A stretch of 61,684 bases of DNA from Phycisphaerales bacterium. Lineage in GTDB: Bacteria > Planctomycetota > Phycisphaerae > SM23-33. Made by a program: the position numbers and the translations under genes. The notes under the pieces were generated by a model. That model was not told where the DNA came from. It saw only the letters and a program-made list of their open reading frames with translations, and did no database searches. Shown here one piece after another: positions 1-61,684 of this stretch. Position 1 is the first letter of the stretch. Each line of letters opens with the position of its first letter. The stretch covers positions 1-61,684 of the forward strand of contig JABGPZ010000108.1 of the NCBI GenBank assembly GCA_018644725.1. The letters run 5' to 3'.

Positions 1-158
1 CCGCTCACCGCTTTTGTTTCACTCACGTGTCACGTTAGAGACTTGAATCCGCCAGCTTGTACAGTGTAAGTATACGTCTTTTGCAGTCAAGGAGAATTGC
101 TTGGAAAGGGCGTTATTTGGCCAAATCTTCGTGTTTTTTAACACTTTAGGCGGGAAAA

Positions 159-638
159 TTACAGTTGGTTGCCCGCGCAGAGGGCGATGGCGATGGCATC
201 GGCGACGTCGGCGGGTTCGGGCGGCTCGGCGAGGCCGAAGACCGACTGGACGGCGAGCTGCATTTGGCGTTTGGTGGCGTGGCCGTTTCCCGTGAGCGAC
301 TTTTTGATTTTCGTCGCGGCGAGGTGGCGGATGGGGATGTTGCGCTGGGCGGCGGCGAGGAGGATCACGCCGCGAGCGTGGCCCATGATGATCGAGGTGC
401 GCGGGTGGGCGTAGTGGCTGTAGAGCTGCTCGACGGCGAGGTAGTCGACGGGCATTTCGGCGAGGAGCTCGGAAAGATCCGCGTGGATTTGAGCGATGCG
501 GTCGGCGAGATCGGCCTTGGCGTCGGTGCGGAAGGTTCCCGCTTCGATCAGGTGCGGCTGCGGTGAAAATTCGACAATGGCGAACCCGGTGATGTTCGTG
601 CCGGGGTCGATGCCCAAAATGCGAATGGCGTTACTCAC
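159..638 (-). CDS. ruvC: Holliday junction resolvase RuvC
   Basis: Endonuclease that resolves four-way junctions during recombinational repair, acting with RuvAB. At 159 residues it has the normal family length. The catalytic acidic residues are visible: D11 in GIDPGT, E70 in AVEQLY, and D144/D147 in the C-terminal PADVADAIA segment; the conserved NGHATK loop is also present. The start is a GTG preceded by GAGGTG. It overlaps the 3' end of the upstream membrane-protein gene by 8 bases, so the two are probably translationally coupled. It is the last gene of the tldD-pmbA-tatD cluster. No ruvA or ruvB is in the window. Assignment is secure. Confidence 0.96.
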   Translation of the reverse strand: MSNAIRILGIDPGTNITGFAIVEFSPQPHLIEAGTFRTDAKADLADRIAQIHADLSELLAEMPVDYLAVEQLYSHYAHPRTSIIMGHARGVILLAAAQRNIPIRHLAATKIKKSLTGNGHATKRQMQLAVQSVFGLAEPPEPADVADAIAIALCAGNQL

Positions 639-1320
639 TGGCCACCTCGATGGATGCGGCGGGTTTGGGTGAAGGGTTTGGCGAAAACCGTTTGACGATG
701 AGGAGGTAGATCGGCCAGAGCAGAACGGGGATAATTGTCACGACGATGAGGGCTGCGGTGGTGTCTCCGCGTGAGGCGTGGCCGACCCAGGCCATGAAGA
801 GGCCCGTGGGGATCGCGCCGATGAGGACGGCGACGAGGAAGCGCCCGATGTGCATTTTCGCCAGGCCCGCCAGCACGGCCATCACTTCTGGGAGGATTGG
901 CAGCGAGCGGGTGAGGATGATCGTCGCGCCGCCCCAGTTGTCGTAGAAATGTTGAAAGCGTTCGATTTCGTCGCTGTCGGCGATTTTTTCCAGCCAGGCA
1001 CTTTCGGCCCAGCGGGCGATGCTATAGCCAAACAGTGCCGCCATGGTAGCGCCGGCTGCGGCGACAAGTCCGCCGACCCACGGGCCATAGACGATGCCCA
1101 GCGCGGCCATGATCGGCGTCGCGGGAATCGGCAGCACCAGGTCACTCATCATCAATACAATCGCCGCGATCCACGCCCAGTTGCGCGCACCGTCGATCCA
1201 GGTTTTCATTTTCTCCTCGGAGAGTTGATCCTCGAACCAGTCGCCGAAAATCAGAAACAGCGTGACCGACACGCCGACAAAGCCAAGGCAGACGAGGGTG
1301 ATTTTGGTAGAGAAACTCAT
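631..1320 (-). CDS. VTT-domain (TVP38/TMEM64, DedA-like) membrane protein
   Basis: Integral inner-membrane protein of 229 residues. A hydrophobic segment near residues 5-25 is followed by the typical VTT/SNARE-associated core: a helix with LPIPATPIMAALG, a glycine-rich GGLVAAAGATMAALFGYSIAR segment and the LTRSLPILPEVMAVLAG re-entrant motif, then two C-terminal membrane helices. Members of this family are linked to lipid scrambling and membrane homeostasis; the substrate cannot be read here. Its ATG overlaps the tatD stop as ATGA, and its 3' end overlaps ruvC, so it sits inside one operon. Confidence 0.85.
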   Translation of the reverse strand: MSFSTKITLVCLGFVGVSVTLFLIFGDWFEDQLSEEKMKTWIDGARNWAWIAAIVLMMSDLVLPIPATPIMAALGIVYGPWVGGLVAAAGATMAALFGYSIARWAESAWLEKIADSDEIERFQHFYDNWGGATIILTRSLPILPEVMAVLAGLAKMHIGRFLVAVLIGAIPTGLFMAWVGHASRGDTTAALIVVTIIPVLLWPIYLLIVKRFSPNPSPKPAASIEVASE

Positions 1321-2108
1321 ACCGCTCCACCGTCCATTGGCGGAAGGGAGAAGAATCGTTCGGCGTTGGCGGTGGTCGCAAGGCCGATTTCTTCGAGGGA
1401 TGTTTCGCGGACCTCCGCCAGGCGCGTCGCGACGTGGAGGACGTGGGCGGGGGTGTTGGGCTGGACGCTCCGCACGGGCTCGGGCGAGAGGAACGGCGCG
1501 TCGGTCTCGATCATCAGCTTGTCGAGCGGCGTGACCTTTGCGGCGGCGCGGATGTCCTCGGCGTTCTTGAAGGTCATAATGCCGCTGTAGCTGATTGAGC
1601 AGCCCAGGTCGATGACTTCCCGGGCCTCGTCGGCGTTGCCGGTGAACGAGTGGAACAGCACGGCCGATTTGTCGACGGCCGATTCGCGCAGGATGCGCAT
1701 CGTGTCCTCGAAGGCCTCGCGCGTATGGATCACGACGGGCATGGATGTCTCGGCGGCAATCGCGAGCTGCGCAGCGAAGGCGTCGCGCTGGGTCTCACGC
1801 GGCGAAAAATCGTAGTGATAGTCCAGGCCGATCTCTCCGAGCGCCACGCAACGCGGTGCGTCGAGCAGGGATCGGATTTCGTCGAGCCCTTCTGCGGTCA
1901 CGGTTTTGGCTTCGTGGGGATGGATGCCCGCAAGGGCGAACACGCCGCGATAGTCGGCGGCCAGTTGGCCCGCGGCGCGGGATTCTTCGAGGTCGCTGGC
2001 GGCGCAGAGGACGGTGTAGACGCCGAAATCGGCGGCCTGTGTCAGATAGTCGCTCGTCGCGTCATTGAGGCGCTTGTGAGCGAGGTGGCAGTGAGTGTCG
2101 ATGAACAT
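1317..2108 (-). CDS. tatD: TatD-family metal-dependent DNase
   Basis: TIM-barrel hydrolase of 263 residues, the usual family length. Metal ligands are in place: D4, H6 and H8 in IDTHCHLAH, the glutamate of GEIGLDYHY, the histidines of VVIHTREA and LFHSFTG, and the aspartate of IETDAPFL. The family has 3'-5' exonuclease activity on DNA and may act in repair or DNA turnover. It lies 15 bases after pmbA and overlaps the next gene as ATGA. TatD paralogs cannot be told apart (TatD, YcfH, YjjV) from this sequence alone. Confidence 0.93.
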   Translation of the reverse strand: MFIDTHCHLAHKRLNDATSDYLTQAADFGVYTVLCAASDLEESRAAGQLAADYRGVFALAGIHPHEAKTVTAEGLDEIRSLLDAPRCVALGEIGLDYHYDFSPRETQRDAFAAQLAIAAETSMPVVIHTREAFEDTMRILRESAVDKSAVLFHSFTGNADEAREVIDLGCSISYSGIMTFKNAEDIRAAAKVTPLDKLMIETDAPFLSPEPVRSVQPNTPAHVLHVATRLAEVRETSLEEIGLATTANAERFFSLPPMDGGAV

Positions 2109-2123
2109 CGTGTCTTTCTTGTG

Positions 2124-3440
2124 TTATAACGTGAATCGGAAATTGTCGACAATCGCGCCGGGCAGGTGGCGCGAGGAGGTCGAGCGTTGATCATAGGTGG
2201 TGGCCGAGGGGAGGAATTCGCGGTCGGCGGTCAGCGTGCGAAGATTCTCGCCCAGAGCGCGGAAGAGCGTTTCGTCGAAGCGCATCACGTTCATGGGCGC
2301 GGCGATTTGTCCGCCCTCGACCCAGAAGGTCGCAAAGCGTGTCATGCCGGTGATGCGGCCTGCGGGCATGTCCGAGAAGTTGAGATACCACAGCGTGTTG
2401 CAGTAGATGCCTTCGTCGAGCTCGGTCAGGATGTCCTCTGTGGCGAGAGTGCCGGGGGCCATCTCGAGCGAGTTGGGAGATTCGCCCCCGGAGTTGACGG
2501 GGCGATTGAATTCGGCACTGGTGCGCGGGGGGACGAGCGGGTCGGCGAGTGCGCCGGCGTCGACCAGCGTGACGCGGTCGGGGAGACTATACCCGGCTGG
2601 GCTGAACGCGGGCGCGATGCCGCCGGCGGTGTTTTGGCTCAGGGTCACGGCCTGGTTCATCGTCGCGCCGGACTGCATCATCGGCAGCACGCAGGTGTTC
2701 TTCAGTTCGCGCGCACGGGCCGAGAACCCGTTCCAGCTCATCATGTCGAGGATTTCACACATGGCCGACGGCGAGAGGTAGACGCTGTATTCGCCGGGGT
2801 CGATGGTCTTGGCGGGCTGATTGACCACCGCGAGGGCCTCTTCGGCGAGAGCGACTTTGGCATGGAAGGCATTCGTGTTCCACTCGAACCCGCCGAGGGA
2901 ATTTTTCACGGCCTTGTCGTCGTGGGCATAGAAGCACCAGTCGAGGTGGTATGGCGCGGTGGAGAAAAAGTTCCGCTGGCCGAGCGAGTTGGCAAACCCG
3001 CGAACGATGCGACCCGTGGCGTAGATGCCGACCATGTCAAATCGCTTGCCGGTCTCGGTGATGGTGTCGATGATGTCGGAGGTGTCGGGCAGGGTGCTCT
3101 CGGCGATTTGCTCGCTATTCTGCACGTCGGTATTGAACAGGATGTACGGATCGTCCGGCAGGGAGGGCAGCTGCTTGCGCAGTGTGGAAAGTTGGAACGT
3201 TGCCGCGGCGATGTCGGCCGCAAGGTCTCCCTGAAGCGACATCGACATTGAGGCACATTTTTGCCCATCGATCAGATCGAGGGACAGGTCGATTTGTTTG
3301 ACGCCGCCGCCTTGACGGATCGTCCCCTTGTTGAAGCGGACAAAATCGCTGTCCTCGCCCTGGAGATAGAGCAGAAGCGTTTCGCTACCGGCGGTTTGGC
3401 CGCAGAGCGCGTCGGCGAGTTGATAGAAGTAGGTCTGCAT
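2124..3440 (-). CDS. pmbA: TldE/PmbA-type subunit of TldD/E protease
   Basis: About 438 residues. It matches the PmbA/TldE half of the TldD-TldE heterodimeric metalloprotease: N-terminal FNKGTIRQGG segment, central ParE/Gyrase-modulator-like fold, and a C-terminal region with ITGMTRFATFWVEGGQIAAP. It lacks the HExxxH zinc motif, as expected for the non-catalytic partner. A longer reading from a GTG at 3470 is possible, but the ATG at 3440 has GAGGAA about 8 bases upstream and is preferred. It lies directly downstream of tldD. The complex cleaves unfolded peptides and matures some RiPPs; no precursor peptide gene was recognised nearby. Confidence 0.9.
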   Translation of the reverse strand: MQTYFYQLADALCGQTAGSETLLLYLQGEDSDFVRFNKGTIRQGGGVKQIDLSLDLIDGQKCASMSMSLQGDLAADIAAATFQLSTLRKQLPSLPDDPYILFNTDVQNSEQIAESTLPDTSDIIDTITETGKRFDMVGIYATGRIVRGFANSLGQRNFFSTAPYHLDWCFYAHDDKAVKNSLGGFEWNTNAFHAKVALAEEALAVVNQPAKTIDPGEYSVYLSPSAMCEILDMMSWNGFSARARELKNTCVLPMMQSGATMNQAVTLSQNTAGGIAPAFSPAGYSLPDRVTLVDAGALADPLVPPRTSAEFNRPVNSGGESPNSLEMAPGTLATEDILTELDEGIYCNTLWYLNFSDMPAGRITGMTRFATFWVEGGQIAAPMNVMRFDETLFRALGENLRTLTADREFLPSATTYDQRSTSSRHLPGAIVDNFRFTL

Positions 3441-3470
3441 GATGAATTCCTCGTTGGATGATTCGGACAC

Positions 3471-4919
3471 TTATTCGCCGCCGAAGACTTCGACGTTGGT
3501 GAAGCGGCAGGTCGGCGAGGCGTGGCCGACGAAGACGCACTGGTTGGGCTCGGCCTTGCCGCAATAGGGCGTGCCGAACACGCCGACGGTTTCGGCCTTG
3601 CCGACGCCCGCGAGATTCTGCCAGAAGGTTTTGCTGATGCCACGGTAGTTGGGATTCTTGACGATGCCGACGATTTTGCCGTTGACAATTTTTTCGCCGA
3701 ATTCGCATCCGAATTGGAATTTATTGCGGCTGTCGTCAATCGACCAGCTGACGTTGGTGCGCATCAGCACACCCCGCTCGGTTTGCTCAATCATTTCGGG
3801 AATGGTCTGGTCGCCGGGCTCGAGGTTGAGGTTCGCCATGCGGTCGACCGGGGGACGGTTCCAGTTGGACGCGCGACTGTTGGCGACGCCTTCGAGGCCG
3901 GAGCGGTGTTGACTGGTCAGCCCGCCCAACCCGCGCACGAGCAGGCCGTCGCGGATGAGAAATTCCTTCTTCGCTTCCAGGCCGTCGTCGTCGAACGCAT
4001 AGGTCGCCATCTCGTGGGGAATCGTCGGGTCGAACGTCACGTTCAGCAGCTCCGAGCCGTACTGGAACGTGCCGAACATCTCCGGCGTGACAAAGCTCGT
4101 GCCGGCGTAGTTGCGTTCGTCGCCAAGAATCCGGTCGATCTCGAGCGGGTGGCCGATCGATTCGTGAATCTGGAGCATCATCTGGTCGGGCGCGAGGAGC
4201 AGGTCCATGGTTCCCGTGGGACAGTTTTCCGCGCCCAGCAGCGCGATGACTTCTTCGGTGAGGCGGTGGGGTGCGCGTTTGAAATTGCACGCTTTGAAAA
4301 CTTCCATCCCGCCCTGATGACAGTTCGCCTGCAGCCCGCCCAACGAGCGCGTCTGGGTGTCCGCGCCGCAATTGGCGGTGACGGACATCGATGGCGCGGT
4401 GAAGCGGAATTCTTGGCGGAGGCGGCCGCCGTGGTTGGTCAGATAGAGCGTGTCGCGGATGGTGCGTGTGACCGATGTGCCCCAGTCCACGATGCGGTCG
4501 TCGTTTTTCAGACGCGCGCAGGCCTTGCGGAGATAGTCGTATTTGTCGGTGAGGGACACGTCTTCCCAGGGGCGCTCTTCGGCGGAACAATATTCGCCGA
4601 TGGGTGCGGGGAAGGTGATTTGTTCGAAGTCGACCACGCTGCGTCCAGCGGTTTGCGCGGCGAACTCGACGGCCTTGGCGGCGGCGCGTTTGAGCCCTTC
4701 GCGACTGAGATCGCACGTGGCCCCATAGCCCAGCCCGCCACCGTGGACGACGGTAATCATCACGCCCGAGTCGATGGATTGGTGGAGCGGGTCGCACACG
4801 TCGCGCTTGACGGACAGATGCGTCTCGCGGGTAGTGACCGCTCGCAGGCTGCAAAAGTCCACGGCCGGGGTGATGTCCCCAAAGAGGGATTCAAGATGGT
4901 CCATATCGATCTCAGACAT
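3471..4919 (-). CDS. tldD: TldD metalloprotease, catalytic subunit
   Basis: About 482 residues. The zinc motif HESIGH (HExxxH) sits at about residue 250, followed by the GTSFVTPEMFGTFQYGSE region and a C-terminal CVFVGHASPTCRFTNVEV segment in which TldD proteins carry a Cys ligand. It is the active subunit that pairs with the adjacent PmbA/TldE. The start at 4919 is supported by AAAGGAG 6-7 bases upstream; an in-frame ATG 14 codons earlier has no such site. It is the first gene of a five-gene minus-strand cluster and is divergent from the PurF-like gene. Confidence 0.93.
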   Translation of the reverse strand: MSEIDMDHLESLFGDITPAVDFCSLRAVTTRETHLSVKRDVCDPLHQSIDSGVMITVVHGGGLGYGATCDLSREGLKRAAAKAVEFAAQTAGRSVVDFEQITFPAPIGEYCSAEERPWEDVSLTDKYDYLRKACARLKNDDRIVDWGTSVTRTIRDTLYLTNHGGRLRQEFRFTAPSMSVTANCGADTQTRSLGGLQANCHQGGMEVFKACNFKRAPHRLTEEVIALLGAENCPTGTMDLLLAPDQMMLQIHESIGHPLEIDRILGDERNYAGTSFVTPEMFGTFQYGSELLNVTFDPTIPHEMATYAFDDDGLEAKKEFLIRDGLLVRGLGGLTSQHRSGLEGVANSRASNWNRPPVDRMANLNLEPGDQTIPEMIEQTERGVLMRTNVSWSIDDSRNKFQFGCEFGEKIVNGKIVGIVKNPNYRGISKTFWQNLAGVGKAETVGVFGTPYCGKAEPNQCVFVGHASPTCRFTNVEVFGGE

Positions 4920-5080
4920 GACAGACTCCTTTCCAGTTGTGACCCAATCTATTCTATACACAAGATGTTACAAAGCAAATAGAAAGAGAGAAAAGAACAA
5001 ACAGAGGCGGGCGGCAACCCCTCCAGCCTCCTGCCAATCGCCCGAATATGTAAAATATAGAAATATACGCAAACTGGCGG

Positions 5081-5109
5081 TTGTTTGGCGTGTGACAAAT
5101 TTGTATGAT
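5081..5109 (+). promoter_or_regulatory. Sigma-70-type promoter of PurF-like gene
   Basis: TTGTTT at 5081-5086, 17-base spacer, TATGAT at 5104-5109. This predicts a start of transcription near 5116 and a leader of about 39 bases. The ribosome site AAAGGAG at 5141-5147 is ideally spaced from the ATG at 5155. Confidence 0.65.
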
Positions 5110-5154
5110 GAAATTTCGAATCTTTCAACACCACAACCGTAAAGGAGTGCGATC

Positions 5155-6567
5155 ATGGGCGGATTTTATGGCGTAGCGACCAGTGGCGAATGCATCGGGG
5201 ACCTTTTTTACGGGACAGACTACCATTCCCACCTCGGTACGCGTCGCGGCGGGCTGGCTGTTCTGGACGAGTCCAACGCCATCATCGGCGTGATTCACAA
5301 TATCAGCAACGACCAGTTCAAGTCCAAGTTCAACAAAGAGCTCGCCCGCCTTACGGGCCACAGCGGCATCGGCGTGATCAGCGATTACGAAGATCAGCCG
5401 CTGATCGTTTCGAGTCACCTCGGGACGTTCGCCATCGCGACGGTCGGCAAGCTCAACAATGCCGCCGAGATCAAGCAGGGCGCTTTCCAGTCTCGCAACG
5501 CGCACTTCACCGAGATGTCGTGCGGGGAGGTCAACCCCACCGAACTCGTCGCGTCGCTCATCAGCCGCAAAGACAGCTTCGCCGAGGGGCTCGAATATGC
5601 CCAAAGCCGCATCGACGGCTCGTGCTCGATTCTTCTGCTGACGGAAGATGGCATCTACGCCTCGCGCGACAAGATGGGCCGCACGCCCATTGTCATCGGC
5701 AAAAAAGAGGGCGCACACGCCGCGACCATGGAGACCTCCGCATTCCCGAATCTCGACTACGAAATCGAACGCTATGTCGGCCCGGGCGAAATTGTCCTGT
5801 TGACGGCGGACGCGGTCGTGCAGAAAAAAGCGCCGCAGGAAGAAATGAAAATCTGCGCGTTCCTGTGGGTCTACTACGGCTACCCGTCGAGCAGCTATGA
5901 GGGGATCAACACCGAAGTGGTGCGCTACAAGAATGGCGCGCTGATGGCCAGCCTCGACGATGTCGAAATTGACGCGGTCGGCGGGGTTCCCGACTCGGGC
6001 ATCGGCCACGCGATTGGCTATTCCCATGCGGTCCAAGCGCCCTACACGCGCTCGTTCGTGAAATATACCCCCGGCTGGGCGCGGAGTTTCATGCCGCAGA
6101 TCCAGGGTGTGCGCGACCTCGTGGCGCGGATGAAGCTGATCCCGATTCGCGAGTTGATCGAGAACAAACGTCTGCTGCTCTGTGACGATTCGATCGTGCG
6201 CGGGACGCAATTGCGCGAGACGGGCAAGCGGTTGTTTGATTCGGGCGCGGCCGAGGTGCATGTCCGCGCGAGCTGCCCGCCGCTTCTGCATGGCTGCAAA
6301 TTCCTGAACTTCTCGATGTCGACTTCCGAGCTGGACCTTGCCGCGCGCCGCGCCGTGCGGGAGATCGAAGGCACTGACGACCCGGCCGTGGTCGATTACG
6401 CGCCGTACTACCAGTATGGCTCGGACAAGTACACGAAGATGCTCGGCATCATCAGCCGCGATCTCGGATTGACCTCGGCGGGTTTCCAGAGCCTCGAAAA
6501 CCTCATTGAAGCCATCGGCCTGCCGAAGGACAAAGTCTGCACCTATTGCTGGGACGCAAAGGGCTAG
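5155..6567 (+). CDS. Amidophosphoribosyltransferase-like protein without Cys1
   Basis: 470 residues with the two-domain layout of glutamine PRPP amidotransferase (PurF). An N-terminal Ntn-hydrolase-like domain (1 to about 230) includes YGTDYHSHLGTRRGG. A phosphoribosyltransferase domain carries an intact PRPP loop, LLLCDDSIVRGTQL, at about residues 341-354. True PurF begins MCG, with Cys1 as the glutaminase nucleophile after Met removal; this protein begins MGGFYGVATS and its first cysteine is residue 13. The start is fixed by a strong ribosome site, so a missed upstream Cys is unlikely. I recall similar MGGF-type homologs in other anaerobes, but their substrate is not known to me. It may use ammonia, or be a PurF paralog with another amine acceptor. 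The C-terminus ends CTYCWDAKG. Confidence 0.8.
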   Translation: MGGFYGVATSGECIGDLFYGTDYHSHLGTRRGGLAVLDESNAIIGVIHNISNDQFKSKFNKELARLTGHSGIGVISDYEDQPLIVSSHLGTFAIATVGKLNNAAEIKQGAFQSRNAHFTEMSCGEVNPTELVASLISRKDSFAEGLEYAQSRIDGSCSILLLTEDGIYASRDKMGRTPIVIGKKEGAHAATMETSAFPNLDYEIERYVGPGEIVLLTADAVVQKKAPQEEMKICAFLWVYYGYPSSSYEGINTEVVRYKNGALMASLDDVEIDAVGGVPDSGIGHAIGYSHAVQAPYTRSFVKYTPGWARSFMPQIQGVRDLVARMKLIPIRELIENKRLLLCDDSIVRGTQLRETGKRLFDSGAAEVHVRASCPPLLHGCKFLNFSMSTSELDLAARRAVREIEGTDDPAVVDYAPYYQYGSDKYTKMLGIISRDLGLTSAGFQSLENLIEAIGLPKDKVCTYCWDAKG

Positions 6568-6604
6568 GCCAAAGAAAAGATAAACATGCCATTGGCATTC
6601 GTAG

Positions 6605-6636
6605 GGCGCGGGGCTTCTTGCTCCGCGCCTTTTTTA
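6605..6636 (+). terminator. Rho-independent terminator after PurF-like gene
   Basis: A 10-bp GC-rich stem, GGCGCGGGGC at 6605-6614 pairing with GCTCCGCGCC at 6620-6629 (one G-T pair), has a 5-base loop and is followed by a run of T at 6630-6636. Confidence 0.9.
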
Positions 6637-6672
6637 TATATCCTTTTGGTGATCCCCAAAAACTACATAGCG

Positions 6673-6800
6673 GGGTGGGGTGGAATGCGGAATGAGCCGA
6701 CTCGTCGGCGAATGACGCAGCCACGTTGCCTGTATCGGATGATGACGTGATTTGATCAGCGTGGCTGTGTCGCGAGTACGCTCCACATTCCACGGCACCC
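6673..6800. repeat. Nested imperfect inverted-repeat element, 128 bp
   Basis: Outer arms are GGGTG at 6673-6677 plus GTGGAATG at 6680-6687, pairing with CATTCCAC at 6786-6793 and CACCC at 6796-6800. Inner arms are GACGCAGCCACGTTG at 6714-6728, pairing with CAGCGTGGCTGTGTC at 6757-6771 (13 of 15). A small hairpin CCGAC-TC-GTCGG lies near 6697-6708. No open reading frame explains it. It occupies most of the 305-base gap between the PurF-like terminator and the convergent PEP-CTERM gene. It could be a MITE-like mobile repeat or a structured RNA; neither can be decided here. Confidence 0.6.
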
Positions 6801-6872
6801 TTTTATTGATGAGATCGGATCACTCTGGCGGGGAACAAGTAACCGCCCTACAGGGTGGAATTCAAAAGGATT

Positions 6873-7559
6873 CTATTTTTTGCGCCGCTTCAGAATCGCC
6901 ATTCCGCCGAGTGCCAGCAGGCTTATCGTCGCGGGTTCGGGAACGGGATCGGTACTGACCTGGAAGGCGACTTTATCCAAGCGCCCCTGGGCTGCACTGT
7001 CGCCTCCCGTAAAGATCAGGGTTTCCGCAAGTGTGTTAGAAAATCGAACAGTGGTATTCGCCGTATAAGCGACATCGTTCAGTACCAGTGTGCCGCCCAG
7101 ATTGTTGACATAAGCTTCTGTGAAGCCAACAAAGGATCCGATGTTGGCTGTAGCTGTTTCGCCATTGAGGCCATACGTTACGGTGCCCGCTGTGAGTGTC
7201 AAGACCTCGCCCATTTCTACTCGGTCGGACCGGTCACTATCATCGATCGAATCAATGCCCCACAAAGACCCTGCAGTCACTGATGCCGCCGTTGCGCCAT
7301 CTCTGTTTGACGTTGCGGAAACCAGAATTGTCCAGCGCATAGAATCGTTCCCAGATCCACCGCCGTCAAGGTCAACATTTGTGAGATCAAAGGTATACGT
7401 CGACACGCCGGGATTGCCCGGAAGACTGCTTCCCCCGCCCGAGGTGGCGATCGTGCCCACAACGGATAGGGAGGGAAGGGGGGCCTGGTCGGCCACAAAG
7501 TCTGTGACTGTGATCGTGGCAGCGGGAAGTGTCGAAATCGCTGACAAAAGAATCACCAT
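6873..7559 (-). CDS. PEP-CTERM sorting-domain secreted protein
   Basis: 228 residues by the ATG at 7559. The C-terminus has VPEPATISLLALGGMAIL then KRRKK: PEP motif, membrane helix, basic tail. Such proteins are exported and processed by exosortase. The body is rich in Thr, Ser, Gly and beta-strand-like segments, without a recognised enzyme domain. The signal peptide is odd: from this ATG it is only about 14 residues (MVILLSAISTLPAA) with no basic n-region and no ribosome site. The frame stays open upstream with two lysines, so a non-ATG start, such as the CTG at 7580, is possible. No exosortase gene is in the window. Confidence 0.85.
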   Translation of the reverse strand: MVILLSAISTLPAATITVTDFVADQAPLPSLSVVGTIATSGGGSSLPGNPGVSTYTFDLTNVDLDGGGSGNDSMRWTILVSATSNRDGATAASVTAGSLWGIDSIDDSDRSDRVEMGEVLTLTAGTVTYGLNGETATANIGSFVGFTEAYVNNLGGTLVLNDVAYTANTTVRFSNTLAETLIFTGGDSAAQGRLDKVAFQVSTDPVPEPATISLLALGGMAILKRRKK

Positions 7560-7695
7560 GATGTATTTTGGGTAGTTCAGAAGAGAGGCCTGCTTTGGGG
7601 TTCGAGCTGCTACGCTCGTAAAATAACAGTCTTTTCGTTTATGGAATTACGCTTGCTATGCGATAAGTCCTGTGTCAACTGTATATAGAAAGAGC

Positions 7696-7723
7696 AGTAT
7701 AGCACATTCCAGCCTGTTTGCAA
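7696..7723 (-). promoter_or_regulatory. Promoter of first PEP-CTERM gene
   Basis: On the minus strand: TTGCAA at 7723-7718, 16-base spacer, TATACT at 7701-7696. Predicted start near 7689, giving a leader of about 130 bases before the ATG at 7559. Confidence 0.6.
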
Positions 7724-7732
7724 TATGAAATC

Positions 7733-8146
7733 TTACCGAAATGCATTTTCGAGGTGGCGGATTTGTGGGGATTCGCCGTCAGGCCAGACGATGGAAATGA
7801 TATCGTAGCGAATCTCGAACTGGCGGGCCTGGGGGTGGGCGGCGAGATAGGTTCGCGCGACGGCGCGGATGTGAGCCTGCTTTTTTGTATCGACGGCGGA
7901 TTCAGGCAAAACGCTGGCATCCGACGAGCGAGTTTTCACTTCGACGAACACCAGCGTTTTGAGCTGATCCAATGCGATGATGTCAATTTCTCCCGCGTCG
8001 CAACGATAGTTGCTGGCGAGCACTTTCATGCCGGCTTTGCGGAGAAATTTTTCGGCCTGTCGTTCCCCTCGTTGTCCGAGGTCGTGGGCTGGGCACAACG
8101 CAGGCCGAAGAGGCCGACGCAGCAGGGCAGTGATCCAACGGAACAT
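7733..8146 (-). CDS. YraN family (UPF0102) endonuclease-like protein
   Basis: 137 residues of the restriction-endonuclease-like YraN family. The signature runs in order: GQRGERQAEKFLR, GMKVLASNYRC, GEIDIIALD and LVFVEVKTRSS, which carry the acidic/lysine core (E, D, ExK) of a PD-(D/E)xK fold. The cellular role of the family is not settled. It is the last gene of rpsP-trmD-rplS-yraN and starts 15 bases after rplS. An N-terminal stretch of about 25 residues (MFRWITALLRRPLRP) precedes the family core; a later start is possible. Confidence 0.9.
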   Translation of the reverse strand: MFRWITALLRRPLRPALCPAHDLGQRGERQAEKFLRKAGMKVLASNYRCDAGEIDIIALDQLKTLVFVEVKTRSSDASVLPESAVDTKKQAHIRAVARTYLAAHPQARQFEIRYDIISIVWPDGESPQIRHLENAFR

Positions 8147-8161
8147 GGCCGGAGTCTCGCG

Positions 8162-8515
8162 CTATCGGCGCTTGACGTCTTTGAGGCGGGTCGACTTGCC
8201 GACGCGGTCGCGCAGGAAGTAGAGCTTCGCGCGGCGGGTACGGCCAGAGCGAATCACCTCAACCTTGGCCACTTTGGGGCTTTGGAGGGGGAAGACGCGC
8301 TCGACGCCTTGATTGTTAACGATACGGCGGACAGTGAAGGTTTCGCCCATGCCGCCACCGCGACGGGCAATCACCGTGCCGGAGAATTTCTGGACACGTT
8401 CTTTTTCGCCTTCGACGATACGCACATGCACCGAAACGGTGTCACCAACGCGGACGTCGGGGGTGGTTTCCTTCATCGAGTAGGCCACAGCCTTTTTGAT
8501 TAGTTCTTGACTCAC
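8162..8515 (-). CDS. rplS: 50S ribosomal protein L19
   Basis: 117 residues, the normal length for bL19. The conserved core is present: VGDTVSVHVRIVEGEKERVQKFSGTV-type start of the domain, RRGGGMGETFTVRRI, GVERVFPLQSP, and the C-terminal VIRSGRTRRAKLYFLRDR segment. It is a structural protein of the large subunit at the interface with 16S rRNA. It lies between trmD and yraN in a standard ribosomal operon order. Assignment is secure. Confidence 0.97.
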   Translation of the reverse strand: MSQELIKKAVAYSMKETTPDVRVGDTVSVHVRIVEGEKERVQKFSGTVIARRGGGMGETFTVRRIVNNQGVERVFPLQSPKVAKVEVIRSGRTRRAKLYFLRDRVGKSTRLKDVKRR

Positions 8516-8536
8516 GCGAGTACTCCTTTGAAGAGG

Positions 8537-9256
8537 TCAATGAGGTTGACATTCGTTGTTTTGCTTGGCCTGCCACGCCTCATAGAGGTCGGGGCGGCGT
8601 TGTTTGGTTCGTTCTATGGCCTGCTCATGGCGCCAAGCCTCAATCTTGGCATGATGTCCATTCAGCAGGATTTCGGGGACTTCCATTCCCTCATACACTC
8701 GCGGACGAGTGTAATGCGGATATTCCAACAGGCCTGCTTGGTGGGACTCTTCGTGGGTCGATTCGTCCTTGCCCAGCGCACCCGGCAGAAGCCGCGTGAT
8801 TCCGTCAATCAGCGCCATCGCGGCGATTTCACCGCCCGACAGCACGAAATCTCCCAGGGAGATTTCTCGATCTACGACCGATTCGCGAATGCGTTCGTCG
8901 AATCCTTCGTAGTGGCCCGCCAGCAGAATCAAGCGCTCTTCGGCTTTGAGTTCGTCTAGTAGGCCTTGGCTCATCGGTTCGCCCTGAGGAGTCATCAAGA
9001 TGACTTTGCCCTTGGGGCCTTCGGTCCGGACATCGGCGATGGCATCCGTAATTGGACCGCACATCAGCACCATGCCCACGCCGCCGCCATAGGGCGAGTC
9101 GTCGACCGATTGGTAGTTGTCCTTCGCGTAGTCGCGGAAGTTGGTGGTGGAAAGATCCACCAGTCCGTTCTTCTGGGCACGTCCGACTATGCTGGTCTGC
9201 CCGAAGGTCTCAAAGAGCTCGGGGAACAGTGTCAGTATGTCGAATCGCAACGCCAC
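8537..9256 (-). CDS. trmD: tRNA (guanine37-N1)-methyltransferase TrmD
   Basis: 239 residues. SPOUT-class methyltransferase that puts m1G at position 37 of tRNAs using SAM and prevents frameshifting. Visible signatures: [12 protein letters not shown] at the start, [23 protein letters not shown] and the knotted SAM site [11 protein letters not shown], followed by RLLPGALG. The start is a GTG with AAGGT about 10 bases upstream. It follows rpsP with a 21-base gap; rimM, which is often between these genes, is absent. Confidence 0.97.
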
Positions 9257-9277
9257 GGCGCGAAAGACCTTAGCAAG

Positions 9278-9565
9278 CTACTCGGCGGTTGCCGGGATCG
9301 CTTTGCCCTTGGTATCAAACGCGACGCCCTGCTTCTTGAGCAGGTTGCGTACGGTGTCGGTCGGCTGTGCGCCAACGCTCAACCAGTATTGGACGCGTTC
9401 AACGTCGATCTTGGTTTGCTTGTCTTCATCGGCCGCGCAGGGGTCATACCAGCCGAGCGCCTCAATGATGCGACCGTCGCGAGGACGGCGGGAATCCATC
9501 GCATCCAACCGGAAGAATGCCCGGTGTGTGCGACCCATTTTTCGAAGTCTAAGTTTAACTGCCAC
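9278..9565 (-). CDS. rpsP: 30S ribosomal protein S16
   Basis: 95 residues, bS16. It starts MAVKLRLRKMGRTHRAFFRLDAMDS in the family pattern (two parts quoted: AVKLRLRKMG, then RTHRAFFRL) and contains RIIEALGWYDP and VQYWLSVGAQPTDTV. It stabilises the 5' domain of 16S rRNA in the small subunit. The start is a GTG with GGAG 8 bases upstream. It is the first gene of the operon rpsP-trmD-rplS-yraN. Confidence 0.97.
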   Translation of the reverse strand: MAVKLRLRKMGRTHRAFFRLDAMDSRRPRDGRIIEALGWYDPCAADEDKQTKIDVERVQYWLSVGAQPTDTVRNLLKKQGVAFDTKGKAIPATAE

Positions 9566-9648
9566 GTATCGTCTCCAGTTATACCGCTAACCGCCCCGGA
9601 AACGATCCGGGTTGGCATGGATATACTTTTCGCATGTTTGGACGGGAA

Positions 9649-9676
9649 ATTGTATCGTTTTGGCCCCCGGATGCAA
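9649..9676 (-). promoter_or_regulatory. Promoter of rpsP operon
   Basis: On the minus strand: TTGCAT at 9676-9671, 16-base spacer, TACAAT at 9654-9649. Predicted start near 9642. The leader of about 77 bases holds a hairpin with a 6-bp CCCGGA/TCCGGG stem just upstream of the ribosome site. That hairpin could serve as an r-protein control element, but this is only a suggestion. Confidence 0.6.
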
Positions 9677-9819
9677 GAGCTTTTCCCGAAATTCTCCGAA
9701 TTTCCCAAAAAAATACCAACAGGCGCACGAAAAATATCAACAGCCTGACCCAAATTGCTTATCTTTTTGTCTACCGTGAGACAACTATATATAACAAAGA
9801 AAGGAAGATGATAATAAAT

Positions 9820-9844
9820 AAAAAAGGGGACAGTTCCCTTTTTT
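9820..9844 (+). repeat. REP-like palindrome copy 1 (upstream, forward)
   Basis: A run of A, then GGGGACAGTTCCC, then a run of T. It folds as a 7-bp hairpin (AAGGGGA/TTCCCTT with one G-T pair, 3-base loop) extended by A-T pairs. It belongs to a four-copy set around the transposase gene at 9982. Confidence 0.85.
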
Positions 9845-9921
9845 GTAAATATTCCCTCCATGGAATGTAGAATATGCTTATATCAAAGTGGTTATAGATA
9901 TTGAAGTTCTTATTAAACAAT

Positions 9922-9944
9922 AAAAGGGAACTGTCCCCTTTTTT
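9922..9944 (-). repeat. REP-like palindrome copy 2 (upstream, inverted)
   Basis: Inverse of copy 1 (GGGAACTGTCCCC core). Copies 1 and 2 are separated by about 77 AT-rich bases, giving a REPIN-like unit of about 125 bp immediately upstream of the transposase promoter. Confidence 0.85.
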
Positions 9945-9945
9945 G

Positions 9946-9975
9946 TTGACACAAGATCAAACTCTATTGTAGTAT
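9946..9975 (+). promoter_or_regulatory. Promoter of RAYT transposase, leaderless
   Basis: A perfect TTGACA at 9946-9951 directly abuts REP copy 2. After an 18-base spacer comes TAGTAT at 9970-9975. Position +1 computed from the -10 box falls on 9982, the A of the start codon. No well-spaced ribosome site precedes the ATG. Confidence 0.55.
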
Positions 9976-9981
9976 TGGAGT

Positions 9982-10662
9982 ATGCCACGAAAAGCCCGAG
10001 TCATTATACCTGATTGTCCACATCACGTGACCCAGCGCGGAAACCATTCCGAGCAAGTATTTTTCAGCGATCAGGATCGCCAGCGGTATTTAATGTTCCT
10101 CACGGAGCAGTGTGAAAAGTATGCCGTTTTGTTGCAGGGGTACTGCCTGATGAGTAATCATGTTCATCTGATTCTGACACCAACGACACCGGAGGGATTG
10201 TCTCGAGCGGTTGGACGAACGAACCTCTACTACACACAATATCGAAATCGACAGACAGGCCGGGGAGGGCATCTCTGGCAAAATCGCTTCTTTTCCTGTC
10301 CAATGGATCAATTGCATTTCTTTCGGGCGATGCGGTATGTCGAGCGGAATCCTGTTCGAGCGAAGTTGGTTCAGCAGGCTTGGCAGTGGCCTTGGTCGAG
10401 TGCAGTTGCACACATCCAGGAAACGTGTCCATTTGAGCTGTTGAATCTATCGCAGTGGCATGAAGCAGGCCCCTCGGGGGAGAACTGGAAGGAGCAGTTG
10501 GAAGTTGTTGCTACCGCGGAGGAGATTGATTCAATCCGCCGGTCTTTGAAAACCGGACAGCCCTTGGGGACAGATGAATTTATCCGAACTCTCGAAAATC
10601 GTGTCGGTCGGCCCCTTCGTGTTCAGTCCATTGGGCGGCCAAAACGGGAGAAGAAGGAGTAA
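9982..10662 (+). CDS. REP-associated tyrosine transposase (RAYT, Y1 family)
   Basis: 226 residues of the IS200/IS605-like Y1 transposase superfamily. The N-terminus MPRKARVIIPDCPHHVTQRG is typical. The HUH motif is H60-V-H62 in SNHVHLILTP. The probable nucleophile is Y119 in AMRYVERNPVRA, and WPWSS follows. Such proteins nick and rejoin single-stranded hairpin ends. It is flanked on each side by an inverted pair of GGGGACAGTTCCC palindromes at nearly equal spacing, the layout expected of a RAYT with its REPINs. There are no IS-type accessory genes and no visible target duplications. Base composition is lower in GC than the neighbouring ribosomal genes. Confidence 0.93.
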   Translation: MPRKARVIIPDCPHHVTQRGNHSEQVFFSDQDRQRYLMFLTEQCEKYAVLLQGYCLMSNHVHLILTPTTPEGLSRAVGRTNLYYTQYRNRQTGRGGHLWQNRFFSCPMDQLHFFRAMRYVERNPVRAKLVQQAWQWPWSSAVAHIQETCPFELLNLSQWHEAGPSGENWKEQLEVVATAEEIDSIRRSLKTGQPLGTDEFIRTLENRVGRPLRVQSIGRPKREKKE

Positions 10663-10700
10663 CGGGGAAGCGGATAAAGGATTTTTGATGGTTTGAACAC

Positions 10701-10724
10701 AAAAAGGGGACAGTTCCCTTTTTT
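10701..10724 (+). repeat. REP-like palindrome copy 3 (downstream, forward)
   Basis: Same sequence and orientation as copy 1, AAAAAGGGGACAGTTCCC plus a T run, 38 bases after the transposase stop. Confidence 0.85.
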
Positions 10725-10799
10725 AAAAATATACCGAATATGATATTATAACCTATTGAATTTACGGTGATTATGGATTTAAGATTTTTGGATTATTAT

Positions 10800-10821
10800 A
10801 AAAGGGAACTGTCCCCTTTTT
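10800..10821 (-). repeat. REP-like palindrome copy 4 (downstream, inverted)
   Basis: Same as copy 2. Copies 3 and 4 are separated by about 75 AT-rich bases, so the downstream pair spans 121 bp against 125 bp upstream. Confidence 0.85.
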
Positions 10822-10935
10822 GTATTCGGGAGTTTCTTTCGGGAAAATCTCAGGCTTTGCCGATATAGAAGGGAGAGAGGCCTCATGGAAGGGGTCCTTA
10901 TGATGTCGAACTGATTCGCGGATCAAGGAGTGTCG

Positions 10936-11721
10936 ATGCACTATTTCATGTTGTTTGTCTGGATGACGGGCCTGCTGCTGGGCGGCATGGGACTCTACCG
11001 CCTCTGGACGCGCTGGCTGGGGCCAAGCGTGGTCGATTGGTTCCTGCTCCCCGCGACGCTCGTCGGCGAAGGGGCCTACATCGTCGGCCGCAAAATCTGC
11101 AAGCGCCCCGCGTTCGGCGGGATCATCGGCCCCAAACGTGCCAACGAAGATGCGTGCCGCTATGCCATCGCCGGCCAGAACGGCTTTTTGATCGAATTTT
11201 TCAGCGAATTCCTCACCCTTCTCGCGATGGGATGTGCTGCCGCCGCGATGTTCTACTATCTCTCGGATTCACTCACCAGCAACGGTGCCGTGTTGTGGAA
11301 CGGTGTTAAGGGCCAGAACACCTCGCTCCCGGGAACTCTGCCGGGGACGTGGAGCAGATTTTGGAGCTTCCTCAGCGATCAGCTGGACATGGCGCGACGG
11401 GTGAGTGGAACCTGGGTCGATTTTGACTGGACGAACTGGCAGAACCCTGCGCTGATCTATGGCTCGATTTGCGCGGCAGTGCGGCTGGGGCCGGTTCGAC
11501 ACGATCAGCGCCCGCTGATGCTACTCGTGATGGCGCTGGTGGGAATCGCTGCTGCGGCCGGAAAAATGGCACCGAGCTTCGAGACCTGGACCAAGGGAGA
11601 GTTCTGGTTCGTGCTGAGCTATCTCTGGGCTGTGATGGTCTTGTTGGCGATGGCCACGGCCGGGGCGATGTTTGTGATCAACTTCATTCGAGTCCTCGCC
11701 CACGTCCCGCCGAAGCCGTAG
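10936..11721 (+). CDS. Multi-pass membrane protein of unknown function
   Basis: About 261 residues. I do not recognise the family. Hydrophobic segments suggest four or five membrane helices: roughly residues 2-22, 70-95, a weak one near 175-190, 193-210 and 225-250. A soluble stretch between contains WNGVKGQNTSLPGTLPGTWSRF-type residues rich in Trp and Gly. The segment GRKICKRPAFGGIIGPKRANE is basic and probably cytoplasmic. A GTG at 10930 is in frame, but it lies inside AAGGAG, so the ATG at 10936 is chosen. It stands alone between the REP array and the sigma-factor gene. Confidence 0.75.
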   Translation: MHYFMLFVWMTGLLLGGMGLYRLWTRWLGPSVVDWFLLPATLVGEGAYIVGRKICKRPAFGGIIGPKRANEDACRYAIAGQNGFLIEFFSEFLTLLAMGCAAAAMFYYLSDSLTSNGAVLWNGVKGQNTSLPGTLPGTWSRFWSFLSDQLDMARRVSGTWVDFDWTNWQNPALIYGSICAAVRLGPVRHDQRPLMLLVMALVGIAAAAGKMAPSFETWTKGEFWFVLSYLWAVMVLLAMATAGAMFVINFIRVLAHVPPKP

Positions 11722-11981
11722 GATGCGTATCTTATTTCTCCTTTGTTTTTGAATCCAAAATGGAGACACATTATATAGTATCGGAATTTTGGCGAAGACT
11801 TGATTTTTTCAATCGACCTGCATAGCGCCGCCGTGAAGTGATTTCTTTCAATCTCCGGTTTTTCCCTCTGGCAAGGGACTGAAACCGGGCGGGAATCGGG
11901 TGGAAATCAAAAATAAATCGCCCGTAAGTCGTTGTGAAATATATATTCTATAAAAAAAGTATTTTTTAGTCTGGAATTAGC
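11722..11981. other. Non-coding AT-rich gap with strong hairpin
   Basis: No gene seen. At 11855-11888 there is a two-part hairpin: CCGGTTT (11855-11861) pairs with AAACCGG (11882-11888), and inside it TCCCT (11863-11867) pairs with AGGGA (11874-11878), with a 6-base loop. There is no clear T run after it, so it is not a classic terminator. It could stop transcription from the membrane-protein gene or belong to a small RNA. Confidence 0.5.
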
Positions 11982-12009
11982 TTGTTAAGTAGTAGGGATT
12001 TTCTACAAT
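11982..12009 (+). promoter_or_regulatory. Promoter of sigma factor gene
   Basis: TTGTTA at 11982-11987, 16-base spacer, TACAAT at 12004-12009. Predicted start near 12016 and a leader of about 62 bases, ending in GAGGGAG before the ATG at 12078. Confidence 0.65.
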
Positions 12010-12077
12010 GGGGCTAGAGAAAAGGTTAGCCCACGGAAGGGCAACGAGACACGCAACTCAAACAGAGGGAGTCAACC

Positions 12078-13052
12078 ATGACTACGACGAACGCAACAAC
12101 AACGAAGACGACGGCAGCAGCTGGAATCCACTCGACCCCCAAGGCGGCCGCTCGTTTCCTCAAAGACCTCAACTCGTACCAACGAGAAGAATACGCCGCG
12201 ATTGGCGACTCGATCGATTTCGTGATGGACGAAGCGTTCGAGGACAAGGGCGCGGAAGAGCGCTTCTTCGGTCCGGACGCGATGACCATTCCCGTGCCGC
12301 GCTGGTCGGAATTCTCCGATGTACTCGGCGCGATGACCCAGACCCGCTCGGCGAAGGGGACCCTCAGCGCCAAGCAGGAGCGGGAATTGTTCCTGCGCTA
12401 CAACTACGCCTGCTACCGCCTGTCGGGTTTGATCGAAGTCCAGGCCAATCGCAAGTCGGCCCTGCGCGCCAAACAAATGGTGATGTGGGCCCAGCGCATC
12501 AAGTCCGTCCGCGAAGACGTCGCTTGCTGCAACATGGCACTGGTGGTGGCGATGGCGCGTCGCACGCGCGTGCCGAACGTGGATTTCCCCGATCTCGTCA
12601 GCGAAGGCAACATGGCACTGCTGCGCAGTATCGAAAAATTCGACGTCAGCCGCGGGTTCAAATTCTCGACCTATGCCTGCCGCTCGATCCTCAAGAGCTT
12701 CAATCGCCTCGCGACCAAGACCAGCCGCTACCGCGAACGGTTCCCCGTCGAGTTCGATCCTGAATTCGAGCGGAGTGATTGGGACGAACGTCGCCACGAA
12801 ATGCAGCAGGAACACTCGATCGATGTCCTCCGCGAGATTATCGCCGCAAACTCCGCGCATCTCACTGACGTTGAAAAGACGGTCATCATCGAACGCTTCG
12901 CTCTGATCAGCAGTACGGAAAATGGAAAAATGCGAACCCTCGCCCAGGTCGGCTCGATTGTCGGCCTGACCAACGAGCGCGTTCGTCAGATCCAGAACAA
13001 CGCCCTCGGGAAGCTGCGCGAAGCCATGAACAAACTGCACCTCAACGCATAG
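12078..13052 (+). CDS. Sigma-70 family RNA polymerase sigma factor (divergent)
   Basis: 324 residues. Region 2 is clear: NMALVVAMARR, then FPDLVSEGNMALLRSIEKFD, then FKFSTYACRSILKSFNR, covering core binding and -10 melting. Region 4 at the C-terminus, TLAQVGSIVGLTNERVRQIQNNALGKLRE, is a helix-turn-helix of the -35-binding type. The segment between is short, and region 3 is only weakly recognisable. The N-terminus is Thr/Ala rich and lacks the acidic region 1.1 of a housekeeping RpoD. It is best described as a group 2/3 sigma, not the primary one. It has its own promoter and a strong terminator, and no anti-sigma gene is adjacent, so control may be at the transcript level. Confidence 0.9.
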   Translation: MTTTNATTTKTTAAAGIHSTPKAAARFLKDLNSYQREEYAAIGDSIDFVMDEAFEDKGAEERFFGPDAMTIPVPRWSEFSDVLGAMTQTRSAKGTLSAKQERELFLRYNYACYRLSGLIEVQANRKSALRAKQMVMWAQRIKSVREDVACCNMALVVAMARRTRVPNVDFPDLVSEGNMALLRSIEKFDVSRGFKFSTYACRSILKSFNRLATKTSRYRERFPVEFDPEFERSDWDERRHEMQQEHSIDVLREIIAANSAHLTDVEKTVIIERFALISSTENGKMRTLAQVGSIVGLTNERVRQIQNNALGKLREAMNKLHLNA

Positions 13053-13092
13053 ACAATAAGGGTAGTGGACCCATCGAAACTCTCGATGGAAG

Positions 13093-13147
13093 AAAACCGT
13101 CTGCAGTCTCAGCAATTCAGTTGAGGCCGCGGGCGGTTTTTCTCTAT
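13093..13147 (+). terminator. Rho-independent terminator after sigma gene
   Basis: AAAACCGTCTGC at 13093-13104 pairs with GCGGGCGGTTTT at 13129-13140 (12 bp, two G-T pairs), with a small inner CTCA/TGAG stem in the loop, then TTTTTCTCT. A second hairpin, CCATCGA/TCGATGG at 13071-13089, precedes it. The right arm overlaps the next gene's promoter. Confidence 0.75.
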
Positions 13148-13150
13148 AAT
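13121..13150 (+). promoter_or_regulatory. Promoter of Cu/Zn permease, leaderless
   Basis: TTGAGG at 13121-13126, 18-base spacer, perfect TATAAT at 13145-13150. Counting from the -10 box puts +1 at 13157, the A of the second of two adjacent ATG codons. No ribosome site lies between. Confidence 0.6.
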
Positions 13151-13156
13151 GCAATG

Positions 13157-14530
13157 ATGATCGAACACCTGAATCAATTTGGGTTTGCGTTTTGGGAGAT
13201 GCTCCTGAAGATGGGGCCTTATCTTCTTCTTGGGTTTGGCATTGCAGGGGTTTTGAAAGTGGTAATGCCGACTCGGTTTGTCGAGAAGCATCTCGGCGGT
13301 GAAAGCGGCGGGGCGATTCTTAAGGCCTCGGCGCTGGGGGTACCGATTCCCGTATGCAGTTGCGGCGTGATTCCGCTGGCGGCATCGCTTCGGCGCAGCG
13401 GCGCCGGGCAGGGCCCCACGACGGCATTTTTGATTTCGACCCCGCAAACCGGGGCCGACAGCATCCTTGTGACATGGAGCCTTCTCGGCGGCGTGTTGGC
13501 GGTGTACCGCATGATCGTGGCGTTGCTCAGCGGACTGATCGGCGGGATTGCCGTGGCGATTTTTGTGCGTCGCAAGGCCACCGGCGCACGCGAAGAGTGT
13601 TGCGGAGTCAATGGCCTGGGGCACGCCGAGAATCATGTTCATGGCGAGGTGTGCCGCGACAAGCGCGCGTCCGAGCCTGCAGAAACGGTTGCACGTTCGG
13701 CGAAAATTATGGAAGCATTGCGCTATGGCTTTGTGACACTTCCGGCCGACCTTGCGCGGTCGTTGCTCTTGGGGATTGCGCTTTCGGCATTGATTACGGT
13801 CGTGTTGCCGGAGAACTTTTTCAATCAATATCAAGGAATCGATTCGCTTTGGGCGCAGATGCTGATTATGGCGGCGTTGGGGTTGCCGATGTACGTTTGC
13901 TCCACGTCGTCAGTTCCCATCGCGGCATCGTTGGTGGTTCATGCGGGGGTTTCGCCCGCGGCGGCGTTGGTGTTTTTGATGACGGGTCCGGCGACCAACG
14001 CGGCCACCGTAACGACGCTGTGGAAATTTCTCGGACGAAGGACCACGGTGATCTACCTCGCCAGTGTTGCGGGGTGTGGATTGCTTTCTGGCTGGGCGTT
14101 TGCGCTCCTCAGCGACGCAGTGGACTGGGAATTTTCCCACGACATCCACGCTTTCCATAGCAATCATCCGTGGTGGATGATCGCGGGGGCGTTGATCCTT
14201 TCGGCAATCCTGCTTCCGGGATTGTTGGGCGGGATTCTCAAACGTGGCCACGGTCATTCGCATGGTCACGGCCACGGCAGCTGCTGTTGCAGTGGTTCGG
14301 GGGATGGGGATTCGGCGGAATCGACCTCCGGGGAAACTCTCCTTCGCGTCGAAGGAATGACATGCGATTATTGCCGCGACGGCGTGTTGCGGGCGATGGA
14401 ATCGGTTGCGGGAGTGGAGGCGGCCGAGGTCGATCTTGAGCGCGGTGAGGCGAGCTATCGCGGCGGGGGAGATCCCGACGAGGTGATCGCGTCGATTGTT
14501 GCACTTGGATTTACGGTAGAATTGCGATAA
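13157..14530 (+). CDS. SO_0444-family Cu/Zn efflux permease with HMA tail
   Basis: About 457 residues; an ATG one codon earlier (13154) is equally possible. An ArsP/UPF0718-type permease with two blocks of membrane helices, each holding a GxPIPVCSCGVIPLA- or GLPMYVCSTSSVPIA-like motif with cysteines, which probably line the metal path. After the last helix comes a His-rich stretch (HGHSHGHGHG) and a CCCS cluster. A heavy-metal-associated domain follows with GMTCDYC, its metal Cys pair near residues 403 and 406. Family knowledge points to Cu/Zn export across the inner membrane. The gene stands alone and shows no visible metal-regulator neighbour. Confidence 0.88.
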   Translation: MIEHLNQFGFAFWEMLLKMGPYLLLGFGIAGVLKVVMPTRFVEKHLGGESGGAILKASALGVPIPVCSCGVIPLAASLRRSGAGQGPTTAFLISTPQTGADSILVTWSLLGGVLAVYRMIVALLSGLIGGIAVAIFVRRKATGAREECCGVNGLGHAENHVHGEVCRDKRASEPAETVARSAKIMEALRYGFVTLPADLARSLLLGIALSALITVVLPENFFNQYQGIDSLWAQMLIMAALGLPMYVCSTSSVPIAASLVVHAGVSPAAALVFLMTGPATNAATVTTLWKFLGRRTTVIYLASVAGCGLLSGWAFALLSDAVDWEFSHDIHAFHSNHPWWMIAGALILSAILLPGLLGGILKRGHGHSHGHGHGSCCCSGSGDGDSAESTSGETLLRVEGMTCDYCRDGVLRAMESVAGVEAAEVDLERGEASYRGGGDPDEVIASIVALGFTVELR

Positions 14531-14544
14531 ATCGAGCTTGGGAT

Positions 14545-14573
14545 TTGTTTTCCGGGATTTGATGGGCTATGAT
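14545..14573 (+). promoter_or_regulatory. Promoter of siroheme/ferritin/FprA/rubredoxin operon
   Basis: TTGTTT at 14545-14550, 17-base spacer, TATGAT at 14568-14573, identical boxes and spacing to the promoter at 5081. Predicted start near 14580, with a leader of about 100 bases. Confidence 0.6.
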
Positions 14574-14678
14574 ATATAGATAGAATTCGAGGCAGCATAC
14601 GCGCGCGCGAGGTTGTCACTATTGTTCGGGCGAATGGCCTGGGCTCCACTTGCTACAATGGATTGTAAGGAGAAACGA

Positions 14679-15341
14679 ATGCTGAATGATGGTGAAAAAG
14701 GCGCAATTTTGCAGCGCGACAAAGAGACGTATGCAGTAGCCCCCCATATTCCCTGTGGCGTGGTGGCCCCGGACACTCTCCGTAAGATTGCCGACGCGGC
14801 CGAGAAGTATGGCGCGGCAGCCTGCAAGATCACCGGCGCGGCACGGATCGCGATTGTCGGCCTCAAGGAAGAGGACATCGACAACGTCTGGGCGGACCTC
14901 GGCATGTCCCCGGGTGCGGCTGTGGGTATTTGCGTTCGTAGCGTCAAAGCCTGCCCCGGAACCGGCTTCTGCAAGCGCGGCATGCAAGATTCCCTCGGCA
15001 TGGGCATGTACATGGACGAAACGTACCACGGCATGCAGCTGCCCGGCAAGCTCAAAATTGGTGTCAGCGGTTGCCCGCACCAGTGCGCTGAAACAGCCAT
15101 CAAAGACATCGGCATCGTCGGCAGTGGCAACGGCTGGAAGGTTCTCGTCGGCGGGTGCGCGGGCAGCATGCCTCGCCTCGGCGATCTGCTGACTACGGGC
15201 CTGGATGACGACGCTCTCAAGAACACGGTCACCACCCTCATCGCATTCTATCAAGCCACCGCCAAGCCCGGCGAACGCATCGGCCGGATGATCAACCGCA
15301 TCGGTCTCGACGCGCTCAAGGCGGGTGTAGGCCTGGCCTGA
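14679..15341 (+). CDS. Small siroheme-4Fe4S sulfite/nitrite reductase-like protein
   Basis: About 220 residues, a single half-size reductase unit. The 4Fe-4S/siroheme cysteines are C-x5-C (ACPGTGFCKRG) and C-x3-C (GCPHQCAE), both complete. An N-terminal ferredoxin-like half runs PCGVVAPDTLRKIADAAEKYG. The size and motif spacing match the low-molecular-weight assimilatory-type sulfite reductases (alSiR) known from sulfate reducers and methanogens, whose true role is debated. The start at 14679 has AAGGAG 6-7 bases upstream. It opens an operon with ferritin, flavodiiron protein and rubredoxin, so a detoxifying role (sulfite, nitrite or NO-derived) is plausible. Confidence 0.85.
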   Translation: MLNDGEKGAILQRDKETYAVAPHIPCGVVAPDTLRKIADAAEKYGAAACKITGAARIAIVGLKEEDIDNVWADLGMSPGAAVGICVRSVKACPGTGFCKRGMQDSLGMGMYMDETYHGMQLPGKLKIGVSGCPHQCAETAIKDIGIVGSGNGWKVLVGGCAGSMPRLGDLLTTGLDDDALKNTVTTLIAFYQATAKPGERIGRMINRIGLDALKAGVGLA

Positions 15342-15365
15342 TCCTGACAACACAAGGAGCATCCC

Positions 15366-15875
15366 ATGTTGAATACCAACATCGAAGAGGCACTCAATAG
15401 CCAATACAATTTCGAGATGTATTCGGCAAATATCTATTTGTCGATGGCGGCCTGGGCAGATTCGCAGAATCTTTCCGGCGTGGCGAACTGGTTCAAAGTT
15501 CAATATGCCGAGGAGATGTTCCACGCCCAGAAGTTCTACGATTACATCATCGAACGTGGCGGGCGTGTGATCGTTGGCCAACTCGATAAGCCCCAGTCTG
15601 ACTGGGCCTCGCCGTTGGCTGCGTTCGAGAACGCGCTGCATCACGAAGGCATTGTCACCGGCCGGGTCAACGATCTGATGTCGCTGGCGATTGACAGCAA
15701 GGACCACGCGACGGTGGCGTTCCTTCAATGGTTCGTCTCCGAGCAGGTCGAAGAAGAGGCCAACGCCGATGCCATCATCCAGAAGCTCACGCTGATGGGC
15801 GACGCGCCGGGCGGGCTGTTTTTGATTGACAACGAACTCGCCACGCGCGTGTTCACGCCCCCTGTGGGCGAATAG
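15366..15875 (+). CDS. Ferritin (non-heme, bacterial FtnA type)
   Basis: 169 residues forming the four-helix ferritin fold. Diiron ferroxidase ligands appear in order: E in NSQYNFEMYSANIYLSMA, the EEMFHAQKF motif (E-x2-H), and E and Q in FLQWFVSEQVEEE. It oxidises Fe(II) and stores iron in a 24-mer shell, also consuming O2 or peroxide. It is 24 bases after the siroheme gene and 18 bases before the flavodiiron gene. Together these genes suggest handling of iron and oxygen in an anaerobe. Confidence 0.95.
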   Translation: MLNTNIEEALNSQYNFEMYSANIYLSMAAWADSQNLSGVANWFKVQYAEEMFHAQKFYDYIIERGGRVIVGQLDKPQSDWASPLAAFENALHHEGIVTGRVNDLMSLAIDSKDHATVAFLQWFVSEQVEEEANADAIIQKLTLMGDAPGGLFLIDNELATRVFTPPVGE

Positions 15876-15893
15876 CGAGAACGGGAGACGACA

Positions 15894-17108
15894 ATGAGTG
15901 AAACGTTCAAGGCCACCCAAATCACCGACACGGTCTGGTGGGTCGGAGCCATTGACTGGGATGTGCGTAATTTCCACGGCTATCGGACTGGCCGGGGCAC
16001 GACGTATAACGCGTTCCTGATCGTGGCCGAGAAGGTGACGCTGGTCGATACCGTCAAGCATGAATTTTACGACGAAATGATGGCGCGCATTGCTTCGGTG
16101 GTCGATCCCACGACCATCGATGTCATTATTTCCAATCATGCGGAAATGGATCATACCGGCTGTCTGCCAAAGACCATCAATGCCGTGAACCCCTCGGCCG
16201 TGTACTGTTCCAAAATGGGCCAGCGCGCTCTGGTGGCGCACTTTGGCGAACTCGATCTGATTGCGGTCGACGAAGGCCAGCAGATCGACCTCGGCGGCGC
16301 GACGATTTCGTTCGTCGAGACCAAAATGTGCCATTGGCCCGATTCGATGGTCACCTATCTCCACGAGGATGAACTGCTGTTCAGCCAGGACGCGTTTGGG
16401 ATGCACTTCGCCAGCCATCAGCGCTATGCCGACGAGCTGGAATCCGGCGCGATGCAGTATGAAGCGGCGAAATACTATGCCAACATTCTGCTGCATCTTT
16501 CGCCCTTTATCGACAAAACCCTCACGAAGATGGACGGCCTGGGCTTGCCGGTGAAGATTCTCGCGCCCGACCACGGGCCGATTTATCGTACGCCGGAATT
16601 GATCGACTGGATCCTTTCGAGTTATGCCCGGTGGGCCGCTCAGGCGCCCACCAACAAGGCCGTTGTGGTCTATGACTCGATGTGGCATTCCACGGCAACG
16701 CTCGCCAAACTCATCGGCGAAGGCCTGGTCGAGGGCGGCGTGGACGAGGTCTGCTTCCTGAGCCTCGCCGAGGCGCATCGCAGTGATGTCGTGACCGAAT
16801 TGCTCGAAGCGGGTGCGCTCGTGGTGGGATCGCCGACGATGAATAACAACATTCTTCCGTCGGTGGCCGACATCATGACTTACCTCAAAGGCCTCAAGCC
16901 GCGCAACCTCATCGGCGGCGCGTTCGGCAGCTTCGGCTGGAGCGGGGAAGCGCCCAAACACCTCCAGGCCATGCTCGAAGAGATGGGCGCGGAGAAGGTC
17001 ACCGATCCGCTTCGGGTGAACTATGTCCCGGACGAAACCGAACAGGCCGCCGCGCGCGAATTTGGCTTGGCCATCGCGGCCGCCCTCAAAGAAAAACTTG
17101 CAACCTAA
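15894..17108 (+). CDS. Flavodiiron protein (A-type flavoprotein, FprA)
   Basis: 404 residues. The N-terminal metallo-beta-lactamase-like domain (to about 255) has all diiron ligands: HAEMDH (H-x-E-x-D-H), the histidine of KMCHWPDSM, the aspartate of SQDAFGMHF and the histidine of APDHGPIYR. The C-terminal flavodoxin domain starts VVVYDSMWHSTATLAKLI and binds FMN. The family reduces O2 to water or NO to N2O, taking electrons from rubredoxin, which is encoded 36 bases downstream. Cytoplasmic. Which gas it prefers cannot be told from sequence. Confidence 0.95.
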   Translation: MSETFKATQITDTVWWVGAIDWDVRNFHGYRTGRGTTYNAFLIVAEKVTLVDTVKHEFYDEMMARIASVVDPTTIDVIISNHAEMDHTGCLPKTINAVNPSAVYCSKMGQRALVAHFGELDLIAVDEGQQIDLGGATISFVETKMCHWPDSMVTYLHEDELLFSQDAFGMHFASHQRYADELESGAMQYEAAKYYANILLHLSPFIDKTLTKMDGLGLPVKILAPDHGPIYRTPELIDWILSSYARWAAQAPTNKAVVVYDSMWHSTATLAKLIGEGLVEGGVDEVCFLSLAEAHRSDVVTELLEAGALVVGSPTMNNNILPSVADIMTYLKGLKPRNLIGGAFGSFGWSGEAPKHLQAMLEEMGAEKVTDPLRVNYVPDETEQAAAREFGLAIAAALKEKLAT

Positions 17109-17144
17109 TCGTATAGAGCATCATGCTCGCAGAAAGGACTGATC

Positions 17145-17303
17145 ATGGAAAAATATCGATGCGTATTGTGCGGCTATGAATATGACCCAGCCATTGGCGA
17201 CCAGGCGGCCGGAATCGCGCCCGGTACGGCGTTTGCCGATCTGCCCAAGGGCTGGGTGTGCCCGGTTTGCTCTGCAGAAAAAGACGTCTTCGAAGTCGTT
17301 TAA
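17145..17303 (+). CDS. Rubredoxin
   Basis: A 52-residue protein too short for many gene finders. Two CxxC knuckles bind one iron: [12 protein letters not shown] and [11 protein letters not shown]. The [12 protein letters not shown] loop between them is typical. It is a one-electron carrier, almost certainly the donor to the flavodiiron protein just upstream. The gap to zwf is 24 bases, so zwf-derived NADPH could supply this chain through a reductase not seen here (inference). Confidence 0.96.
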
Positions 17304-17327
17304 CCCTGCGAGACAAGTGAGGAATAG

Positions 17328-18827
17328 ATGGCGATTGAGCCATTCACAATTGTGATTTTTGGTGCTTCGGGGGATCTGACCCGACGCAAAGTGATCCCTG
17401 CACTTTTTCGGTTGTGGTGTGAAGAACTCCTGCCCAAGGAAGTCTCGATTGTCGGTTTTGCGCGCAAAGACATGACCGCCGAGGCGTTGTGTGAGGCGTG
17501 GCATGATCCGGCGTTTGACGAGCTGGGGACGTGCGATCCGGTCAGCCGCGAGTGCTGCTGGGAGGCGTTCACCAAGCGCGTGCGCTATCTCCAGGGCCAC
17601 TATGATGATGCCGCGAGTTTTTCGAAATTGCGCGAGCAGGTCGAAACCAACGCCGCCGAGGCGGGACTTGCGCCGAACTGCATTTTTTACCTCGCCACGC
17701 CGCCGAGCGTCTTTACGCCGATCCTGGAGAACCTTGCCGAATCGGGCCTTGCCCGCAAAGGGCATCCCTCACCATGGTCGCGCGTCGTTATTGAAAAACC
17801 CTTTGGCCGCGATCTCGAATCTGCCCGTGTGCTGAATCTCCTGGCGGGGCGACTGTTCGACGAAGATCAGATCTACCGCATCGATCACTACCTCGGCAAG
17901 GAGACTGTGCAGAACATTTTCGTCCTGCGCTTCGCCAACGGAATTTTCGAGCACCTTTGGAATCAGAAGTACATCGACCACGTCCAGATCACCGTCGCCG
18001 AGTCCGACGGCGTGGGGCATCGCGCCGGGTACTATGACAAGTCCGGCGCGCTTCGGGACATGGTGCAAAATCACCTGATGCACCTGCTGAGCCTGATCGC
18101 GATGGAGCCGCCCAGCAGTCTCGATGCCGACGCCGTGCGCGACGAGAAGGTCAAGGTCCTGCGGTCGCTTCGGCGAATTCCCGGCGACTGCGCCGACAAT
18201 GGCGTGATCCGCGGGCAGTACACCGCCGGTGACGTCGCCGGCCGCGCGGAAGGGAACTATCTCGACGCCGAGGGCGTGGCGGAGAAGTCCGCGACCGAGA
18301 CGTTTGTCGCGTTTGGTGCGATGGTCGACAATTGGCGCTGGGAGGGTGTGCCGTTTTATCTCCGCACGGGCAAATGTCTTCCGCGCCGTGAGAGCGAAAT
18401 TTCGATCCATTTTCGCCCCGTGCCGAAGGTGCTGTTCAATGCCGATCCCGACGCGCCGCTCGAGCAGAATGTCTTGGTGATTCGCGTTCAGCCGGACGAA
18501 GGCATCCGCCTCGAAGTCCTCGGCAAGGTCCCTGGCGGAAAGCGCATCATCAAGCCGATGCACCTGGAATTCGACTACGAGCACGGATTTGGACAGCCCT
18601 CGCCGGAAGCGTATGAACGGCTGCTGCTGGATGTGGCGAGCGGCGACGCGACACTGTTCCCCCGACGCGATGAGGTCGAGGCCGCGTGGGAATTCGTCCA
18701 GCCCGTCATCCAAGGCTGCTGCGAGACCTGCCGCGAATTCGTCCATCCCTATCCCGCAGGAACCTGGGGCCCACAAGCCGCCGCCGACCTGCTGGCCTCG
18801 TCCGGCCGCCAGTGGCATCTGCGCTAG
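17328..18827 (+). CDS. zwf: Glucose-6-phosphate 1-dehydrogenase
   Basis: 499 residues, full length. The NADP-binding loop GASGDLTRRKVIPAL is at residues 9-23, the catalytic site YRIDHYLGKETVQN near residue 185, and the conserved NHLMHLLSLIAMEPP segment follows. It makes 6-phosphogluconolactone and NADPH in the oxidative pentose phosphate or Entner-Doudoroff route. It is close behind the O2/NO operon and may be co-transcribed with it, providing reductant. No pgl or gnd is nearby. Confidence 0.97.
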   Translation: MAIEPFTIVIFGASGDLTRRKVIPALFRLWCEELLPKEVSIVGFARKDMTAEALCEAWHDPAFDELGTCDPVSRECCWEAFTKRVRYLQGHYDDAASFSKLREQVETNAAEAGLAPNCIFYLATPPSVFTPILENLAESGLARKGHPSPWSRVVIEKPFGRDLESARVLNLLAGRLFDEDQIYRIDHYLGKETVQNIFVLRFANGIFEHLWNQKYIDHVQITVAESDGVGHRAGYYDKSGALRDMVQNHLMHLLSLIAMEPPSSLDADAVRDEKVKVLRSLRRIPGDCADNGVIRGQYTAGDVAGRAEGNYLDAEGVAEKSATETFVAFGAMVDNWRWEGVPFYLRTGKCLPRRESEISIHFRPVPKVLFNADPDAPLEQNVLVIRVQPDEGIRLEVLGKVPGGKRIIKPMHLEFDYEHGFGQPSPEAYERLLLDVASGDATLFPRRDEVEAAWEFVQPVIQGCCETCREFVHPYPAGTWGPQAAADLLASSGRQWHLR

Positions 18828-18850
18828 GCCGCAGCGATCATCGAAAATCC

Positions 18851-18879
18851 TTCAATTTTCCCCGTGGTTGTAGTATAAT
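18851..18879 (+). promoter_or_regulatory. Probable promoter of metG
   Basis: TTCAAT at 18851-18856 (weak -35), 17-base spacer, perfect TATAAT at 18874-18879. Predicted start near 18886, about 49 bases before the ATG at 18935. Confidence 0.5.
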
Positions 18880-18934
18880 CTTTATCCTGTGCACACCGTG
18901 CAGGCCCAATTTGACCACCCAGCAAGGATTTTCT

Positions 18935-20503
18935 ATGCCCGACCCTATGCCCGAACCATTTTACGTCACGACGCCGATTTACTATGTCAACGATCAGCCG
19001 CATATCGGCCACAGTTATACGACTGTCGCGGCCGACGTCCTTGCGCGCTATCACCGTCTCGCCGGACGCGATGTGCGATTCCTCACCGGCACCGACGAGC
19101 ACGGGATCAAGATGTGCAAGGCCGCCGACGAAAAGGGCATCGCCCCCAACGAACTCGCCGATCTCAACGCGCCGCATTTCAAGGCGCTCTGGGAGAAGCT
19201 CGACATCACGAATGACGACTTTATCCGCACCACCGAGCCGCGCCACGAAAATCGCGTTTCCGCGCTCGTGCAGACGCTTGTCGATTCGGGCGAAATCTAC
19301 CGTGGCAGCTATGAAGGCTGGTACGACGAGGGGCAGGAAGAGTACGTCACCGAGACGGCCGCGAAAGAGCAGGACTTCAAGAGTGCCATCAACGCCAAGC
19401 CGCTCGTGAAATATTCCGAGGACACCTGGTTCTTCCGCCTGACGAAATTTGCGCCCAGGCTCATCGAGCATATCGAAGCGAACCCGACGTTCATCCAGCC
19501 GTCCTCGCGCCGCAACGAAGTCCTCAGCAAGCTCAAAATGGGCATCGAGGATTTGTGCATCTCGCGCAACAAAACCAAATTGCCGTGGGGCATCGACATG
19601 CCCAACGACCCCGACCACGTTGTCTACGTCTGGATCGACGCGCTGAGCAACTACATCAACGCGCTCGGCATTCCGTCCATCGGTGACGACCACGACGGCG
19701 AGTTCGCGCAGTATTGGCCCGCGAGCATCCACCTCATCGGCAAGGACATCCTCTGGTTCCACGCGGTGTACTGGCCGTGCATCCTGATGGCCGCCGACCT
19801 GCCGCTGCCGAAGCAAATCTACGCGCATGGCTGGTGGACCTCCGAAGGCCAGAAGATGTCCAAGACCCTCGGCAACTTCATCAGCTGCGACCAGATCGAC
19901 GAAATCTGCGCCGACTATGGCCGCGATGTCTACAAATATTACCTTCTCCGCGCGATCACATTCGGCAGCGATGGCGATTTCAACGCCGAGCAGTTCCGCC
20001 AGACCTACAACACCGAGCTCGCCAATTCGCTGGGTAATCTTCTCAGCCGCACGGTGAAAATGATCGGGAAATATTTCGACGGCGTCGTGCCCGCACCGAC
20101 CGAAGAGGTCGCCGAAGTCGCCGACGTCCAGGCCGCCGCGCAGGCGATGATCGATGCCGCCCCCGAGCTGATGGACAAATGCGCGTTCAACAAATACATC
20201 CAGGGTTCGATTGACCTTGTTCACGCGACGAACCAGTTCATCGAGATCACCGCACCGTTCACGCTCGCCAAGGACGACACCCAGCGCGAGCGGCTGGCGA
20301 CGATCATGTATACCTGCGCCGAGGCGGTTCGTCTGGCGCTGGTCTATCTGCAGCCAATCCTGACGGACAAGGTTCCTGCTGCGCTGGAGGTGCTCGCTCA
20401 GGGAGATGCCCCGACCGATTTTGCGACGGCAGGACAGTGGGGCGTGCTCCAGTCCGGTACGGCCGTCGGACCTGCCCAACCGCTGTTCCCGAGGAAATCG
20501 TGA
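18935..20503 (+). CDS. metG: Methionyl-tRNA synthetase
   Basis: About 522 residues. Class I synthetase with the HIGH-type motif QPHIGHSYTT near residue 20 and KMSKT in GQKMSKTLGN. The connective-peptide zinc knuckle cysteines are missing (the region reads WYDEGQEEYVTETAAKEQD), so it is a zinc-free type. It also lacks the C-terminal EMAP-like tRNA-binding domain. The ATG at 18935 has AAGGA 6 bases upstream; an open frame further upstream overlaps zwf and is not coding. Its TGA overlaps the GTG of the next gene. Confidence 0.95.
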   Translation: MPDPMPEPFYVTTPIYYVNDQPHIGHSYTTVAADVLARYHRLAGRDVRFLTGTDEHGIKMCKAADEKGIAPNELADLNAPHFKALWEKLDITNDDFIRTTEPRHENRVSALVQTLVDSGEIYRGSYEGWYDEGQEEYVTETAAKEQDFKSAINAKPLVKYSEDTWFFRLTKFAPRLIEHIEANPTFIQPSSRRNEVLSKLKMGIEDLCISRNKTKLPWGIDMPNDPDHVVYVWIDALSNYINALGIPSIGDDHDGEFAQYWPASIHLIGKDILWFHAVYWPCILMAADLPLPKQIYAHGWWTSEGQKMSKTLGNFISCDQIDEICADYGRDVYKYYLLRAITFGSDGDFNAEQFRQTYNTELANSLGNLLSRTVKMIGKYFDGVVPAPTEEVAEVADVQAAAQAMIDAAPELMDKCAFNKYIQGSIDLVHATNQFIEITAPFTLAKDDTQRERLATIMYTCAEAVRLALVYLQPILTDKVPAALEVLAQGDAPTDFATAGQWGVLQSGTAVGPAQPLFPRKS

Positions 20504-20883
20504 GCGATACCCAGAACAAATTCGAGACGGTGATCCGCGAGGATGGCCGCTATGCGCCCGAGGCGTACGGCTTTTTGCACGACGCGCTGGCGTTGGCGGT
20601 CGAGCGTGTGCACGATGCCCAGAGTGACGACCATCACGTTTCCGGCCAAGAGCTTTCGGCCGCATTGCGCGATCTGGCCAAGACGCGTTACGGCCTGATG
20701 GCCAAGACGGTTCTCACGCATTGGGGTGTGCGCAAGTCGATCGACTTTGGTAATATGGTTTACCTGTTGATCGATCACGATTTGATGGGAAAGACCGACG
20801 GGGACAGTATTGACGATTTTCGTGACCAATTCGATGTGGAAATCGATCTGGACACGCTCGACGACATTCGCTTTAGCGACTGA
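20500..20883 (+). CDS. Minf_1886 family protein, function unknown
   Basis: 127 residues from a GTG that overlaps the metG stop as GTGA, with GAGGAAATC in front, so it is translationally coupled to metG. The sequence FETVIREDGRYAPEAYGFLHDAL, here split as FETVIREDGRY then APEAYGFLHDAL, matches a small conserved family seen mostly in PVC bacteria and relatives. The C-terminus, DFRDQFDVEIDLDTLDDIRF, is acidic. No catalytic motif is apparent. Function is unknown; coupling to metG hints at a translation-linked role (inference). Confidence 0.8.
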   Translation: MSDTQNKFETVIREDGRYAPEAYGFLHDALALAVERVHDAQSDDHHVSGQELSAALRDLAKTRYGLMAKTVLTHWGVRKSIDFGNMVYLLIDHDLMGKTDGDSIDDFRDQFDVEIDLDTLDDIRFSD

Positions 20884-20900
20884 CCATAGGAGATTAAATC

Positions 20901-21404
20901 ATGATTCGAATTTGCGCATGGTGCAAAGCCAATTTGGACCCGAAACAGAAAGACCAGGAAGGCCCGATCACTCATGGGATCTGTGATTCGTGTTTGGAGA
21001 TGATGCTGGCAGGTCCGAAGACGATGAATGACTTCCTGGACTCTCTGGACCTTCCTGTTCTCATGGTAGGTTCAAACGCTGAAGTAGTTTTTGCCAATCG
21101 GGTTGCGTGCGAAGTGACGGGGAATACTTCTGCGGAGTTGAAAGGGAAACTCGGCGGCGACGCGTTGCAATGCATTCACGCTCGCAATCCGCAAGGGTGT
21201 GGCAAGCACGTACATTGTAAATCGTGCGCCGTCCGAAATTCGGTCAATCATACCTACGCGACGGGGGAGCCGTGTGTCCGGGTTCCAGCGCATATGGATG
21301 TGATCAATACGGATGTGACGACGGAGATTCGCTTTCTGGTGTCCACCGAGAAGGCCGGCGAGACCGTCCTGCTGCAGATCGAGGACATCGCGGCTGTGGA
21401 GTAG
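20901..21404 (+). CDS. PAS-domain protein with Cys clusters
   Basis: 167 residues. The N-terminus has paired cysteines, C5-x2-C8 and C28-x2-C31, that look like a small zinc ribbon. A PAS domain (about residues 42-165) starts with LDLPVLMVGSNAEVVFANRVA. Inside it lie four more cysteines, C91, C100, C106 and C109 (GCGKHVHCKSC), which could hold a metal or an Fe-S cluster. There is no kinase, HTH or other output domain, so it would have to signal by binding a partner. It is 17 bases after the Minf_1886 gene, with GGAG upstream. Confidence 0.75.
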   Translation: MIRICAWCKANLDPKQKDQEGPITHGICDSCLEMMLAGPKTMNDFLDSLDLPVLMVGSNAEVVFANRVACEVTGNTSAELKGKLGGDALQCIHARNPQGCGKHVHCKSCAVRNSVNHTYATGEPCVRVPAHMDVINTDVTTEIRFLVSTEKAGETVLLQIEDIAAVE

Positions 21405-21463
21405 ACCCAGTACGAGAAATACAATTGCAGCGCATCCTGACGTGCTGTGGAAGGGAGACCACG

Positions 21464-23524
21464 ATGAATGAGCCGACGAGATCAATGGAACCCAAACCCA
21501 AACGCCGTGGTTGGCGGAAGTTTCTTTGGATGGGCTTTATAGCGGTTCTTGCCTGGGTCCTGTTTACTTTTGTGTGGGTGGTGGCTACAGGGAATCCCAA
21601 GCTGGAAATTTCACCGGAGACAACCGTGATTACCGGGCCAGTGGGTGCGGATGGCAAGGTGGATTATCTTGCGTGGATGGAGGCGAATTCCAAAGCCCCT
21701 CCAGAGGACAACGCCGTCATCACCTTTCTGCAAATTCTTGGTCCAGCCACTTTGTCACCGCCTTATGGTGGTGTGAGGGAGGGTGGGGGCGACTGTGACG
21801 AAATGTGCTATAGGGTGTTGCCTTCTGGCCGCCGCTCCGCGCCCACGTTTCCCCATCCGCGGAAATTTCCCAAGCGACTTTTGTCGGAATTGGGAGTGAC
21901 GTCCATTCCTACCGGCAAGCCCATCATCACGTTGAGCGATATGGAAAGCATCTATGCCTCCTTGTTGGATGAGGAATGGGATGAGTTGCCCGAAGTGGGT
22001 GAAGCCGAAGAGGGGACCGCAACTGGCAAGTCTTCCTCACCCCAGCCAACGCGGGTTGCATGGTTTCTGGGGCACGGAAAGCTTTTTGATGATACTCACC
22101 CTCTCGTCCAGAAAGAAGCACCCAGCTACGAAGAAAACTATGGCATTGTTTCCATGCAGGATATCCATGAAGCGTCCGTTCCCATTACGAAGGATATTCT
22201 GGAGAAAACGCCGATATTGGCGCACTGGTTCCAATATTCTCGTGGTGTAACGGATCCGCTGATCGGCCTCGATGCCACCCGCTGGTATTATCCGATTCGT
22301 GCGGCCGAGAATCGCATGGTGGTGACCTTAATCTTGCCCAATACGCTGGATTTACGCCGTCTGGCGCAAATGGCAGCATTGGAGACGCGTCTGGATTATG
22401 CAGAAGGGGAAACGACACGCGGTTGGCGGCGGATGATCGGCTTGATGCGCCTTGGCCGGGTTGTCCAGCGTGATGCGAATACGCTCCTTACATGGTTGAT
22501 TGCGTTGTCCTGTGAAACGATTGGCATGGATACTCTCGCGGGCGGGATGGCGGCGGGGGTGTTCTCTGCGGACGACCTGCGCGGACTCCGCAAGGAACTT
22601 GCCGCTCTGCCCCAAAGGGGAACGCCTAAAAAGGCCGTCCTGATGGGCGAACGCTTCATGGCATTGGATATCATTCAGCGCTTTGATGAGTTTGGGCTTG
22701 ATCCCTATACGGGAGGCGAAGGCGAACTCGATATTCTTTGGAGATTTGTGGATCGAAACGAAGCATTGCGTCTCATGAATCGCTGCTACCAGCATTTGGT
22801 GGACAACCCCACACAAGAGGAGAATCTGAAGTTAGAAGGGATGGAATGCTTCATGGGTTTGGAGGATCAATCCCTTTCCTGGTGGGCATCCAATGCCTCG
22901 AAAATTCTCTTTGGGACTCCCGGGGCAAAACGTCGATTCGCGACGAAGCTGTTTACGGGGCGTTTGTTGGGACTCGTTCTACCTGCTGTTTCTCGTTCAT
23001 GGAAACTGGGAGAGGAGCGGAATCGAAAGGAGTCCCTTTTGTCTGCTCAGTTCGAGGTGGAACTCTATCGCAAGCAAAATGGTGGGGAACTGCCTGCGAA
23101 ACTGGAAGAGGTATTGGGGGATCGGGCCAAGGCACTGATAACCCCCCCCCCGGAGAAGGGGGGCTTTAAAAGGTCGATGCGGTTGACGGTGTTTGGTGAT
23201 AAAAATGAGCCCGATGCGTACGCGCTGTGGTTCCCCCTAACTCAAGGGCATTGTTACTGGCATTCGGATTTAATTAAGGATGAACCGGCAGAGGAAGACT
23301 TTGATACGATTGGCAACGACCCGGGAAAAATTGAACTGAACGATTTGACGCTCGATCATTTCATTCTTTACATTCCCGTGTCTGCCAAGGCCAAGGCCGC
23401 GTGGACCGCTGCGCAAATGGAGAAACTTCTTCCTGCGGACGAGGAATTCACTGATTCGCCCGAAGCCGTCGACGAAGACTCAGAAGAACCGTCGGATGCA
23501 GACCGGCCGGCGGAGAAACCGTAA
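21464..23524 (+). CDS. Large membrane-anchored protein of unknown function
   Basis: About 686 residues. A basic N-terminus (KPKRRGWRK) leads into one membrane helix near residues 20-42, so most of the protein is outside the cytoplasm. The rest is helical and soluble with no domain I recognise; the C-terminal tail is acidic and Pro/Glu rich. The ATG at 21464 has AAGGGAG upstream. Two in-frame stretches look foreign: about residues 97-132 (SPPYGGVREGGG... to HPRKFPK), and TPPPEKGGFKR, which is encoded by a run of ten C followed by six G. Codon use is less GC-rich than in the zwf-metG region. Confidence 0.65.
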   Translation: MNEPTRSMEPKPKRRGWRKFLWMGFIAVLAWVLFTFVWVVATGNPKLEISPETTVITGPVGADGKVDYLAWMEANSKAPPEDNAVITFLQILGPATLSPPYGGVREGGGDCDEMCYRVLPSGRRSAPTFPHPRKFPKRLLSELGVTSIPTGKPIITLSDMESIYASLLDEEWDELPEVGEAEEGTATGKSSSPQPTRVAWFLGHGKLFDDTHPLVQKEAPSYEENYGIVSMQDIHEASVPITKDILEKTPILAHWFQYSRGVTDPLIGLDATRWYYPIRAAENRMVVTLILPNTLDLRRLAQMAALETRLDYAEGETTRGWRRMIGLMRLGRVVQRDANTLLTWLIALSCETIGMDTLAGGMAAGVFSADDLRGLRKELAALPQRGTPKKAVLMGERFMALDIIQRFDEFGLDPYTGGEGELDILWRFVDRNEALRLMNRCYQHLVDNPTQEENLKLEGMECFMGLEDQSLSWWASNASKILFGTPGAKRRFATKLFTGRLLGLVLPAVSRSWKLGEERNRKESLLSAQFEVELYRKQNGGELPAKLEEVLGDRAKALITPPPEKGGFKRSMRLTVFGDKNEPDAYALWFPLTQGHCYWHSDLIKDEPAEEDFDTIGNDPGKIELNDLTLDHFILYIPVSAKAKAAWTAAQMEKLLPADEEFTDSPEAVDEDSEEPSDADRPAEKP

Positions 23525-23526
23525 CG

Positions 23527-24048
23527 CTATAGAACAGGCCGATCAGAGTCTTGCACATTTTGCTCGCCTGGAATGCGGAACATGCGATGGAATCGGATGA
23601 TCCAGTAGATCAGGTAGCTGCCGAGCAGCCACAGGCCGACCCACGGCGCGACGGGGTTGAGCTTGACGGTCTCCGAGAGATTCGCCTGAAGGGTAAACGC
23701 GCCGAGGTAGAGTAGGAACGCGAACACAACCGTGCCGAGCGAGCGGATGCAAATGGTGTATCGCGCTTTTGCGGCGGGGTGATTTTCCTCCCGCAGCCAA
23801 TAGTCTTTGTGTGGCAGGTTGACGAGCTTGGGAGGCAGTTTGACGATCAGCGTCCACGAGGCCTGCAGGATCACGAACAGCAGGACGGTGGTTCCGAGTG
23901 CAAGTGTGGCCGCAGATTCCCGCAGCGCCCACGAGGTGGGGTGGCCGCCGAAATCAAACTGGACCGCGACGAGCTTGCTTTGGACGCATAGCCCGGCGAT
24001 GGCCAAGGCCAGATTCGCGAGAAACGTTCCGTAGTAGAGATAGTTCAT
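23527..24048 (-). CDS. Four-helix membrane protein, DUF1648-like
   Basis: 173 residues with four hydrophobic segments: about 5-25, 47-68, 103-123 and 133-153. Between helices 1 and 2 is VQFDFGGHPTSWALRE, and between 2 and 3 is LVNLPHKDYWLREEN; both resemble conserved loops of the DUF1648/SdpI-type membrane family. The family match is tentative. It lies 35 bases after the second clpP on the same strand and may be in that operon. It is convergent with the 686-residue gene, only 2 bases apart. Confidence 0.6.
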   Translation of the reverse strand: MNYLYYGTFLANLALAIAGLCVQSKLVAVQFDFGGHPTSWALRESAATLALGTTVLLFVILQASWTLIVKLPPKLVNLPHKDYWLREENHPAAKARYTICIRSLGTVVFAFLLYLGAFTLQANLSETVKLNPVAPWVGLWLLGSYLIYWIIRFHRMFRIPGEQNVQDSDRPVL

Positions 24049-24083
24049 GATATCCCTTCGTGGCGCGGTGTCGGTGTTGCGTT

Positions 24084-24689
24084 TTATTCGTCGTCGGTGT
24101 CGGGCATGCGTTCGAGTAGCTGGTCGACACAGCCATATTCGATGGATTGCGCCGCGTCCAGCCAGAGGTCGCGGTCACAGTCGCGCTCGATTTTTTCCAT
24201 GTCTTGGCCCGTGCCCTCGGCGAGGATTTCATACAGGCGATCGCGGAGTCGCAAAATTTCCTGCGCTTCGATGTCGAGCTGGGTGGCCGGTCCGACCATC
24301 GTGCCGCTGATGAGCGGTTGGTGGAGCAGGACGCGCGAGTTGGGCAGGGTGTAGCGGTGGCCTTGTTCGCCGCCGACGAGGAGGACCGCGCCCATGGATG
24401 CGGCCATGCCGATGCAATAGGTGCAGACTTTCGGGCGGACGAATTGCATGGTGTCATAGATCGCGAGCCCGGCCGTGACGCTGCCGCCGGGCGAGTTGAT
24501 ATAGAGGTGAATGTCGGCCTTGGGGTCTTCGTTGCTGAGGAACAGCAGCTGGGCGACGATGGTGTTGGCCATGTGGTCGTCGACCTGGCCGGTCGCGAAA
24601 ATGATGCGGTCTTTCAGCAGGCGACTGTAGATGTCGAACATGCGTTCGCCGCGGCCGGATTGCTCGATGACGTAGGGGACGAGGGTCAT
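24084..24689 (-). CDS. clpP: ATP-dependent Clp protease proteolytic subunit (second)
   Basis: 201 residues. Catalytic Ser is in [11 protein letters not shown], His in SRVLLHQPL, and Asp in the DCDRDLWL segment; the [14 protein letters not shown] strand is present. It would form a barrel with heptameric rings. Its ATG overlaps the stop of the upstream clpP as ATGA, so the two are made in fixed ratio and probably form a mixed ClpP1P2 complex. No Clp ATPase gene is in the window. Confidence 0.95.
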
Positions 24690-25321
24690 TTGGCACCGCC
24701 TTTGGCGTCTTTGTCGTTGGAGACGATTTCGTCGATCAGGCCATACTCCAGCCCCTCGGTGGGGGTCATGTAGCGGTCGCGCTCGGTCTCTTCGCAAATC
24801 TGCTCGGCCGTGCGGCCTGTGTGGTGCGCGAGAATCTCGTTCAGCACTTGTTTGCTGCGGAGGATTTCCTGCGCCTGGATTTTAATGTCCGAGGCCTGGC
24901 CGGTCACGCCGCCCCAGGGCTGGTGGACCATGATCTTGCTGTGGGGCAGGGCGAAGCGTTTGCCCTTGGAACCCGCAGCGAGCACGACGGCTGCACCGCT
25001 CGCGGCGAGGCCCACGCAGTAGGTGTTCACGTCGCAGCGGAGGAATTGCATCGTGTCGTAGATCGCCAGCGTGTCGTCGACGCTGCCGCCGGGCGAGTTG
25101 ATGTAGAGGTGGATGTCGCGGTTTGGAGCTTTGGATTGCAGCTCCAGCAGGCGCATGATCAGGCTTCCGGCCGACGAGGGGTTGATTTCGCCCCAGAGGA
25201 AGACGATCCGTTCGTCGGCGAGGCGTTCTTCCAGCGTCATTTCGCGTCGTGAGGCATATTCGGCCGCGGCGGATCCGCCAGCGAACGAGGCCTGCGGCGG
25301 TTGATAGTTCGGTCTGTGCAT
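24686..25321 (-). CDS. clpP: ATP-dependent Clp protease proteolytic subunit (first)
   Basis: About 211 residues from the ATG at 25321. The catalytic Ser lies in [14 protein letters not shown], where the residue after Ser is Gly instead of the usual Met; His is in [11 protein letters not shown] and Asp in the [10 protein letters not shown] segment. An N-terminal extension of about 25 residues ([15 protein letters not shown]...) precedes the family core. The pair of unequal ClpPs resembles systems in actinobacteria and other phyla, in which one ring is less active alone. It is the first gene of clpP-clpP-membrane protein. Confidence 0.95.
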
Positions 25322-25351
25322 GAGTAATCGTACCTTTCGTTTAGACCTACT

Positions 25352-25380
25352 ATCATAGCAATCTGCGAGGCCGATTGCAA
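25352..25380 (-). promoter_or_regulatory. Promoter of clpP operon
   Basis: On the minus strand: TTGCAA at 25380-25375, 17-base spacer, TATGAT at 25357-25352. Predicted start near 25345, about 24 bases before the ATG at 25321. Confidence 0.65.
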
Positions 25381-25410
25381 TTTTTCTGTAGAGTTGCGTC
25401 GGGCCTTGTG

Positions 25411-25416
25411 TATGAT
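25411..25416 (+). promoter_or_regulatory. -10 box of thiF-like gene, leaderless
   Basis: TATGAT ends 7 positions before the ATG, which puts +1 exactly at 25423, the A of the start codon. No good -35 hexamer is present and there is no ribosome site. Confidence 0.4.
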
Positions 25417-25422
25417 AGGCGC

Positions 25423-26235
25423 ATGGCGATCTTTGTGAACGAACAAGTTGCGGACGGTTTGGCTGGCGAGACGGCACTTGCGGCGGCGGGGCGATTGGAC
25501 CCGGCGGCCGACGTGATCGTGCTCAATGGCGCGGTGGTTTCGGCGGCGACGGATCGGCCGTTGGTCGACGGTGACCGGCTGGTGCTGATTGCGCGCGGCC
25601 GGGCCGTGGACGAAGCAATGCTCGAATCGCTCATGGCGGCACGACACACGCCGGGCGTCCATGCCAAGGTCAAAGCGGGCACGGTCGGCATCGCGGGCCT
25701 CGGCGGGCTGGGCTCGGCGGCGGCAGTCGCCCTCGCGCGGACTGGCGTGGGCAGGCTTGTGCTGGTGGATTTCGATATCGTCGAGCCGAGCAACCTCAAC
25801 CGCCAACACTTTTTCATTGACCAACTCGGCCAAAGCAAGGCCGACGCACTCGTCGATACACTGCGGCGGATCAATCCCTATCTACAATACGACGCGCATA
25901 CACTTCGCGTCACGCCCGAGAACGTTGCCGAACTGTTTGGCGAGTGTGACGTGCTGATTGAGGCGTTTGACGCGCCGGATCAGAAGGCGATGCTGCTGGA
26001 TACCTGGGGCGAGGTCGGCGGCGACAAACCGATCATCCTTGCGAGCGGCCTGGCGGGATATGAAACGGGCAACACCGTGCAGGTGCGCAAACTCGGCGCG
26101 TCTACGTATGTAGTTGGCGACGGCGAAACGGCTGCGGCCGAGGGCATGGGACTCATGGCCCCGCGCGTCGGCATCGCTGCATCCCAACAGGCCAACACCG
26201 CGCTACGATTGCTACTTGATGAAATGAATGTGTAG
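25423..26235 (+). CDS. ThiF family 2 protein with ThiS-like N-terminus
   Basis: About 270 residues. Residues 1-59 resemble the sulfur carrier ThiS (MAIFVNEQVADGLAG... LNGAVVS... VDGDRLVLIARG) but lack the C-terminal Gly-Gly. An E1-like adenylyltransferase domain follows, with the nucleotide loop GIAGLGGLGS at about 89-98, LVDFDIVEPSNLNRQ, and the aspartate of EAFDAPDQK. No CxxC zinc pair is present. This matches the ThiF family 2 proteins found in anaerobes. The role is presumed to be sulfur-carrier activation for thiamine or a related cofactor. No other thi gene is nearby. Confidence 0.82.
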   Translation: MAIFVNEQVADGLAGETALAAAGRLDPAADVIVLNGAVVSAATDRPLVDGDRLVLIARGRAVDEAMLESLMAARHTPGVHAKVKAGTVGIAGLGGLGSAAAVALARTGVGRLVLVDFDIVEPSNLNRQHFFIDQLGQSKADALVDTLRRINPYLQYDAHTLRVTPENVAELFGECDVLIEAFDAPDQKAMLLDTWGEVGGDKPIILASGLAGYETGNTVQVRKLGASTYVVGDGETAAAEGMGLMAPRVGIAASQQANTALRLLLDEMNV

Positions 26236-26252
26236 CAGCGAAACCCTCGCTG
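26236..26252. terminator. Hairpin between convergent genes
   Basis: CAGCGA at 26236-26241 and TCGCTG at 26247-26252 form a 6-bp stem with a 5-base loop, directly after the thiF-like stop and before the 3' end of the LRR gene. There is no T run, so termination is uncertain. Confidence 0.35.
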
Positions 26253-26257
26253 GGGAG

Positions 26258-28408
26258 TTACCAATACAACCCCCAATTTCGCATGACATCATAATACTTC
26301 GCATTGACGGAGAGGTTGGGGAGTTTGGTTTCCAGAGCGCTGATTCCCTGAGGGGTGGTCTTGGTTTTGTAGAGTCCGAGACGTTTCAGATTTGAGATGC
26401 TACCGAGATGTTCCAGCCCCTTATCTGAAATCTTCGTGTTGTGAAGATAGAGCAGTTTCAACTCCGGCACCAGTGTAAGGTGGCCGAGAGATTGATCGGT
26501 TACCGTGGATTTGCTCAGGTCGATAAACTCCAGTTTTGGGGCACCGGCGAGGTGCATTAAGCCTTCTCCGCTGATTTTGGCCCCGCTCATGTATAGCCGC
26601 TTGAGTTTGTTGAGCGTCTTGAAGGCCTTCATCTCATCGTCGGTGAAGTGTTTGTCATTCAGGTCCAGTTCCACGATGTTTGGGGTGTATTTGAGATATT
26701 CAAGCTTGGTGGTGTTTCGGGAGCGCATCCTGAGATGCTGGAGCTTTGTGAGCCCTTTGAGGTGTTCCATGCCAGGTCCCTTGATCTTCACCCCGTTTAG
26801 GGTGAGACGCTCGAGATTTGTCATGTTTTTGAGATGTATCAGGCCATCGTCGGTGATGGCTGTTCTGTTGAGATCCAGTATTTCCATCTTGACCATGCCG
26901 CTGATGTGTGCGAGATGAGTGTTGTTGATTTTCTGTAGCCCCATTTGGAGCTTTTTCATCTGTGTCAGATCCTTGAGATGGACCAATCCAGGGCCTTGGA
27001 GTTTAACCCCCTGAATGTTGAGTTCTTCGAGTTGGGTATGGGACTTGAGGTAGGCCAAGGAAGAATCTGTGACGCCGCTCCCCTGGAGATTGATTGTCTT
27101 GAGGTTCTTGATCCCTTTGAGGTAGCTCATTCCCATGTCGGTCACTTTGATATCACGAAGGTTCAATTCTTCCAGACTGTCCATCCCCTCCAGGCAGATC
27201 AGCCCCGCATTGGTGACGGGCATTTTATAGAGACTGAGTATTTGCAGGTTCTTCATGTTCCGCAGATGAACGAGCCCGAGGTCTGTCAATTTCTGGTAGC
27301 GGGGGAGTCGCTTGAGTCCAGTGAGCTTGCCTATGGCCGGCATGTCTTCATCGGAGAGATTGCGATCTAGTTCTAGACTTTCGAGCTGTTTGAGGGGGCT
27401 GAGGTGTTCAAGGCCCTTGCAGGTGATCTCTTCGGGCAGAGATAGCTTTTTGAGAGAAGGCATCGAACCGATGTGTTTGAGGTGTTTGTCTTCCAGGCCA
27501 TACACGTCGAGATTGAGGGTTTCAAGAGAAAAGAGAGATTTCAGGTGACTTACCGAACGGTCACTGAGCGTTGCGTAGTTCAAATTGAGCTCGCGCAATC
27601 TCGGTAGGACACTGAGATGACTCAGGCTATCTTTGGTAATGTTAACATTGGGTATCACCAGATTTTCAAGGTAGATCATCCCCGAGAGATATTGAAGGCA
27701 GCTCTCATCCGCCAGGGAGTAGAGTTTCAGTATTCGCAGATTGGTCAGGTCTTGGATGTGGGCAATGCCCTTGGCCGTGAGGTTGTCACTATCCAGATGG
27801 AGAGCTTCGAGGGTGAGTAGATCTTTTACGGCGGCAAAGCCATCGTCGGTGAGACCGCACTTGAGCAAATAGATGGTTTTTAAATTGGTAAATTGCTTGA
27901 AATATTGTAGGCCGCTTCCCGTGAAGTTTTCCGCGTAATGAAGATCAAACCAGTTCAGTTTGGTGCAGGTCGCGAAGGGTTCGAAGTCTTTATCACAAAT
28001 GGTGGGCGAGTTGTAGATTGCCACGCCTTCGATATATTCCAGGTAGGGGGCAAGTGCTTTGATTGCTTTTCCGTCAACTTCATAGAGATACAGAGAGGGG
28101 GTCTTGAAGGGTTTGAGTGCTTCGAAGGTTTCGTCCCACGTTTTTCCCGGATCGGGTTTAGTTAACCGGAGATACCAGCGGTGACAGGCTGGCACGGACA
28201 CAACCCCGCCGCCGGCGGGCAGTTCGGCAATGATTTTGCGATCGCCTCCATCTTTAACACGAGTAATGACCTTGCAACCGAAGGGAATGTTGTATTCCGC
28301 TTCTGCGTATTTGGGTTCTGCTTCGGGCTTGGTTTCGGCGATGGCGCATGCCGACCCGAGGCAGAGGACGGCCAGAGACGCGAGGAGCAAGATGCGTGAG
28401 TGGGTCAT
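26258..28408 (-). CDS. Secreted leucine-rich-repeat protein (large)
   Basis: 716 residues. A signal peptide (about 1-24, ending ACAIA) is followed by a short Cys-containing N-terminal domain and then about twenty repeats of roughly 24 residues, pattern LxxLxxLxLxxTxITDxGLxHL. The repeats run almost to the C-terminus, so this is a long curved binding surface with no enzyme domain. It is probably periplasmic or surface located and binds protein or polysaccharide. It lies 49 bases after the 520-residue secreted protein on the same strand, likely one operon. Base composition is clearly lower in GC than in the flanking ribosomal and clp genes. It is related to the LRR protein at 60499. Confidence 0.88.
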   Translation of the reverse strand: MTHSRILLLASLAVLCLGSACAIAETKPEAEPKYAEAEYNIPFGCKVITRVKDGGDRKIIAELPAGGGVVSVPACHRWYLRLTKPDPGKTWDETFEALKPFKTPSLYLYEVDGKAIKALAPYLEYIEGVAIYNSPTICDKDFEPFATCTKLNWFDLHYAENFTGSGLQYFKQFTNLKTIYLLKCGLTDDGFAAVKDLLTLEALHLDSDNLTAKGIAHIQDLTNLRILKLYSLADESCLQYLSGMIYLENLVIPNVNITKDSLSHLSVLPRLRELNLNYATLSDRSVSHLKSLFSLETLNLDVYGLEDKHLKHIGSMPSLKKLSLPEEITCKGLEHLSPLKQLESLELDRNLSDEDMPAIGKLTGLKRLPRYQKLTDLGLVHLRNMKNLQILSLYKMPVTNAGLICLEGMDSLEELNLRDIKVTDMGMSYLKGIKNLKTINLQGSGVTDSSLAYLKSHTQLEELNIQGVKLQGPGLVHLKDLTQMKKLQMGLQKINNTHLAHISGMVKMEILDLNRTAITDDGLIHLKNMTNLERLTLNGVKIKGPGMEHLKGLTKLQHLRMRSRNTTKLEYLKYTPNIVELDLNDKHFTDDEMKAFKTLNKLKRLYMSGAKISGEGLMHLAGAPKLEFIDLSKSTVTDQSLGHLTLVPELKLLYLHNTKISDKGLEHLGSISNLKRLGLYKTKTTPQGISALETKLPNLSVNAKYYDVMRNWGLYW

Positions 28409-28457
28409 TGAATTCTCCCTTCAATGCGAGGACATGGAGCAAGTTGGGGCGGTTGAA

Positions 28458-30020
28458 TTATTCCGCGGGCACGACCGGGATTTCGACGGGCGCTTCGGCG
28501 GGTTCGGCGGGTTCTGGTTTGATTTCGGGCTTCACTTCCAGTTTGGGTTCGTCCGTGACGGGCGGAACGCAAACGGCAGGTGCCTCTGGTTTCGCGGCTT
28601 CTTCGGCGGCTTTGGCGCGGGCCTCGGCGAGTTGCGGCGCGTAGTGCAGCACGAAGTTCCACACATCTTTGAGATTCGCGGTGGCCATGAAGGTGTGCCC
28701 GTGTGTTCCGGGTTCGGGGAACGAGATGTGTTCAGCGGGAAAGGCTAGAATCAACTCGTCAAAGTCAGCCTTCATTTCTGGAGCGGCCGCCGCGTTGGCG
28801 GTGAGGAAGTCGCCGAGGGTTTTGGCCCCGTTGTCGCTGCCGAGCATCGGGAGGCTGCGGAGCGTTTCGGCGAGTTTGTCGATTGCGCCTTGTTTGCTTG
28901 CCCCGTCGGAGCAGGATGTTGTCGTAAACGCCCATGCGGGGGTCGCGGCGACGAGATTCACCATCGCGGTTTGGACGCGGTCATAGGCCGGTACTACATA
29001 TAAGGGCGAGACGGCGGCGATGCCCATCGAGTCGAGATGGTCGGCCTTGGTGTTCTGCACGAACTTCACGAGCGTGGGAATGTGCTCGCGGGCCTCTTTG
29101 CTGCCGCGGGTTTCGACCCACCCCTTGAGATTCGCTACCGCCACCTTCAGCGAGGTTTGCACCTCGACCTCGCACACCATCACGTCGTGGTGATAGCGAA
29201 TGCCGGTGATGGCCGTGTTGCGCATGAGCGATTTGAGCACGGCGTGCATATCGTCCTTCTCCCCGAACAGCATCCGCGGCGTAAGGGCTTCGCCTTTGAG
29301 CGAGCCGACATGGATCGGGACGTCCGCGAGTTTCACCGCGAGGCGGTCGATGCCGTTGCGGCGGGCGGCGAGTCGGGTCAGGGCGCGCGCGGCGCGAACT
29401 TTGCGCGGCTGAAGGTTCTCCAGCCAGAGCTTCGGCAGGTGGTAGTCGGCCTTGAGGGTCTCGGGGTTGATTTTGTAGGCAGGCTGGTCGGCGAACTTCG
29501 TGGGGATCCACTGCGTGACCGAAACCGTGAGCGTTTTTTTCTCGTTGAGCGCGGGCATCATGTCAAAGTCGGAACCGCGGACGCGGGTCCCTGTATGATG
29601 TTTGGCGCTGACGGGTTTGAGTACGTCGGCGAGTTTGGCGATGTCGACCTTGAGTGAGGCGCTGATCCGCAGGGAATCTTTCTCCGCGGAGAGGGGCAGG
29701 TTATTGCGGAGCGATTCAAGATACGCGTCGAGGGCGGTGCGGACTTCGGGCAATTCTTCCAAGGTAGTCGAATTGTTGACTTGGAGCTTCAGCACGGCCT
29801 CGGTGAGTGCATTGGAAAATTTGACGTTCAACTCGTCCGCCGCACGTATGACCCGAGCTTCGGTGCTCGATGGATCGGCCTTGCGGGCCTTGGCGGGGTT
29901 GGCCAAGATCTCCTGGATGGGGTTGGTTTGCGGGGGAACAGATTCGGTTTGGGCCATCACCCCACCTGCAAAAGTGAGCAGGGCAGCGGCGATCAGAGTT
30001 GTTTGGATTCGGTATGGCAT
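28458..30020 (-). CDS. Secreted protein of unknown function with Pro/Glu tail
   Basis: About 520 residues from the ATG at 30020 (GGAG 10 bases upstream). A signal peptide (MPYRIQTTLIAAALLTFAGG, then VMA) is cleaved before QTESV. The middle is helical and soluble with no family I recognise; segments such as LRISASLKVDIAKLADVLKP and VKFVQNTKADHLDSMGIAAVSP could be part of a repeat-like or porin-accessory domain, but this is not established. The last 35 residues are rich in Pro, Glu and Val. Open frame upstream of the ATG covers the divergent promoter region and is not coding. Probably co-transcribed with the LRR gene that follows. Confidence 0.65.
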   Translation of the reverse strand: MPYRIQTTLIAAALLTFAGGVMAQTESVPPQTNPIQEILANPAKARKADPSSTEARVIRAADELNVKFSNALTEAVLKLQVNNSTTLEELPEVRTALDAYLESLRNNLPLSAEKDSLRISASLKVDIAKLADVLKPVSAKHHTGTRVRGSDFDMMPALNEKKTLTVSVTQWIPTKFADQPAYKINPETLKADYHLPKLWLENLQPRKVRAARALTRLAARRNGIDRLAVKLADVPIHVGSLKGEALTPRMLFGEKDDMHAVLKSLMRNTAITGIRYHHDVMVCEVEVQTSLKVAVANLKGWVETRGSKEAREHIPTLVKFVQNTKADHLDSMGIAAVSPLYVVPAYDRVQTAMVNLVAATPAWAFTTTSCSDGASKQGAIDKLAETLRSLPMLGSDNGAKTLGDFLTANAAAAPEMKADFDELILAFPAEHISFPEPGTHGHTFMATANLKDVWNFVLHYAPQLAEARAKAAEEAAKPEAPAVCVPPVTDEPKLEVKPEIKPEPAEPAEAPVEIPVVPAE

Positions 30021-30056
30021 GGTGGAAATCTCCGGAAAAAGGGAACTTGCGCGCCA

Positions 30057-30085
30057 ATTATAGCGGAAAGGGCGGGGGATTCCTA
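30057..30085 (-). promoter_or_regulatory. Promoter of secreted-protein/LRR operon
   Basis: Minus strand: TAGGAA at 30085-30080 (weak -35), 17-base spacer, perfect TATAAT at 30062-30057. Predicted start near 30050, 30 bases before the ATG. Confidence 0.5.
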
Positions 30086-30162
30086 CCAGGGAGTATAAAA
30101 ATCGGAAATTGTGCGATTGAAAGAACCAACAGGAAAAAACTGTAAAATTGTTCCAAATGACC

Positions 30163-30191
30163 TTGACAGATGGGGTCTCTATACGCATAAT
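30163..30191 (+). promoter_or_regulatory. Strong promoter of rplM-rpsI
   Basis: Perfect TTGACA at 30163-30168, 17-base spacer, CATAAT at 30186-30191. Predicted start near 30198. The leader of about 110 bases holds two hairpins: GCGGG/CCCGC at 30213-30231 and TGGAG/CTCCA at 30245-30262, the second extended by CG pairs. Confidence 0.75.
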
Positions 30192-30308
30192 ACTCCACCC
30201 AATACGGGATAGGCGGGACTGTTGCGCCCGCATGACGTCGCCGTTGGAGAAACGCAACTCCAGCGAAGGCATACACAAGACGACTTTTTTCGAAACACGG
30301 AAAGAGAC

Positions 30309-30746
30309 ATGACGCAAAAAACATACATGGCCAAGGCAGGCGAGCTCGAAACGAAATGGTGGGTCGTTGACGCGACAGACCAGGTCGTAGGCCGTCTCGC
30401 AACCAAAATTGCCACGATCCTTCAAGGCAAGCACCGACCCGAATTCACTCCCCACGTAGACACCGGCGACTTTGTCGTTGTGATCAACGCGGAGAAGATC
30501 AGGATGACCGGTGCCAACAAACCCGACCAGCGCATCTACCGCTCCTACAGCGGCTTCCCCTCGGGGCAGAAGGAAATCACCGCTCGTAAAATGATGGAAA
30601 TCCATCCTGAGCGCGTGTTGACCGCTGCGATCCGCCGCATGCTTCCCAAGAGCAAGCTGGGCGCTTCGATGTTGAAGAAACTGAAGGTCTACGCCGGCAA
30701 CGATCACAATCACCAGGCACAGCAGCCCGAAGCGCTGAGCCTCTAA
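30309..30746 (+). CDS. rplM: 50S ribosomal protein L13
   Basis: 145 residues, uL13. Conserved segments: WWVVDATDQVVGRLATKIA, GKHRPEFTPHVDTGDFVVV and RIYRSYSGFPSGQKE, then the AAIRRMLPKSKLG motif. It is an early-assembly protein of the large subunit. The start at 30309 is preceded by GGAAAGAG. It is followed by rpsI after 22 bases, the usual pair. An upstream extension is in frame but lies in the untranslated leader. Confidence 0.97.
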   Translation: MTQKTYMAKAGELETKWWVVDATDQVVGRLATKIATILQGKHRPEFTPHVDTGDFVVVINAEKIRMTGANKPDQRIYRSYSGFPSGQKEITARKMMEIHPERVLTAAIRRMLPKSKLGASMLKKLKVYAGNDHNHQAQQPEALSL

Positions 30747-30768
30747 GCGAGCTTGAGGGAACCCACTC

Positions 30769-31263
30769 ATGAGTGAAGAAACCACGACAGCCCCCGCCGA
30801 CGAAGTCCTCGTCGCCGAAGTCAAATCCGAAGCCCCCGCCGCCGGTCCGCGCACTGCCGCACCGTTGCCGGAAGGCCAACACTACATCTGGGGAACAGGC
30901 CGCCGCAAAGCGTCCGTCGCCCGCGTTCGCATTCGCCCCGGCAAGGGCGTGATCCTTGTGAACAAGCGCCCCCTGGAAGAATTCTTCAACCACATCGCTC
31001 ACCGCAACGCTGCGGTGGCTCCGCTCGTGGCCGCTGGCCTCACCGGTAGCTATGATGTGTGGGTCAACGTCAATGGTGGCGGGATGACCGGACAAGCCGA
31101 AGCAGTGATGCTCGGCCTGGCCCGCGCTCTCTCCAAGGCCATGCCCGACGTCGACCGCGAACTGCGCAACAAGGGCCTTCTGACCCGTGACGCGCGTGCT
31201 AAGGAACGTAAGAAGCCCGGTCAGCCCGGTGCTCGTAAGCGCTTCCAGTTCTCGAAGCGTTAA
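30769..31263 (+). CDS. rpsI: 30S ribosomal protein S9
   Basis: 164 residues, uS9. The family core runs from WGTGRRKASVARVRIRPG to the C-terminal KRFQFSKR, which reaches into the P site. A 35-residue N-terminal extension (EETTTAPADEVLVAEVKSE..., Ala/Glu/Pro rich) is longer than in most bacteria; such extensions occur in several PVC and Gram-negative lineages. A strong terminator follows. Confidence 0.97.
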   Translation: MSEETTTAPADEVLVAEVKSEAPAAGPRTAAPLPEGQHYIWGTGRRKASVARVRIRPGKGVILVNKRPLEEFFNHIAHRNAAVAPLVAAGLTGSYDVWVNVNGGGMTGQAEAVMLGLARALSKAMPDVDRELRNKGLLTRDARAKERKKPGQPGARKRFQFSKR

Positions 31264-31284
31264 TCGATCCTCGATCGCAATTCA

Positions 31285-31324
31285 CAAGGCCCTGGCAAAA
31301 ACAGCTGGGGCCTTGTTTTTTTTA
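31285..31324 (+). terminator. Rho-independent terminator after rpsI
   Basis: CAAGGCCC at 31285-31292 pairs with GGGCCTTG at 31308-31315; loop 15 bases, then a long T run. Confidence 0.9.
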
Positions 31325-31382
31325 CGGAAATTCCCGCAATGTGCCGATAAACTAAGGGACTTGCACCTTTTTGGAGATTCAC

Positions 31383-32396
31383 ATGAAACCGATTCGCATT
31401 GCACTCATTGGCGGCAGTGGCTATACCGGACTCGAAGTCCTGCGCTGGCTTGCGCGACACCCTCATGCCGAGGTCGTCGGAGTTTTTGGCTTCTCGAAGT
31501 CTGGCCCGATCGCCGAGATCCATCCGGTTCTCGCTGGACAGATTGACCTCGACCAGCAAACCTACTCGCCCGAGGCCGTCGCGGCCTGCCAGGCCGACCT
31601 CGCGATGCTCTGCGTCCCGCACCAGGTCGCGATGAGCTATATGCCCGCGCTGCGCGAAATGGGCCTGCGCGTGATCGACTGGTCGGCGGACTATCGCATC
31701 AAGGATGTCGCGGTCTATGAAGAGTGGTACTGCGAGCACACCGATACAGCTTCGCTTCCGGCCGCGGCGTATGGCCTGCCGGAATTTTATGCCGACGAGA
31801 TTGCGACCGCCGACATTGTCGCGAATCCAGGGTGCTACCCGACCTGTGCGGTCCTCGGTGTCGCGCCGATTCTTGCGGCCGGGTTGATCGAACCGGGCCT
31901 CGTGGTCAACGCCATCAGCGGCGTCAGCGGGGCAGGGCGCAAACCGTCCCAGGCGAATCACTTTCCCGAACGGAACGAAAATTTCGAGCCCTACAAAATG
32001 GGCGACCACCGACACATGCCCGAGATGGAACAGATTCTCGGCCAGATCACCGGCACCACGCCGGACGTGCTCTTCGTGCCACACCTCGCGCCGCTCGACC
32101 GCGGCATGCTCGCTAGCATCTATGCGACGCCCAAGGCTGGCGTGACCGAAGAACAGCTCTACGCCGCGCTCGATTCCGCGTACGCTGACAAGCCGTTTGT
32201 GCGCGTGCGCCGCGATGTGATTCCCGCGACGAAATATGTCGCGAACACGAACTTTTGCGACGTGGCGGTGCGCCTGAAGAAGGGCAAAGTGATGATCTTC
32301 TCGGCCATCGACAACTTGCTCAAGGGCGCGTCGACCCAGGCGATCCAGAACATGAACGTGATGTACGGCCTCGACGAAACGACCGGCCTGTACTAA
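31383..32396 (+). CDS. argC: N-acetyl-gamma-glutamyl-phosphate reductase
   Basis: About 337 residues. NADP-binding GGSGYTGLEVLRWL is at the N-terminus and the catalytic Cys lies in VANPGCYPTCAVLG (near residue 151). It carries out step 3 of arginine synthesis. The ATG at 31383 has GGAG 7 bases upstream. argJ follows after 28 bases. argB and argD are not in the window. Confidence 0.96.
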   Translation: MKPIRIALIGGSGYTGLEVLRWLARHPHAEVVGVFGFSKSGPIAEIHPVLAGQIDLDQQTYSPEAVAACQADLAMLCVPHQVAMSYMPALREMGLRVIDWSADYRIKDVAVYEEWYCEHTDTASLPAAAYGLPEFYADEIATADIVANPGCYPTCAVLGVAPILAAGLIEPGLVVNAISGVSGAGRKPSQANHFPERNENFEPYKMGDHRHMPEMEQILGQITGTTPDVLFVPHLAPLDRGMLASIYATPKAGVTEEQLYAALDSAYADKPFVRVRRDVIPATKYVANTNFCDVAVRLKKGKVMIFSAIDNLLKGASTQAIQNMNVMYGLDETTGLY

Positions 32397-32424
32397 TCCG
32401 TACGAATCGAAGATAGGAGCTTCC

Positions 32425-33633
32425 ATGCGACCGATTCAACACATTACACTGCCGGGCGGTTTTGTCGCTTCGGCCGGCACGGCGGGGATGAAACCCTCGG
32501 GCAAGCCCGACCTCGCGCTGATCGCCTCGGCCAATAAGCCCGTCGCCACGGCCGTCGTCACGACCTCCAACCAGGTCATCGGCGAGCCGATCCGGTGGGT
32601 GCGCGATATTCTGCCCAAGGGTTGCGGCAAGACGCGCGGCATCGTCATCAATTCCGGCAACGCCAACGTCGCCACGGGCAAAGCGGGATACCGCGACGCC
32701 GAGACCATGGCCAAGCTGACCGCCAAAGCGCTGGGTTGTGCGAAGGAAGAAATTCTTGTCGCATCGACCGGCATCATCGGCCACAAGTTACCGATGGAGA
32801 TCATTCGTCCCGCTCTTGTGCCGCTGGCCACAACCGTCGCCAAGCGAAACGACCAAGCTGTCGCCCAGGCGATTTTGACGACCGACCTCATTGCGAAGAC
32901 GGCCGTCGTGCGGACAAAGATCGGCCGAGCGAAAATTACATTCGGCGGCATCGCAAAAGGCTCGGGTATGATCGCGCCGTCGCTGGCGACGATGATCGCC
33001 GTGGTGACTACCGACGCGAAAATTTCTCCGACGAACCTCAAGCGTGCGCTCAAAGAGGCCGTCTTCGGCAGCTTCAACGCCGTGACGGTCGACTCTGACC
33101 AATCCACGTCCGACATCGTCGCCGTGTTCGCCTCGGGCGAAGCGGGCGAGACGATCAAGCCGAACACCGCTGGGTGGAAAAAATTCCTCGCCGCGCTCAA
33201 GGACGTCTGCGGAGCGCTTGCCTATTCCATCGCGGCCGACGGCGAAGGCGCGACCAAGGTGATCCGTGTGCAAATTCGCGGCGCGAAAACTGACGCCGAA
33301 GCCGCCGCCGCTGCCAAGGCCGTCGCCGACAGCCCACTGCTGAAATGCGCCATTCACGGCGGCGACCCCAACTGGGGCCGCATCGTCATGGGCGTTGGCA
33401 AATCGAGCGCCAAAGTCGATCAGGACAAACTGTCCTGCTGGATCGCGGGACACAAAGTCTTCGCGAAAGGCCGCCCGGTCAAATTCGATCGCGCCGCCGC
33501 GTCAACCGCGATTGTGGACTCCAAAGATGTTCTCATCGAGGCAGACCTCGGATTGGGCAAAGGCAAATATGAAGCCCTCGGATGCGACCTCTCCCACGCC
33601 TACGTCGACATCAACGCACTCTACTCGACGTAG
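32425..33633 (+). CDS. argJ: Glutamate N-acetyltransferase / ornithine acetyltransferase
   Basis: 402 residues. ArgJ is made as one chain that cuts itself; the site is visible as KGSGMIAPSLATMIAV, where the Thr of LATM becomes the nucleophile of the beta chain. Other signatures are STGIIGHKLPME, VDSDQSTSD and HGGDPNWGRI. It recycles the acetyl group from acetylornithine to glutamate and may also use acetyl-CoA, so the arginine route here is probably the cyclic type. It starts after AGGAG. Confidence 0.96.
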   Translation: MRPIQHITLPGGFVASAGTAGMKPSGKPDLALIASANKPVATAVVTTSNQVIGEPIRWVRDILPKGCGKTRGIVINSGNANVATGKAGYRDAETMAKLTAKALGCAKEEILVASTGIIGHKLPMEIIRPALVPLATTVAKRNDQAVAQAILTTDLIAKTAVVRTKIGRAKITFGGIAKGSGMIAPSLATMIAVVTTDAKISPTNLKRALKEAVFGSFNAVTVDSDQSTSDIVAVFASGEAGETIKPNTAGWKKFLAALKDVCGALAYSIAADGEGATKVIRVQIRGAKTDAEAAAAAKAVADSPLLKCAIHGGDPNWGRIVMGVGKSSAKVDQDKLSCWIAGHKVFAKGRPVKFDRAAASTAIVDSKDVLIEADLGLGKGKYEALGCDLSHAYVDINALYST

Positions 33634-33694
33634 ACAGAGAAGAGAGAAGAAGATAAATAGGCAAGAAGGGTATCTAAAGAAAGAGATAGAAAAA

Positions 33695-33729
33695 ACAAGC
33701 CTGTCCTCTCGCTTGCGAGAGGTCAGGAT
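33695..33729 (+). repeat. REP-like hairpin end A of second Y1 transposase
   Basis: ACAAGCCTGT at 33695-33704, then a perfect hairpin CCTCTCGC-TT-GCGAGAGG at 33705-33722, then TCAGGAT. The same order of parts recurs in inverse orientation at 34295-34330. Confidence 0.8.
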
Positions 33730-33746
33730 AAACACTGTGTCGAAAC

Positions 33747-34265
33747 TCAATACTGCCACACCCACGCACCTTCTTTTTGTGAGTGATTGAGGATATAGCG
33801 AAAAATGTGACGTTGATGATTTTGGTCTCTTGCGCGGATTGCTTTGCATCCGTTCGCCCAGAGTCTTCCCGGTTGTTGGTTTCGCACTGCGAACGATGCG
33901 GTTTGCTTCAGTCGACTCGTTAAGCGTTTTGCGACGTCTCTGTCATCTTCACATTCGACCAGAATGTGGCAGTGGGTTTTGGCAACGGCAATAGCAATAC
34001 AGCGCAAATTTGCTTTTTGGAGTGTTGCGAGCATGGCGTTTCCCATCGGTTTACGGAGTGGTTTCGGAAACAGGATTTCTTCTCCCGCGATGGATTTGCA
34101 GTAGTTTCGAAGTCCTGCGTGTTCTTCGGGAGGGGGCGGGTTTTTGTAGTCCCCAGTGGAGTGGATGCGATGATGACGGTTTCGGAACCCGCGTTCGTCG
34201 CCCGGGATCCATGTGTTCCGCGCAGTCAAAATCAAGTGCCACCATGCATCCCCGTTTTTGGGCAT
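33747..34265 (-). CDS. Y1-type REP-associated transposase, second family
   Basis: 172 residues. Weakly similar in layout to Y1 transposases: HUH motif H98-C-H100 in AVAKTHCHILVEC, a candidate nucleophile Tyr157 in IFRYILNH, and a basic GRLWANGCKAIR segment between. The N-terminus, PKNGDAWWHLILTARNTWIPGDERGFRNRHH, here noted in parts (WWHLILTARN, WIPGDERGF), is characteristic of a family I associate with planctomycete genomes. The ATG has GGAG 8 bases upstream. Hairpins of matching design flank both ends in inverse orientation. It differs from the RAYT at 9982 in both sequence and palindrome. Confidence 0.82.
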   Translation of the reverse strand: MPKNGDAWWHLILTARNTWIPGDERGFRNRHHRIHSTGDYKNPPPPEEHAGLRNYCKSIAGEEILFPKPLRKPMGNAMLATLQKANLRCIAIAVAKTHCHILVECEDDRDVAKRLTSRLKQTASFAVRNQQPGRLWANGCKAIRARDQNHQRHIFRYILNHSQKEGAWVWQY

Positions 34266-34294
34266 ATCAGACTCTCCGGGTTGTGTGGGGTTTG

Positions 34295-34330
34295 ATCCTG
34301 ATCTCTGCTTTTCGCAGAGAACAGGCTTGT
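34295..34330 (-). repeat. REP-like hairpin end B of second Y1 transposase
   Basis: Read on the minus strand: ACAAGCCTGT, then the hairpin TCTCTGC-gaaaa-GCAGAGA, then TCAGGAT. It matches end A in both conserved flanks (ACAAGCCTGT and TCAGGAT) while the stem differs by paired changes. Confidence 0.8.
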
Positions 34331-34348
34331 CTTATTCGCGGGTTTGTG

Positions 34349-34909
34349 TTAGAGGTGCTTATTTACTTTTTCGGTGAAATCGGGTCCGTAGAGCTCGTCG
34401 AGGATTTCGGCGATTCCGGCGTGGAGGGTTTTGCGCGGTTTCTTGAGGAGACGATTGCACGGGAATTGTTTCGCATCACCCATCACCGCGAGTTCGAGCG
34501 GTTTGGACTCGCTGAGACACAGCGGCCAAAGTGTACACGGCGCAGGTTTGGTGCGGTACGGCGGAAGGTCCAACTCCAAACACGCCGCGTGGAGCGAGCA
34601 ATACATACCTCGCCCGCGCGGGAACGCAAACACGCAGCGCCCCGTATCGGTCGATCCCAAAATCAGCGAATCGTCGTCCATCTCCTCGAAGAGTTCCACG
34701 TCCTCGTCCAGCAAATCGGGCTGATAGTTCGCCGCGTGCGACGACAGTCCGATCGCGCGAGACAGCTCCGCCTTGGTCAGGGGAATCTGATAGCAACTGC
34801 AACAGTTGCCCTGTCGGCCGCAGAGTTTCGGGTCGCAACTATGTTCAATCCGTGCGAGCATATCAACGTACACACGGATTCCGTCTATCGTAATAACTTT
34901 TTCTGTCAT
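34349..34909 (-). CDS. Cys-rich DUF3109 family protein
   Basis: 186 residues. Cysteines are spread in a CxxxxC-GNCCSC-type cluster (CDPKLCGRQGNCCSCYQIPL), then GRCVFAF, YCSLHAACLEL, PAPCTLWPLC and FPCNR. This pattern matches DUF3109 and the wider YkgJ-like zinc/iron-binding families; a metal site is likely. Its function is unknown. It begins 3 bases after comM ends and has no ribosome site of its own, so it is probably translated by coupling to comM. Confidence 0.8.
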   Translation of the reverse strand: MTEKVITIDGIRVYVDMLARIEHSCDPKLCGRQGNCCSCYQIPLTKAELSRAIGLSSHAANYQPDLLDEDVELFEEMDDDSLILGSTDTGRCVFAFPRGRGMYCSLHAACLELDLPPYRTKPAPCTLWPLCLSESKPLELAVMGDAKQFPCNRLLKKPRKTLHAGIAEILDELYGPDFTEKVNKHL

Positions 34910-34912
34910 CAG

Positions 34913-36442
34913 TTACAGCTCTCTGTCCAGCCGGCGATATTGGATCGCTTCGGCGATATGTTGAGGTTCGATGTCGGCCTTGGCGGCCATGTCCGCGATG
35001 GTCCGCGCGATGCGGAGAATCTTGTCGTGGGCGCGTGCAGACAGTCCCAGCTCGGTGATCGCCTGGAGGAGAACGCTCTCGCCCATCGCGTCGAGGGGGC
35101 AATATTTCCGGACTTCCGCCGGCGACATTTTCGCGTTGGTGGTGGTCGTGTCGGGCCCGAATCGCTCGCGCTGAATGGCTCGCACGCGCAGGACATCCGC
35201 GCGCATCTCTTCGCTGGAGAGGCCGGTCGCCTCGCCGCGGAGCTGCTTCCACGGCACGGGCGGGACCTCGACGTGGATATCGATGCGGTCGACGAGCGGC
35301 CCGGAGATCCGCGCGAGATAGCCGCGCACCTGGTTCGACGTGCACTTGCATTTGCGCTTCGGGTCGGTGTAATAGCCGCACGGGCACGGATTCATCGCGG
35401 CGACGAGCATGATGCTCGCGGGGAATTTCATCGTCGAGTGGACGCGCGGGATCGTGACGCTACCATCTTCGAGCGGTTGGCGGACCATCTCGAGCGTGGG
35501 GCGCGCGAACTCGGGAAATTCGTCGAGGAAAAGTACGCCGTGATGCGCGAGCGAAATTTCGCCGGGCTGGGGGATGATTCCGCCGCCGATGAGTGCAGCC
35601 GAGCTGGACGAGTGGTGGGGCGTGCGAACCGGCCGACGCGCCATGAGCGATTCGCCCGGCGCGAGCAATCCGCGTGCGGAATAAATCCGCGTCGTCTCCA
35701 GCGATTCGTCGATGCTCAGCGGCGGGAGGATTGTGGGGATGCGCTTGGCGAGCATCGATTTTCCGCTCCCGGGCGGGCCAATCATCAGCAGATTGTGGTG
35801 GCCGGCGGCGGTGATCACCAGCGCGCGTTTGGCCGTTTCTTGGCCGCGCACGTCGGAAAAATCAACATCGTAATTTGAGTGTTCCTGGAAGGTTGTGTTC
35901 AGGTCGATGCCGCACGGTTCCAGCGGCAATTCGCCAGAGAGAACGCCGATGGCATCGGAGAGGAAGCGGATCGGGATGACGTCGATGGCTTCCACGACGG
36001 CCGCTTCGGGTGCGTTGTCGGTGGGGAGAAGGATGCCGCGCTTGCCGAGTTTCTTCGCGAGCATCGCTGCGGCGAGCGCACCGCGCACCGGCCGAACTCG
36101 GCCATCGAGCGCGAGTTCGCCCAGCAGAAGATACTCCTCGGAACATTCGCTGCTGAATGCTTCGCCAGCGAGCAGGGCGGCGACGGCAATTGGCAAGTCC
36201 AGCGCGGCAGAGTCTTTACGGACATCCGCGGGCGCAAGGTTCACCGTGACCGCCGGGCCGGGCCAGCGATAGCCACAATTTCGGACGGCCGACTGGATGC
36301 GAGAAATGGACTCCTTGACGGCTGCATCGGCGAGGCCGACGAGCTTGAAATCGCCCAGGCCGCCCTTGGCGACATCGACCTCCACCTCGCAGACGCGCGC
36401 GTCGATTCCGCTCAAAATACTACTGTGCGTTCGTGCAATCAT
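34913..36442 (-). CDS. comM: ComM/YifB family Mg-chelatase-like AAA+ ATPase
   Basis: About 509 residues. N-terminal Lon-like/ChlI domain (SGIDARVCEVEVDVAKGG), then an AAA+ core with Walker A GPPGSGKSML, Walker B GVLFLDEFPEF and sensor region AAMNPCPCGYY, and a C-terminal helical lid (LSARAHDKILRIARTIADM). ComM helicases move branches during natural transformation and homologous exchange. The start at 36442 has GGAG 7 bases upstream. It is divergent from secA. Confidence 0.93.
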   Translation of the reverse strand: MIARTHSSILSGIDARVCEVEVDVAKGGLGDFKLVGLADAAVKESISRIQSAVRNCGYRWPGPAVTVNLAPADVRKDSAALDLPIAVAALLAGEAFSSECSEEYLLLGELALDGRVRPVRGALAAAMLAKKLGKRGILLPTDNAPEAAVVEAIDVIPIRFLSDAIGVLSGELPLEPCGIDLNTTFQEHSNYDVDFSDVRGQETAKRALVITAAGHHNLLMIGPPGSGKSMLAKRIPTILPPLSIDESLETTRIYSARGLLAPGESLMARRPVRTPHHSSSSAALIGGGIIPQPGEISLAHHGVLFLDEFPEFARPTLEMVRQPLEDGSVTIPRVHSTMKFPASIMLVAAMNPCPCGYYTDPKRKCKCTSNQVRGYLARISGPLVDRIDIHVEVPPVPWKQLRGEATGLSSEEMRADVLRVRAIQRERFGPDTTTTNAKMSPAEVRKYCPLDAMGESVLLQAITELGLSARAHDKILRIARTIADMAAKADIEPQHIAEAIQYRRLDREL

Positions 36443-36481
36443 AACCAGGCTCCGCAAAAGAATCGTTTGGGGTATGTTTGT

Positions 36482-36510
36482 ACAGTACCACTCTGAATGT
36501 TGGGTTGCAA
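36482..36510 (-). promoter_or_regulatory. Possible promoter of comM
   Basis: Minus strand: TTGCAA at 36510-36505, 17-base spacer, TACTGT at 36487-36482 (weak -10). Confidence 0.35.
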
Positions 36511-36560
36511 GGAAAAAACGGGACGCGGGAAATGAATGTTTGGGAAAGTGGCGCATTGCC

Positions 36561-36589
36561 TTGATTTCAGGGCGGAAAATGGAGATAAT
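36561..36589 (+). promoter_or_regulatory. Promoter of secA
   Basis: TTGATT at 36561-36566, 17-base spacer, GATAAT at 36584-36589. Predicted start near 36596 and a leader of about 55 bases. Confidence 0.6.
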
Positions 36590-36650
36590 ACACGGTTCCT
36601 ATATCAATCTCGACGACTTGACAGTCTTACCATAGAAACGGAAGAACACC

Positions 36651-39600
36651 ATGTTTGGATTAATCGGCAAAATTTTCACGAAGATGATGGGCGGCACGCG
36701 CAACGACCGCCTGGTTCGTTCTCGCATGGAGATCGTGGTTGGGCAGATCAACCCGCTCGAAGACGGAATCAAGGTCCTCAGCGACGAGCAACTTCTCGCG
36801 CAGAGTCTCGACCTTCGTGAACGGTGCTTGGGCGGTGAAAAGCGCAACGCGATTCTGCCCGAAGCCTATGCGATGATCCGCGAGGCCTCTCGCCGGGCAC
36901 GCAACCACCGCCAATACGACGTGCAGCTCGTGGCGGGGATGGTCCTCGACGAGGGCTGGATCGCCGAAGAGGCCACCGGCGAAGGCAAGACCATCGCTTG
37001 CTATCCCGCGATTTACATGGCCTGGTTGGCAGGGATGCACACCCACGTCGTGACGGTCAATGACTATCTCGTCGCGCGTGATGCCGAGTTCGCCCGTCCG
37101 GTGTTCGAGCTTCTCGGCGCGAAGGTGGGCTTTATCACCGCCGAGATGGAACCCTCCGAACGCAAGCCGCATTATGAATGCGCGATTACCTATGGCACGA
37201 ACAGCGAGTTCGGGTTTGACTATCTCCGCGACAACATGAAGCTGACCGTCGCCGAGCAAGTCCAAGGCCCGCTTGACTTTGCGATTGTTGATGAAGTCGA
37301 CAGCATTCTCATCGATGAAGCGCGTACGCCGCTGATTATTTCTGGCGGGGCGGCGGGCGATATCAATCGCTATCGCAAGGCCGATGGTGTGGCGCGCGAG
37401 TTGATCAAACGTCACCAGCCTTGGGCGCGCGCGGATAAATCCTGCCAGCAGCTCACCCGCGAGATCAAAATGCTCGGCGGGGAAATCAGCAAGGTTGGCC
37501 GGAGCAGTGACGAGGCCAAAGAACTCATCGCCAAGCTCGAAACACTCGAAGAAAAATTCGAAACCGCACAGCGCGATCGTGATTCCAAGCCGAAATACTA
37601 CGAAATCGAACTCGACCGCAAGGCCGTGAATCTGACCCACGACGGCATTGGCGAGGCACAGGACATCGCGGGCGTGGGCAGCTTCTATGTCGGCGCGAAT
37701 ATGGAATGGCCGCACCTGATGGACCAGTCGCTGCGCGCGCACCTCGTGTACGAACTCGATAAGGAATACGTCGTTCAGGACGGCATCGTGATCATCGTCG
37801 ATGAGTTCACCGGGCGTTTGATGCACGGCCGGCAGTGGTCCGACGGGTTGCACCAGGCCGTCGAAGCCAAGGAACGTGTCAACATCAAGGAAGAGACGCA
37901 AACCCTCGCGACGATCACGCTACAGAACTACTTCAAGCTCTATAAAAAACTCGCCGGGATGACCGGGACCGCGCTGACCGAAGCGGAAGAATTCATGAAG
38001 ATTTACCAGCTCGACGTGGTGGCCGTGCCGACGAACCTGCCCTGTCAGCGCGACGACCGGGTCGACCGGATTTACGCCTCGGAAGAGGCAAAATACCGCG
38101 CCATCGTCGAGGAAATCCACAGCCAGTCCGAGGCAGGCCGCCCGGTGCTGGTCGGGACCACGAGCATCGAGAAGAGTGAATATCTCTCGAACCTGCTCAA
38201 GCACGAATATGGCATTCAGCACGAAGTGCTCAACGGCCGCGCCGAAAACGCCGCGCGCGAAGCCGAGATCGTCGACAAGGCCGGGCATCAGCGCCCGCTC
38301 AAAGCCGGCAGCAATACAATGGTCGGCAACGTCACCATCGCAACCAATATGGCTGGCCGCGGGACCGACATCAAGCTTTCGCCCGAGGTCCTCGAAGCCG
38401 GCGGGCTGCATATCGTCGGGACCGAGCGCCACGAATCGCGCCGCATCGACAACCAGCTTCGAGGCCGCGCCGGTCGTCAGGGCGACGCCGGGTCCAGCCA
38501 GTTCTTCCTGTCACTGCGCGACGACCTGATGTCGATTTTCGCCAGCGAAATGATGCTCAAGATGCTCGCGCGTTTGGGCTTCACCGGCGATCAACACATC
38601 GAAAGCCGCATGCTCTCGCGCGGGGTGGAAAAGGCCCAGCGCAAGGTCGAAGAGCGCAACTTTGAAATTCGAAAAAGCCTGCTGGACTATGACGAGGTCA
38701 TGGACTTCCAGCGCAAGGCGTTCTACGAAATGCGTCAACGCGTGCTCGAAGGGCGCGAGCTGCGCACCTTGCTGGACGAGATGAACGAAGTCACGCTCGA
38801 GGAGAGCGTCTGGGACTATCTCGACGGGAACTATGAGCGCCGCTGCGTGGCCGAGTTCGCCCGCCAGCAGCTTCAGTGCCCCATCCCCGAAGAACGCGTC
38901 AAGCTCCGCGGCAACGATCTTCCCGCGCTCGAATATGAGCTGCGGGAATATGCCAAAGCCGACGCGCTCCAGACCATCAATATCACCCTCGGCGAGTATA
39001 TGGAAGAGGATATCGACCCGCGCGACTGGGACTATCGCGGGCTGAGCCAGTGGGCGATGAGCCGCTTTTCGGTGCAGTTGTCGCAGAACCAACTCCGAAA
39101 GATGGACTCTGCCGACATCGAAACGACGCTGTCCGAGGCCGCACTGGAACGCATCGATGCCATCGACCTGTCGGGTCTTGCGCCGATGCTCGAAGAGACC
39201 TATGCCCACGATGCGCTGTGCGATTGGGCGCGCGCGAAGTTCGACATCGACGTCACGGTCGAAGAACTCGGAAAAACGCCCGACGAAGCACTCTTGGCGC
39301 TTTCGGAGAAGGTGTCCGATGCCTATCGCAAGCGCGTGATCGAATATCCCTGTGAACACGCCGTGGAACAGACTGTCGCGTCTTCGGGCGTGGAAAATGT
39401 CTACGCGCTGGAATCGCTCGCGACGTGGGCGAACCGAAAATATGACGCGAACTGGACGGGCGAATCGCTCGCCGGCAAGTCGATGAAAGAGATTTTCAAC
39501 GACCTCGTCGGGCTTTCGGCGAAATGGAATGCCGAAGGGTATATTCAGGAATCGCTCCGCAAGGCTCTCGGCGAGACGCCTACAATGGAAGCGGTTTGCG

Positions 39601-40151
39601 AGCATCTCAACGAGCGCTACAACATTGATCTGACCATTGAGGAAGGCTCCGAGGTTCAACCGTTGGAGGTAGGCGAGAACGTCATCGCCGAATTCCTCCG
39701 TCGGGAAATGACCGAGCTTGAGCGCTATGTCCTGCTTCAGCTGTGCGATACGACCTGGAAAGATCACCTGCTGAACATGGACAACCTCAAAGGGTCGATT
39801 CACTTGCGCGGCTATGCCGAGCAGGATCCGAAGGTGGCCTTCAAGCGCGAAGGCAGCCGGATGTTCGACGAGATGCTCACGGGCATTCGCGAACGTGTGA
39901 CGGACATGATCTTCAAGGTCAGCCTGACTTCGTCGGCCGAAATGGAAAGCGTCTATCAGATTTCCAACCAGGTCCACGAGCAACTCTCGGGCTATGACCA
40001 CCTGACCCAGGACATGGCCGCCCAGCAGGAAGCGGGTGCCCAAGAGGCCGTCAAGCCGATCATCAACACGGGCGAAAAGGTCGGCCGAAATGATCCGTGC
40101 CCGTGCGGCAGCGGACGGAAATACAAAAAATGTTGCGGACAACATGAATAA
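36651..40151 (+). CDS. secA: Preprotein translocase ATPase SecA (enlarged)
   Basis: 1166 residues against about 830-900 in most bacteria. Walker A is TGEGKT at 109-114 and Walker B is [19 protein letters not shown]; the second helicase domain has GRGTDIKL and [19 protein letters not shown]. The C-terminus ends in the zinc tail [20 protein letters not shown]. The extra length lies in about residues 735-1000, within the helical scaffold/wing region. Four copies of an approximately 60-residue helical unit occur there, marked by [27 protein letters not shown] and the decayed VCEHLNERY. The insertion is in frame and the flanking SecA sequence ([19 protein letters not shown]) is normal. It drives protein export through SecYEG. 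Confidence 0.97.
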
Positions 40152-40245
40152 TGATGCGTGGCATCGGTTGTGTTGAGACGCATGGAAAAATGCTGCGGAC
40201 AACATGAATAATGATGCTTGGCATCGGTTGTGTTGAGACGCCTAG
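40126..40245 (+). repeat. Tandem 60-bp duplication over the secA 3' end
   Basis: Two units with a 60-base period, 40126-40185 and 40186-40245, differ at only a few positions. Unit 1 contains the last secA codons and stop. Unit 2 repeats them in the same frame (ATGGAAAAATGCTGCGGAC...) followed by TAA, so it carries a non-coding copy of the SecA tail KCCGQHE. The unit leads straight into the ribosome site of the next gene. Confidence 0.85.
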
Positions 40246-40263
40246 ATGAATATGGAGAACTTC

Positions 40264-41994
40264 ATGGATGTGGTTCATGTTACGCACGAAGCGATAGAAA
40301 AGATTGGCGGCATCGGGACCGTCATTGAAGGCCTGTGCAGTGCCAAAGGCTATCAGGCACTCAGCGGGCGGACGGTGTTGTTTGGCCCGTATTGGGAGAT
40401 GGATCACCCCCTGGAACATTCGTTCGAGGGCGGGGAGATGCTCTATCACTCTCGCGAGAAGCGCGACGGGAAGTGGGGAGATGTGTTTGCGCCCATCGAG
40501 GCGGAGTTCGGCGTGGATGTGATCTATGGCCATCGGATATTGCGCGAGCCCTATGCCGGGGCCGAGGCCGAAGCGGAAGTGCTGTTGCTGGATGTGCGGG
40601 GGATGAACCCCGAGCCGGTGAACGCGGCCAAGGCAATTTTGTGGGAAACGTATGGAATTCCGTCCGACCGGCATGAGGCCGTCTGGGACTATGAACAGTT
40701 TGTGCGTCTGGGAGCGGCGGGACTTTCGGCGTTGCGGGCGATTGGCATTGCCGCCGGCGAAAAAACGGTGATTTTGGCCCACGAGTTTATGGGCATGCCC
40801 ACGGCGCTTTTGGCCAAGCAGGACGATCCCGAGACGATTCGCACGATTTTTTATGCCCACGAGGTCGCTTCGGTGCGCCCGGTGGTGGAGAAACATCCCG
40901 GACACGATACGATGTTCTATGCGGCGATGGAGGCCGCCACGGCGGAGGGCAAAACGCTGGCGGAGGTCTTTCCGGAAGTCGAAGATAATTTTAAGCATCC
41001 CCTTGTCGCGGCGAGTCACTATTGCGACGGGATTTTTGCGGTGGGGCACTATGTCCAAAAAGAACTGCACTTTCTCGATCCGACGTTCCCGTCCGATCGG
41101 ATCACGCTGTCGTACAATGCGCTGGCGTCGGAAGAATTGACCCCCGCCCAGCGCGAAAAAAGCGCGACTGCGTTGCGGGACTATTCCAAGCGGATTCTGG
41201 GCCTGTCGCCGACGTGGATTTTCACGCATGTGGCGCGCCCGGTCCTCAGCAAGGGCATCTGGCGCGATTTTGGCGTGTTGCACGAACTCGATGCGCGTCT
41301 CGGCGAGCGGGGCGAAACGGCGGTCTTCTACATACTCGGAACGCTCGGCGGGGTACGTTCCAAGGCCCAGGTCGAAGAGATGGCTGCCGCGTATGGCTGG
41401 CCCGCGAATCACGTCGAGGGCTATCCCGATGTCTGCAATGGCGAAGAGGGAATTTCGGTTCTCTGCGAAGCCTTTAACGCGTCGCATCACAACATTCGCG
41501 CTGTGCTGGTGAATCAGTGGGGCTGGTCGGCCAAGGCGCTCGGCGCGGCCGCCGGCGAGATGACCATTGAAGACCTGCGTGAAGGGGCCGACGTCGAATT
41601 CGGCATGAGCGTCTATGAACCCTTTGGAATCAGCCCGCTTGAGCCGCTGACCTATGGCGCGATTTGCGTCGTGTCCAATGTGTGTGGCTGCGTGGGACTG
41701 ATCGAAGCCTCCGGCGCGGAAACGGTCCCCAACGTGCTGATCGGTGATTTTTTGCTCCCCGAATCTGGAAAACCACTCCGCGAGTGCCTAGAATGCACCA
41801 CATCCGACAGGGATGCCGTGGAGGCTGTTGAGCTTGCGCGATTGGCAGGGGAGTTGGATCTTCGCCTGCCGCGAACCCAGGCGGACCGAGATGCGATTCT
41901 TTCTGCGGGCTATGCCTTGGCCCACCGGATGAATTGGGATACTCTTGTCGCCGAGCGAATCGCGCCGGCGTTGAAACGACTTTGGACGGAATAA
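40264..41994 (+). CDS. Glycogen/starch synthase-like GT-B glycosyltransferase
   Basis: About 576 residues. N-terminal EAIEKIGGIGTVIEGL holds the KxGG nucleotide-sugar loop of GT5/GT3-type glycogen synthases. The middle has FYAHEVASVRPVVEKHPGHD. The C-terminal half has GMSVYEPFGISPLEPLTYG, the usual E-x7-E sugar-nucleotide site. It would transfer glucose (or another sugar) to a growing glucan. The length and N-terminus differ from classical GlgA, so the donor is uncertain. The ATG at 40264 is preferred over one at 40246 because GGAG lies 7 bases in front. The Rrf2 gene follows in 12 bases. Confidence 0.82.
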   Translation: MDVVHVTHEAIEKIGGIGTVIEGLCSAKGYQALSGRTVLFGPYWEMDHPLEHSFEGGEMLYHSREKRDGKWGDVFAPIEAEFGVDVIYGHRILREPYAGAEAEAEVLLLDVRGMNPEPVNAAKAILWETYGIPSDRHEAVWDYEQFVRLGAAGLSALRAIGIAAGEKTVILAHEFMGMPTALLAKQDDPETIRTIFYAHEVASVRPVVEKHPGHDTMFYAAMEAATAEGKTLAEVFPEVEDNFKHPLVAASHYCDGIFAVGHYVQKELHFLDPTFPSDRITLSYNALASEELTPAQREKSATALRDYSKRILGLSPTWIFTHVARPVLSKGIWRDFGVLHELDARLGERGETAVFYILGTLGGVRSKAQVEEMAAAYGWPANHVEGYPDVCNGEEGISVLCEAFNASHHNIRAVLVNQWGWSAKALGAAAGEMTIEDLREGADVEFGMSVYEPFGISPLEPLTYGAICVVSNVCGCVGLIEASGAETVPNVLIGDFLLPESGKPLRECLECTTSDRDAVEAVELARLAGELDLRLPRTQADRDAILSAGYALAHRMNWDTLVAERIAPALKRLWTE

Positions 41995-42006
41995 GGAATT
42001 GATCTG

Positions 42007-42462
42007 ATGGCAATGACACTTTCTCCCGCTGCTGAATTGGCGATGCGCGCGTCGATAACCCTGGCCATTGAGTATGGCAATGGGCCGGTGCGGTTGTGTG
42101 ACATTTGCGCCGTGCGCGATATGCAGCGAGACTATACCGCCAAGGTGCTGGGCTATCTGTCCCGTGCGCGTTTGGTGATTCCGATTCGCGGAAAAAACGG
42201 AGGCTATCGCCTTGCCCGGGATCCGAAAGACATTACACTGCTGGACGTGATTGAAGCCGTGGAAGGCCCGTTTTCGTTGAATCTGTGTCAGAAGGAAAAC
42301 CCCGAGTGTGACCAGGCGCAGAAGTGTCCGGTGGGGGCGGTGTGGTCGGAGATTCAGGACTTTGCCGTCGCGAAACTTCGCGGAAAAACATTGGGAGAGT
42401 GTGTTGCCGGACTGGCGAAATTGATGCCGCTGAGCGACACGCCCATCGCCGAAGACGAGTAG
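42007..42462 (+). CDS. Rrf2-family transcriptional regulator, Fe-S type
   Basis: 151 residues. An N-terminal winged helix (LAMRASITLAIEYG... IPIRGKNGGYRLARDP) is followed by three cysteines, C94, C101 and C107 (LCQKENPECDQAQKCP), spaced as in IscR/NsrR-type Fe-S sensors. It probably senses NO, oxygen or cluster status. Its target may be its own operon or the flavodiiron genes; no operator was confirmed. It is 12 bases after the glycosyltransferase gene. Confidence 0.9.
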   Translation: MAMTLSPAAELAMRASITLAIEYGNGPVRLCDICAVRDMQRDYTAKVLGYLSRARLVIPIRGKNGGYRLARDPKDITLLDVIEAVEGPFSLNLCQKENPECDQAQKCPVGAVWSEIQDFAVAKLRGKTLGECVAGLAKLMPLSDTPIAEDE

Positions 42463-42464
42463 TC

Positions 42465-42830
42465 TCAGACAATACCGAGATAGTCCTTGGCATCTTCGAG
42501 TGTGTGGAATACCTGAATGTCATCACTGTGGGCTTCGATATTCATTTGGAAAAGTCGAGCGAGATTGAACAGCATTTTGGCGGGCGCGACGATGGCGCGA
42601 TGGGCTCCCATCCCCCAGGGGTTGGTTTTGGACAGATCATGGATGGTGCCCGCACAGATATCAATTTTTTCGACTCCGCGTAGGTCCACCAATTGGCGAT
42701 AGGTCAAGGGGTCAATCTGTTCTTCCATCAAGCGGTCGCGATGGGAAAGGACCTCCTGATCTGTCAGGACTCCTTCCGCCGTGGTATAAACCAGCTTTTG
42801 GTCGTGATCAATGGTATAGGTTACCGGCAT
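42465..42830 (-). CDS. SpoIIAA/STAS-like protein, paralog 1
   Basis: 121 residues. A single alpha/beta domain: TYTIDHDQKLVYTTAEGVLTD, LSHRDRL, YRQLVDLRGV, then NPWGMGAHRAIVAPAKMLFNLARLFQ and VFHTLEDAKDYLG. This matches the SpoIIAA-like (STAS fold) family. It has no clear phosphorylatable Ser at the classic site. It is a close paralog of the next gene (shared SHRxRL, LVDLxxVE, NPWGxGxxRAxVA and LExAKxxLG). Function is unknown. Confidence 0.75.
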   Translation of the reverse strand: MPVTYTIDHDQKLVYTTAEGVLTDQEVLSHRDRLMEEQIDPLTYRQLVDLRGVEKIDICAGTIHDLSKTNPWGMGAHRAIVAPAKMLFNLARLFQMNIEAHSDDIQVFHTLEDAKDYLGIV

Positions 42831-42863
42831 GATACCTCCAAGGGACTGGAAATCTTCTACCTA

Positions 42864-42891
42864 ATTGTAGCATCGAAGTCTATGAGACCAA
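42864..42891 (-). promoter_or_regulatory. Promoter of SpoIIAA-like paralog 1
   Basis: Minus strand: TTGGTC at 42891-42886, 16-base spacer, TACAAT at 42869-42864. Predicted start near 42857, 27 bases before the ATG. Confidence 0.55.
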
Positions 42892-42897
42892 ATTGGA

Positions 42898-43266
42898 TTA
42901 CTTCAGCCCCAACCACACTTTTGCCTCTTCGAGATTGTCGAAGACGTGAGTTTCGTCGCCTTGGTCTTCCAGGCTAAGCTGGATCATCCGGGATATTCCA
43001 AAGATAACCTTGCTCGATGCGACCATGGCGCGGCGAGACCCTTTTCCCCACGGATTGTTACGAACAATACTTTGAATGGTTTCCTGGGACAATTCGAGGC
43101 GTTCCACCTGAGTCAAATCCACCAGATGGTTGTATTGGGTGGGGTCAAGCAGGGGGTCACGGGCAAGGCGGTTACGGTGAGACAACACATCCGCATCCGT
43201 TAACGTGTCGGATCCGATGGAGAGTACGATTTTCTTCTCAACATCAATGGAATACTCAAGCGTCAT
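42898..43266 (-). CDS. SpoIIAA/STAS-like protein, paralog 2
   Basis: 122 residues, same fold and layout as its neighbour: EYSIDVEKKIVLSIGSDTLTD, LSHRNRLARD, YNHLVDLTQVERLEL, NPWGKGSRRAMVASSKVIFG and VFDNLEEAKVWLGLK. Perhaps half the positions match paralog 1 by eye. Its ATG follows its own promoter closely. Each copy has a separate promoter, so they may be expressed under different conditions. The family is often annotated as STAS/SpoIIAA-like without function. Confidence 0.75.
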   Translation of the reverse strand: MTLEYSIDVEKKIVLSIGSDTLTDADVLSHRNRLARDPLLDPTQYNHLVDLTQVERLELSQETIQSIVRNNPWGKGSRRAMVASSKVIFGISRMIQLSLEDQGDETHVFDNLEEAKVWLGLK

Positions 43267-43294
43267 GGTGCCCCGTTCGCTGTATGATAACTCC

Positions 43295-43323
43295 TTTATA
43301 TGCAGGGCAGTAGGACGTGTCCA
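43295..43323 (-). promoter_or_regulatory. Promoter of SpoIIAA-like paralog 2
   Basis: Minus strand: TGGACA at 43323-43318, 17-base spacer, TATAAA at 43300-43295; five of six matches in both boxes. Predicted start near 43288. Confidence 0.65.
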
Positions 43324-43371
43324 GTCAAAATTTGAAAGAGCGTGGAAAAATTGTACACAGAATGGTCCTAT

Positions 43372-45444
43372 TTACGCGCCGGCAAGGAGATTGAGCTTTC
43401 CGGCGTAGAGCTTTTTCACGAGGCGGCGGAGCTGTTGGTGGTGGGGCGCGGCGAGGTCGGGGTCTTCGGCGATGGTGGCAAAGGCATCGCGCCGTGCGAG
43501 GCGCAGCAGATCGAAGTCCTCCACGAGATCCGCGATTTGCAGCTCGGGCAGGCCGTGTTGGCGGGTGCCGAAAATCTGTCCCGGCCCGCGCAGGCGGAGG
43601 TCTTCTTCGGCGATTTCAAAGCCATTGGACGTTCGCACGAGCGCGGCCATCCGTTCGGTGGCGATGGGGTTGGCGGGGTCGGCCAGAAGCACACACAGCG
43701 CATCTTCGCCGGCTCGTCCGACGCGGCCTCGGAGCTGGTGAAGCTGGGCCAGGCCGAAGCGCTCGGCGTGATGGATGACGATCACATTCGCGTTGGGCAC
43801 GTCCACGCCCACTTCGACAACGACACTGGCGACGAGGATTCTCGTCTTGCCGTCGCGGAAGGCCTTCATGGCATCGTTCTTTTCGTCGGGCTTCATTTGC
43901 CCATGCAACAGCCCCACGCCATAGTGCCCGAGGGGCCCGTCGCGCAGACTGCGCGCGGCATCGATGGCGGCGGTGAGCTCCAGCGTGTCCGACGTGTTGA
44001 CCAGCGGGTAGATGAAGTACGCCTGCTGCCCGGCTTCGAGGAGGCCTTCGACTTTGCAGAGCGCCTGCTCAAGCTGATTGGTCTGGAGACAGATCGTCTC
44101 GGTGGTGCCTCGGCCAGGGGGAAGTTCATCAATGATGGACGAATCGAGATCGCCAAAGACGGTCATTGTCAGCGTGCGCGGGATGGGCGTGGCGGTCATC
44201 ACGAGGTAGTGCGGCGAGAAGCCCTTCGTGCGGAAATTGCTACGCTGGCGGACACCAAATTTGTGCTGTTCGTCGACGATCACCAGCGCGAGGTCCTGGA
44301 ATTTGACCGTGTCCGAGAGGATCGCGTGGGTGCCGATGACGAGATGGATCTGGCCGGTTTCCAGCTCGGCAAGGATGCGCTGGCGTTTGGGCTTGGGCGT
44401 GGATCCGGTCAGTAGCGCGACGTTGACGCGCGAGCCTTCGAGATAGGCCATGATCTTTTTGTAGTGTTGGGTGGCGAGGATTTCCGTCGGCGCCATCAGC
44501 GCGGCCTGTTTTCGATTGGCGACCGCCAGCAGTGCGGCATAGAGCGCGACGACGGTTTTTCCGCTGCCGACATCGCCCTGGACCAGGCGGTTCATCGGGC
44601 GCGGCCGTGCGAGGTCTGCGGCGATTTCGAGGCTGACGCGGCTTTGGGCGTCGGTGAGGTCAAACGGGAAGCGCCGACGGATGCGCTGGTCGATCTCCTC
44701 GCTACTGGGCAGGGCGTGGGCCGGGCGAGAAATTTCCCGGTTGCGCAAAATCGCGATCCCCAATTGCATCAGCAAGCATTCGTCATAGGCCAGTCGCCGC
44801 CGGGCGCGTTTCCATTGCTCGCGGTCTTCGGGATGGTGCATCGACAGAACCGCTTCGGCGCGCGGCAATAGATCTCGCTCGGCAAGAAACGGCGCGTCGC
44901 ACCAGTCGCGGATAACGTGGGGGATGTGCGGCAGAACATTGCGGATCACCGACGCGATGACATTGCTCGACAGATTCGCCCCGGCCGGATAGACCGGCAG
45001 AAGCTCATCCGCGTCGAGGTTGCTGCCGTCGGGGTCGAAGAGGATTTGGTGGTTCGGATTGACGAATTGAAGGGTGTCGCGATAGCGGCTGAGCTTGCCA
45101 CTTGCGGCGAGGGTGATTCCCGGGCGGATTTTTCCCTGGAGATAGGCGCCGTGGAACCAGCGGATTCGCAGCGAGGCGGATTCGTCCTCGATGAGGGCCT
45201 CGAAAATCGGGCGCGGGAATTTTGTAAACTTCACCGTTTGGACCACACCGACGACGGTCGCGTTCACGCGGGTCTCGTCGAGATCGGCGATGGGGATACG
45301 CTGCTTGCGGAGATTGAATTTCCGCGGGAAATAGCTCAGCAAATCCTCCAGCGTTTCCACGCCTAGCTGCGCGAGCTGTTGGGCGCGGCGGGGGCCTACG
45401 CCTTTGACAAATTGGATGGGGGTCTCGAGGGTCAGCTCGCTCAT
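43372..45444 (-). CDS. recG: ATP-dependent DNA helicase RecG
   Basis: About 690 residues. An N-terminal helix-hairpin-helix/wedge region (KGVGPRRAQQLAQLG) and OB-fold bind branched DNA. Helicase motifs follow: Walker A GDVGSGKTVVAL, DEQH box IVDEQHKFGVRQR, motif III VMTATPIPRTL and motif VI QLRGRVGRAGEDA. It remodels stalled forks and recombination intermediates. The ATG at 45444 has AAGGA 8 bases upstream. It stands alone on the minus strand, divergent from the SAM/biotin operon. Confidence 0.97.
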   Translation of the reverse strand: MSELTLETPIQFVKGVGPRRAQQLAQLGVETLEDLLSYFPRKFNLRKQRIPIADLDETRVNATVVGVVQTVKFTKFPRPIFEALIEDESASLRIRWFHGAYLQGKIRPGITLAASGKLSRYRDTLQFVNPNHQILFDPDGSNLDADELLPVYPAGANLSSNVIASVIRNVLPHIPHVIRDWCDAPFLAERDLLPRAEAVLSMHHPEDREQWKRARRRLAYDECLLMQLGIAILRNREISRPAHALPSSEEIDQRIRRRFPFDLTDAQSRVSLEIAADLARPRPMNRLVQGDVGSGKTVVALYAALLAVANRKQAALMAPTEILATQHYKKIMAYLEGSRVNVALLTGSTPKPKRQRILAELETGQIHLVIGTHAILSDTVKFQDLALVIVDEQHKFGVRQRSNFRTKGFSPHYLVMTATPIPRTLTMTVFGDLDSSIIDELPPGRGTTETICLQTNQLEQALCKVEGLLEAGQQAYFIYPLVNTSDTLELTAAIDAARSLRDGPLGHYGVGLLHGQMKPDEKNDAMKAFRDGKTRILVASVVVEVGVDVPNANVIVIHHAERFGLAQLHQLRGRVGRAGEDALCVLLADPANPIATERMAALVRTSNGFEIAEEDLRLRGPGQIFGTRQHGLPELQIADLVEDFDLLRLARRDAFATIAEDPDLAAPHHQQLRRLVKKLYAGKLNLLAGA

Positions 45445-45629
45445 GCGGGAATCCTTTCCACGTTGATGATACGGTTTAGGCGGAGCGTGTAAAGGGTTTT
45501 CCGAAAAAATGGGTCTGGTAGACGATTCTGGCGTAGAGTGTGAGTGTCGTGGGGCCAAGTCCCTGCGAAGTGCGGGCTTGTGCAAAAGACAATCTCGCCG
45601 CGACTTATTCAGTGTCACAAAGCCTATAG

Positions 45630-45658
45630 TTGAGAAACAGAGCGTATTCCGGTATGAT
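45630..45658 (+). promoter_or_regulatory. Promoter of SAM hydroxide adenosyltransferase-bio operon
   Basis: TTGAGA at 45630-45635, 17-base spacer, TATGAT at 45653-45658. Predicted start near 45665, 34 bases before the ATG at 45699. Confidence 0.65.
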
Positions 45659-45698
45659 GTACTGATCGTGAGCATCCAGTTCGCGGCAGAGGGACCCC

Positions 45699-46520
45699 AT
45701 GAGCGAATACAATCAACCCATCATCACACTCACGACCGACTTCGGCCTGCGTGATCCGTATGTCGCGGCCATGAAGGGGATGTTGTTGCGGGAATGTCCC
45801 GAGGCCAACATCATCGATGTGTGTCATGACGTGCCGCCGCACCAAGTGCTCCATGCCGCGTATGTCCTCGCTCATGCAGCGCCCTATTTTCCCGAAGGCT
45901 CGATCCATGTGGTCGTCGTCGATCCGGGAGTGGGGACCGACCGATCGATTCTCGTGGGCCAATTTGGCGGCCAGCTGTTCATTTTCCCTGACAACGGTGT
46001 GATCACGATCATTCGGAAGATGTTGCCGCTGGAGGGGTTGGTGTCGGTCCGAGACTACAAATTCCTCGGCGACCGCGAGGTTTCGCCGACATTCCACGGG
46101 CGCGACGTGTTTGCCCCGCTGGCGGCGGCCGTGTCGAACGGGTTGCGGATTTCGGACCTGGGGCCCACGCCACCGACGTACAAACTGTTGGACCTGCCCG
46201 AGCCGATCTGGGCAGGCGGAACGCTCGTTGGCAAGGTGGTCTATGTGGACCGCTTTGGCAACCTGATTACGAGCATCAACGAACGACACATTCGCGAGCG
46301 GTTTTTGCCGCATGGCGAGTTTCAGATTTCCTGCAACGGGCACAAAGTCAGCGGCCTGAAGACGACGTACGGCCAGGCCGGATTGGGTGAACCGTTGGCG
46401 TTGATCGATTCGATGGGCGATCTGGAATTGGCGGTCAATCTTGGCCGTGCGTGCGACGAATTTGATGCGCGCCCGGGCATGACCGTCGAGGTCGCACAGC
46501 TTCACTTCCTGGAAGGATAA
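45699..46520 (+). CDS. SAM hydroxide adenosyltransferase (DUF62 family)
   Basis: 273 residues. Signatures of the SAM-binding duf62 family: ITLTTDFGLRDPYVAAMKG, DPGVGTDRSILV, FIFPDNGVIT and GNLITSIN. Members hydrolyse SAM to adenosine and methionine, related to the fluorinase fold. The gene is 9 bases before bioA, whose enzyme uses SAM as amino donor, and the three genes sol-bioA-bioD share one promoter. Whether it balances SAM for biotin synthesis is inference. Confidence 0.93.
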   Translation: MSEYNQPIITLTTDFGLRDPYVAAMKGMLLRECPEANIIDVCHDVPPHQVLHAAYVLAHAAPYFPEGSIHVVVVDPGVGTDRSILVGQFGGQLFIFPDNGVITIIRKMLPLEGLVSVRDYKFLGDREVSPTFHGRDVFAPLAAAVSNGLRISDLGPTPPTYKLLDLPEPIWAGGTLVGKVVYVDRFGNLITSINERHIRERFLPHGEFQISCNGHKVSGLKTTYGQAGLGEPLALIDSMGDLELAVNLGRACDEFDARPGMTVEVAQLHFLEG

Positions 46521-46529
46521 GGATTTCCT

Positions 46530-47897
46530 ATGCACGACTCGTTTTTGCCCTCGGCCCGCTCGCCGCAGCAATGGATGGAACTGGACAATCAAGCCGTGTG
46601 GCATCCGTTTACCCCGATGCGCCAGTGGCAGGGCGATTCCAATGAACTCGGCCGCGTCATCGTCGATGGGGACGGTTTCGAGCTGATCGACGCGCAAGGC
46701 CGACGGTTTATTGACGGCTTCGCATCGCTGTGGTGCAATCTTCACGGCCACCGTGTCCCGGCGATTGACGACGCGATCCGCAAACAACTCGAACACATCG
46801 CACACACGACAATGCTCGGCCATACCTCCGTTCCGGCGATTCGCCTCGCGGAAAAACTCGTCGAAATTTCCCCCGCCGGGCTCGACAAAGTTTTCTATTC
46901 CGACTCCGGCGCGACGGCCGTCGAGGTCGCGATGAAAATGGCCTACCAGTATTACTACAACCGCGGCGAGGGAACCCGCTCGCGTTTTATCGCCATCAGA
47001 AACAGCTATCACGGCGACACCATCGGCAGCGTCTCTCTCGGCGGGATCGGCCTGTTCCATCGCATCTTCAAGCCGCTACTGTTCGAGGCGCATTTCGTCG
47101 ATTCCCCGTGCGAGTTCTACCATCCCGCCGGAGAAAAAGCGATGGACGTTTCGCTTGGGCAGATGCGAAGTCTGCTGGAAGACTATCGCGGTGAGGTGTG
47201 CGCAGTCATTCTCGAACCGCTGATGCAGGGCGCGGCCGGAATGCTCAAGCATCCCGAGGGCTACCTCCGCGCGGTGCGCGAGTTGACCCATGAATTTGGC
47301 GTGAAACTAATCGTCGACGAAGTGGCGACGGGGTTCTGCTCGACGGGCAAGATGTTCGCCTGCGACCACGAAGACGTGTCGCCGGACCTGCTGTGCCTCG
47401 GCAAGAAAATCACCGGCGGCTACCTGCCCATCGCCGCGACGCTCGCGACGCAGGACATCTTCGACGCGTTCTGCGGCGAGATCGACGAGGGCAAGACGTT
47501 CTACCACGGCCACACCTATACCGGCAATGCGCTGGGATGTGCGGCGGCGGTTGCTGCGCTGGAACTGATTGACGAGACGAACCTTCTCGACGCACTTCCC
47601 GCCAAGGTCGATCTGATCACCACCAAGCTCGACGCGGTTCGCGAACACCCCAATGTCGGCGACATCCGCCAGGTGGGCTTGATGACCGGCATCGAGCTGG
47701 TTGCCTCGGACGCGCGAGCGTTTGACCCCGCCAGCCGGACCGGCGCAGCCATCTGCCTCGCTGCGCGCCAACACGGGATCATCATCCGCCCCCTCGGCGA
47801 CGTGATCGTACTCATGCCCGCCCCGGCGATGGACCTCGCGACGCTCGAACGATTGCTCGACGCGACGATCCAGACCATCGTGGACTACTTTGCATAG
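46530..47897 (+). CDS. bioA: Adenosylmethionine-8-amino-7-oxononanoate aminotransferase
   Basis: 455 residues. PLP-dependent class III aminotransferase. The N-terminus has QAVWHPFTPMRQW, typical of BioA. The SDSGATAVEVAMKMA segment binds phosphate, and the PLP lysine is in CLGKKITGGYLPIAATL. HGHTYTGNALGCAAAVA is also conserved. It makes 7,8-diaminopelargonate in biotin synthesis. bioD follows after 9 bases; bioF and bioB are not in the window. Confidence 0.96.
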   Translation: MHDSFLPSARSPQQWMELDNQAVWHPFTPMRQWQGDSNELGRVIVDGDGFELIDAQGRRFIDGFASLWCNLHGHRVPAIDDAIRKQLEHIAHTTMLGHTSVPAIRLAEKLVEISPAGLDKVFYSDSGATAVEVAMKMAYQYYYNRGEGTRSRFIAIRNSYHGDTIGSVSLGGIGLFHRIFKPLLFEAHFVDSPCEFYHPAGEKAMDVSLGQMRSLLEDYRGEVCAVILEPLMQGAAGMLKHPEGYLRAVRELTHEFGVKLIVDEVATGFCSTGKMFACDHEDVSPDLLCLGKKITGGYLPIAATLATQDIFDAFCGEIDEGKTFYHGHTYTGNALGCAAAVAALELIDETNLLDALPAKVDLITTKLDAVREHPNVGDIRQVGLMTGIELVASDARAFDPASRTGAAICLAARQHGIIIRPLGDVIVLMPAPAMDLATLERLLDATIQTIVDYFA

Positions 47898-47906
47898 GAC
47901 TCATCC

Positions 47907-48716
47907 GTGAAAATCGAAACCATCCAACCCGACTCGTCGACCCTGCCGGACTTGCCCGAACTGCCGCAACTGCGAGGCGTGTTTGTGACCGCGACCGATA
48001 CCGAAGTCGGCAAGACATTCATTGCCGGCGGAATTTGTCGCAGCTTGCGCAACGCGGGCATCGTCGCCGAGCCGTTTAAACCCGTCGCGTCGGGCTGTCC
48101 GAAAATTCGTGGCAGCCGCTATAGTGAAGACGCGGCATTTTTGGCGCACATGGCCGATACCGACAGGCCGATGGACGAAATTGTTCCCGTTCGCCTCGGC
48201 CCGGCGCTGGCACCGAATGTAGCGGCGCGTTTTTCCCGCACGACGATCGATCTGCCCGCGATTTTTGACGCGTATCGCCGTCTTGACGGCAGTGATGCCG
48301 TGGTCGTCGAGGGCGTGGGGGGGCTACTCTGCCCGCTGACCGACGAATTCAGTGTGCTGGATTTCGCCGTTGCGACCGGGTTGCCGATGGTGATTGTCGC
48401 GCGGCCAAACCTCGGTACGATCAACCATACGCTGTTGACGATCCGCGCCGCACAGGCCGCCGGAATCGACGTCGTCGGGGTCATTGTCAACCGATATGAA
48501 ATCGACCCGAAACTTTCCGACGAAGAGGCGGTTCAAAAGGGCGACGCGGTGCTCGCGATGCACACGAATCCCGGCGAAATCCGCGTCCTCGGTGGCGTGC
48601 CGCTTCTGGCGCTCGTCCCCGATGACCCCGCCAGTAGCGTCGCCGATGGCACGCTCGGCCGCGATGCGCAATTCGCAATCGACACCGTCGATTGGCCCTC
48701 CATCCTCACTAGGTGA
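47907..48716 (+). CDS. bioD: Dethiobiotin synthase
   Basis: 269 residues, somewhat longer than the usual 220-230 because of an N-terminal extension of about 26 residues before the P-loop VTATDTEVGKTFIAGGI. Other signatures: KPVASGCP, VVVEGVGGLLCPLTD and VARPNLGTINHTLLTI. It closes the ureido ring using ATP and CO2. The start is a GTG (line context TCCGTG) in an operon with bioA. The next gene begins 4 bases after the stop. Confidence 0.94.
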   Translation: MKIETIQPDSSTLPDLPELPQLRGVFVTATDTEVGKTFIAGGICRSLRNAGIVAEPFKPVASGCPKIRGSRYSEDAAFLAHMADTDRPMDEIVPVRLGPALAPNVAARFSRTTIDLPAIFDAYRRLDGSDAVVVEGVGGLLCPLTDEFSVLDFAVATGLPMVIVARPNLGTINHTLLTIRAAQAAGIDVVGVIVNRYEIDPKLSDEEAVQKGDAVLAMHTNPGEIRVLGGVPLLALVPDDPASSVADGTLGRDAQFAIDTVDWPSILTR

Positions 48717-48720
48717 TCCA

Positions 48721-49386
48721 ATGTTCATTCCCGAATTCCTTGGCGAAATCAACTGGGTAATCTTCTCCAAGGCCGCGCTGAGTTTGTTTGCGGTGTTTAA
48801 TCCATTCTACGTCCTGCCGATGTTCGGCGGGCTTGTGGATGATTGCAACGAGAAGGAGCAACAATTTCTCTTCCGCACATCCGCGCTGGTCGCAGCGTCG
48901 ATCGTGATGGTGATGGGCGTGATCGGGCAGGTTCTCGTGACGGTTGTCTTTCAGGTCCAGATCGGATCGATGCTCATTGCCGGCGGGATTTTACTGTTCG
49001 TCGTGGCGCTACGGAATATGGTTGTGGGCACAACCGAAGAAGAAAAATCTGTCCAGCAGGCGTCGGATTTCAGTGATCAGCGTCGCGGGCAACTGCTTTC
49101 ACGCGCCGTGAGCCCGATGGCGTTTCCGATTCTTGTCGGCCCGGGAAGCATCATCACCGCGATCCTGATCGTCAACGAAATCGGCATTGCCCAAGGCCTC
49201 CTGGCAATGCTCGTGGCGTGTACGTCGATGGTGATGGTCATGAACTATGGCCACATCCTGATGCGCAAGGCCGGCCGAATCGCGCCGGTGGTGATTTCGC
49301 GCATCCTCATGATCTTTCTCGCCGCGCTCGGAATCGACTTTGTTCAGCGCGGGGTGGTCGAACTCTTTCCTGCCCTCAAAGGCTAA
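48721..49386 (+). CDS. MarC family integral membrane protein
   Basis: 221 residues with about six hydrophobic segments. The family signature is split in two: FAVFNPFYVLPMF near residue 25 and AFPILVGPGSIITAILI near residue 140. MarC proteins were once linked to multiple antibiotic resistance, but that link is not supported; the role is unknown. It starts with no ribosome site of its own 4 bases after bioD, so it probably depends on coupling. Convergent with the histidine kinase gene. Confidence 0.9.
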   Translation: MFIPEFLGEINWVIFSKAALSLFAVFNPFYVLPMFGGLVDDCNEKEQQFLFRTSALVAASIVMVMGVIGQVLVTVVFQVQIGSMLIAGGILLFVVALRNMVVGTTEEEKSVQQASDFSDQRRGQLLSRAVSPMAFPILVGPGSIITAILIVNEIGIAQGLLAMLVACTSMVMVMNYGHILMRKAGRIAPVVISRILMIFLAALGIDFVQRGVVELFPALKG

Positions 49387-49391
49387 TGCGG

Positions 49392-51026
49392 CTATTTTGA
49401 GTCCGTGCTGAGGGGGATGATGAGGGTGAAGGTGGAGCCTTCGCCGCCGGTGGAATGCAGGCCGAGTCGTCCGCCGAGCAGCCCCGCGAGTTCGCGACTG
49501 ATCGCCAGGCCCAGGCCCGTGCCGGTGGCCTCTTTGGTGAGCACGCCTTCGGCTTGATAGAACTTTTCAAAGATGTGCGTCTGGTCGGCCTCGCTGATGC
49601 CCGGGCCGGTGTCGATGACGCTGTAGAGAATCGTGTCGTTGCGCTCGCCGTTGGGGTGCAGGCCAAACTGCGCGCTGAGGATAACCGTCCCGCCGGGGGG
49701 CGTAAATTTCACGGCATTGCTCATCAGATTGAACAGAATCTGCTGGAGCTTCCCGCCGTCGGACTGAATGATCGGCAGGTCTGGATCGATTTCGGTTTTC
49801 AGCTCGATGTCTTTTTTTTGCGCGAGCGGTGCCATGAGGGTGACAATATTCTGGGCGGTGTCGAGGGGGCTGACGGCATCGAAGCGGACGGTGGCCTTGC
49901 CGGCTTCCATTTTCGCGAGGTCGAGCATGTCGTTGATCATGTTCAGCAGGTTTTTCGACGCGGTGGCGATGTTGCCGCCATAGCGCGCGACCTTGCTGTC
50001 TTCCCGCCCGGCGAGCAGGTCCGCAAAGCCGATGATGCTGTTGAGCGGCGTGCGCAGTTCGTGGCTGACGTTGGCGAGGAACTCGGTCTTCATCTGGTTC
50101 GCTTCGAAGAGGGCGGTGTTCTTGCGGGACAAATCTTCCATCCGCAGCTCCAGAGCTTCACTGGCGGCCTGGAGGCGGACGTGTTGGTCCTGAATCGCGA
50201 TGAGCATGTCATTGAAGCTGTTGCCGAGGTGCTGGAATTCGTCGCCCGTCGAGAGGCTGCACCGCGCGTTGAGGTCCCCCTCGGCGACTTTGTTGGTGAG
50301 GCGATTGAGTTTGCGCACCGGCCGAAGGATGATCCGGTTGATCAGGATCGAGAAGACGACGGTCGCCAGCAGCCCTGCGATCAGGCCGCCGACGAGAATT
50401 GCCCCGCGCGTCCAGCGGAGGTTTGTCTGGGCGGTGGTGTTCTGCGGCAGTGTGACATCCACGACCCCCACGAGTTTGCCACGATAAAATCGCAGATCCT
50501 TGTTGGGATGTTTTTCGTGGTGGCACCCGAAGCAGTCGGCCGTGCAGCGAATCGCGCGGAACCCGCGATAGATGCGCTGGCCTTTCTCGTTTTTGGTCCG
50601 CACGCAGCGAATGTCAATGTTGCTGTGGTCGAGGAAAAACGCCCATGCCTTGCGGGTGCGCCGGTCGAGGGTGTTGTCGTCGGGTTTGAGGCCGGTAAAC
50701 GAGCGGACGATGGGGCCTTCGCGATGGCCGACCGTGGGAAGGGGGTCAAGCGTTTCGGGCTTGTCCGCCTCGGGTTTCTCCGTGTAGAGATTGGCGACGT
50801 TGGATTTGGCGTAGGCCTCTTTGAGGTTCTTGGTGTGGGCCGATTGCCATTCGAGCAGCCGCAGGCGGGTGAGTTCGCGCGCCGGACCTTCGAGGCTTTG
50901 TTCGAAAAGGACATTGGTGAAATACCACGGCATCGCCAGCGCGGCCGCAATCACACCCAGCAGCGCCAAACCAAACAGCAGGCGGATTTTCAGTGCGAGC
51001 GAGATGCGCGTAAGACTTTTGGGCAT
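49392..51026 (-). CDS. Sensor histidine kinase with c-type heme (Tll0287-like) domain
   Basis: 544 residues. Order: membrane helix about 13-33; extracytoplasmic Tll0287-like/DUF3365 domain with the heme motif CFGCH at 165-169; membrane helix about 208-232; HAMP domain; coiled linker; HisKA with SHELRTPLNS (H322); HATPase with NLMSNAVKFTPPGG and DTGPGISEADQTHIFEKFYQ. It is expected to sense redox state or a gas through heme c and phosphorylate a response regulator. No response regulator is encoded next to it. Its mRNA appears to be leaderless. It is divergent from the MerR-type gene. Confidence 0.92.
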   Translation of the reverse strand: MPKSLTRISLALKIRLLFGLALLGVIAAALAMPWYFTNVLFEQSLEGPARELTRLRLLEWQSAHTKNLKEAYAKSNVANLYTEKPEADKPETLDPLPTVGHREGPIVRSFTGLKPDDNTLDRRTRKAWAFFLDHSNIDIRCVRTKNEKGQRIYRGFRAIRCTADCFGCHHEKHPNKDLRFYRGKLVGVVDVTLPQNTTAQTNLRWTRGAILVGGLIAGLLATVVFSILINRIILRPVRKLNRLTNKVAEGDLNARCSLSTGDEFQHLGNSFNDMLIAIQDQHVRLQAASEALELRMEDLSRKNTALFEANQMKTEFLANVSHELRTPLNSIIGFADLLAGREDSKVARYGGNIATASKNLLNMINDMLDLAKMEAGKATVRFDAVSPLDTAQNIVTLMAPLAQKKDIELKTEIDPDLPIIQSDGGKLQQILFNLMSNAVKFTPPGGTVILSAQFGLHPNGERNDTILYSVIDTGPGISEADQTHIFEKFYQAEGVLTKEATGTGLGLAISRELAGLLGGRLGLHSTGGEGSTFTLIIPLSTDSK

Positions 51027-51032
51027 GTGGAT

Positions 51033-51061
51033 ATTGTACCGAAATTTTCGTCTGGGCTAAA
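51033..51061 (-). promoter_or_regulatory. Promoter of histidine kinase, leaderless
   Basis: Minus strand: TTTAGC at 51061-51056, 17-base spacer, TACAAT at 51038-51033. Position +1 falls on 51026, the A of the ATG. No ribosome site is present between the box and the start codon. Confidence 0.55.
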
Positions 51062-51094
51062 GCCCCAAGTGCTCAGTTGTCGATAAAACAGTAC

Positions 51095-51373
51095 ATGACA
51101 TCGAAATCCAAACAACCCGCGATTCCCGAGGGCTATTTTCGTCTCGGTCCGGCGGCCGAGCGTTTGAAGCTCTCGCGCCAGACGATTGAGTATTATCTGC
51201 TGCTTGGCCTGATTGAGCCCCGACGCGTTGAAGGACGCCACGGGCGATTTTTCGACGAGGCATTGCTGACACAAATTCGAACCATTCGCGAGCTCAACCA
51301 ATCTGGGTATACGCTGCGCGATATCCGCGAGATGTTCCTCGCCAAGGGAGAAGAGCATGGAGTATCTCACTGA
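51095..51373 (+). CDS. MerR-type HTH regulator, minimal
   Basis: 92 residues. A winged helix-turn-helix of the MerR class: GYFRLGPAAERLKLSRQTIEYYLLLGLI, here noted as PAAERLKLSRQTIEYYLLLG, then RRVEGRHGRFFDEALLTQIRTI and LRDIREMFL. It ends right after the DNA-binding domain and has no effector part. It overlaps the next gene by 17 bases. It shares the intergenic region with the heme kinase gene. GATAAA at 51082-51087 lies so near the ATG that this mRNA may also be leaderless. Confidence 0.85.
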   Translation: MTSKSKQPAIPEGYFRLGPAAERLKLSRQTIEYYLLLGLIEPRRVEGRHGRFFDEALLTQIRTIRELNQSGYTLRDIREMFLAKGEEHGVSH

Positions 51374-51899
51374 GAATTCGACGACTCCCATCGTCTGCGC
51401 GTTGATTGCAGCGGTGTTGTGTGTCCTAATCTGGAAGTCGAACCGCGAGCGCTTTTGGCGAAATGGTATTTTTGTGATGCTGGGTCTGGCGGGGTGTTTT
51501 TGGCTGGTGGACGTGCTGGTCGAGAGCGACCGGGAACATCTCCAAGCCACCGCCGCAAAAATCGTCGCCGAGGCCGACCAGCGCAAACTCCCCACGTTCA
51601 TCGCCTCAATTGACACGGGCTATCGCGGGTACTGCAGCAAGAAGAAAAATTTCATCAATCAGGCGCAGGACAAAATTCAGTCTGAACTGTTCAAGTCCGT
51701 CGCCTTGAAAGGTTGCACCATTACGTTTCGCGAGGACAACACCGCTCTGATGAAACTGGTGGTCCAGGTGGGTGTCCGCGGGGCTCTTACCGGACGGGGC
51801 GTAACGGTCTCCATCGATCTGCATTGGAAAAAGTTCGCCGACGGGGGCTGGCGAATCTATTTTGCGAGTGACCCCAAGCACGTTTTTGCCCTGTTATAG
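51357..51899 (+). CDS. Membrane protein with NTF2-like C-terminal domain
   Basis: 180 residues. Two hydrophobic helices (about 10-25 and 37-54) are followed by a soluble domain of about 120 residues. Its pattern, a helix-rich start (EADQRKLPTFIASIDTGY) and then long strands (KGCTITFREDNTALMKLVVQVGVRG ... WRIYFASD), looks like the NTF2 fold. The family match is tentative. It overlaps the MerR gene, so the two form a unit, and it may sense or bind a small molecule outside the cytoplasm. Confidence 0.6.
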   Translation: MEYLTENSTTPIVCALIAAVLCVLIWKSNRERFWRNGIFVMLGLAGCFWLVDVLVESDREHLQATAAKIVAEADQRKLPTFIASIDTGYRGYCSKKKNFINQAQDKIQSELFKSVALKGCTITFREDNTALMKLVVQVGVRGALTGRGVTVSIDLHWKKFADGGWRIYFASDPKHVFALL

Positions 51900-52694
51900 C
51901 CCCAGCCAGGCCGCGGCGGTGTGTTCGGTGACCTGGCGGAATTCGTCGTCCGTGAGTCCCAATCCGCGCAGGGTTTCGAGTTCGGCGGCCTGATCCATCC
52001 AGGGCCAGTCTGTTCCGAACGCGACATTGTCCAGCCCGTGAGCGCGAATGAGCTCGGCGTGTTGGTCGGCGGGTAAAAATGGCGTCGTGTAGGACGTTTC
52101 CAGTAGCACGCGTCGGCCGAGAAGATGCTCACGCACCTCGTCCCAGACTTTCCACCCGCCCGTGTGCGTCGCGAGAACCTTCAGCGTGGGGTGTCGGTCC
52201 AGCACGGCGGCGATGCGATGGGGCGCGGAGCGGTCGAGAATCGCGTCCTCCTCAAAGGCAATGTCGTGCCCGGCGTGGAACTGGATCAGCATATCATGCT
52301 CGGCGAGGGCGGCGTAGTAGTCATCCATCTGTGGATCGTCCACGCAAAAGTCCTGATAGAACGCGTGCATCTTTACGCCGCGGATCCCCGTCTCGGCGAG
52401 GCGCGCGACGAGTCCCGGGCGGTCTTCGTCGTTGGGGTGGATCGACCCGAACGGGATCAGGCGAGGGGATTCCAGCGACGCAAGCCAGCCGCAAATCCCA
52501 TCGAACATGCTGGGCTTGGTCGCGATGGGGCAGAGGACCGATGCCTCGATGCCGGCGGCGTCCATGCTCGCCAAAAGGCCCGTGGTTGTCCCGTCGCCCA
52601 CGCTGGTCCATTCGCCTGCGCTGGTGAGCGCGGCAATCGCGCGCGGGGCAAGACTGTCGGGAAACGCGTGGCAGTGAATATCGATGATGCCCAT
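51894..52694 (-). CDS. Amidohydrolase family (PF04909-type) metal hydrolase
   Basis: 266 residues. TIM-barrel hydrolase with HxH in IDIHCHAFPD, further ligands in IQFHAGHDI and ATHTGGWK, and the catalytic aspartate in FGTDWPW. Related enzymes act as decarboxylases or lactonases on aromatic or sugar acids; the substrate is not evident. A strong ribosome site AAGGAGG precedes the ATG. It is divergent from the pectin operon and may share its biology (inference). Its 3' end overlaps that of the NTF2-like gene by 6 bases. Confidence 0.88.
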   Translation of the reverse strand: MGIIDIHCHAFPDSLAPRAIAALTSAGEWTSVGDGTTTGLLASMDAAGIEASVLCPIATKPSMFDGICGWLASLESPRLIPFGSIHPNDEDRPGLVARLAETGIRGVKMHAFYQDFCVDDPQMDDYYAALAEHDMLIQFHAGHDIAFEEDAILDRSAPHRIAAVLDRHPTLKVLATHTGGWKVWDEVREHLLGRRVLLETSYTTPFLPADQHAELIRAHGLDNVAFGTDWPWMDQAAELETLRGLGLTDDEFRQVTEHTAAAWLGL

Positions 52695-52722
52695 GAGGCC
52701 TCCTTGCTGGGGAAATCGTATC

Positions 52723-52750
52723 TACATACTATATAGTGGACTCGGTCCAA
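52723..52750 (-). promoter_or_regulatory. Promoter and operator-like palindrome of amidohydrolase
   Basis: Minus strand: TTGGAC at 52750-52745, 16-base spacer, TATGTA at 52728-52723. A palindrome TGGAC-TCG-GTCCA at 52737-52749 overlaps the -35 box, a fit place for a repressor. Confidence 0.45.
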
Positions 52751-52842
52751 TTTTCCATAGTTTTTCACCATGGAACCGTGTGCAATTGCATAAAATGCCC
52801 ATCTTTCTCTATATATATAATGATTTTACATTGAGGCGGTTG

Positions 52843-52848
52843 TATAAT
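52843..52848 (+). promoter_or_regulatory. -10 box upstream of pectin-enzyme operon
   Basis: A perfect TATAAT lies in an AT-rich stretch, about 77 bases before the ATG at 52925. No convincing -35 is present, so an activator may be needed. Confidence 0.4.
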
Positions 52849-52924
52849 TCATAGCTTAATAACATAGTATCCGCAAACACTCTGCGATTCGCTTATGCCC
52901 GCATACCCCAAGGTGAGACAGATT

Positions 52925-55900
52925 ATGATGAAGATGACACGGACATTGACAATTGGCTTGATGGTTTTGGCCGCACTTGGCTGCAACGACGTAAAGGCCG
53001 AAACGGCTACGCCCGCGCCCGGTGCGACGTTCGCGGAAATGACCTCTGATGGCGCGTGGTGCTGGTTTAGCGATCCGCGCGCGATCTACGACAACGGCAA
53101 GACGATCGCCGGCTGGGTGAATCAAAGCGGCGATGTGATGGTCGGCGCGTATGACATCAAAACCGGGGAAATCGAGACAGTTGCGCTCGCCAAGAAGTTC
53201 CAACGCGACGACCACGACAATCCGTCGTTCCTTGTGTTGCCCGATGGCCGTTACATGGCACTCTATTCCCGCCACGGAGACCCGTCTGGCCTACGGTATA
53301 AAATCTCCACCAAGCCAGGCTCGATTTCCAAATGGTCGAAGGAAATGTACATCAAAGGCGCTGCCGGCGGCAAGAAAATCCCCGTGGGTCACTGCTATAC
53401 GAATCCCGCGATGTTGTCGGCCGAGAAAAATCGCATCTACATCTATGGCCGCGTGGTCAACTGGCAGCCATCAGTTGCTTGGAGCGATGATGGCGGAAAG
53501 ACGTTCACGAAGTTTCATCGTGTGATCTCCAGCACTGATACCCGCGGCAATCGGCCCTATGTGAAGTATGCCAACAACGGCAAGGACACGATTTACATAG
53601 CCTTCACCGATGGCCACCCGCGCAACGAGCCGACCAACAGCATCTACTTTATGGCCTATAAAAACGGCGCGTTCTACAAGGCCGGCGGCACGAAGATTTC
53701 CGACATGAAGACCGTCATGGCCGGCACGCCCATCAAGCAGCGTGACTGCGACGTCGTTCATGATGCGACGGGCGATAAGGCTCGCTGCTGGATTTGGGAC
53801 GTTGCGTTTGACGCCGCAGGCAATCCTGCGCTGGTTTACTCCCGCTGCCCAGCCGAGACGAATCACGAATATTGGTATGCGAAGTTCGACGGCAAAACGT
53901 GGATCACTACGAAGCTGACCGATGCGGGCAAGTGGTTCCCCCAGACCACAAAAGGGGCCAAAGAGCGCGAGCCGCACTACTCTGCGGGCCTGAATCTCGA
54001 CCACAATGATCCGTCGAATGTTTATCTCGCCAAACCCGTCAACGGCGTGTTTGAAATCTTCCACTACACGACCGCTGATGGCGGGGAAACCTTTACGAAT
54101 AAAGCAATTACGAAGGGGTCGAAAAAGAACAACGTCCGCCCATTCCCCGTGCGCTATTACAATGGTACGGGCCCGAAGGTGCTGTGGATGGAGGGCTATT
54201 ATCGCCACTATACCGACTACAAAACCTCGATTCGCATGACGCCCGCCAAGACGCCCGAGCCGCGCAAAGTCAGTTGCGAACCCGCAGCCATGCTTGGCGT
54301 GATTCGCGAAGTGGGGGACTATGAAATCGCCCACCCCTCGCCTCAGCGCACGACCGACTGGACGATGGGCGCACACTGGACCGGCATGATGGCGTGCTAC
54401 CGCGTCACGCAGGATCCGAAATATCGCCGCTACATGGAAACGAAGTTTGATGCTGTCGGCTGGAAACCCGGCCGCCGTCCTTATCATGCGGATGATCACA
54501 CCGTCTGCCAGACCTATCTTGATCTTTACGCGATTTCCGGCCAAAAGAAGATGCTTGCGCCGACGAAGAAACACTTCGACAAAATTATGAGCACGCCGCC
54601 CAAACGCGAGAAGATCAAGGGTCAGCACGTTCTGGAGCACGTCGGCAAGGGCACGACCGAAGTCTGGAGCTGGTGCGACGCGTTGTACATGGCACCGCCC
54701 GCGTTTGCGCGACTCTACACGGCCACCGGCGATACCAAGTATCTCGACTGGATGGACACCATGTGGTGGCGCACAAGCGACTACCTCTACGATGCCAAAG
54801 AAGGGCTCTACTACCGCGACAGCCGCTACTTTGGCAAGAAAACCACCCCCAACGGCGCGAAGGTGTTTTGGAGTCGTGGCAACGGCTGGGTGATCGGCGG
54901 GCTCGTTCGCGTTCTCCAGCACATGCCGATGGACTATCCCTCGCGGCCGAAGTATATCAAGCAGCTTCGCGAGATGGCTGCGACGCTGAAAAAACGCCAG
55001 GGCAAAGACGGCCTGTGGAACCCCTCGCTGCTCGACTTTGACGACTGCCCCGGCGGCGAAACTTCCGGCAGCGGGTTCTTTACTTACGCGATCTGCTGGG
55101 GCATCAACAACGGCATCCTCGACGCGAAGGAGTATTGGCCGACCGTCGAGGCAGGCTGGAAAGGCCTGATGCGCTGCGTCGATCAAAACGGCAAACTTTG
55201 CTACGTCCAGCCGATTGGCGCTGCGCCCAATGCGTTCAGCAAGCACACCACGCAGGTCTACGGCACGGGTGCGTTCATGCTCGCCGGCGCGGAAGTGCTG
55301 AAATATCAGCTCACCCACGGCCAGACGGAAACCCGCGTGAGCCTTACCAATCCGTCCAACTTTGCGCGCAAGCAGCATCTGACCCATTTGCCCAAAAACG
55401 ATTGGCCAAAGAACATGCTGATTCTTGACGCTCGCAGTGGTGAGGTTGTGCCGCATCAAATCACTCTTCATGGTGTTTTCGTGCAGTTGAACTTCCTGCC
55501 AAAGGAAACCCGCATTGTGCGCGTGGTTGAACTCGAAAAGAAATTACCAATCCAATTTGAAGTCCGCACGATGGCGCGGTTTGTGCCCGAGCGCATGGAC
55601 GACTTCGCGTGGGAAACCGACCGGATCGGTTTCCGTACGTTCGGCCCGACCGTCGCGCTTCCCAAGCCCAAGGGCGAAGGGCTGAAGACCTCGGGTGTGG
55701 ATGTCTGGACCAAGTCGACGCGCGAGATGATCGTCAACAAGTTCTACAAGAATGGTAGCTATCATAAAGATCACGGCGAAGGGATGGACTATTTCAAAGT
55801 CGGTTCCTCGGCCGGCTGCGGCGCGATTGGTTCGTTCAAGGATGGCAAATTCACTACCGCGAAAAACTTCCTCACCTCGAAGATTCTCTACACTGGTCCG

Positions 55901-56323
55901 TTGGCCAGCGAGTTTGAGTTGACCTACCCCGGCGAGGCCAAGCCACGCATGATTGCCATCGGGGCAGGGGGCTGGCTCTACTACACTTCCGCGCCCTCAG
56001 TGGAGAACCCAGCGGCGGGCATTGTCCTGCATACCAAGAAGGCCAAGGTCACTATCGGCGAGAATTATGTCACAGTCTGGGAAGAGCCCCACGGCGAGGA
56101 TGGTATTACCGGCATGGCGATTGTCGCGCCGGATGGCTTTTCCGCCAAGCCGCGCGAGGTCAATGGCCAGCTGGTTGTTCCGCTAAAGGAGCCGTACTAT
56201 TTTGCTGGCGCGTGCTGGAACAAGAGCGGCGACTTCACGACTGCAGCCGCGTGGAACGCCCACGTCAAGCAAGTACCTGAAAAGGCAAATGTACCGATAA
56301 TACATACAATCCTAAATCGATAG
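52925..56323 (+). CDS. BNR-GH105-DUF4861 fusion, pectin/rhamnogalacturonan enzyme
   Basis: About 1132 residues in three parts. An N-terminal signal (MMKMTRTLTIGLMVLAALGC) fits a lipoprotein, or a plain signal peptide ending VKA. Residues about 30-450 are a BNR_4-type beta-propeller (SDDGGKTF, TADGGETF). Residues about 450-820 are a GH105-type unsaturated rhamnogalacturonyl hydrolase barrel: DDHTVCQTYLDLY, EVWSWCDALYMAPPAFARLY and FWSRGNGWVIGGLVRVL, with Asp residues at the positions used in YteR/YesR. Residues about 840-1132 match DUF4861 (RMDDFAWETDRIGFRTFGP, SGVDVWTKSTRE, YHKDHGEGMDYFKVG). It would cut unsaturated uronate from pectin fragments outside the cytoplasm. The ATG at 52925 follows AAGGTGA; a start at 52895 is less likely. 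Confidence 0.88.
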   Translation: MMKMTRTLTIGLMVLAALGCNDVKAETATPAPGATFAEMTSDGAWCWFSDPRAIYDNGKTIAGWVNQSGDVMVGAYDIKTGEIETVALAKKFQRDDHDNPSFLVLPDGRYMALYSRHGDPSGLRYKISTKPGSISKWSKEMYIKGAAGGKKIPVGHCYTNPAMLSAEKNRIYIYGRVVNWQPSVAWSDDGGKTFTKFHRVISSTDTRGNRPYVKYANNGKDTIYIAFTDGHPRNEPTNSIYFMAYKNGAFYKAGGTKISDMKTVMAGTPIKQRDCDVVHDATGDKARCWIWDVAFDAAGNPALVYSRCPAETNHEYWYAKFDGKTWITTKLTDAGKWFPQTTKGAKEREPHYSAGLNLDHNDPSNVYLAKPVNGVFEIFHYTTADGGETFTNKAITKGSKKNNVRPFPVRYYNGTGPKVLWMEGYYRHYTDYKTSIRMTPAKTPEPRKVSCEPAAMLGVIREVGDYEIAHPSPQRTTDWTMGAHWTGMMACYRVTQDPKYRRYMETKFDAVGWKPGRRPYHADDHTVCQTYLDLYAISGQKKMLAPTKKHFDKIMSTPPKREKIKGQHVLEHVGKGTTEVWSWCDALYMAPPAFARLYTATGDTKYLDWMDTMWWRTSDYLYDAKEGLYYRDSRYFGKKTTPNGAKVFWSRGNGWVIGGLVRVLQHMPMDYPSRPKYIKQLREMAATLKKRQGKDGLWNPSLLDFDDCPGGETSGSGFFTYAICWGINNGILDAKEYWPTVEAGWKGLMRCVDQNGKLCYVQPIGAAPNAFSKHTTQVYGTGAFMLAGAEVLKYQLTHGQTETRVSLTNPSNFARKQHLTHLPKNDWPKNMLILDARSGEVVPHQITLHGVFVQLNFLPKETRIVRVVELEKKLPIQFEVRTMARFVPERMDDFAWETDRIGFRTFGPTVALPKPKGEGLKTSGVDVWTKSTREMIVNKFYKNGSYHKDHGEGMDYFKVGSSAGCGAIGSFKDGKFTTAKNFLTSKILYTGPLASEFELTYPGEAKPRMIAIGAGGWLYYTSAPSVENPAAGIVLHTKKAKVTIGENYVTVWEEPHGEDGITGMAIVAPDGFSAKPREVNGQLVVPLKEPYYFAGACWNKSGDFTTAAAWNAHVKQVPEKANVPIIHTILNR

Positions 56324-56337
56324 AATGGAGTTTTGAC

Positions 56338-57168
56338 ATGGAAGTACGATACAGCGCAGACCCGGTTCGATTTTGCCGGATGACGACGGCCGAAGTGCGT
56401 GAGAATTTTCTCGTCGAGTCGCTTTTCGCGGCCGATGAAATCGTCATGGTCTACAGTGACGTCGACCGCGCGATTTGCGGCTCGGCCGTGCCCGCTGCTG
56501 GCCCGCTGACCCTCGCGACGGCGGATGAACTCCGCGCGGACTACTTCTGCCAGCGTCGCGAACTCGGTGTGCTGAACATCGGCGGCGCGGGGCAGGTCAC
56601 CGTCGATGGCACCGCGTACGACATGGCGAACAAAGATTCGCTCTACGTCGGCCGGGGCAGCAAGACAATCACCTTCACCTCCGCCGAGGCCGCCTCGCCC
56701 GCGCAGTTCTATCTGCTGAGCTATCCGGCCCACGCGGACTATCCCACGACCCACGCCCGCAAGGCCGACGCGAATCCGATTGAAATGGGTAGCGACGCCG
56801 AGTGCAACAAGCGCACGATTTTCCAGTGCATCCATCCCGGCGGCATGCAGTCCTGCCAGCTCGTAATGGGCTTTACGGAACTCGCCGAGGGCAATGTCTG
56901 GAACACCATGCCCGCGCACACCCACGAACGGCGGATGGAAGTCTACATGTATTTCGACGTACCCGAAGGCAACCGCGTCTTCCACTACATGGGCAAGCCC
57001 GAAGAGACGCGCCACATCGCCGTCGCCGACCGCCAGGCCGTCATCAGCCCGTCGTGGTCGATCCACTCCGGCTGCGGCACGAAGGCCTACACTTTCTGCT
57101 GGGGCATGGGCGGCGAGAATCAGCAGTTCGACGACATGGACCACCTCAAAATTGAAGATATCAAATAG
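56338..57168 (+). CDS. kduI: 5-dehydro-4-deoxy-D-glucuronate isomerase KduI
   Basis: 276 residues, full length for KduI. Cupin-fold isomerase with the zinc ligands in MPAHTHERRMEVYMYF (H-x-H and E) and a late His in SPSWSIHSGCGTKAY. It converts 4-deoxy-L-threo-5-hexosulose uronate to 3-deoxy-D-glycero-2,5-hexodiulosonate, the substrate of KduD. It begins 14 bases after the fusion enzyme with GGAG in front of the ATG. Confidence 0.96.
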   Translation: MEVRYSADPVRFCRMTTAEVRENFLVESLFAADEIVMVYSDVDRAICGSAVPAAGPLTLATADELRADYFCQRRELGVLNIGGAGQVTVDGTAYDMANKDSLYVGRGSKTITFTSAEAASPAQFYLLSYPAHADYPTTHARKADANPIEMGSDAECNKRTIFQCIHPGGMQSCQLVMGFTELAEGNVWNTMPAHTHERRMEVYMYFDVPEGNRVFHYMGKPEETRHIAVADRQAVISPSWSIHSGCGTKAYTFCWGMGGENQQFDDMDHLKIEDIK

Positions 57169-57201
57169 GCTGTAGGTAGGAAAAAAAATGAAAGAAATTA
57201 T

Positions 57202-57221
57202 GGGCGAAAGATTTTTCGCCC
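57202..57221. repeat. Perfect palindrome in kduI-kduD gap
   Basis: GGGCGAAA at 57202-57209 and TTTCGCCC at 57214-57221 with a 4-base loop. Outer arms TGTAGG at 57171-57176 and CCTACA at 57221-57226 also match inversely. The hairpin may trim or attenuate the transcript between kduI and kduD, or be a scattered repeat. Confidence 0.7.
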
Positions 57222-57243
57222 CTACAAGAAAGACAAACTAACT

Positions 57244-58014
57244 ATGACCATCATGAATCAATTTGACCTCACTGGCAAGACGGCCCTCGTGACCGGTTGC
57301 GACAGCGGGATCGGCATGGGCATGGCCACCGCACTCGCCGAGGCCGGCGCCGACATCGTCGCGATGAGCTACAGCATCGACCCCGCCGGCAGTGAAATCG
57401 AGACGGTCGTCACGGGCCTTGGCCGAACATTCAAGGCCTACCAGTGCGACTTTTCCGACCGCAAGGCGCTTTACGCGTCCATCGCCGCGATCCAGGCCGA
57501 GTGCGCCCCGATTGACATTCTCGTCAACAATGCCGGCACGATCCTCCGCGAACCCATCGCCGAGCATCGCGACGAATATTGGGACAAAGTTCTCGAAGTC
57601 AACCTCACCGCCCAGTTCATTCTGACGCGCGAGATCGGAAAAACAATGGTCGCGCGCGGCGGCGGCAAGGTGATCTTCACCGCGTCGTTGCTCTCGTTCC
57701 AGGGCGGGATCACCGTGCCGGGCTATGCCGCGAGCAAGTCTGGCGTGTCGCGCCTGGCGATGAGCTTTGCCAACGAGTGGGCCAAAAGCGGCGTGAACGT
57801 CAATGCCATCGCACCGGGCTATATCGCGACGGCCAACACCACCGCTCTGCGCGCAGACGAAACACGCAACCGACAAATTCTTGAACGCATCCCGGCGAAT
57901 CGATGGGGCACTCCCGACGATTTCAAAGGTCCGGTACTGTTTCTTGCGTCTGATGCGTCGAGTTATATGAATGGCCACACGATGGTCGTCGACGGCGGCT
58001 GGATGGGCCGCTAA
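57244..58014 (+). CDS. kduD: 2-dehydro-3-deoxy-D-gluconate 5-dehydrogenase KduD
   Basis: 256 residues. Short-chain dehydrogenase: TGCDSGIGMGMA cofactor loop, LVNNAGT, catalytic Ser in FTASLLSFQGG and YxxxK as GYAASKSGV. The C-terminal FLASDASSYMNGHTMVVDGGW, noted here as FLASDASSYMNGH plus VVDGGW, is typical. It makes 2-keto-3-deoxygluconate from the KduI product using NADH. It is 11 bases before kdgA. An ATG three codons later is an alternative start. Confidence 0.95.
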   Translation: MTIMNQFDLTGKTALVTGCDSGIGMGMATALAEAGADIVAMSYSIDPAGSEIETVVTGLGRTFKAYQCDFSDRKALYASIAAIQAECAPIDILVNNAGTILREPIAEHRDEYWDKVLEVNLTAQFILTREIGKTMVARGGGKVIFTASLLSFQGGITVPGYAASKSGVSRLAMSFANEWAKSGVNVNAIAPGYIATANTTALRADETRNRQILERIPANRWGTPDDFKGPVLFLASDASSYMNGHTMVVDGGWMGR

Positions 58015-58025
58015 AGGAGAACGAA

Positions 58026-58700
58026 ATGTCACGATTCCAACGAAGCGACGTACTGGCGGCGATGAAACGGATCGGGGTGATTCCCGTCTTCTATCATCCC
58101 GATGTCGAGGTCGTCAAATCCGTCGTCTCCGCGTGTGCCGCGGGCGGCGCGACGGCGATAGAGTTCACCAACCGCGGCGACCGCGCATTGGACGTGTTCC
58201 TCGATGTGGCCGACTGGGCCGCCGACGAGCTGCCCGAAGTTATGCTCGGCGTGGGCAGCGTGATGGACGCACCGACGGCGGCGATGTATATTGCGGCCGG
58301 GGCGGATTTCATCGTCTCGCCGATTCTCGACGCACCCACGGCAGAGCTGTGTAACGGGCGGAAAATCGCTTTCTCGCCTGGCTGTGCAACACCCACCGAA
58401 GTTCACGCCGCCCACAAACTCGGCGTGGATATCGTCAAACTGTTCCCCGGCGGAGCGGCAGGGGGCCCGTCCATGGTGGCTGCGATCCGCGGGCCGATGC
58501 CCTGGGCAGAAATCATGCCCACCGGCGGCGTTGCACCCACCGAAGAATCCCTCCGTGAATGGTTCGGCGCGGGGATCGTCTGTGCGGGCATGGGCAGCAA
58601 ACTCCTCTCCAAAGACCTTCTCGCCAGCGAAGACTGGGACGCGATCACCGCCAACGTCCGCGCGACAGTAGACCTGATCGAAAAGATCCGAAGCGAATAA
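58026..58700 (+). CDS. kdgA: KDPG/KHG aldolase
   Basis: 224 residues. Class I aldolase with the Schiff-base lysine in VDIVKLFPGGAAGG, the base glutamate in TAIEFTNRGDRA, and FSPGCATPTEV and MPTGGVAP segments. It splits 2-keto-3-deoxy-6-phosphogluconate to pyruvate and glyceraldehyde-3-phosphate, ending the uronate route. The KDG kinase that must come before it is not in the window. Ribosome site AAGGAG, operon with kduD. Confidence 0.95.
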   Translation: MSRFQRSDVLAAMKRIGVIPVFYHPDVEVVKSVVSACAAGGATAIEFTNRGDRALDVFLDVADWAADELPEVMLGVGSVMDAPTAAMYIAAGADFIVSPILDAPTAELCNGRKIAFSPGCATPTEVHAAHKLGVDIVKLFPGGAAGGPSMVAAIRGPMPWAEIMPTGGVAPTEESLREWFGAGIVCAGMGSKLLSKDLLASEDWDAITANVRATVDLIEKIRSE

Positions 58701-58727
58701 TCCCGCTCAACATCGATACAAAAAAAG

Positions 58728-58750
58728 CCCACGATTTCTCGTGGGTTTTT
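58728..58750 (+). terminator. Terminator after kdgA
   Basis: CCCACGA at 58728-58734, 4-base loop, TCGTGGG at 58739-58745, then five T. Confidence 0.88.
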
Positions 58751-58780
58751 CCATGGGCGCAGGGTGAAATTGATTGTATA

Positions 58781-58810
58781 AAAAAACCGCGATTGCTCGC
58801 GGTTTTTTTT
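58781..58810. terminator. Bidirectional terminator between kdgA and PEP-CTERM gene
   Basis: An A run, CCGCGA at 58787-58792, 4-base loop, TCGCGG at 58797-58802, then eight T. Symmetric, so it can serve both convergent transcripts. Confidence 0.85.
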
Positions 58811-58847
58811 GTGCTGAGTCACCTTTGATTGGTGATCGTTGGATGTC

Positions 58848-59540
58848 TTATGCGCGTTTGCGGCGCTTTAACATTGCGATCCCACCAAGTGCGAGCAGGG
58901 CCATTGTCGTCGGTTCGGGAACGGGTTCCCATTCGTAGTCGACGCGCAGAACCCCTGCGGTGATGTAGTCAGAGACGGTGGCTTGGACGTCGCCGCCGCC
59001 AGTGAGAACCCATGAACCGACGGAGGTCAAATCATAGCTGATCTCGCCAGTACCCTCAAATGCATCGAGGCTACTCCAGGACGTCTTGCTGTAGGTGTAG
59101 GTCTCACTTTCGAGTGATCCGAAGTTCCAATAGTCATCCCCCGTGCCGTTGTACACTTGGCCGCCGCCTTCGTTGGCAGCAAAATCGTGCGTAGGAGTCG
59201 GGGTGGAGATCGACAGGAACTCAAAGTCATTAACATTCCCGGTACCCTGGAAGGTAACGAATGCACCTGACATGTCTGCACTGCCTTCGACGGGCGAGCT
59301 CGCTCCGTTTTCAAACGCAATGCTGGCCGACTGCTGGGCGGTGAAGCTCAGCGTAACTCCCGTTAATACACGAGTGTCGTTTTGTGTGTCAAATTGAGAA
59401 AGAGTCATCGTGTAGGGCGTCGTTTCAATCGGATTCCCCTCGGAGTACTCCGTTTGATAGCCCATAGTTTTCGCCGAGGCGACCCCCGTCCCCAATGCCA
59501 GAAGAATACAACATCCAGCCCAATAAGTCTTCGTTTTCAT
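58848..59540 (-). CDS. PEP-CTERM secreted protein, choice-of-anchor E-like
   Basis: About 230 residues from the ATG at 59540 (GGAG 7 bases upstream). A clear signal peptide (MKTKTYWAGCCILLALGTG, then VASA) is followed by a beta-rich domain (YTMTLSQFDTQNDTRVLTGV, then LSFTAQQSASIAFENG) like the choice-of-anchor E type. The sorting tail is VPEPTTMALLALGGIAML then KRRKRA. It is exported and handled by exosortase. The tail is nearly the same as in the first PEP-CTERM protein, as expected for one shared exosortase. Confidence 0.9.
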   Translation of the reverse strand: MKTKTYWAGCCILLALGTGVASAKTMGYQTEYSEGNPIETTPYTMTLSQFDTQNDTRVLTGVTLSFTAQQSASIAFENGASSPVEGSADMSGAFVTFQGTGNVNDFEFLSISTPTPTHDFAANEGGGQVYNGTGDDYWNFGSLESETYTYSKTSWSSLDAFEGTGEISYDLTSVGSWVLTGGGDVQATVSDYITAGVLRVDYEWEPVPEPTTMALLALGGIAMLKRRKRA

Positions 59541-59561
59541 TTGATGCTCCAAATTTCCAGA

Positions 59562-59576
59562 ACAAGTACTACTTGT
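59562..59576. promoter_or_regulatory. Operator-like palindrome upstream of second PEP-CTERM gene
   Basis: ACAAGT-act-ACTTGT, a perfect 6-bp inverted repeat 22 bases upstream of the ATG, in or near the leader. It could bind a regulator or fold in the mRNA. Confidence 0.35.
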
Positions 59577-59757
59577 CCTTTTGATCCCCTCGGAAACCAC
59601 CAGGCTTCACAAACGGAAGGTGTAGGCCACCGGCAGTTTCTCCCTCGAGAAAATTAAACCAGACAGCCAATATTGATTGACAACAGAACATCCGTTGCCT
59701 GCTTTGTTATGTCGCCACGGAACAGCGCGTGGTATTCGTTTCCCGGGCCCTATCGGC

Positions 59758-60168
59758 TCAGGCAGAGTGTTGTAGTTGCTGGGCAGATTCGAGAAGGCCG
59801 GTCCATTGCCAGGGGTCGACATCGCCTTGGAAATACATTGCACCGTGTTGTCGGGCATCGAGTTCGGCGGCCGGTTCGTCACTGACGACGGCCAAGACAC
59901 AGCGCGGATGGTTCCGCTTTGCCCAGCGTAAGGTTCGCGACAATTCAACCAGGTCCTCGGGCGAATGAATCACCAGAAGGTTCATGGCTCGTGCGGGGAT
60001 ATTCGCCAGCATATCGCACGGGGTGTCGTATGCGAGCAGAGATACACCCTGCTGCGTTGACAGACGATCACACAGTGCGGACAGGTCTTGGTGGGTTCCC
60101 CCCACGACCATTGCGGTCATCGAATTGTGGTCTCTCTCACGCCAGGCCGATTCATAAGAATTCGGCAT
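59758..60168 (-). CDS. Pseudo-receiver-like protein under sigma-54 control
   Basis: 136 residues. The order of strands fits a response-regulator receiver fold: MTAMVVGGTHQD, VSLLAYDTP, NLLVIHSPED, CVLAVVSDEP and GAMYFQGDVDP. The phospho-acceptor aspartate at the end of strand 3 is replaced (VIHSPED), the acidic pair at the end of strand 1 is missing, and the strand-5 lysine is absent (FQGD). It would therefore not be phosphorylated in the usual way. Fold assignment is by pattern only. AAGGAG precedes the ATG. The upstream region has a consensus sigma-54 site. Confidence 0.65.
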   Translation of the reverse strand: MPNSYESAWRERDHNSMTAMVVGGTHQDLSALCDRLSTQQGVSLLAYDTPCDMLANIPARAMNLLVIHSPEDLVELSRTLRWAKRNHPRCVLAVVSDEPAAELDARQHGAMYFQGDVDPWQWTGLLESAQQLQHSA

Positions 60169-60248
60169 GGTGTTCTCCTTGGTACGGCTTTCTCACGGCC
60201 GTAACTGATGTACTCTCGGTGCGAGGCTCTTCGCACTCATCGATATTG

Positions 60249-60264
60249 TGCAATTGTCGTGCCA
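60249..60264 (-). promoter_or_regulatory. Sigma-54 (RpoN) promoter
   Basis: Minus strand: TGGCACG-ACAA-TTGCA, a complete match to the -24/-12 consensus TGGCACG-N4-TTGCW. Transcription would begin near 60238, about 70 bases before the ATG at 60168. No rpoN or sigma-54 activator gene is in the window. Confidence 0.8.
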
Positions 60265-60426
60265 TAACGGAAAAAACTTCACGCTGATCGTGTAACCTCT
60301 TGTTTCATAAGTAGATATAAAAGTACAAATAATTAAGATGGGTTTCTGGAATCTGCTGGAATTGTTGCATTGTGTCGTATTCTGCATCGGCGGGTGGGGC
60401 CGGGGGGAATATTCCATAAATCGCCC

Positions 60427-60455
60427 TTGCAGCCATGGTTGGGGGCGGGTATAGT
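60427..60455 (+). promoter_or_regulatory. Promoter of second LRR gene
   Basis: TTGCAG at 60427-60432, 17-base spacer, TATAGT at 60450-60455. Predicted start near 60462, 37 bases before the ATG. The rest of the 330-base gap (60169-60498) holds the sigma-54 site and a TACGGC/GCCGTA hairpin near 60183; nothing else was recognised. Confidence 0.6.
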
Positions 60456-60498
60456 CAAATGGTGGTGGATGAAACGAACTTTCTGAATGGAGATTGAT

Positions 60499-61665
60499 AT
60501 GAACCGGACACGAATTTTTCTTGGCGTATTGGCGATGGTGATCTCTTTGGTGGTCTTGGCCGATCCGCTTTGTGCCGCCCCGAAGAAAAAGCCAGCGAAG
60601 AAACCGGCGGGAAAGAAACCGCCCGCGCGCAAGCCCAAACCCAAATCCGGCCCCACCCCCAAACGGACGAAAAGTACAGATTTTATCGTCAGGGATGGGA
60701 TGCTGCTTGCTAAAAAATATCAGATTGAAACGATTGAGAATCCTGCGATAACGTTTCATTTTCCATCTTGTTCGACAATCTATTGTCGTGTTGCCAAGAC
60801 TCCCTATTTTGCTGTTCATACCACAGACTGTGGCGGTGGCGGGGAGGTTGAACTACAGGACTACAGATATCTGACTCTATCCTTGGATCATAGAGATGAA
60901 GGAGCATCCTGGAAGAAAATTGGAGAGGCCATTGGGAAACTTCCTGGTCTGGTCTCATTTTCCATTGGTCCCAAGGTTACGAGTACAGAATTGGGTGAAT
61001 TGCTTCCGTATCTCAAGACGCTTTCTGTGTTGTCGATCAATTGCGAAAAATTGACCGATGATGATTTGCATGGAATTGGAGCACTGACACAGCTCAAGTC
61101 GCTTAGCTTGTACAACTGCAGTAAAATCACGGATTTGGGATTAATTCATTTACGCAACTTGACGAAATTGAAGAAGTTTAAGTTTTCCCCTGAGAATATT
61201 ACCGATATGGGGCTGGCGTGCTTGAGCGAAATGGTGGACCTCGAAATGCTGAATCTCTCTGGTGCTACACAAATAACCGCTTCGGGATTGGCGAATATCA
61301 AGGGGTTAACCTCCCTCGTCGAGCTTGATTTGACCAAAACTGGCGTGGGTGATGATGGGTTGGAGCATTTGACGAATATGAAAAAGCTTAAAATTCTTCA
61401 TCTGGTGGATACGAAAGTAACCGATGCTGGGATGAAGGCCTTGTCACAACTCCCTCTGTTGGCAAAATTGCGTCTGAATAATACGAAAGTGCGCGGCGAG
61501 GGGTTTGTGCATTTTAAGGGGACCAAGACGCTTTATTACCTGGGGCTGTATGGCACGCCGTTCTGCGATGAAGGGATGGAACATCTCAAGGCAGTACGAT
61601 CCCTCGCCTTCTTGTACCTCGGAAAAACGTTAGGGCATCTTGAAAAATACCGTTTTTCGGGGTGA
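60499..61665 (+). CDS. Secreted leucine-rich-repeat protein (small)
   Basis: About 388 residues. A signal peptide (about 1-27, ending LCA) is followed by a Lys/Pro-rich linker (APKKKPAKKPAGKKPPARK), a short Cys-bearing N-terminal domain, and about eight LRRs of the ITDxGLxHL type. The N-terminal domain shares a layout with the LRR protein at 26258 (SW/TW...EAL, then LxPYL). The last repeat is cut: after LAFLYLGKT the sequence goes to LGHLEKYRFSG and stops, so the 3' end may be truncated by a frameshift. The ATG at 60499 has GGAG 6 bases upstream. Low GC compared with the kdu genes. Confidence 0.82.
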   Translation: MNRTRIFLGVLAMVISLVVLADPLCAAPKKKPAKKPAGKKPPARKPKPKSGPTPKRTKSTDFIVRDGMLLAKKYQIETIENPAITFHFPSCSTIYCRVAKTPYFAVHTTDCGGGGEVELQDYRYLTLSLDHRDEGASWKKIGEAIGKLPGLVSFSIGPKVTSTELGELLPYLKTLSVLSINCEKLTDDDLHGIGALTQLKSLSLYNCSKITDLGLIHLRNLTKLKKFKFSPENITDMGLACLSEMVDLEMLNLSGATQITASGLANIKGLTSLVELDLTKTGVGDDGLEHLTNMKKLKILHLVDTKVTDAGMKALSQLPLLAKLRLNNTKVRGEGFVHFKGTKTLYYLGLYGTPFCDEGMEHLKAVRSLAFLYLGKTLGHLEKYRFSG

Positions 61666-61684
61666 GGGATGTGATTGGACGGCG

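Follow-up and report, generated by a model that had tools for sequence, protein, structure and literature searches.

A sigma-54 promoter, a pseudo-receiver protein and a candidate sensor-less activator in one order of Phycisphaerae

The window, by which we mean the whole analysed stretch of 61,684 nucleotides from a Phycisphaerales bacterium, carries on its minus strand a gene for a protein of 136 aa (59758..60168), with a GGAG ribosome site 6 nt ahead of the ATG. The initial annotation had placed a full match to the sigma-54 -24/-12 consensus upstream of it and had regarded this site as the only one in the window. Both observations are correct: TGGCACGACAATTGC at 60250..60264 (minus strand) has 0 mismatches and is the sole exact match in the window. 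The ATG lies 82 nt past this element, and transcription is predicted to start at 60238, in agreement with the start proposed by the annotation, which would give a 70-nt leader. Sequence and fold reveal a hairpin in the leader (GUGCGA-AGAGCC-UCGCAC, 60219..60236, minus strand), the fold z-score of which is only -1.6. It holds GAAGAGCCT, a variant of the GAGGAGCCT motif present in the leaders of relatives and in the structured RNA described below. The next gene on the same strand encodes a PEP-CTERM surface protein (58848..59600, minus strand, likely ATG at 59540; Pfam PEP-CTERM, 3.3e-6). On the other side, a leucine-rich-repeat gene (60487-61665, plus strand) diverges from the unit, and the intergenic region with the enhancer is common to both.

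An exact 11-base match is expected about 0.03 times by chance on both strands of 61.7 kb, and with one mismatch allowed about two -24/-12 sites are expected per window. Taken alone, the single exact match is suggestive only. Genome-wide, the pattern TGGCAC-N5-TTGC occurs 12 times, versus 5 times for the reversed control pattern. Orthologous sites scoring at least 12.0 of 14.5 were detected upstream of 27 of the 29 readable homologues of the gene, compared with 2.5% of background 150-nt windows; the genomes are akin and the counts hence non-independent, and they span about two dozen genera with proteins near 30% identity. As throughout this work, these counts derive from draft metagenome assemblies and take no account of relatedness. 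GGC and TG are invariant in all 29 sites and the last base is C or T in 28; three congeneric genomes have the site further upstream. Since the site is conserved across homologues, the computed promoter represents more than chance, and its control of the gene is well supported. That the match is a functionless coincidence has a practically negligible probability: sites with one mismatch are indeed expected in any such window, but conservation of the position among such divergent proteins, together with an enhancer, leads us to reject this explanation.

The annotation had made its proposal depend on the existence of rpoN, and this gene is present in the window genome (PF04552, 3.7e-55). The bEBP activators that it called for exist as well, four of them at full strength (PF00158 matches at or below 2e-65), supporting activator dependence of the promoter.

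De novo motif search in the 260 nt preceding the promoters yielded TGNNGCA-N3-TGCNNCA, a 17-bp inverted repeat. Sites with at most one mismatch number 41, versus 0.7 expected from mononucleotide shuffles. Promoters with the motif have one to four copies of it, often spaced by about 21-23 bp and mostly located 110-180 nt upstream, at a distance similar for nearly all promoters. The probable enhancer of the window (60363..60389, minus strand) consists of two overlapping inverted repeats, CGATGCA-GAA-TACGACA and TACGACA-CAA-TGCAACA, which are degenerate, with 2 mismatches each, and lie 115-125 nt upstream of the -24 element. The first of them aligns with TGATGCAAGATGCGACACA of the nearest relative (L081), situated at -122, so that the two distances are almost equal. 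Whole-genome scans of 12 genomes for sigma-54 sites and for enhancers revealed few additional targets.

Using the window protein as a single-sequence query, homologues, exactly one each, were found in 30 of 60 related genomes; those relatives that bear a name are metagenome-assembled genomes of Phycisphaerae and Planctomycetales (e.g. SM23_33). The homologues occur in 27 of 35 genomes of the same family (own genome included), in all 3 genomes of the sister family and in none of 22 from the rest of the class; that is, in 30 of 38 genomes of the same order. Profile search in 198 genomes of the class retrieved no strong members outside the order, and weaker matches were often long ORFs of bEBP size. 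The protein thus belongs to a family restricted to the order.

The annotation had described a receiver-like fold devoid of the phospho-Asp, the acidic pair and the Lys, and this description holds. AlphaFold2 run on 28 homologues predicted a (beta-alpha)5 fold (pLDDT 87.7, pTM 0.81). Best Foldseek matches are receivers, the atypical HP1043 and TadZ among them, and best PDB sequence matches of the family profile are receivers of the NtrC family (E 7e-4). In the window protein, Gly/Thr/His follow beta1, His68 stands at the end of beta3 instead of the phospho-Asp, and Gln114/Gly115 end beta5; the acidic pair and the Lys are missing too, the Lys position being Arg in most family members. Because phosphotransfer residues are absent, we call the protein a pseudo-receiver. 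None of 28 members exceeds the cut-off of Pfam Response_reg (best E 0.024), and the window protein has no Pfam match over cut-off; NikR_C (0.013, below cut-off) was rejected as noise given the fold. P58, E102, R106, G109 and A110 are invariant in the family, W82 and W122 are nearly so, and a basic-aromatic motif, W-x-R-x-R-W-P-R-C, is kept. Known pseudo-receivers likewise have a receiver fold without phosphotransfer residues (PMC12632262). The present family is new and differs from them in having a conserved genetic partner.

This partner, a bEBP of about 340 aa, has AAA+ and HTH_8 domains and lacks any regulatory domain; at 18 loci, its gene lies directly upstream of the pseudo-receiver gene on the same strand. 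The GAFTGA/GSFTGA motif is intact in all 30 bEBP sequences (both paralogues, see below). Orthologues are present in 28 of the 30 genomes with a pseudo-receiver, 27 of them at E<=1e-100 and one truncated by a contig end; outside the order, no match is better than 3e-84. The orthologue of the window genome (G000:C18, E 3e-103, the next bEBP being at 1e-67) is encoded on another contig. In two genomes with the pseudo-receiver, G004 and G011, no bEBP orthologue was detected; the G011 gene is at a contig end.

Such an arrangement resembles the phage shock system of E. coli, where PspF, a bEBP with AAA+ and Fis-type HTH domains, has no sensory domain and PspA is a separate protein made from an adjoining sigma-54 promoter. 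The partner described here resembles PspF-type bEBPs in consisting of AAA+ and HTH alone, in lacking an N-terminal domain and in having the GAFTGA loop. PspA inhibits PspF in trans (PMC3791423). The two systems differ in that the partner here has a receiver fold and PspA is a coiled-coil, and in the structured RNA that occurs in relatives here. They differ also in the bEBP itself. PspF binds PspA by its W56 loop, and at what we take to be the corresponding position, the Trp is absent from the sensor-less bEBP wherever readable (25 of 30 sequences). As the loop is not conserved, any contact between the bEBP and the pseudo-receiver must differ from that of PspF and PspA.

Since a regulatory domain is missing from the bEBP and the neighbouring gene encodes a stand-alone receiver fold devoid of phosphorylation chemistry, we infer that the pseudo-receiver acts in trans as the detached regulatory domain of this bEBP, whose orthologue would switch the window gene as a sigma-54 unit; we regard this as somewhat better than an even bet. 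The bEBP would bind the 17-bp inverted repeats, situated 110-180 bp upstream, and would remodel sigma-54 polymerase at the -24/-12 site, upon which the pseudo-receiver would be made, in nearly all relatives from a transcript that would also carry the structured RNA. The pseudo-receiver would then probably serve as feedback inhibitor of the bEBP hexamer in the manner of PspA acting on PspF. Promoter, enhancer, bEBP, fold, linkage and RNA covariation are results of computation, whereas binding of this enhancer by this bEBP, interaction of the two proteins and the sign of the effect are our inference. Receivers of the NtrC family as best PDB matches and recurrence of the order bEBP, sigma-54 site, pseudo-receiver in a paralogous set (see below) speak for the proposal. 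Location of the window bEBP on another contig, degeneracy of the window enhancer and the two genomes without detected orthologue are points against this proposal.

While the sigma-54 promoter, activator dependence and degenerate receiver of the initial annotation all stand, its phosphorelay decoy is not the explanation that we favour. A decoy or adaptor of this kind would dock on a histidine kinase or on another receiver, and there are observations in its favour: at about ten loci, genes for a HAMP-HisKA histidine kinase and a receiver-GGDEF protein adjoin the bEBP gene in divergent orientation, and the best-conserved residues (E102, R106, G109, A110) map to alpha4 and beta5, an interaction face in receivers. 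The constant partner is, however, the bEBP and not the kinase, and phosphotransfer residues are absent family-wide, which makes us consider the decoy quite unlikely. The detached regulatory domain fits better, because the adjoining conserved partner is a bEBP without a receiver or sensory domain of its own. Given the kinase and the receiver-GGDEF protein beyond the bEBP in these relatives, some link of the pseudo-receiver to a phosphorelay is possible. A HAMP-HisKA histidine kinase resembling those beside the bEBP of relatives is also encoded in the window (49392-51026, minus strand).

Downstream of the pseudo-receiver gene, relatives possess a structured RNA of about 300 nt, usually 3' of the gene; by its 3' hallmark, 38 copies were counted at 29 loci. 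It is built of two modules that are related to each other. In each, a hairpin with loop GAGAUGAGCGCC is accompanied by a second one whose loop is rich in pyrimidines and reads CUCCUCC in the 3' module. Folding of one member displays a long closing helix (GGUAGAGGU/ACCUCUACC) and, at the 3' end, a hairpin followed by a U tract, resembling an intrinsic terminator. Covariation, evaluated in a MAFFT alignment of 21 sequences, unfitted to the structure, against 500 shuffles, is strong. In 90.1% of cells the bases pair, and 19 of 30 pairs exhibit two-sided changes. None of the 500 shuffles reached any of these measures, and slid versions pair near 45%; in a wider, model-fitted alignment, two-sided changes affect 25 of 29 pairs. 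The RNA is undescribed and matches no Rfam 15 family: copies of L081, L083, L095, L126 and L086 gave no match over the gathering score, and that of L117 had a best E of 0.39, far below the cut-off. Search of viral contigs with one exact 3'-end pattern retrieved no match.

Model R1 detects the RNA in 31 of the 60 genomes, 29 of which also encode the pseudo-receiver; one genome has the pseudo-receiver only and two have the RNA only. In G012, G017, G030 and G023, a copy of the RNA stands alone, with an enhancer and a sigma-54 promoter to itself and without a convincing ORF (L081:6827; L083 4918-5079 and L095 9443-9614, both minus strand; L126:901). Existence of such copies speaks for the RNA being functional as a unit by itself. 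In one genus (L094, L099, L125), three copies follow the pseudo-receiver gene in tandem, with the U-tract terminator mainly at the last one. No enhancer with sigma-54 site was found near copies remote from the pseudo-receiver (L187-L197; G014, G010, G030, G017 and others), some of which sit near contig ends. As a separate observation, TGGCACGCGAATTGC occurs about 20 times in genome G005, in many cases some 100 nt away from a contig end, like a repeated element.

In the window genome, the exact hairpin motif is absent and model R1 gives a best E of 0.86, so the genome either lacks the RNA or has a strongly diverged one, unless the assembly misses it. It is mainly by the want of a convincing copy that the window differs from its relatives. 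This bears on the possibility that the pseudo-receiver is an RNA-binding protein with the structured RNA of its own transcript as partner, either forming a ribonucleoprotein or being titrated by the RNA off the bEBP. Joint presence in 29 genomes, the usual 3' position of the RNA and the conserved basic-aromatic motif would all be in line with it. On the other hand, the window genome has the protein with no RNA found, stand-alone RNAs could act by themselves, and the pseudo-receiver contains no known RNA-binding domain; we judge this function unlikely. CsrA was also considered as a target sponged by the RNA via the GAGGAGCC motif, but CsrA is distributed nearly class-wide regardless of the RNA, which lends the idea no support. 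The RNA may act by binding the pseudo-receiver, or by pairing of the CUCCUCC loops with ribosome sites.

Regulatory RNAs transcribed from sigma-54 promoters are best known from vibrios, where LuxO, a bEBP with a phosphorylatable receiver, drives the Qrr RNAs of quorum sensing, sometimes present in several copies. The module described here is similar in that a bEBP and sigma-54 would drive an RNA, at times in multiple copies. It differs in that LuxO keeps its phosphorylatable receiver, and the present RNA is larger, unrelated and usually placed in the 3' part of an mRNA. Such regulation would be extended to Planctomycetes by an RNA that has an enhancer and a sigma-54 promoter to itself. In a bold and rather improbable reading, the elements would unite into a switch of three parts in one order of Phycisphaerae. 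A sensor-less bEBP would work with the pseudo-receiver as its detached domain and with a new class of enhancer-driven sigma-54 RNA, which would be made along with the pseudo-receiver and would bind it or pair with Shine-Dalgarno sequences through the CUCCUCC loops. The window lineage would then be a derived one that lost the RNA and has the PEP-CTERM gene instead. The module appears to wire a known bacterial switch in a new way, and no title or abstract listed in searches of open-access literature on sigma-54 or structured RNA in Planctomycetes reports it. According to a 2025 perspective (PMC12632262), the mechanisms by which pseudo-receivers are activated and inactivated are a mystery. For one family, the predicted partner, promoter and enhancer now make control directly testable.

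The PEP-CTERM gene of the window occupies the place where relatives have the structured RNA. No terminator-like site was found or predicted on the minus strand between it and the pseudo-receiver gene, and their co-transcription is possible. A further PEP-CTERM protein was recognized in the window by its motif (6873-7559, minus strand). Genes at 52895-58700 encode a GH88/BNR protein, a KduI-like protein, a short-chain dehydrogenase and a KDPG aldolase, and look like a cluster for use of polyuronate (pectin).

PEP-CTERM genes of Proteobacteria are preceded by an enhancer and a sigma-54 site and have PrsR as activator (PMC1569441). The PrsR-PrsK system is thus similar to ours in combining an enhancer motif with a sigma-54 site at PEP-CTERM-linked genes, but PrsR has its own receiver, whereas here the activator and the degenerate receiver-like protein are separate. 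One could therefore imagine that the unit serves surface or exopolysaccharide functions, the pseudo-receiver being an output adaptor and not a regulator of transcription. Besides this precedent and the gene following in the window, two PEP-CTERM genes come after a similar unit of G025, in which a pseudo-receiver gene likewise has a promoter and an enhancer, and many surround the paralogous modules described below. Yet most loci of the first paralogue in relatives have no adjoining PEP-CTERM gene and the bEBP link is stronger; a role of this kind is very unlikely.

Paralogous modules were detected in five genomes, at loci rich in PEP-CTERM genes. In these modules, a sigma-54 site and a member of a second pseudo-receiver family come after another sensor-less bEBP. 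This second family (L230-L234, L100/L199) keeps an Asp near the end of beta3, and its sigma-54 units lie among PEP-CTERM genes; the second bEBP is found within L230-L234. In L230 (G014:C98), three tandem repeats of about 120 nt (minus strand, 3557, 3237 and 2927), each with a perfect sigma-54 site and, after it, a terminator hairpin, lie between the sensor-less bEBP and the pseudo-receiver, and their sequence suggests that they are probably tandem sigma-54 small RNA genes.
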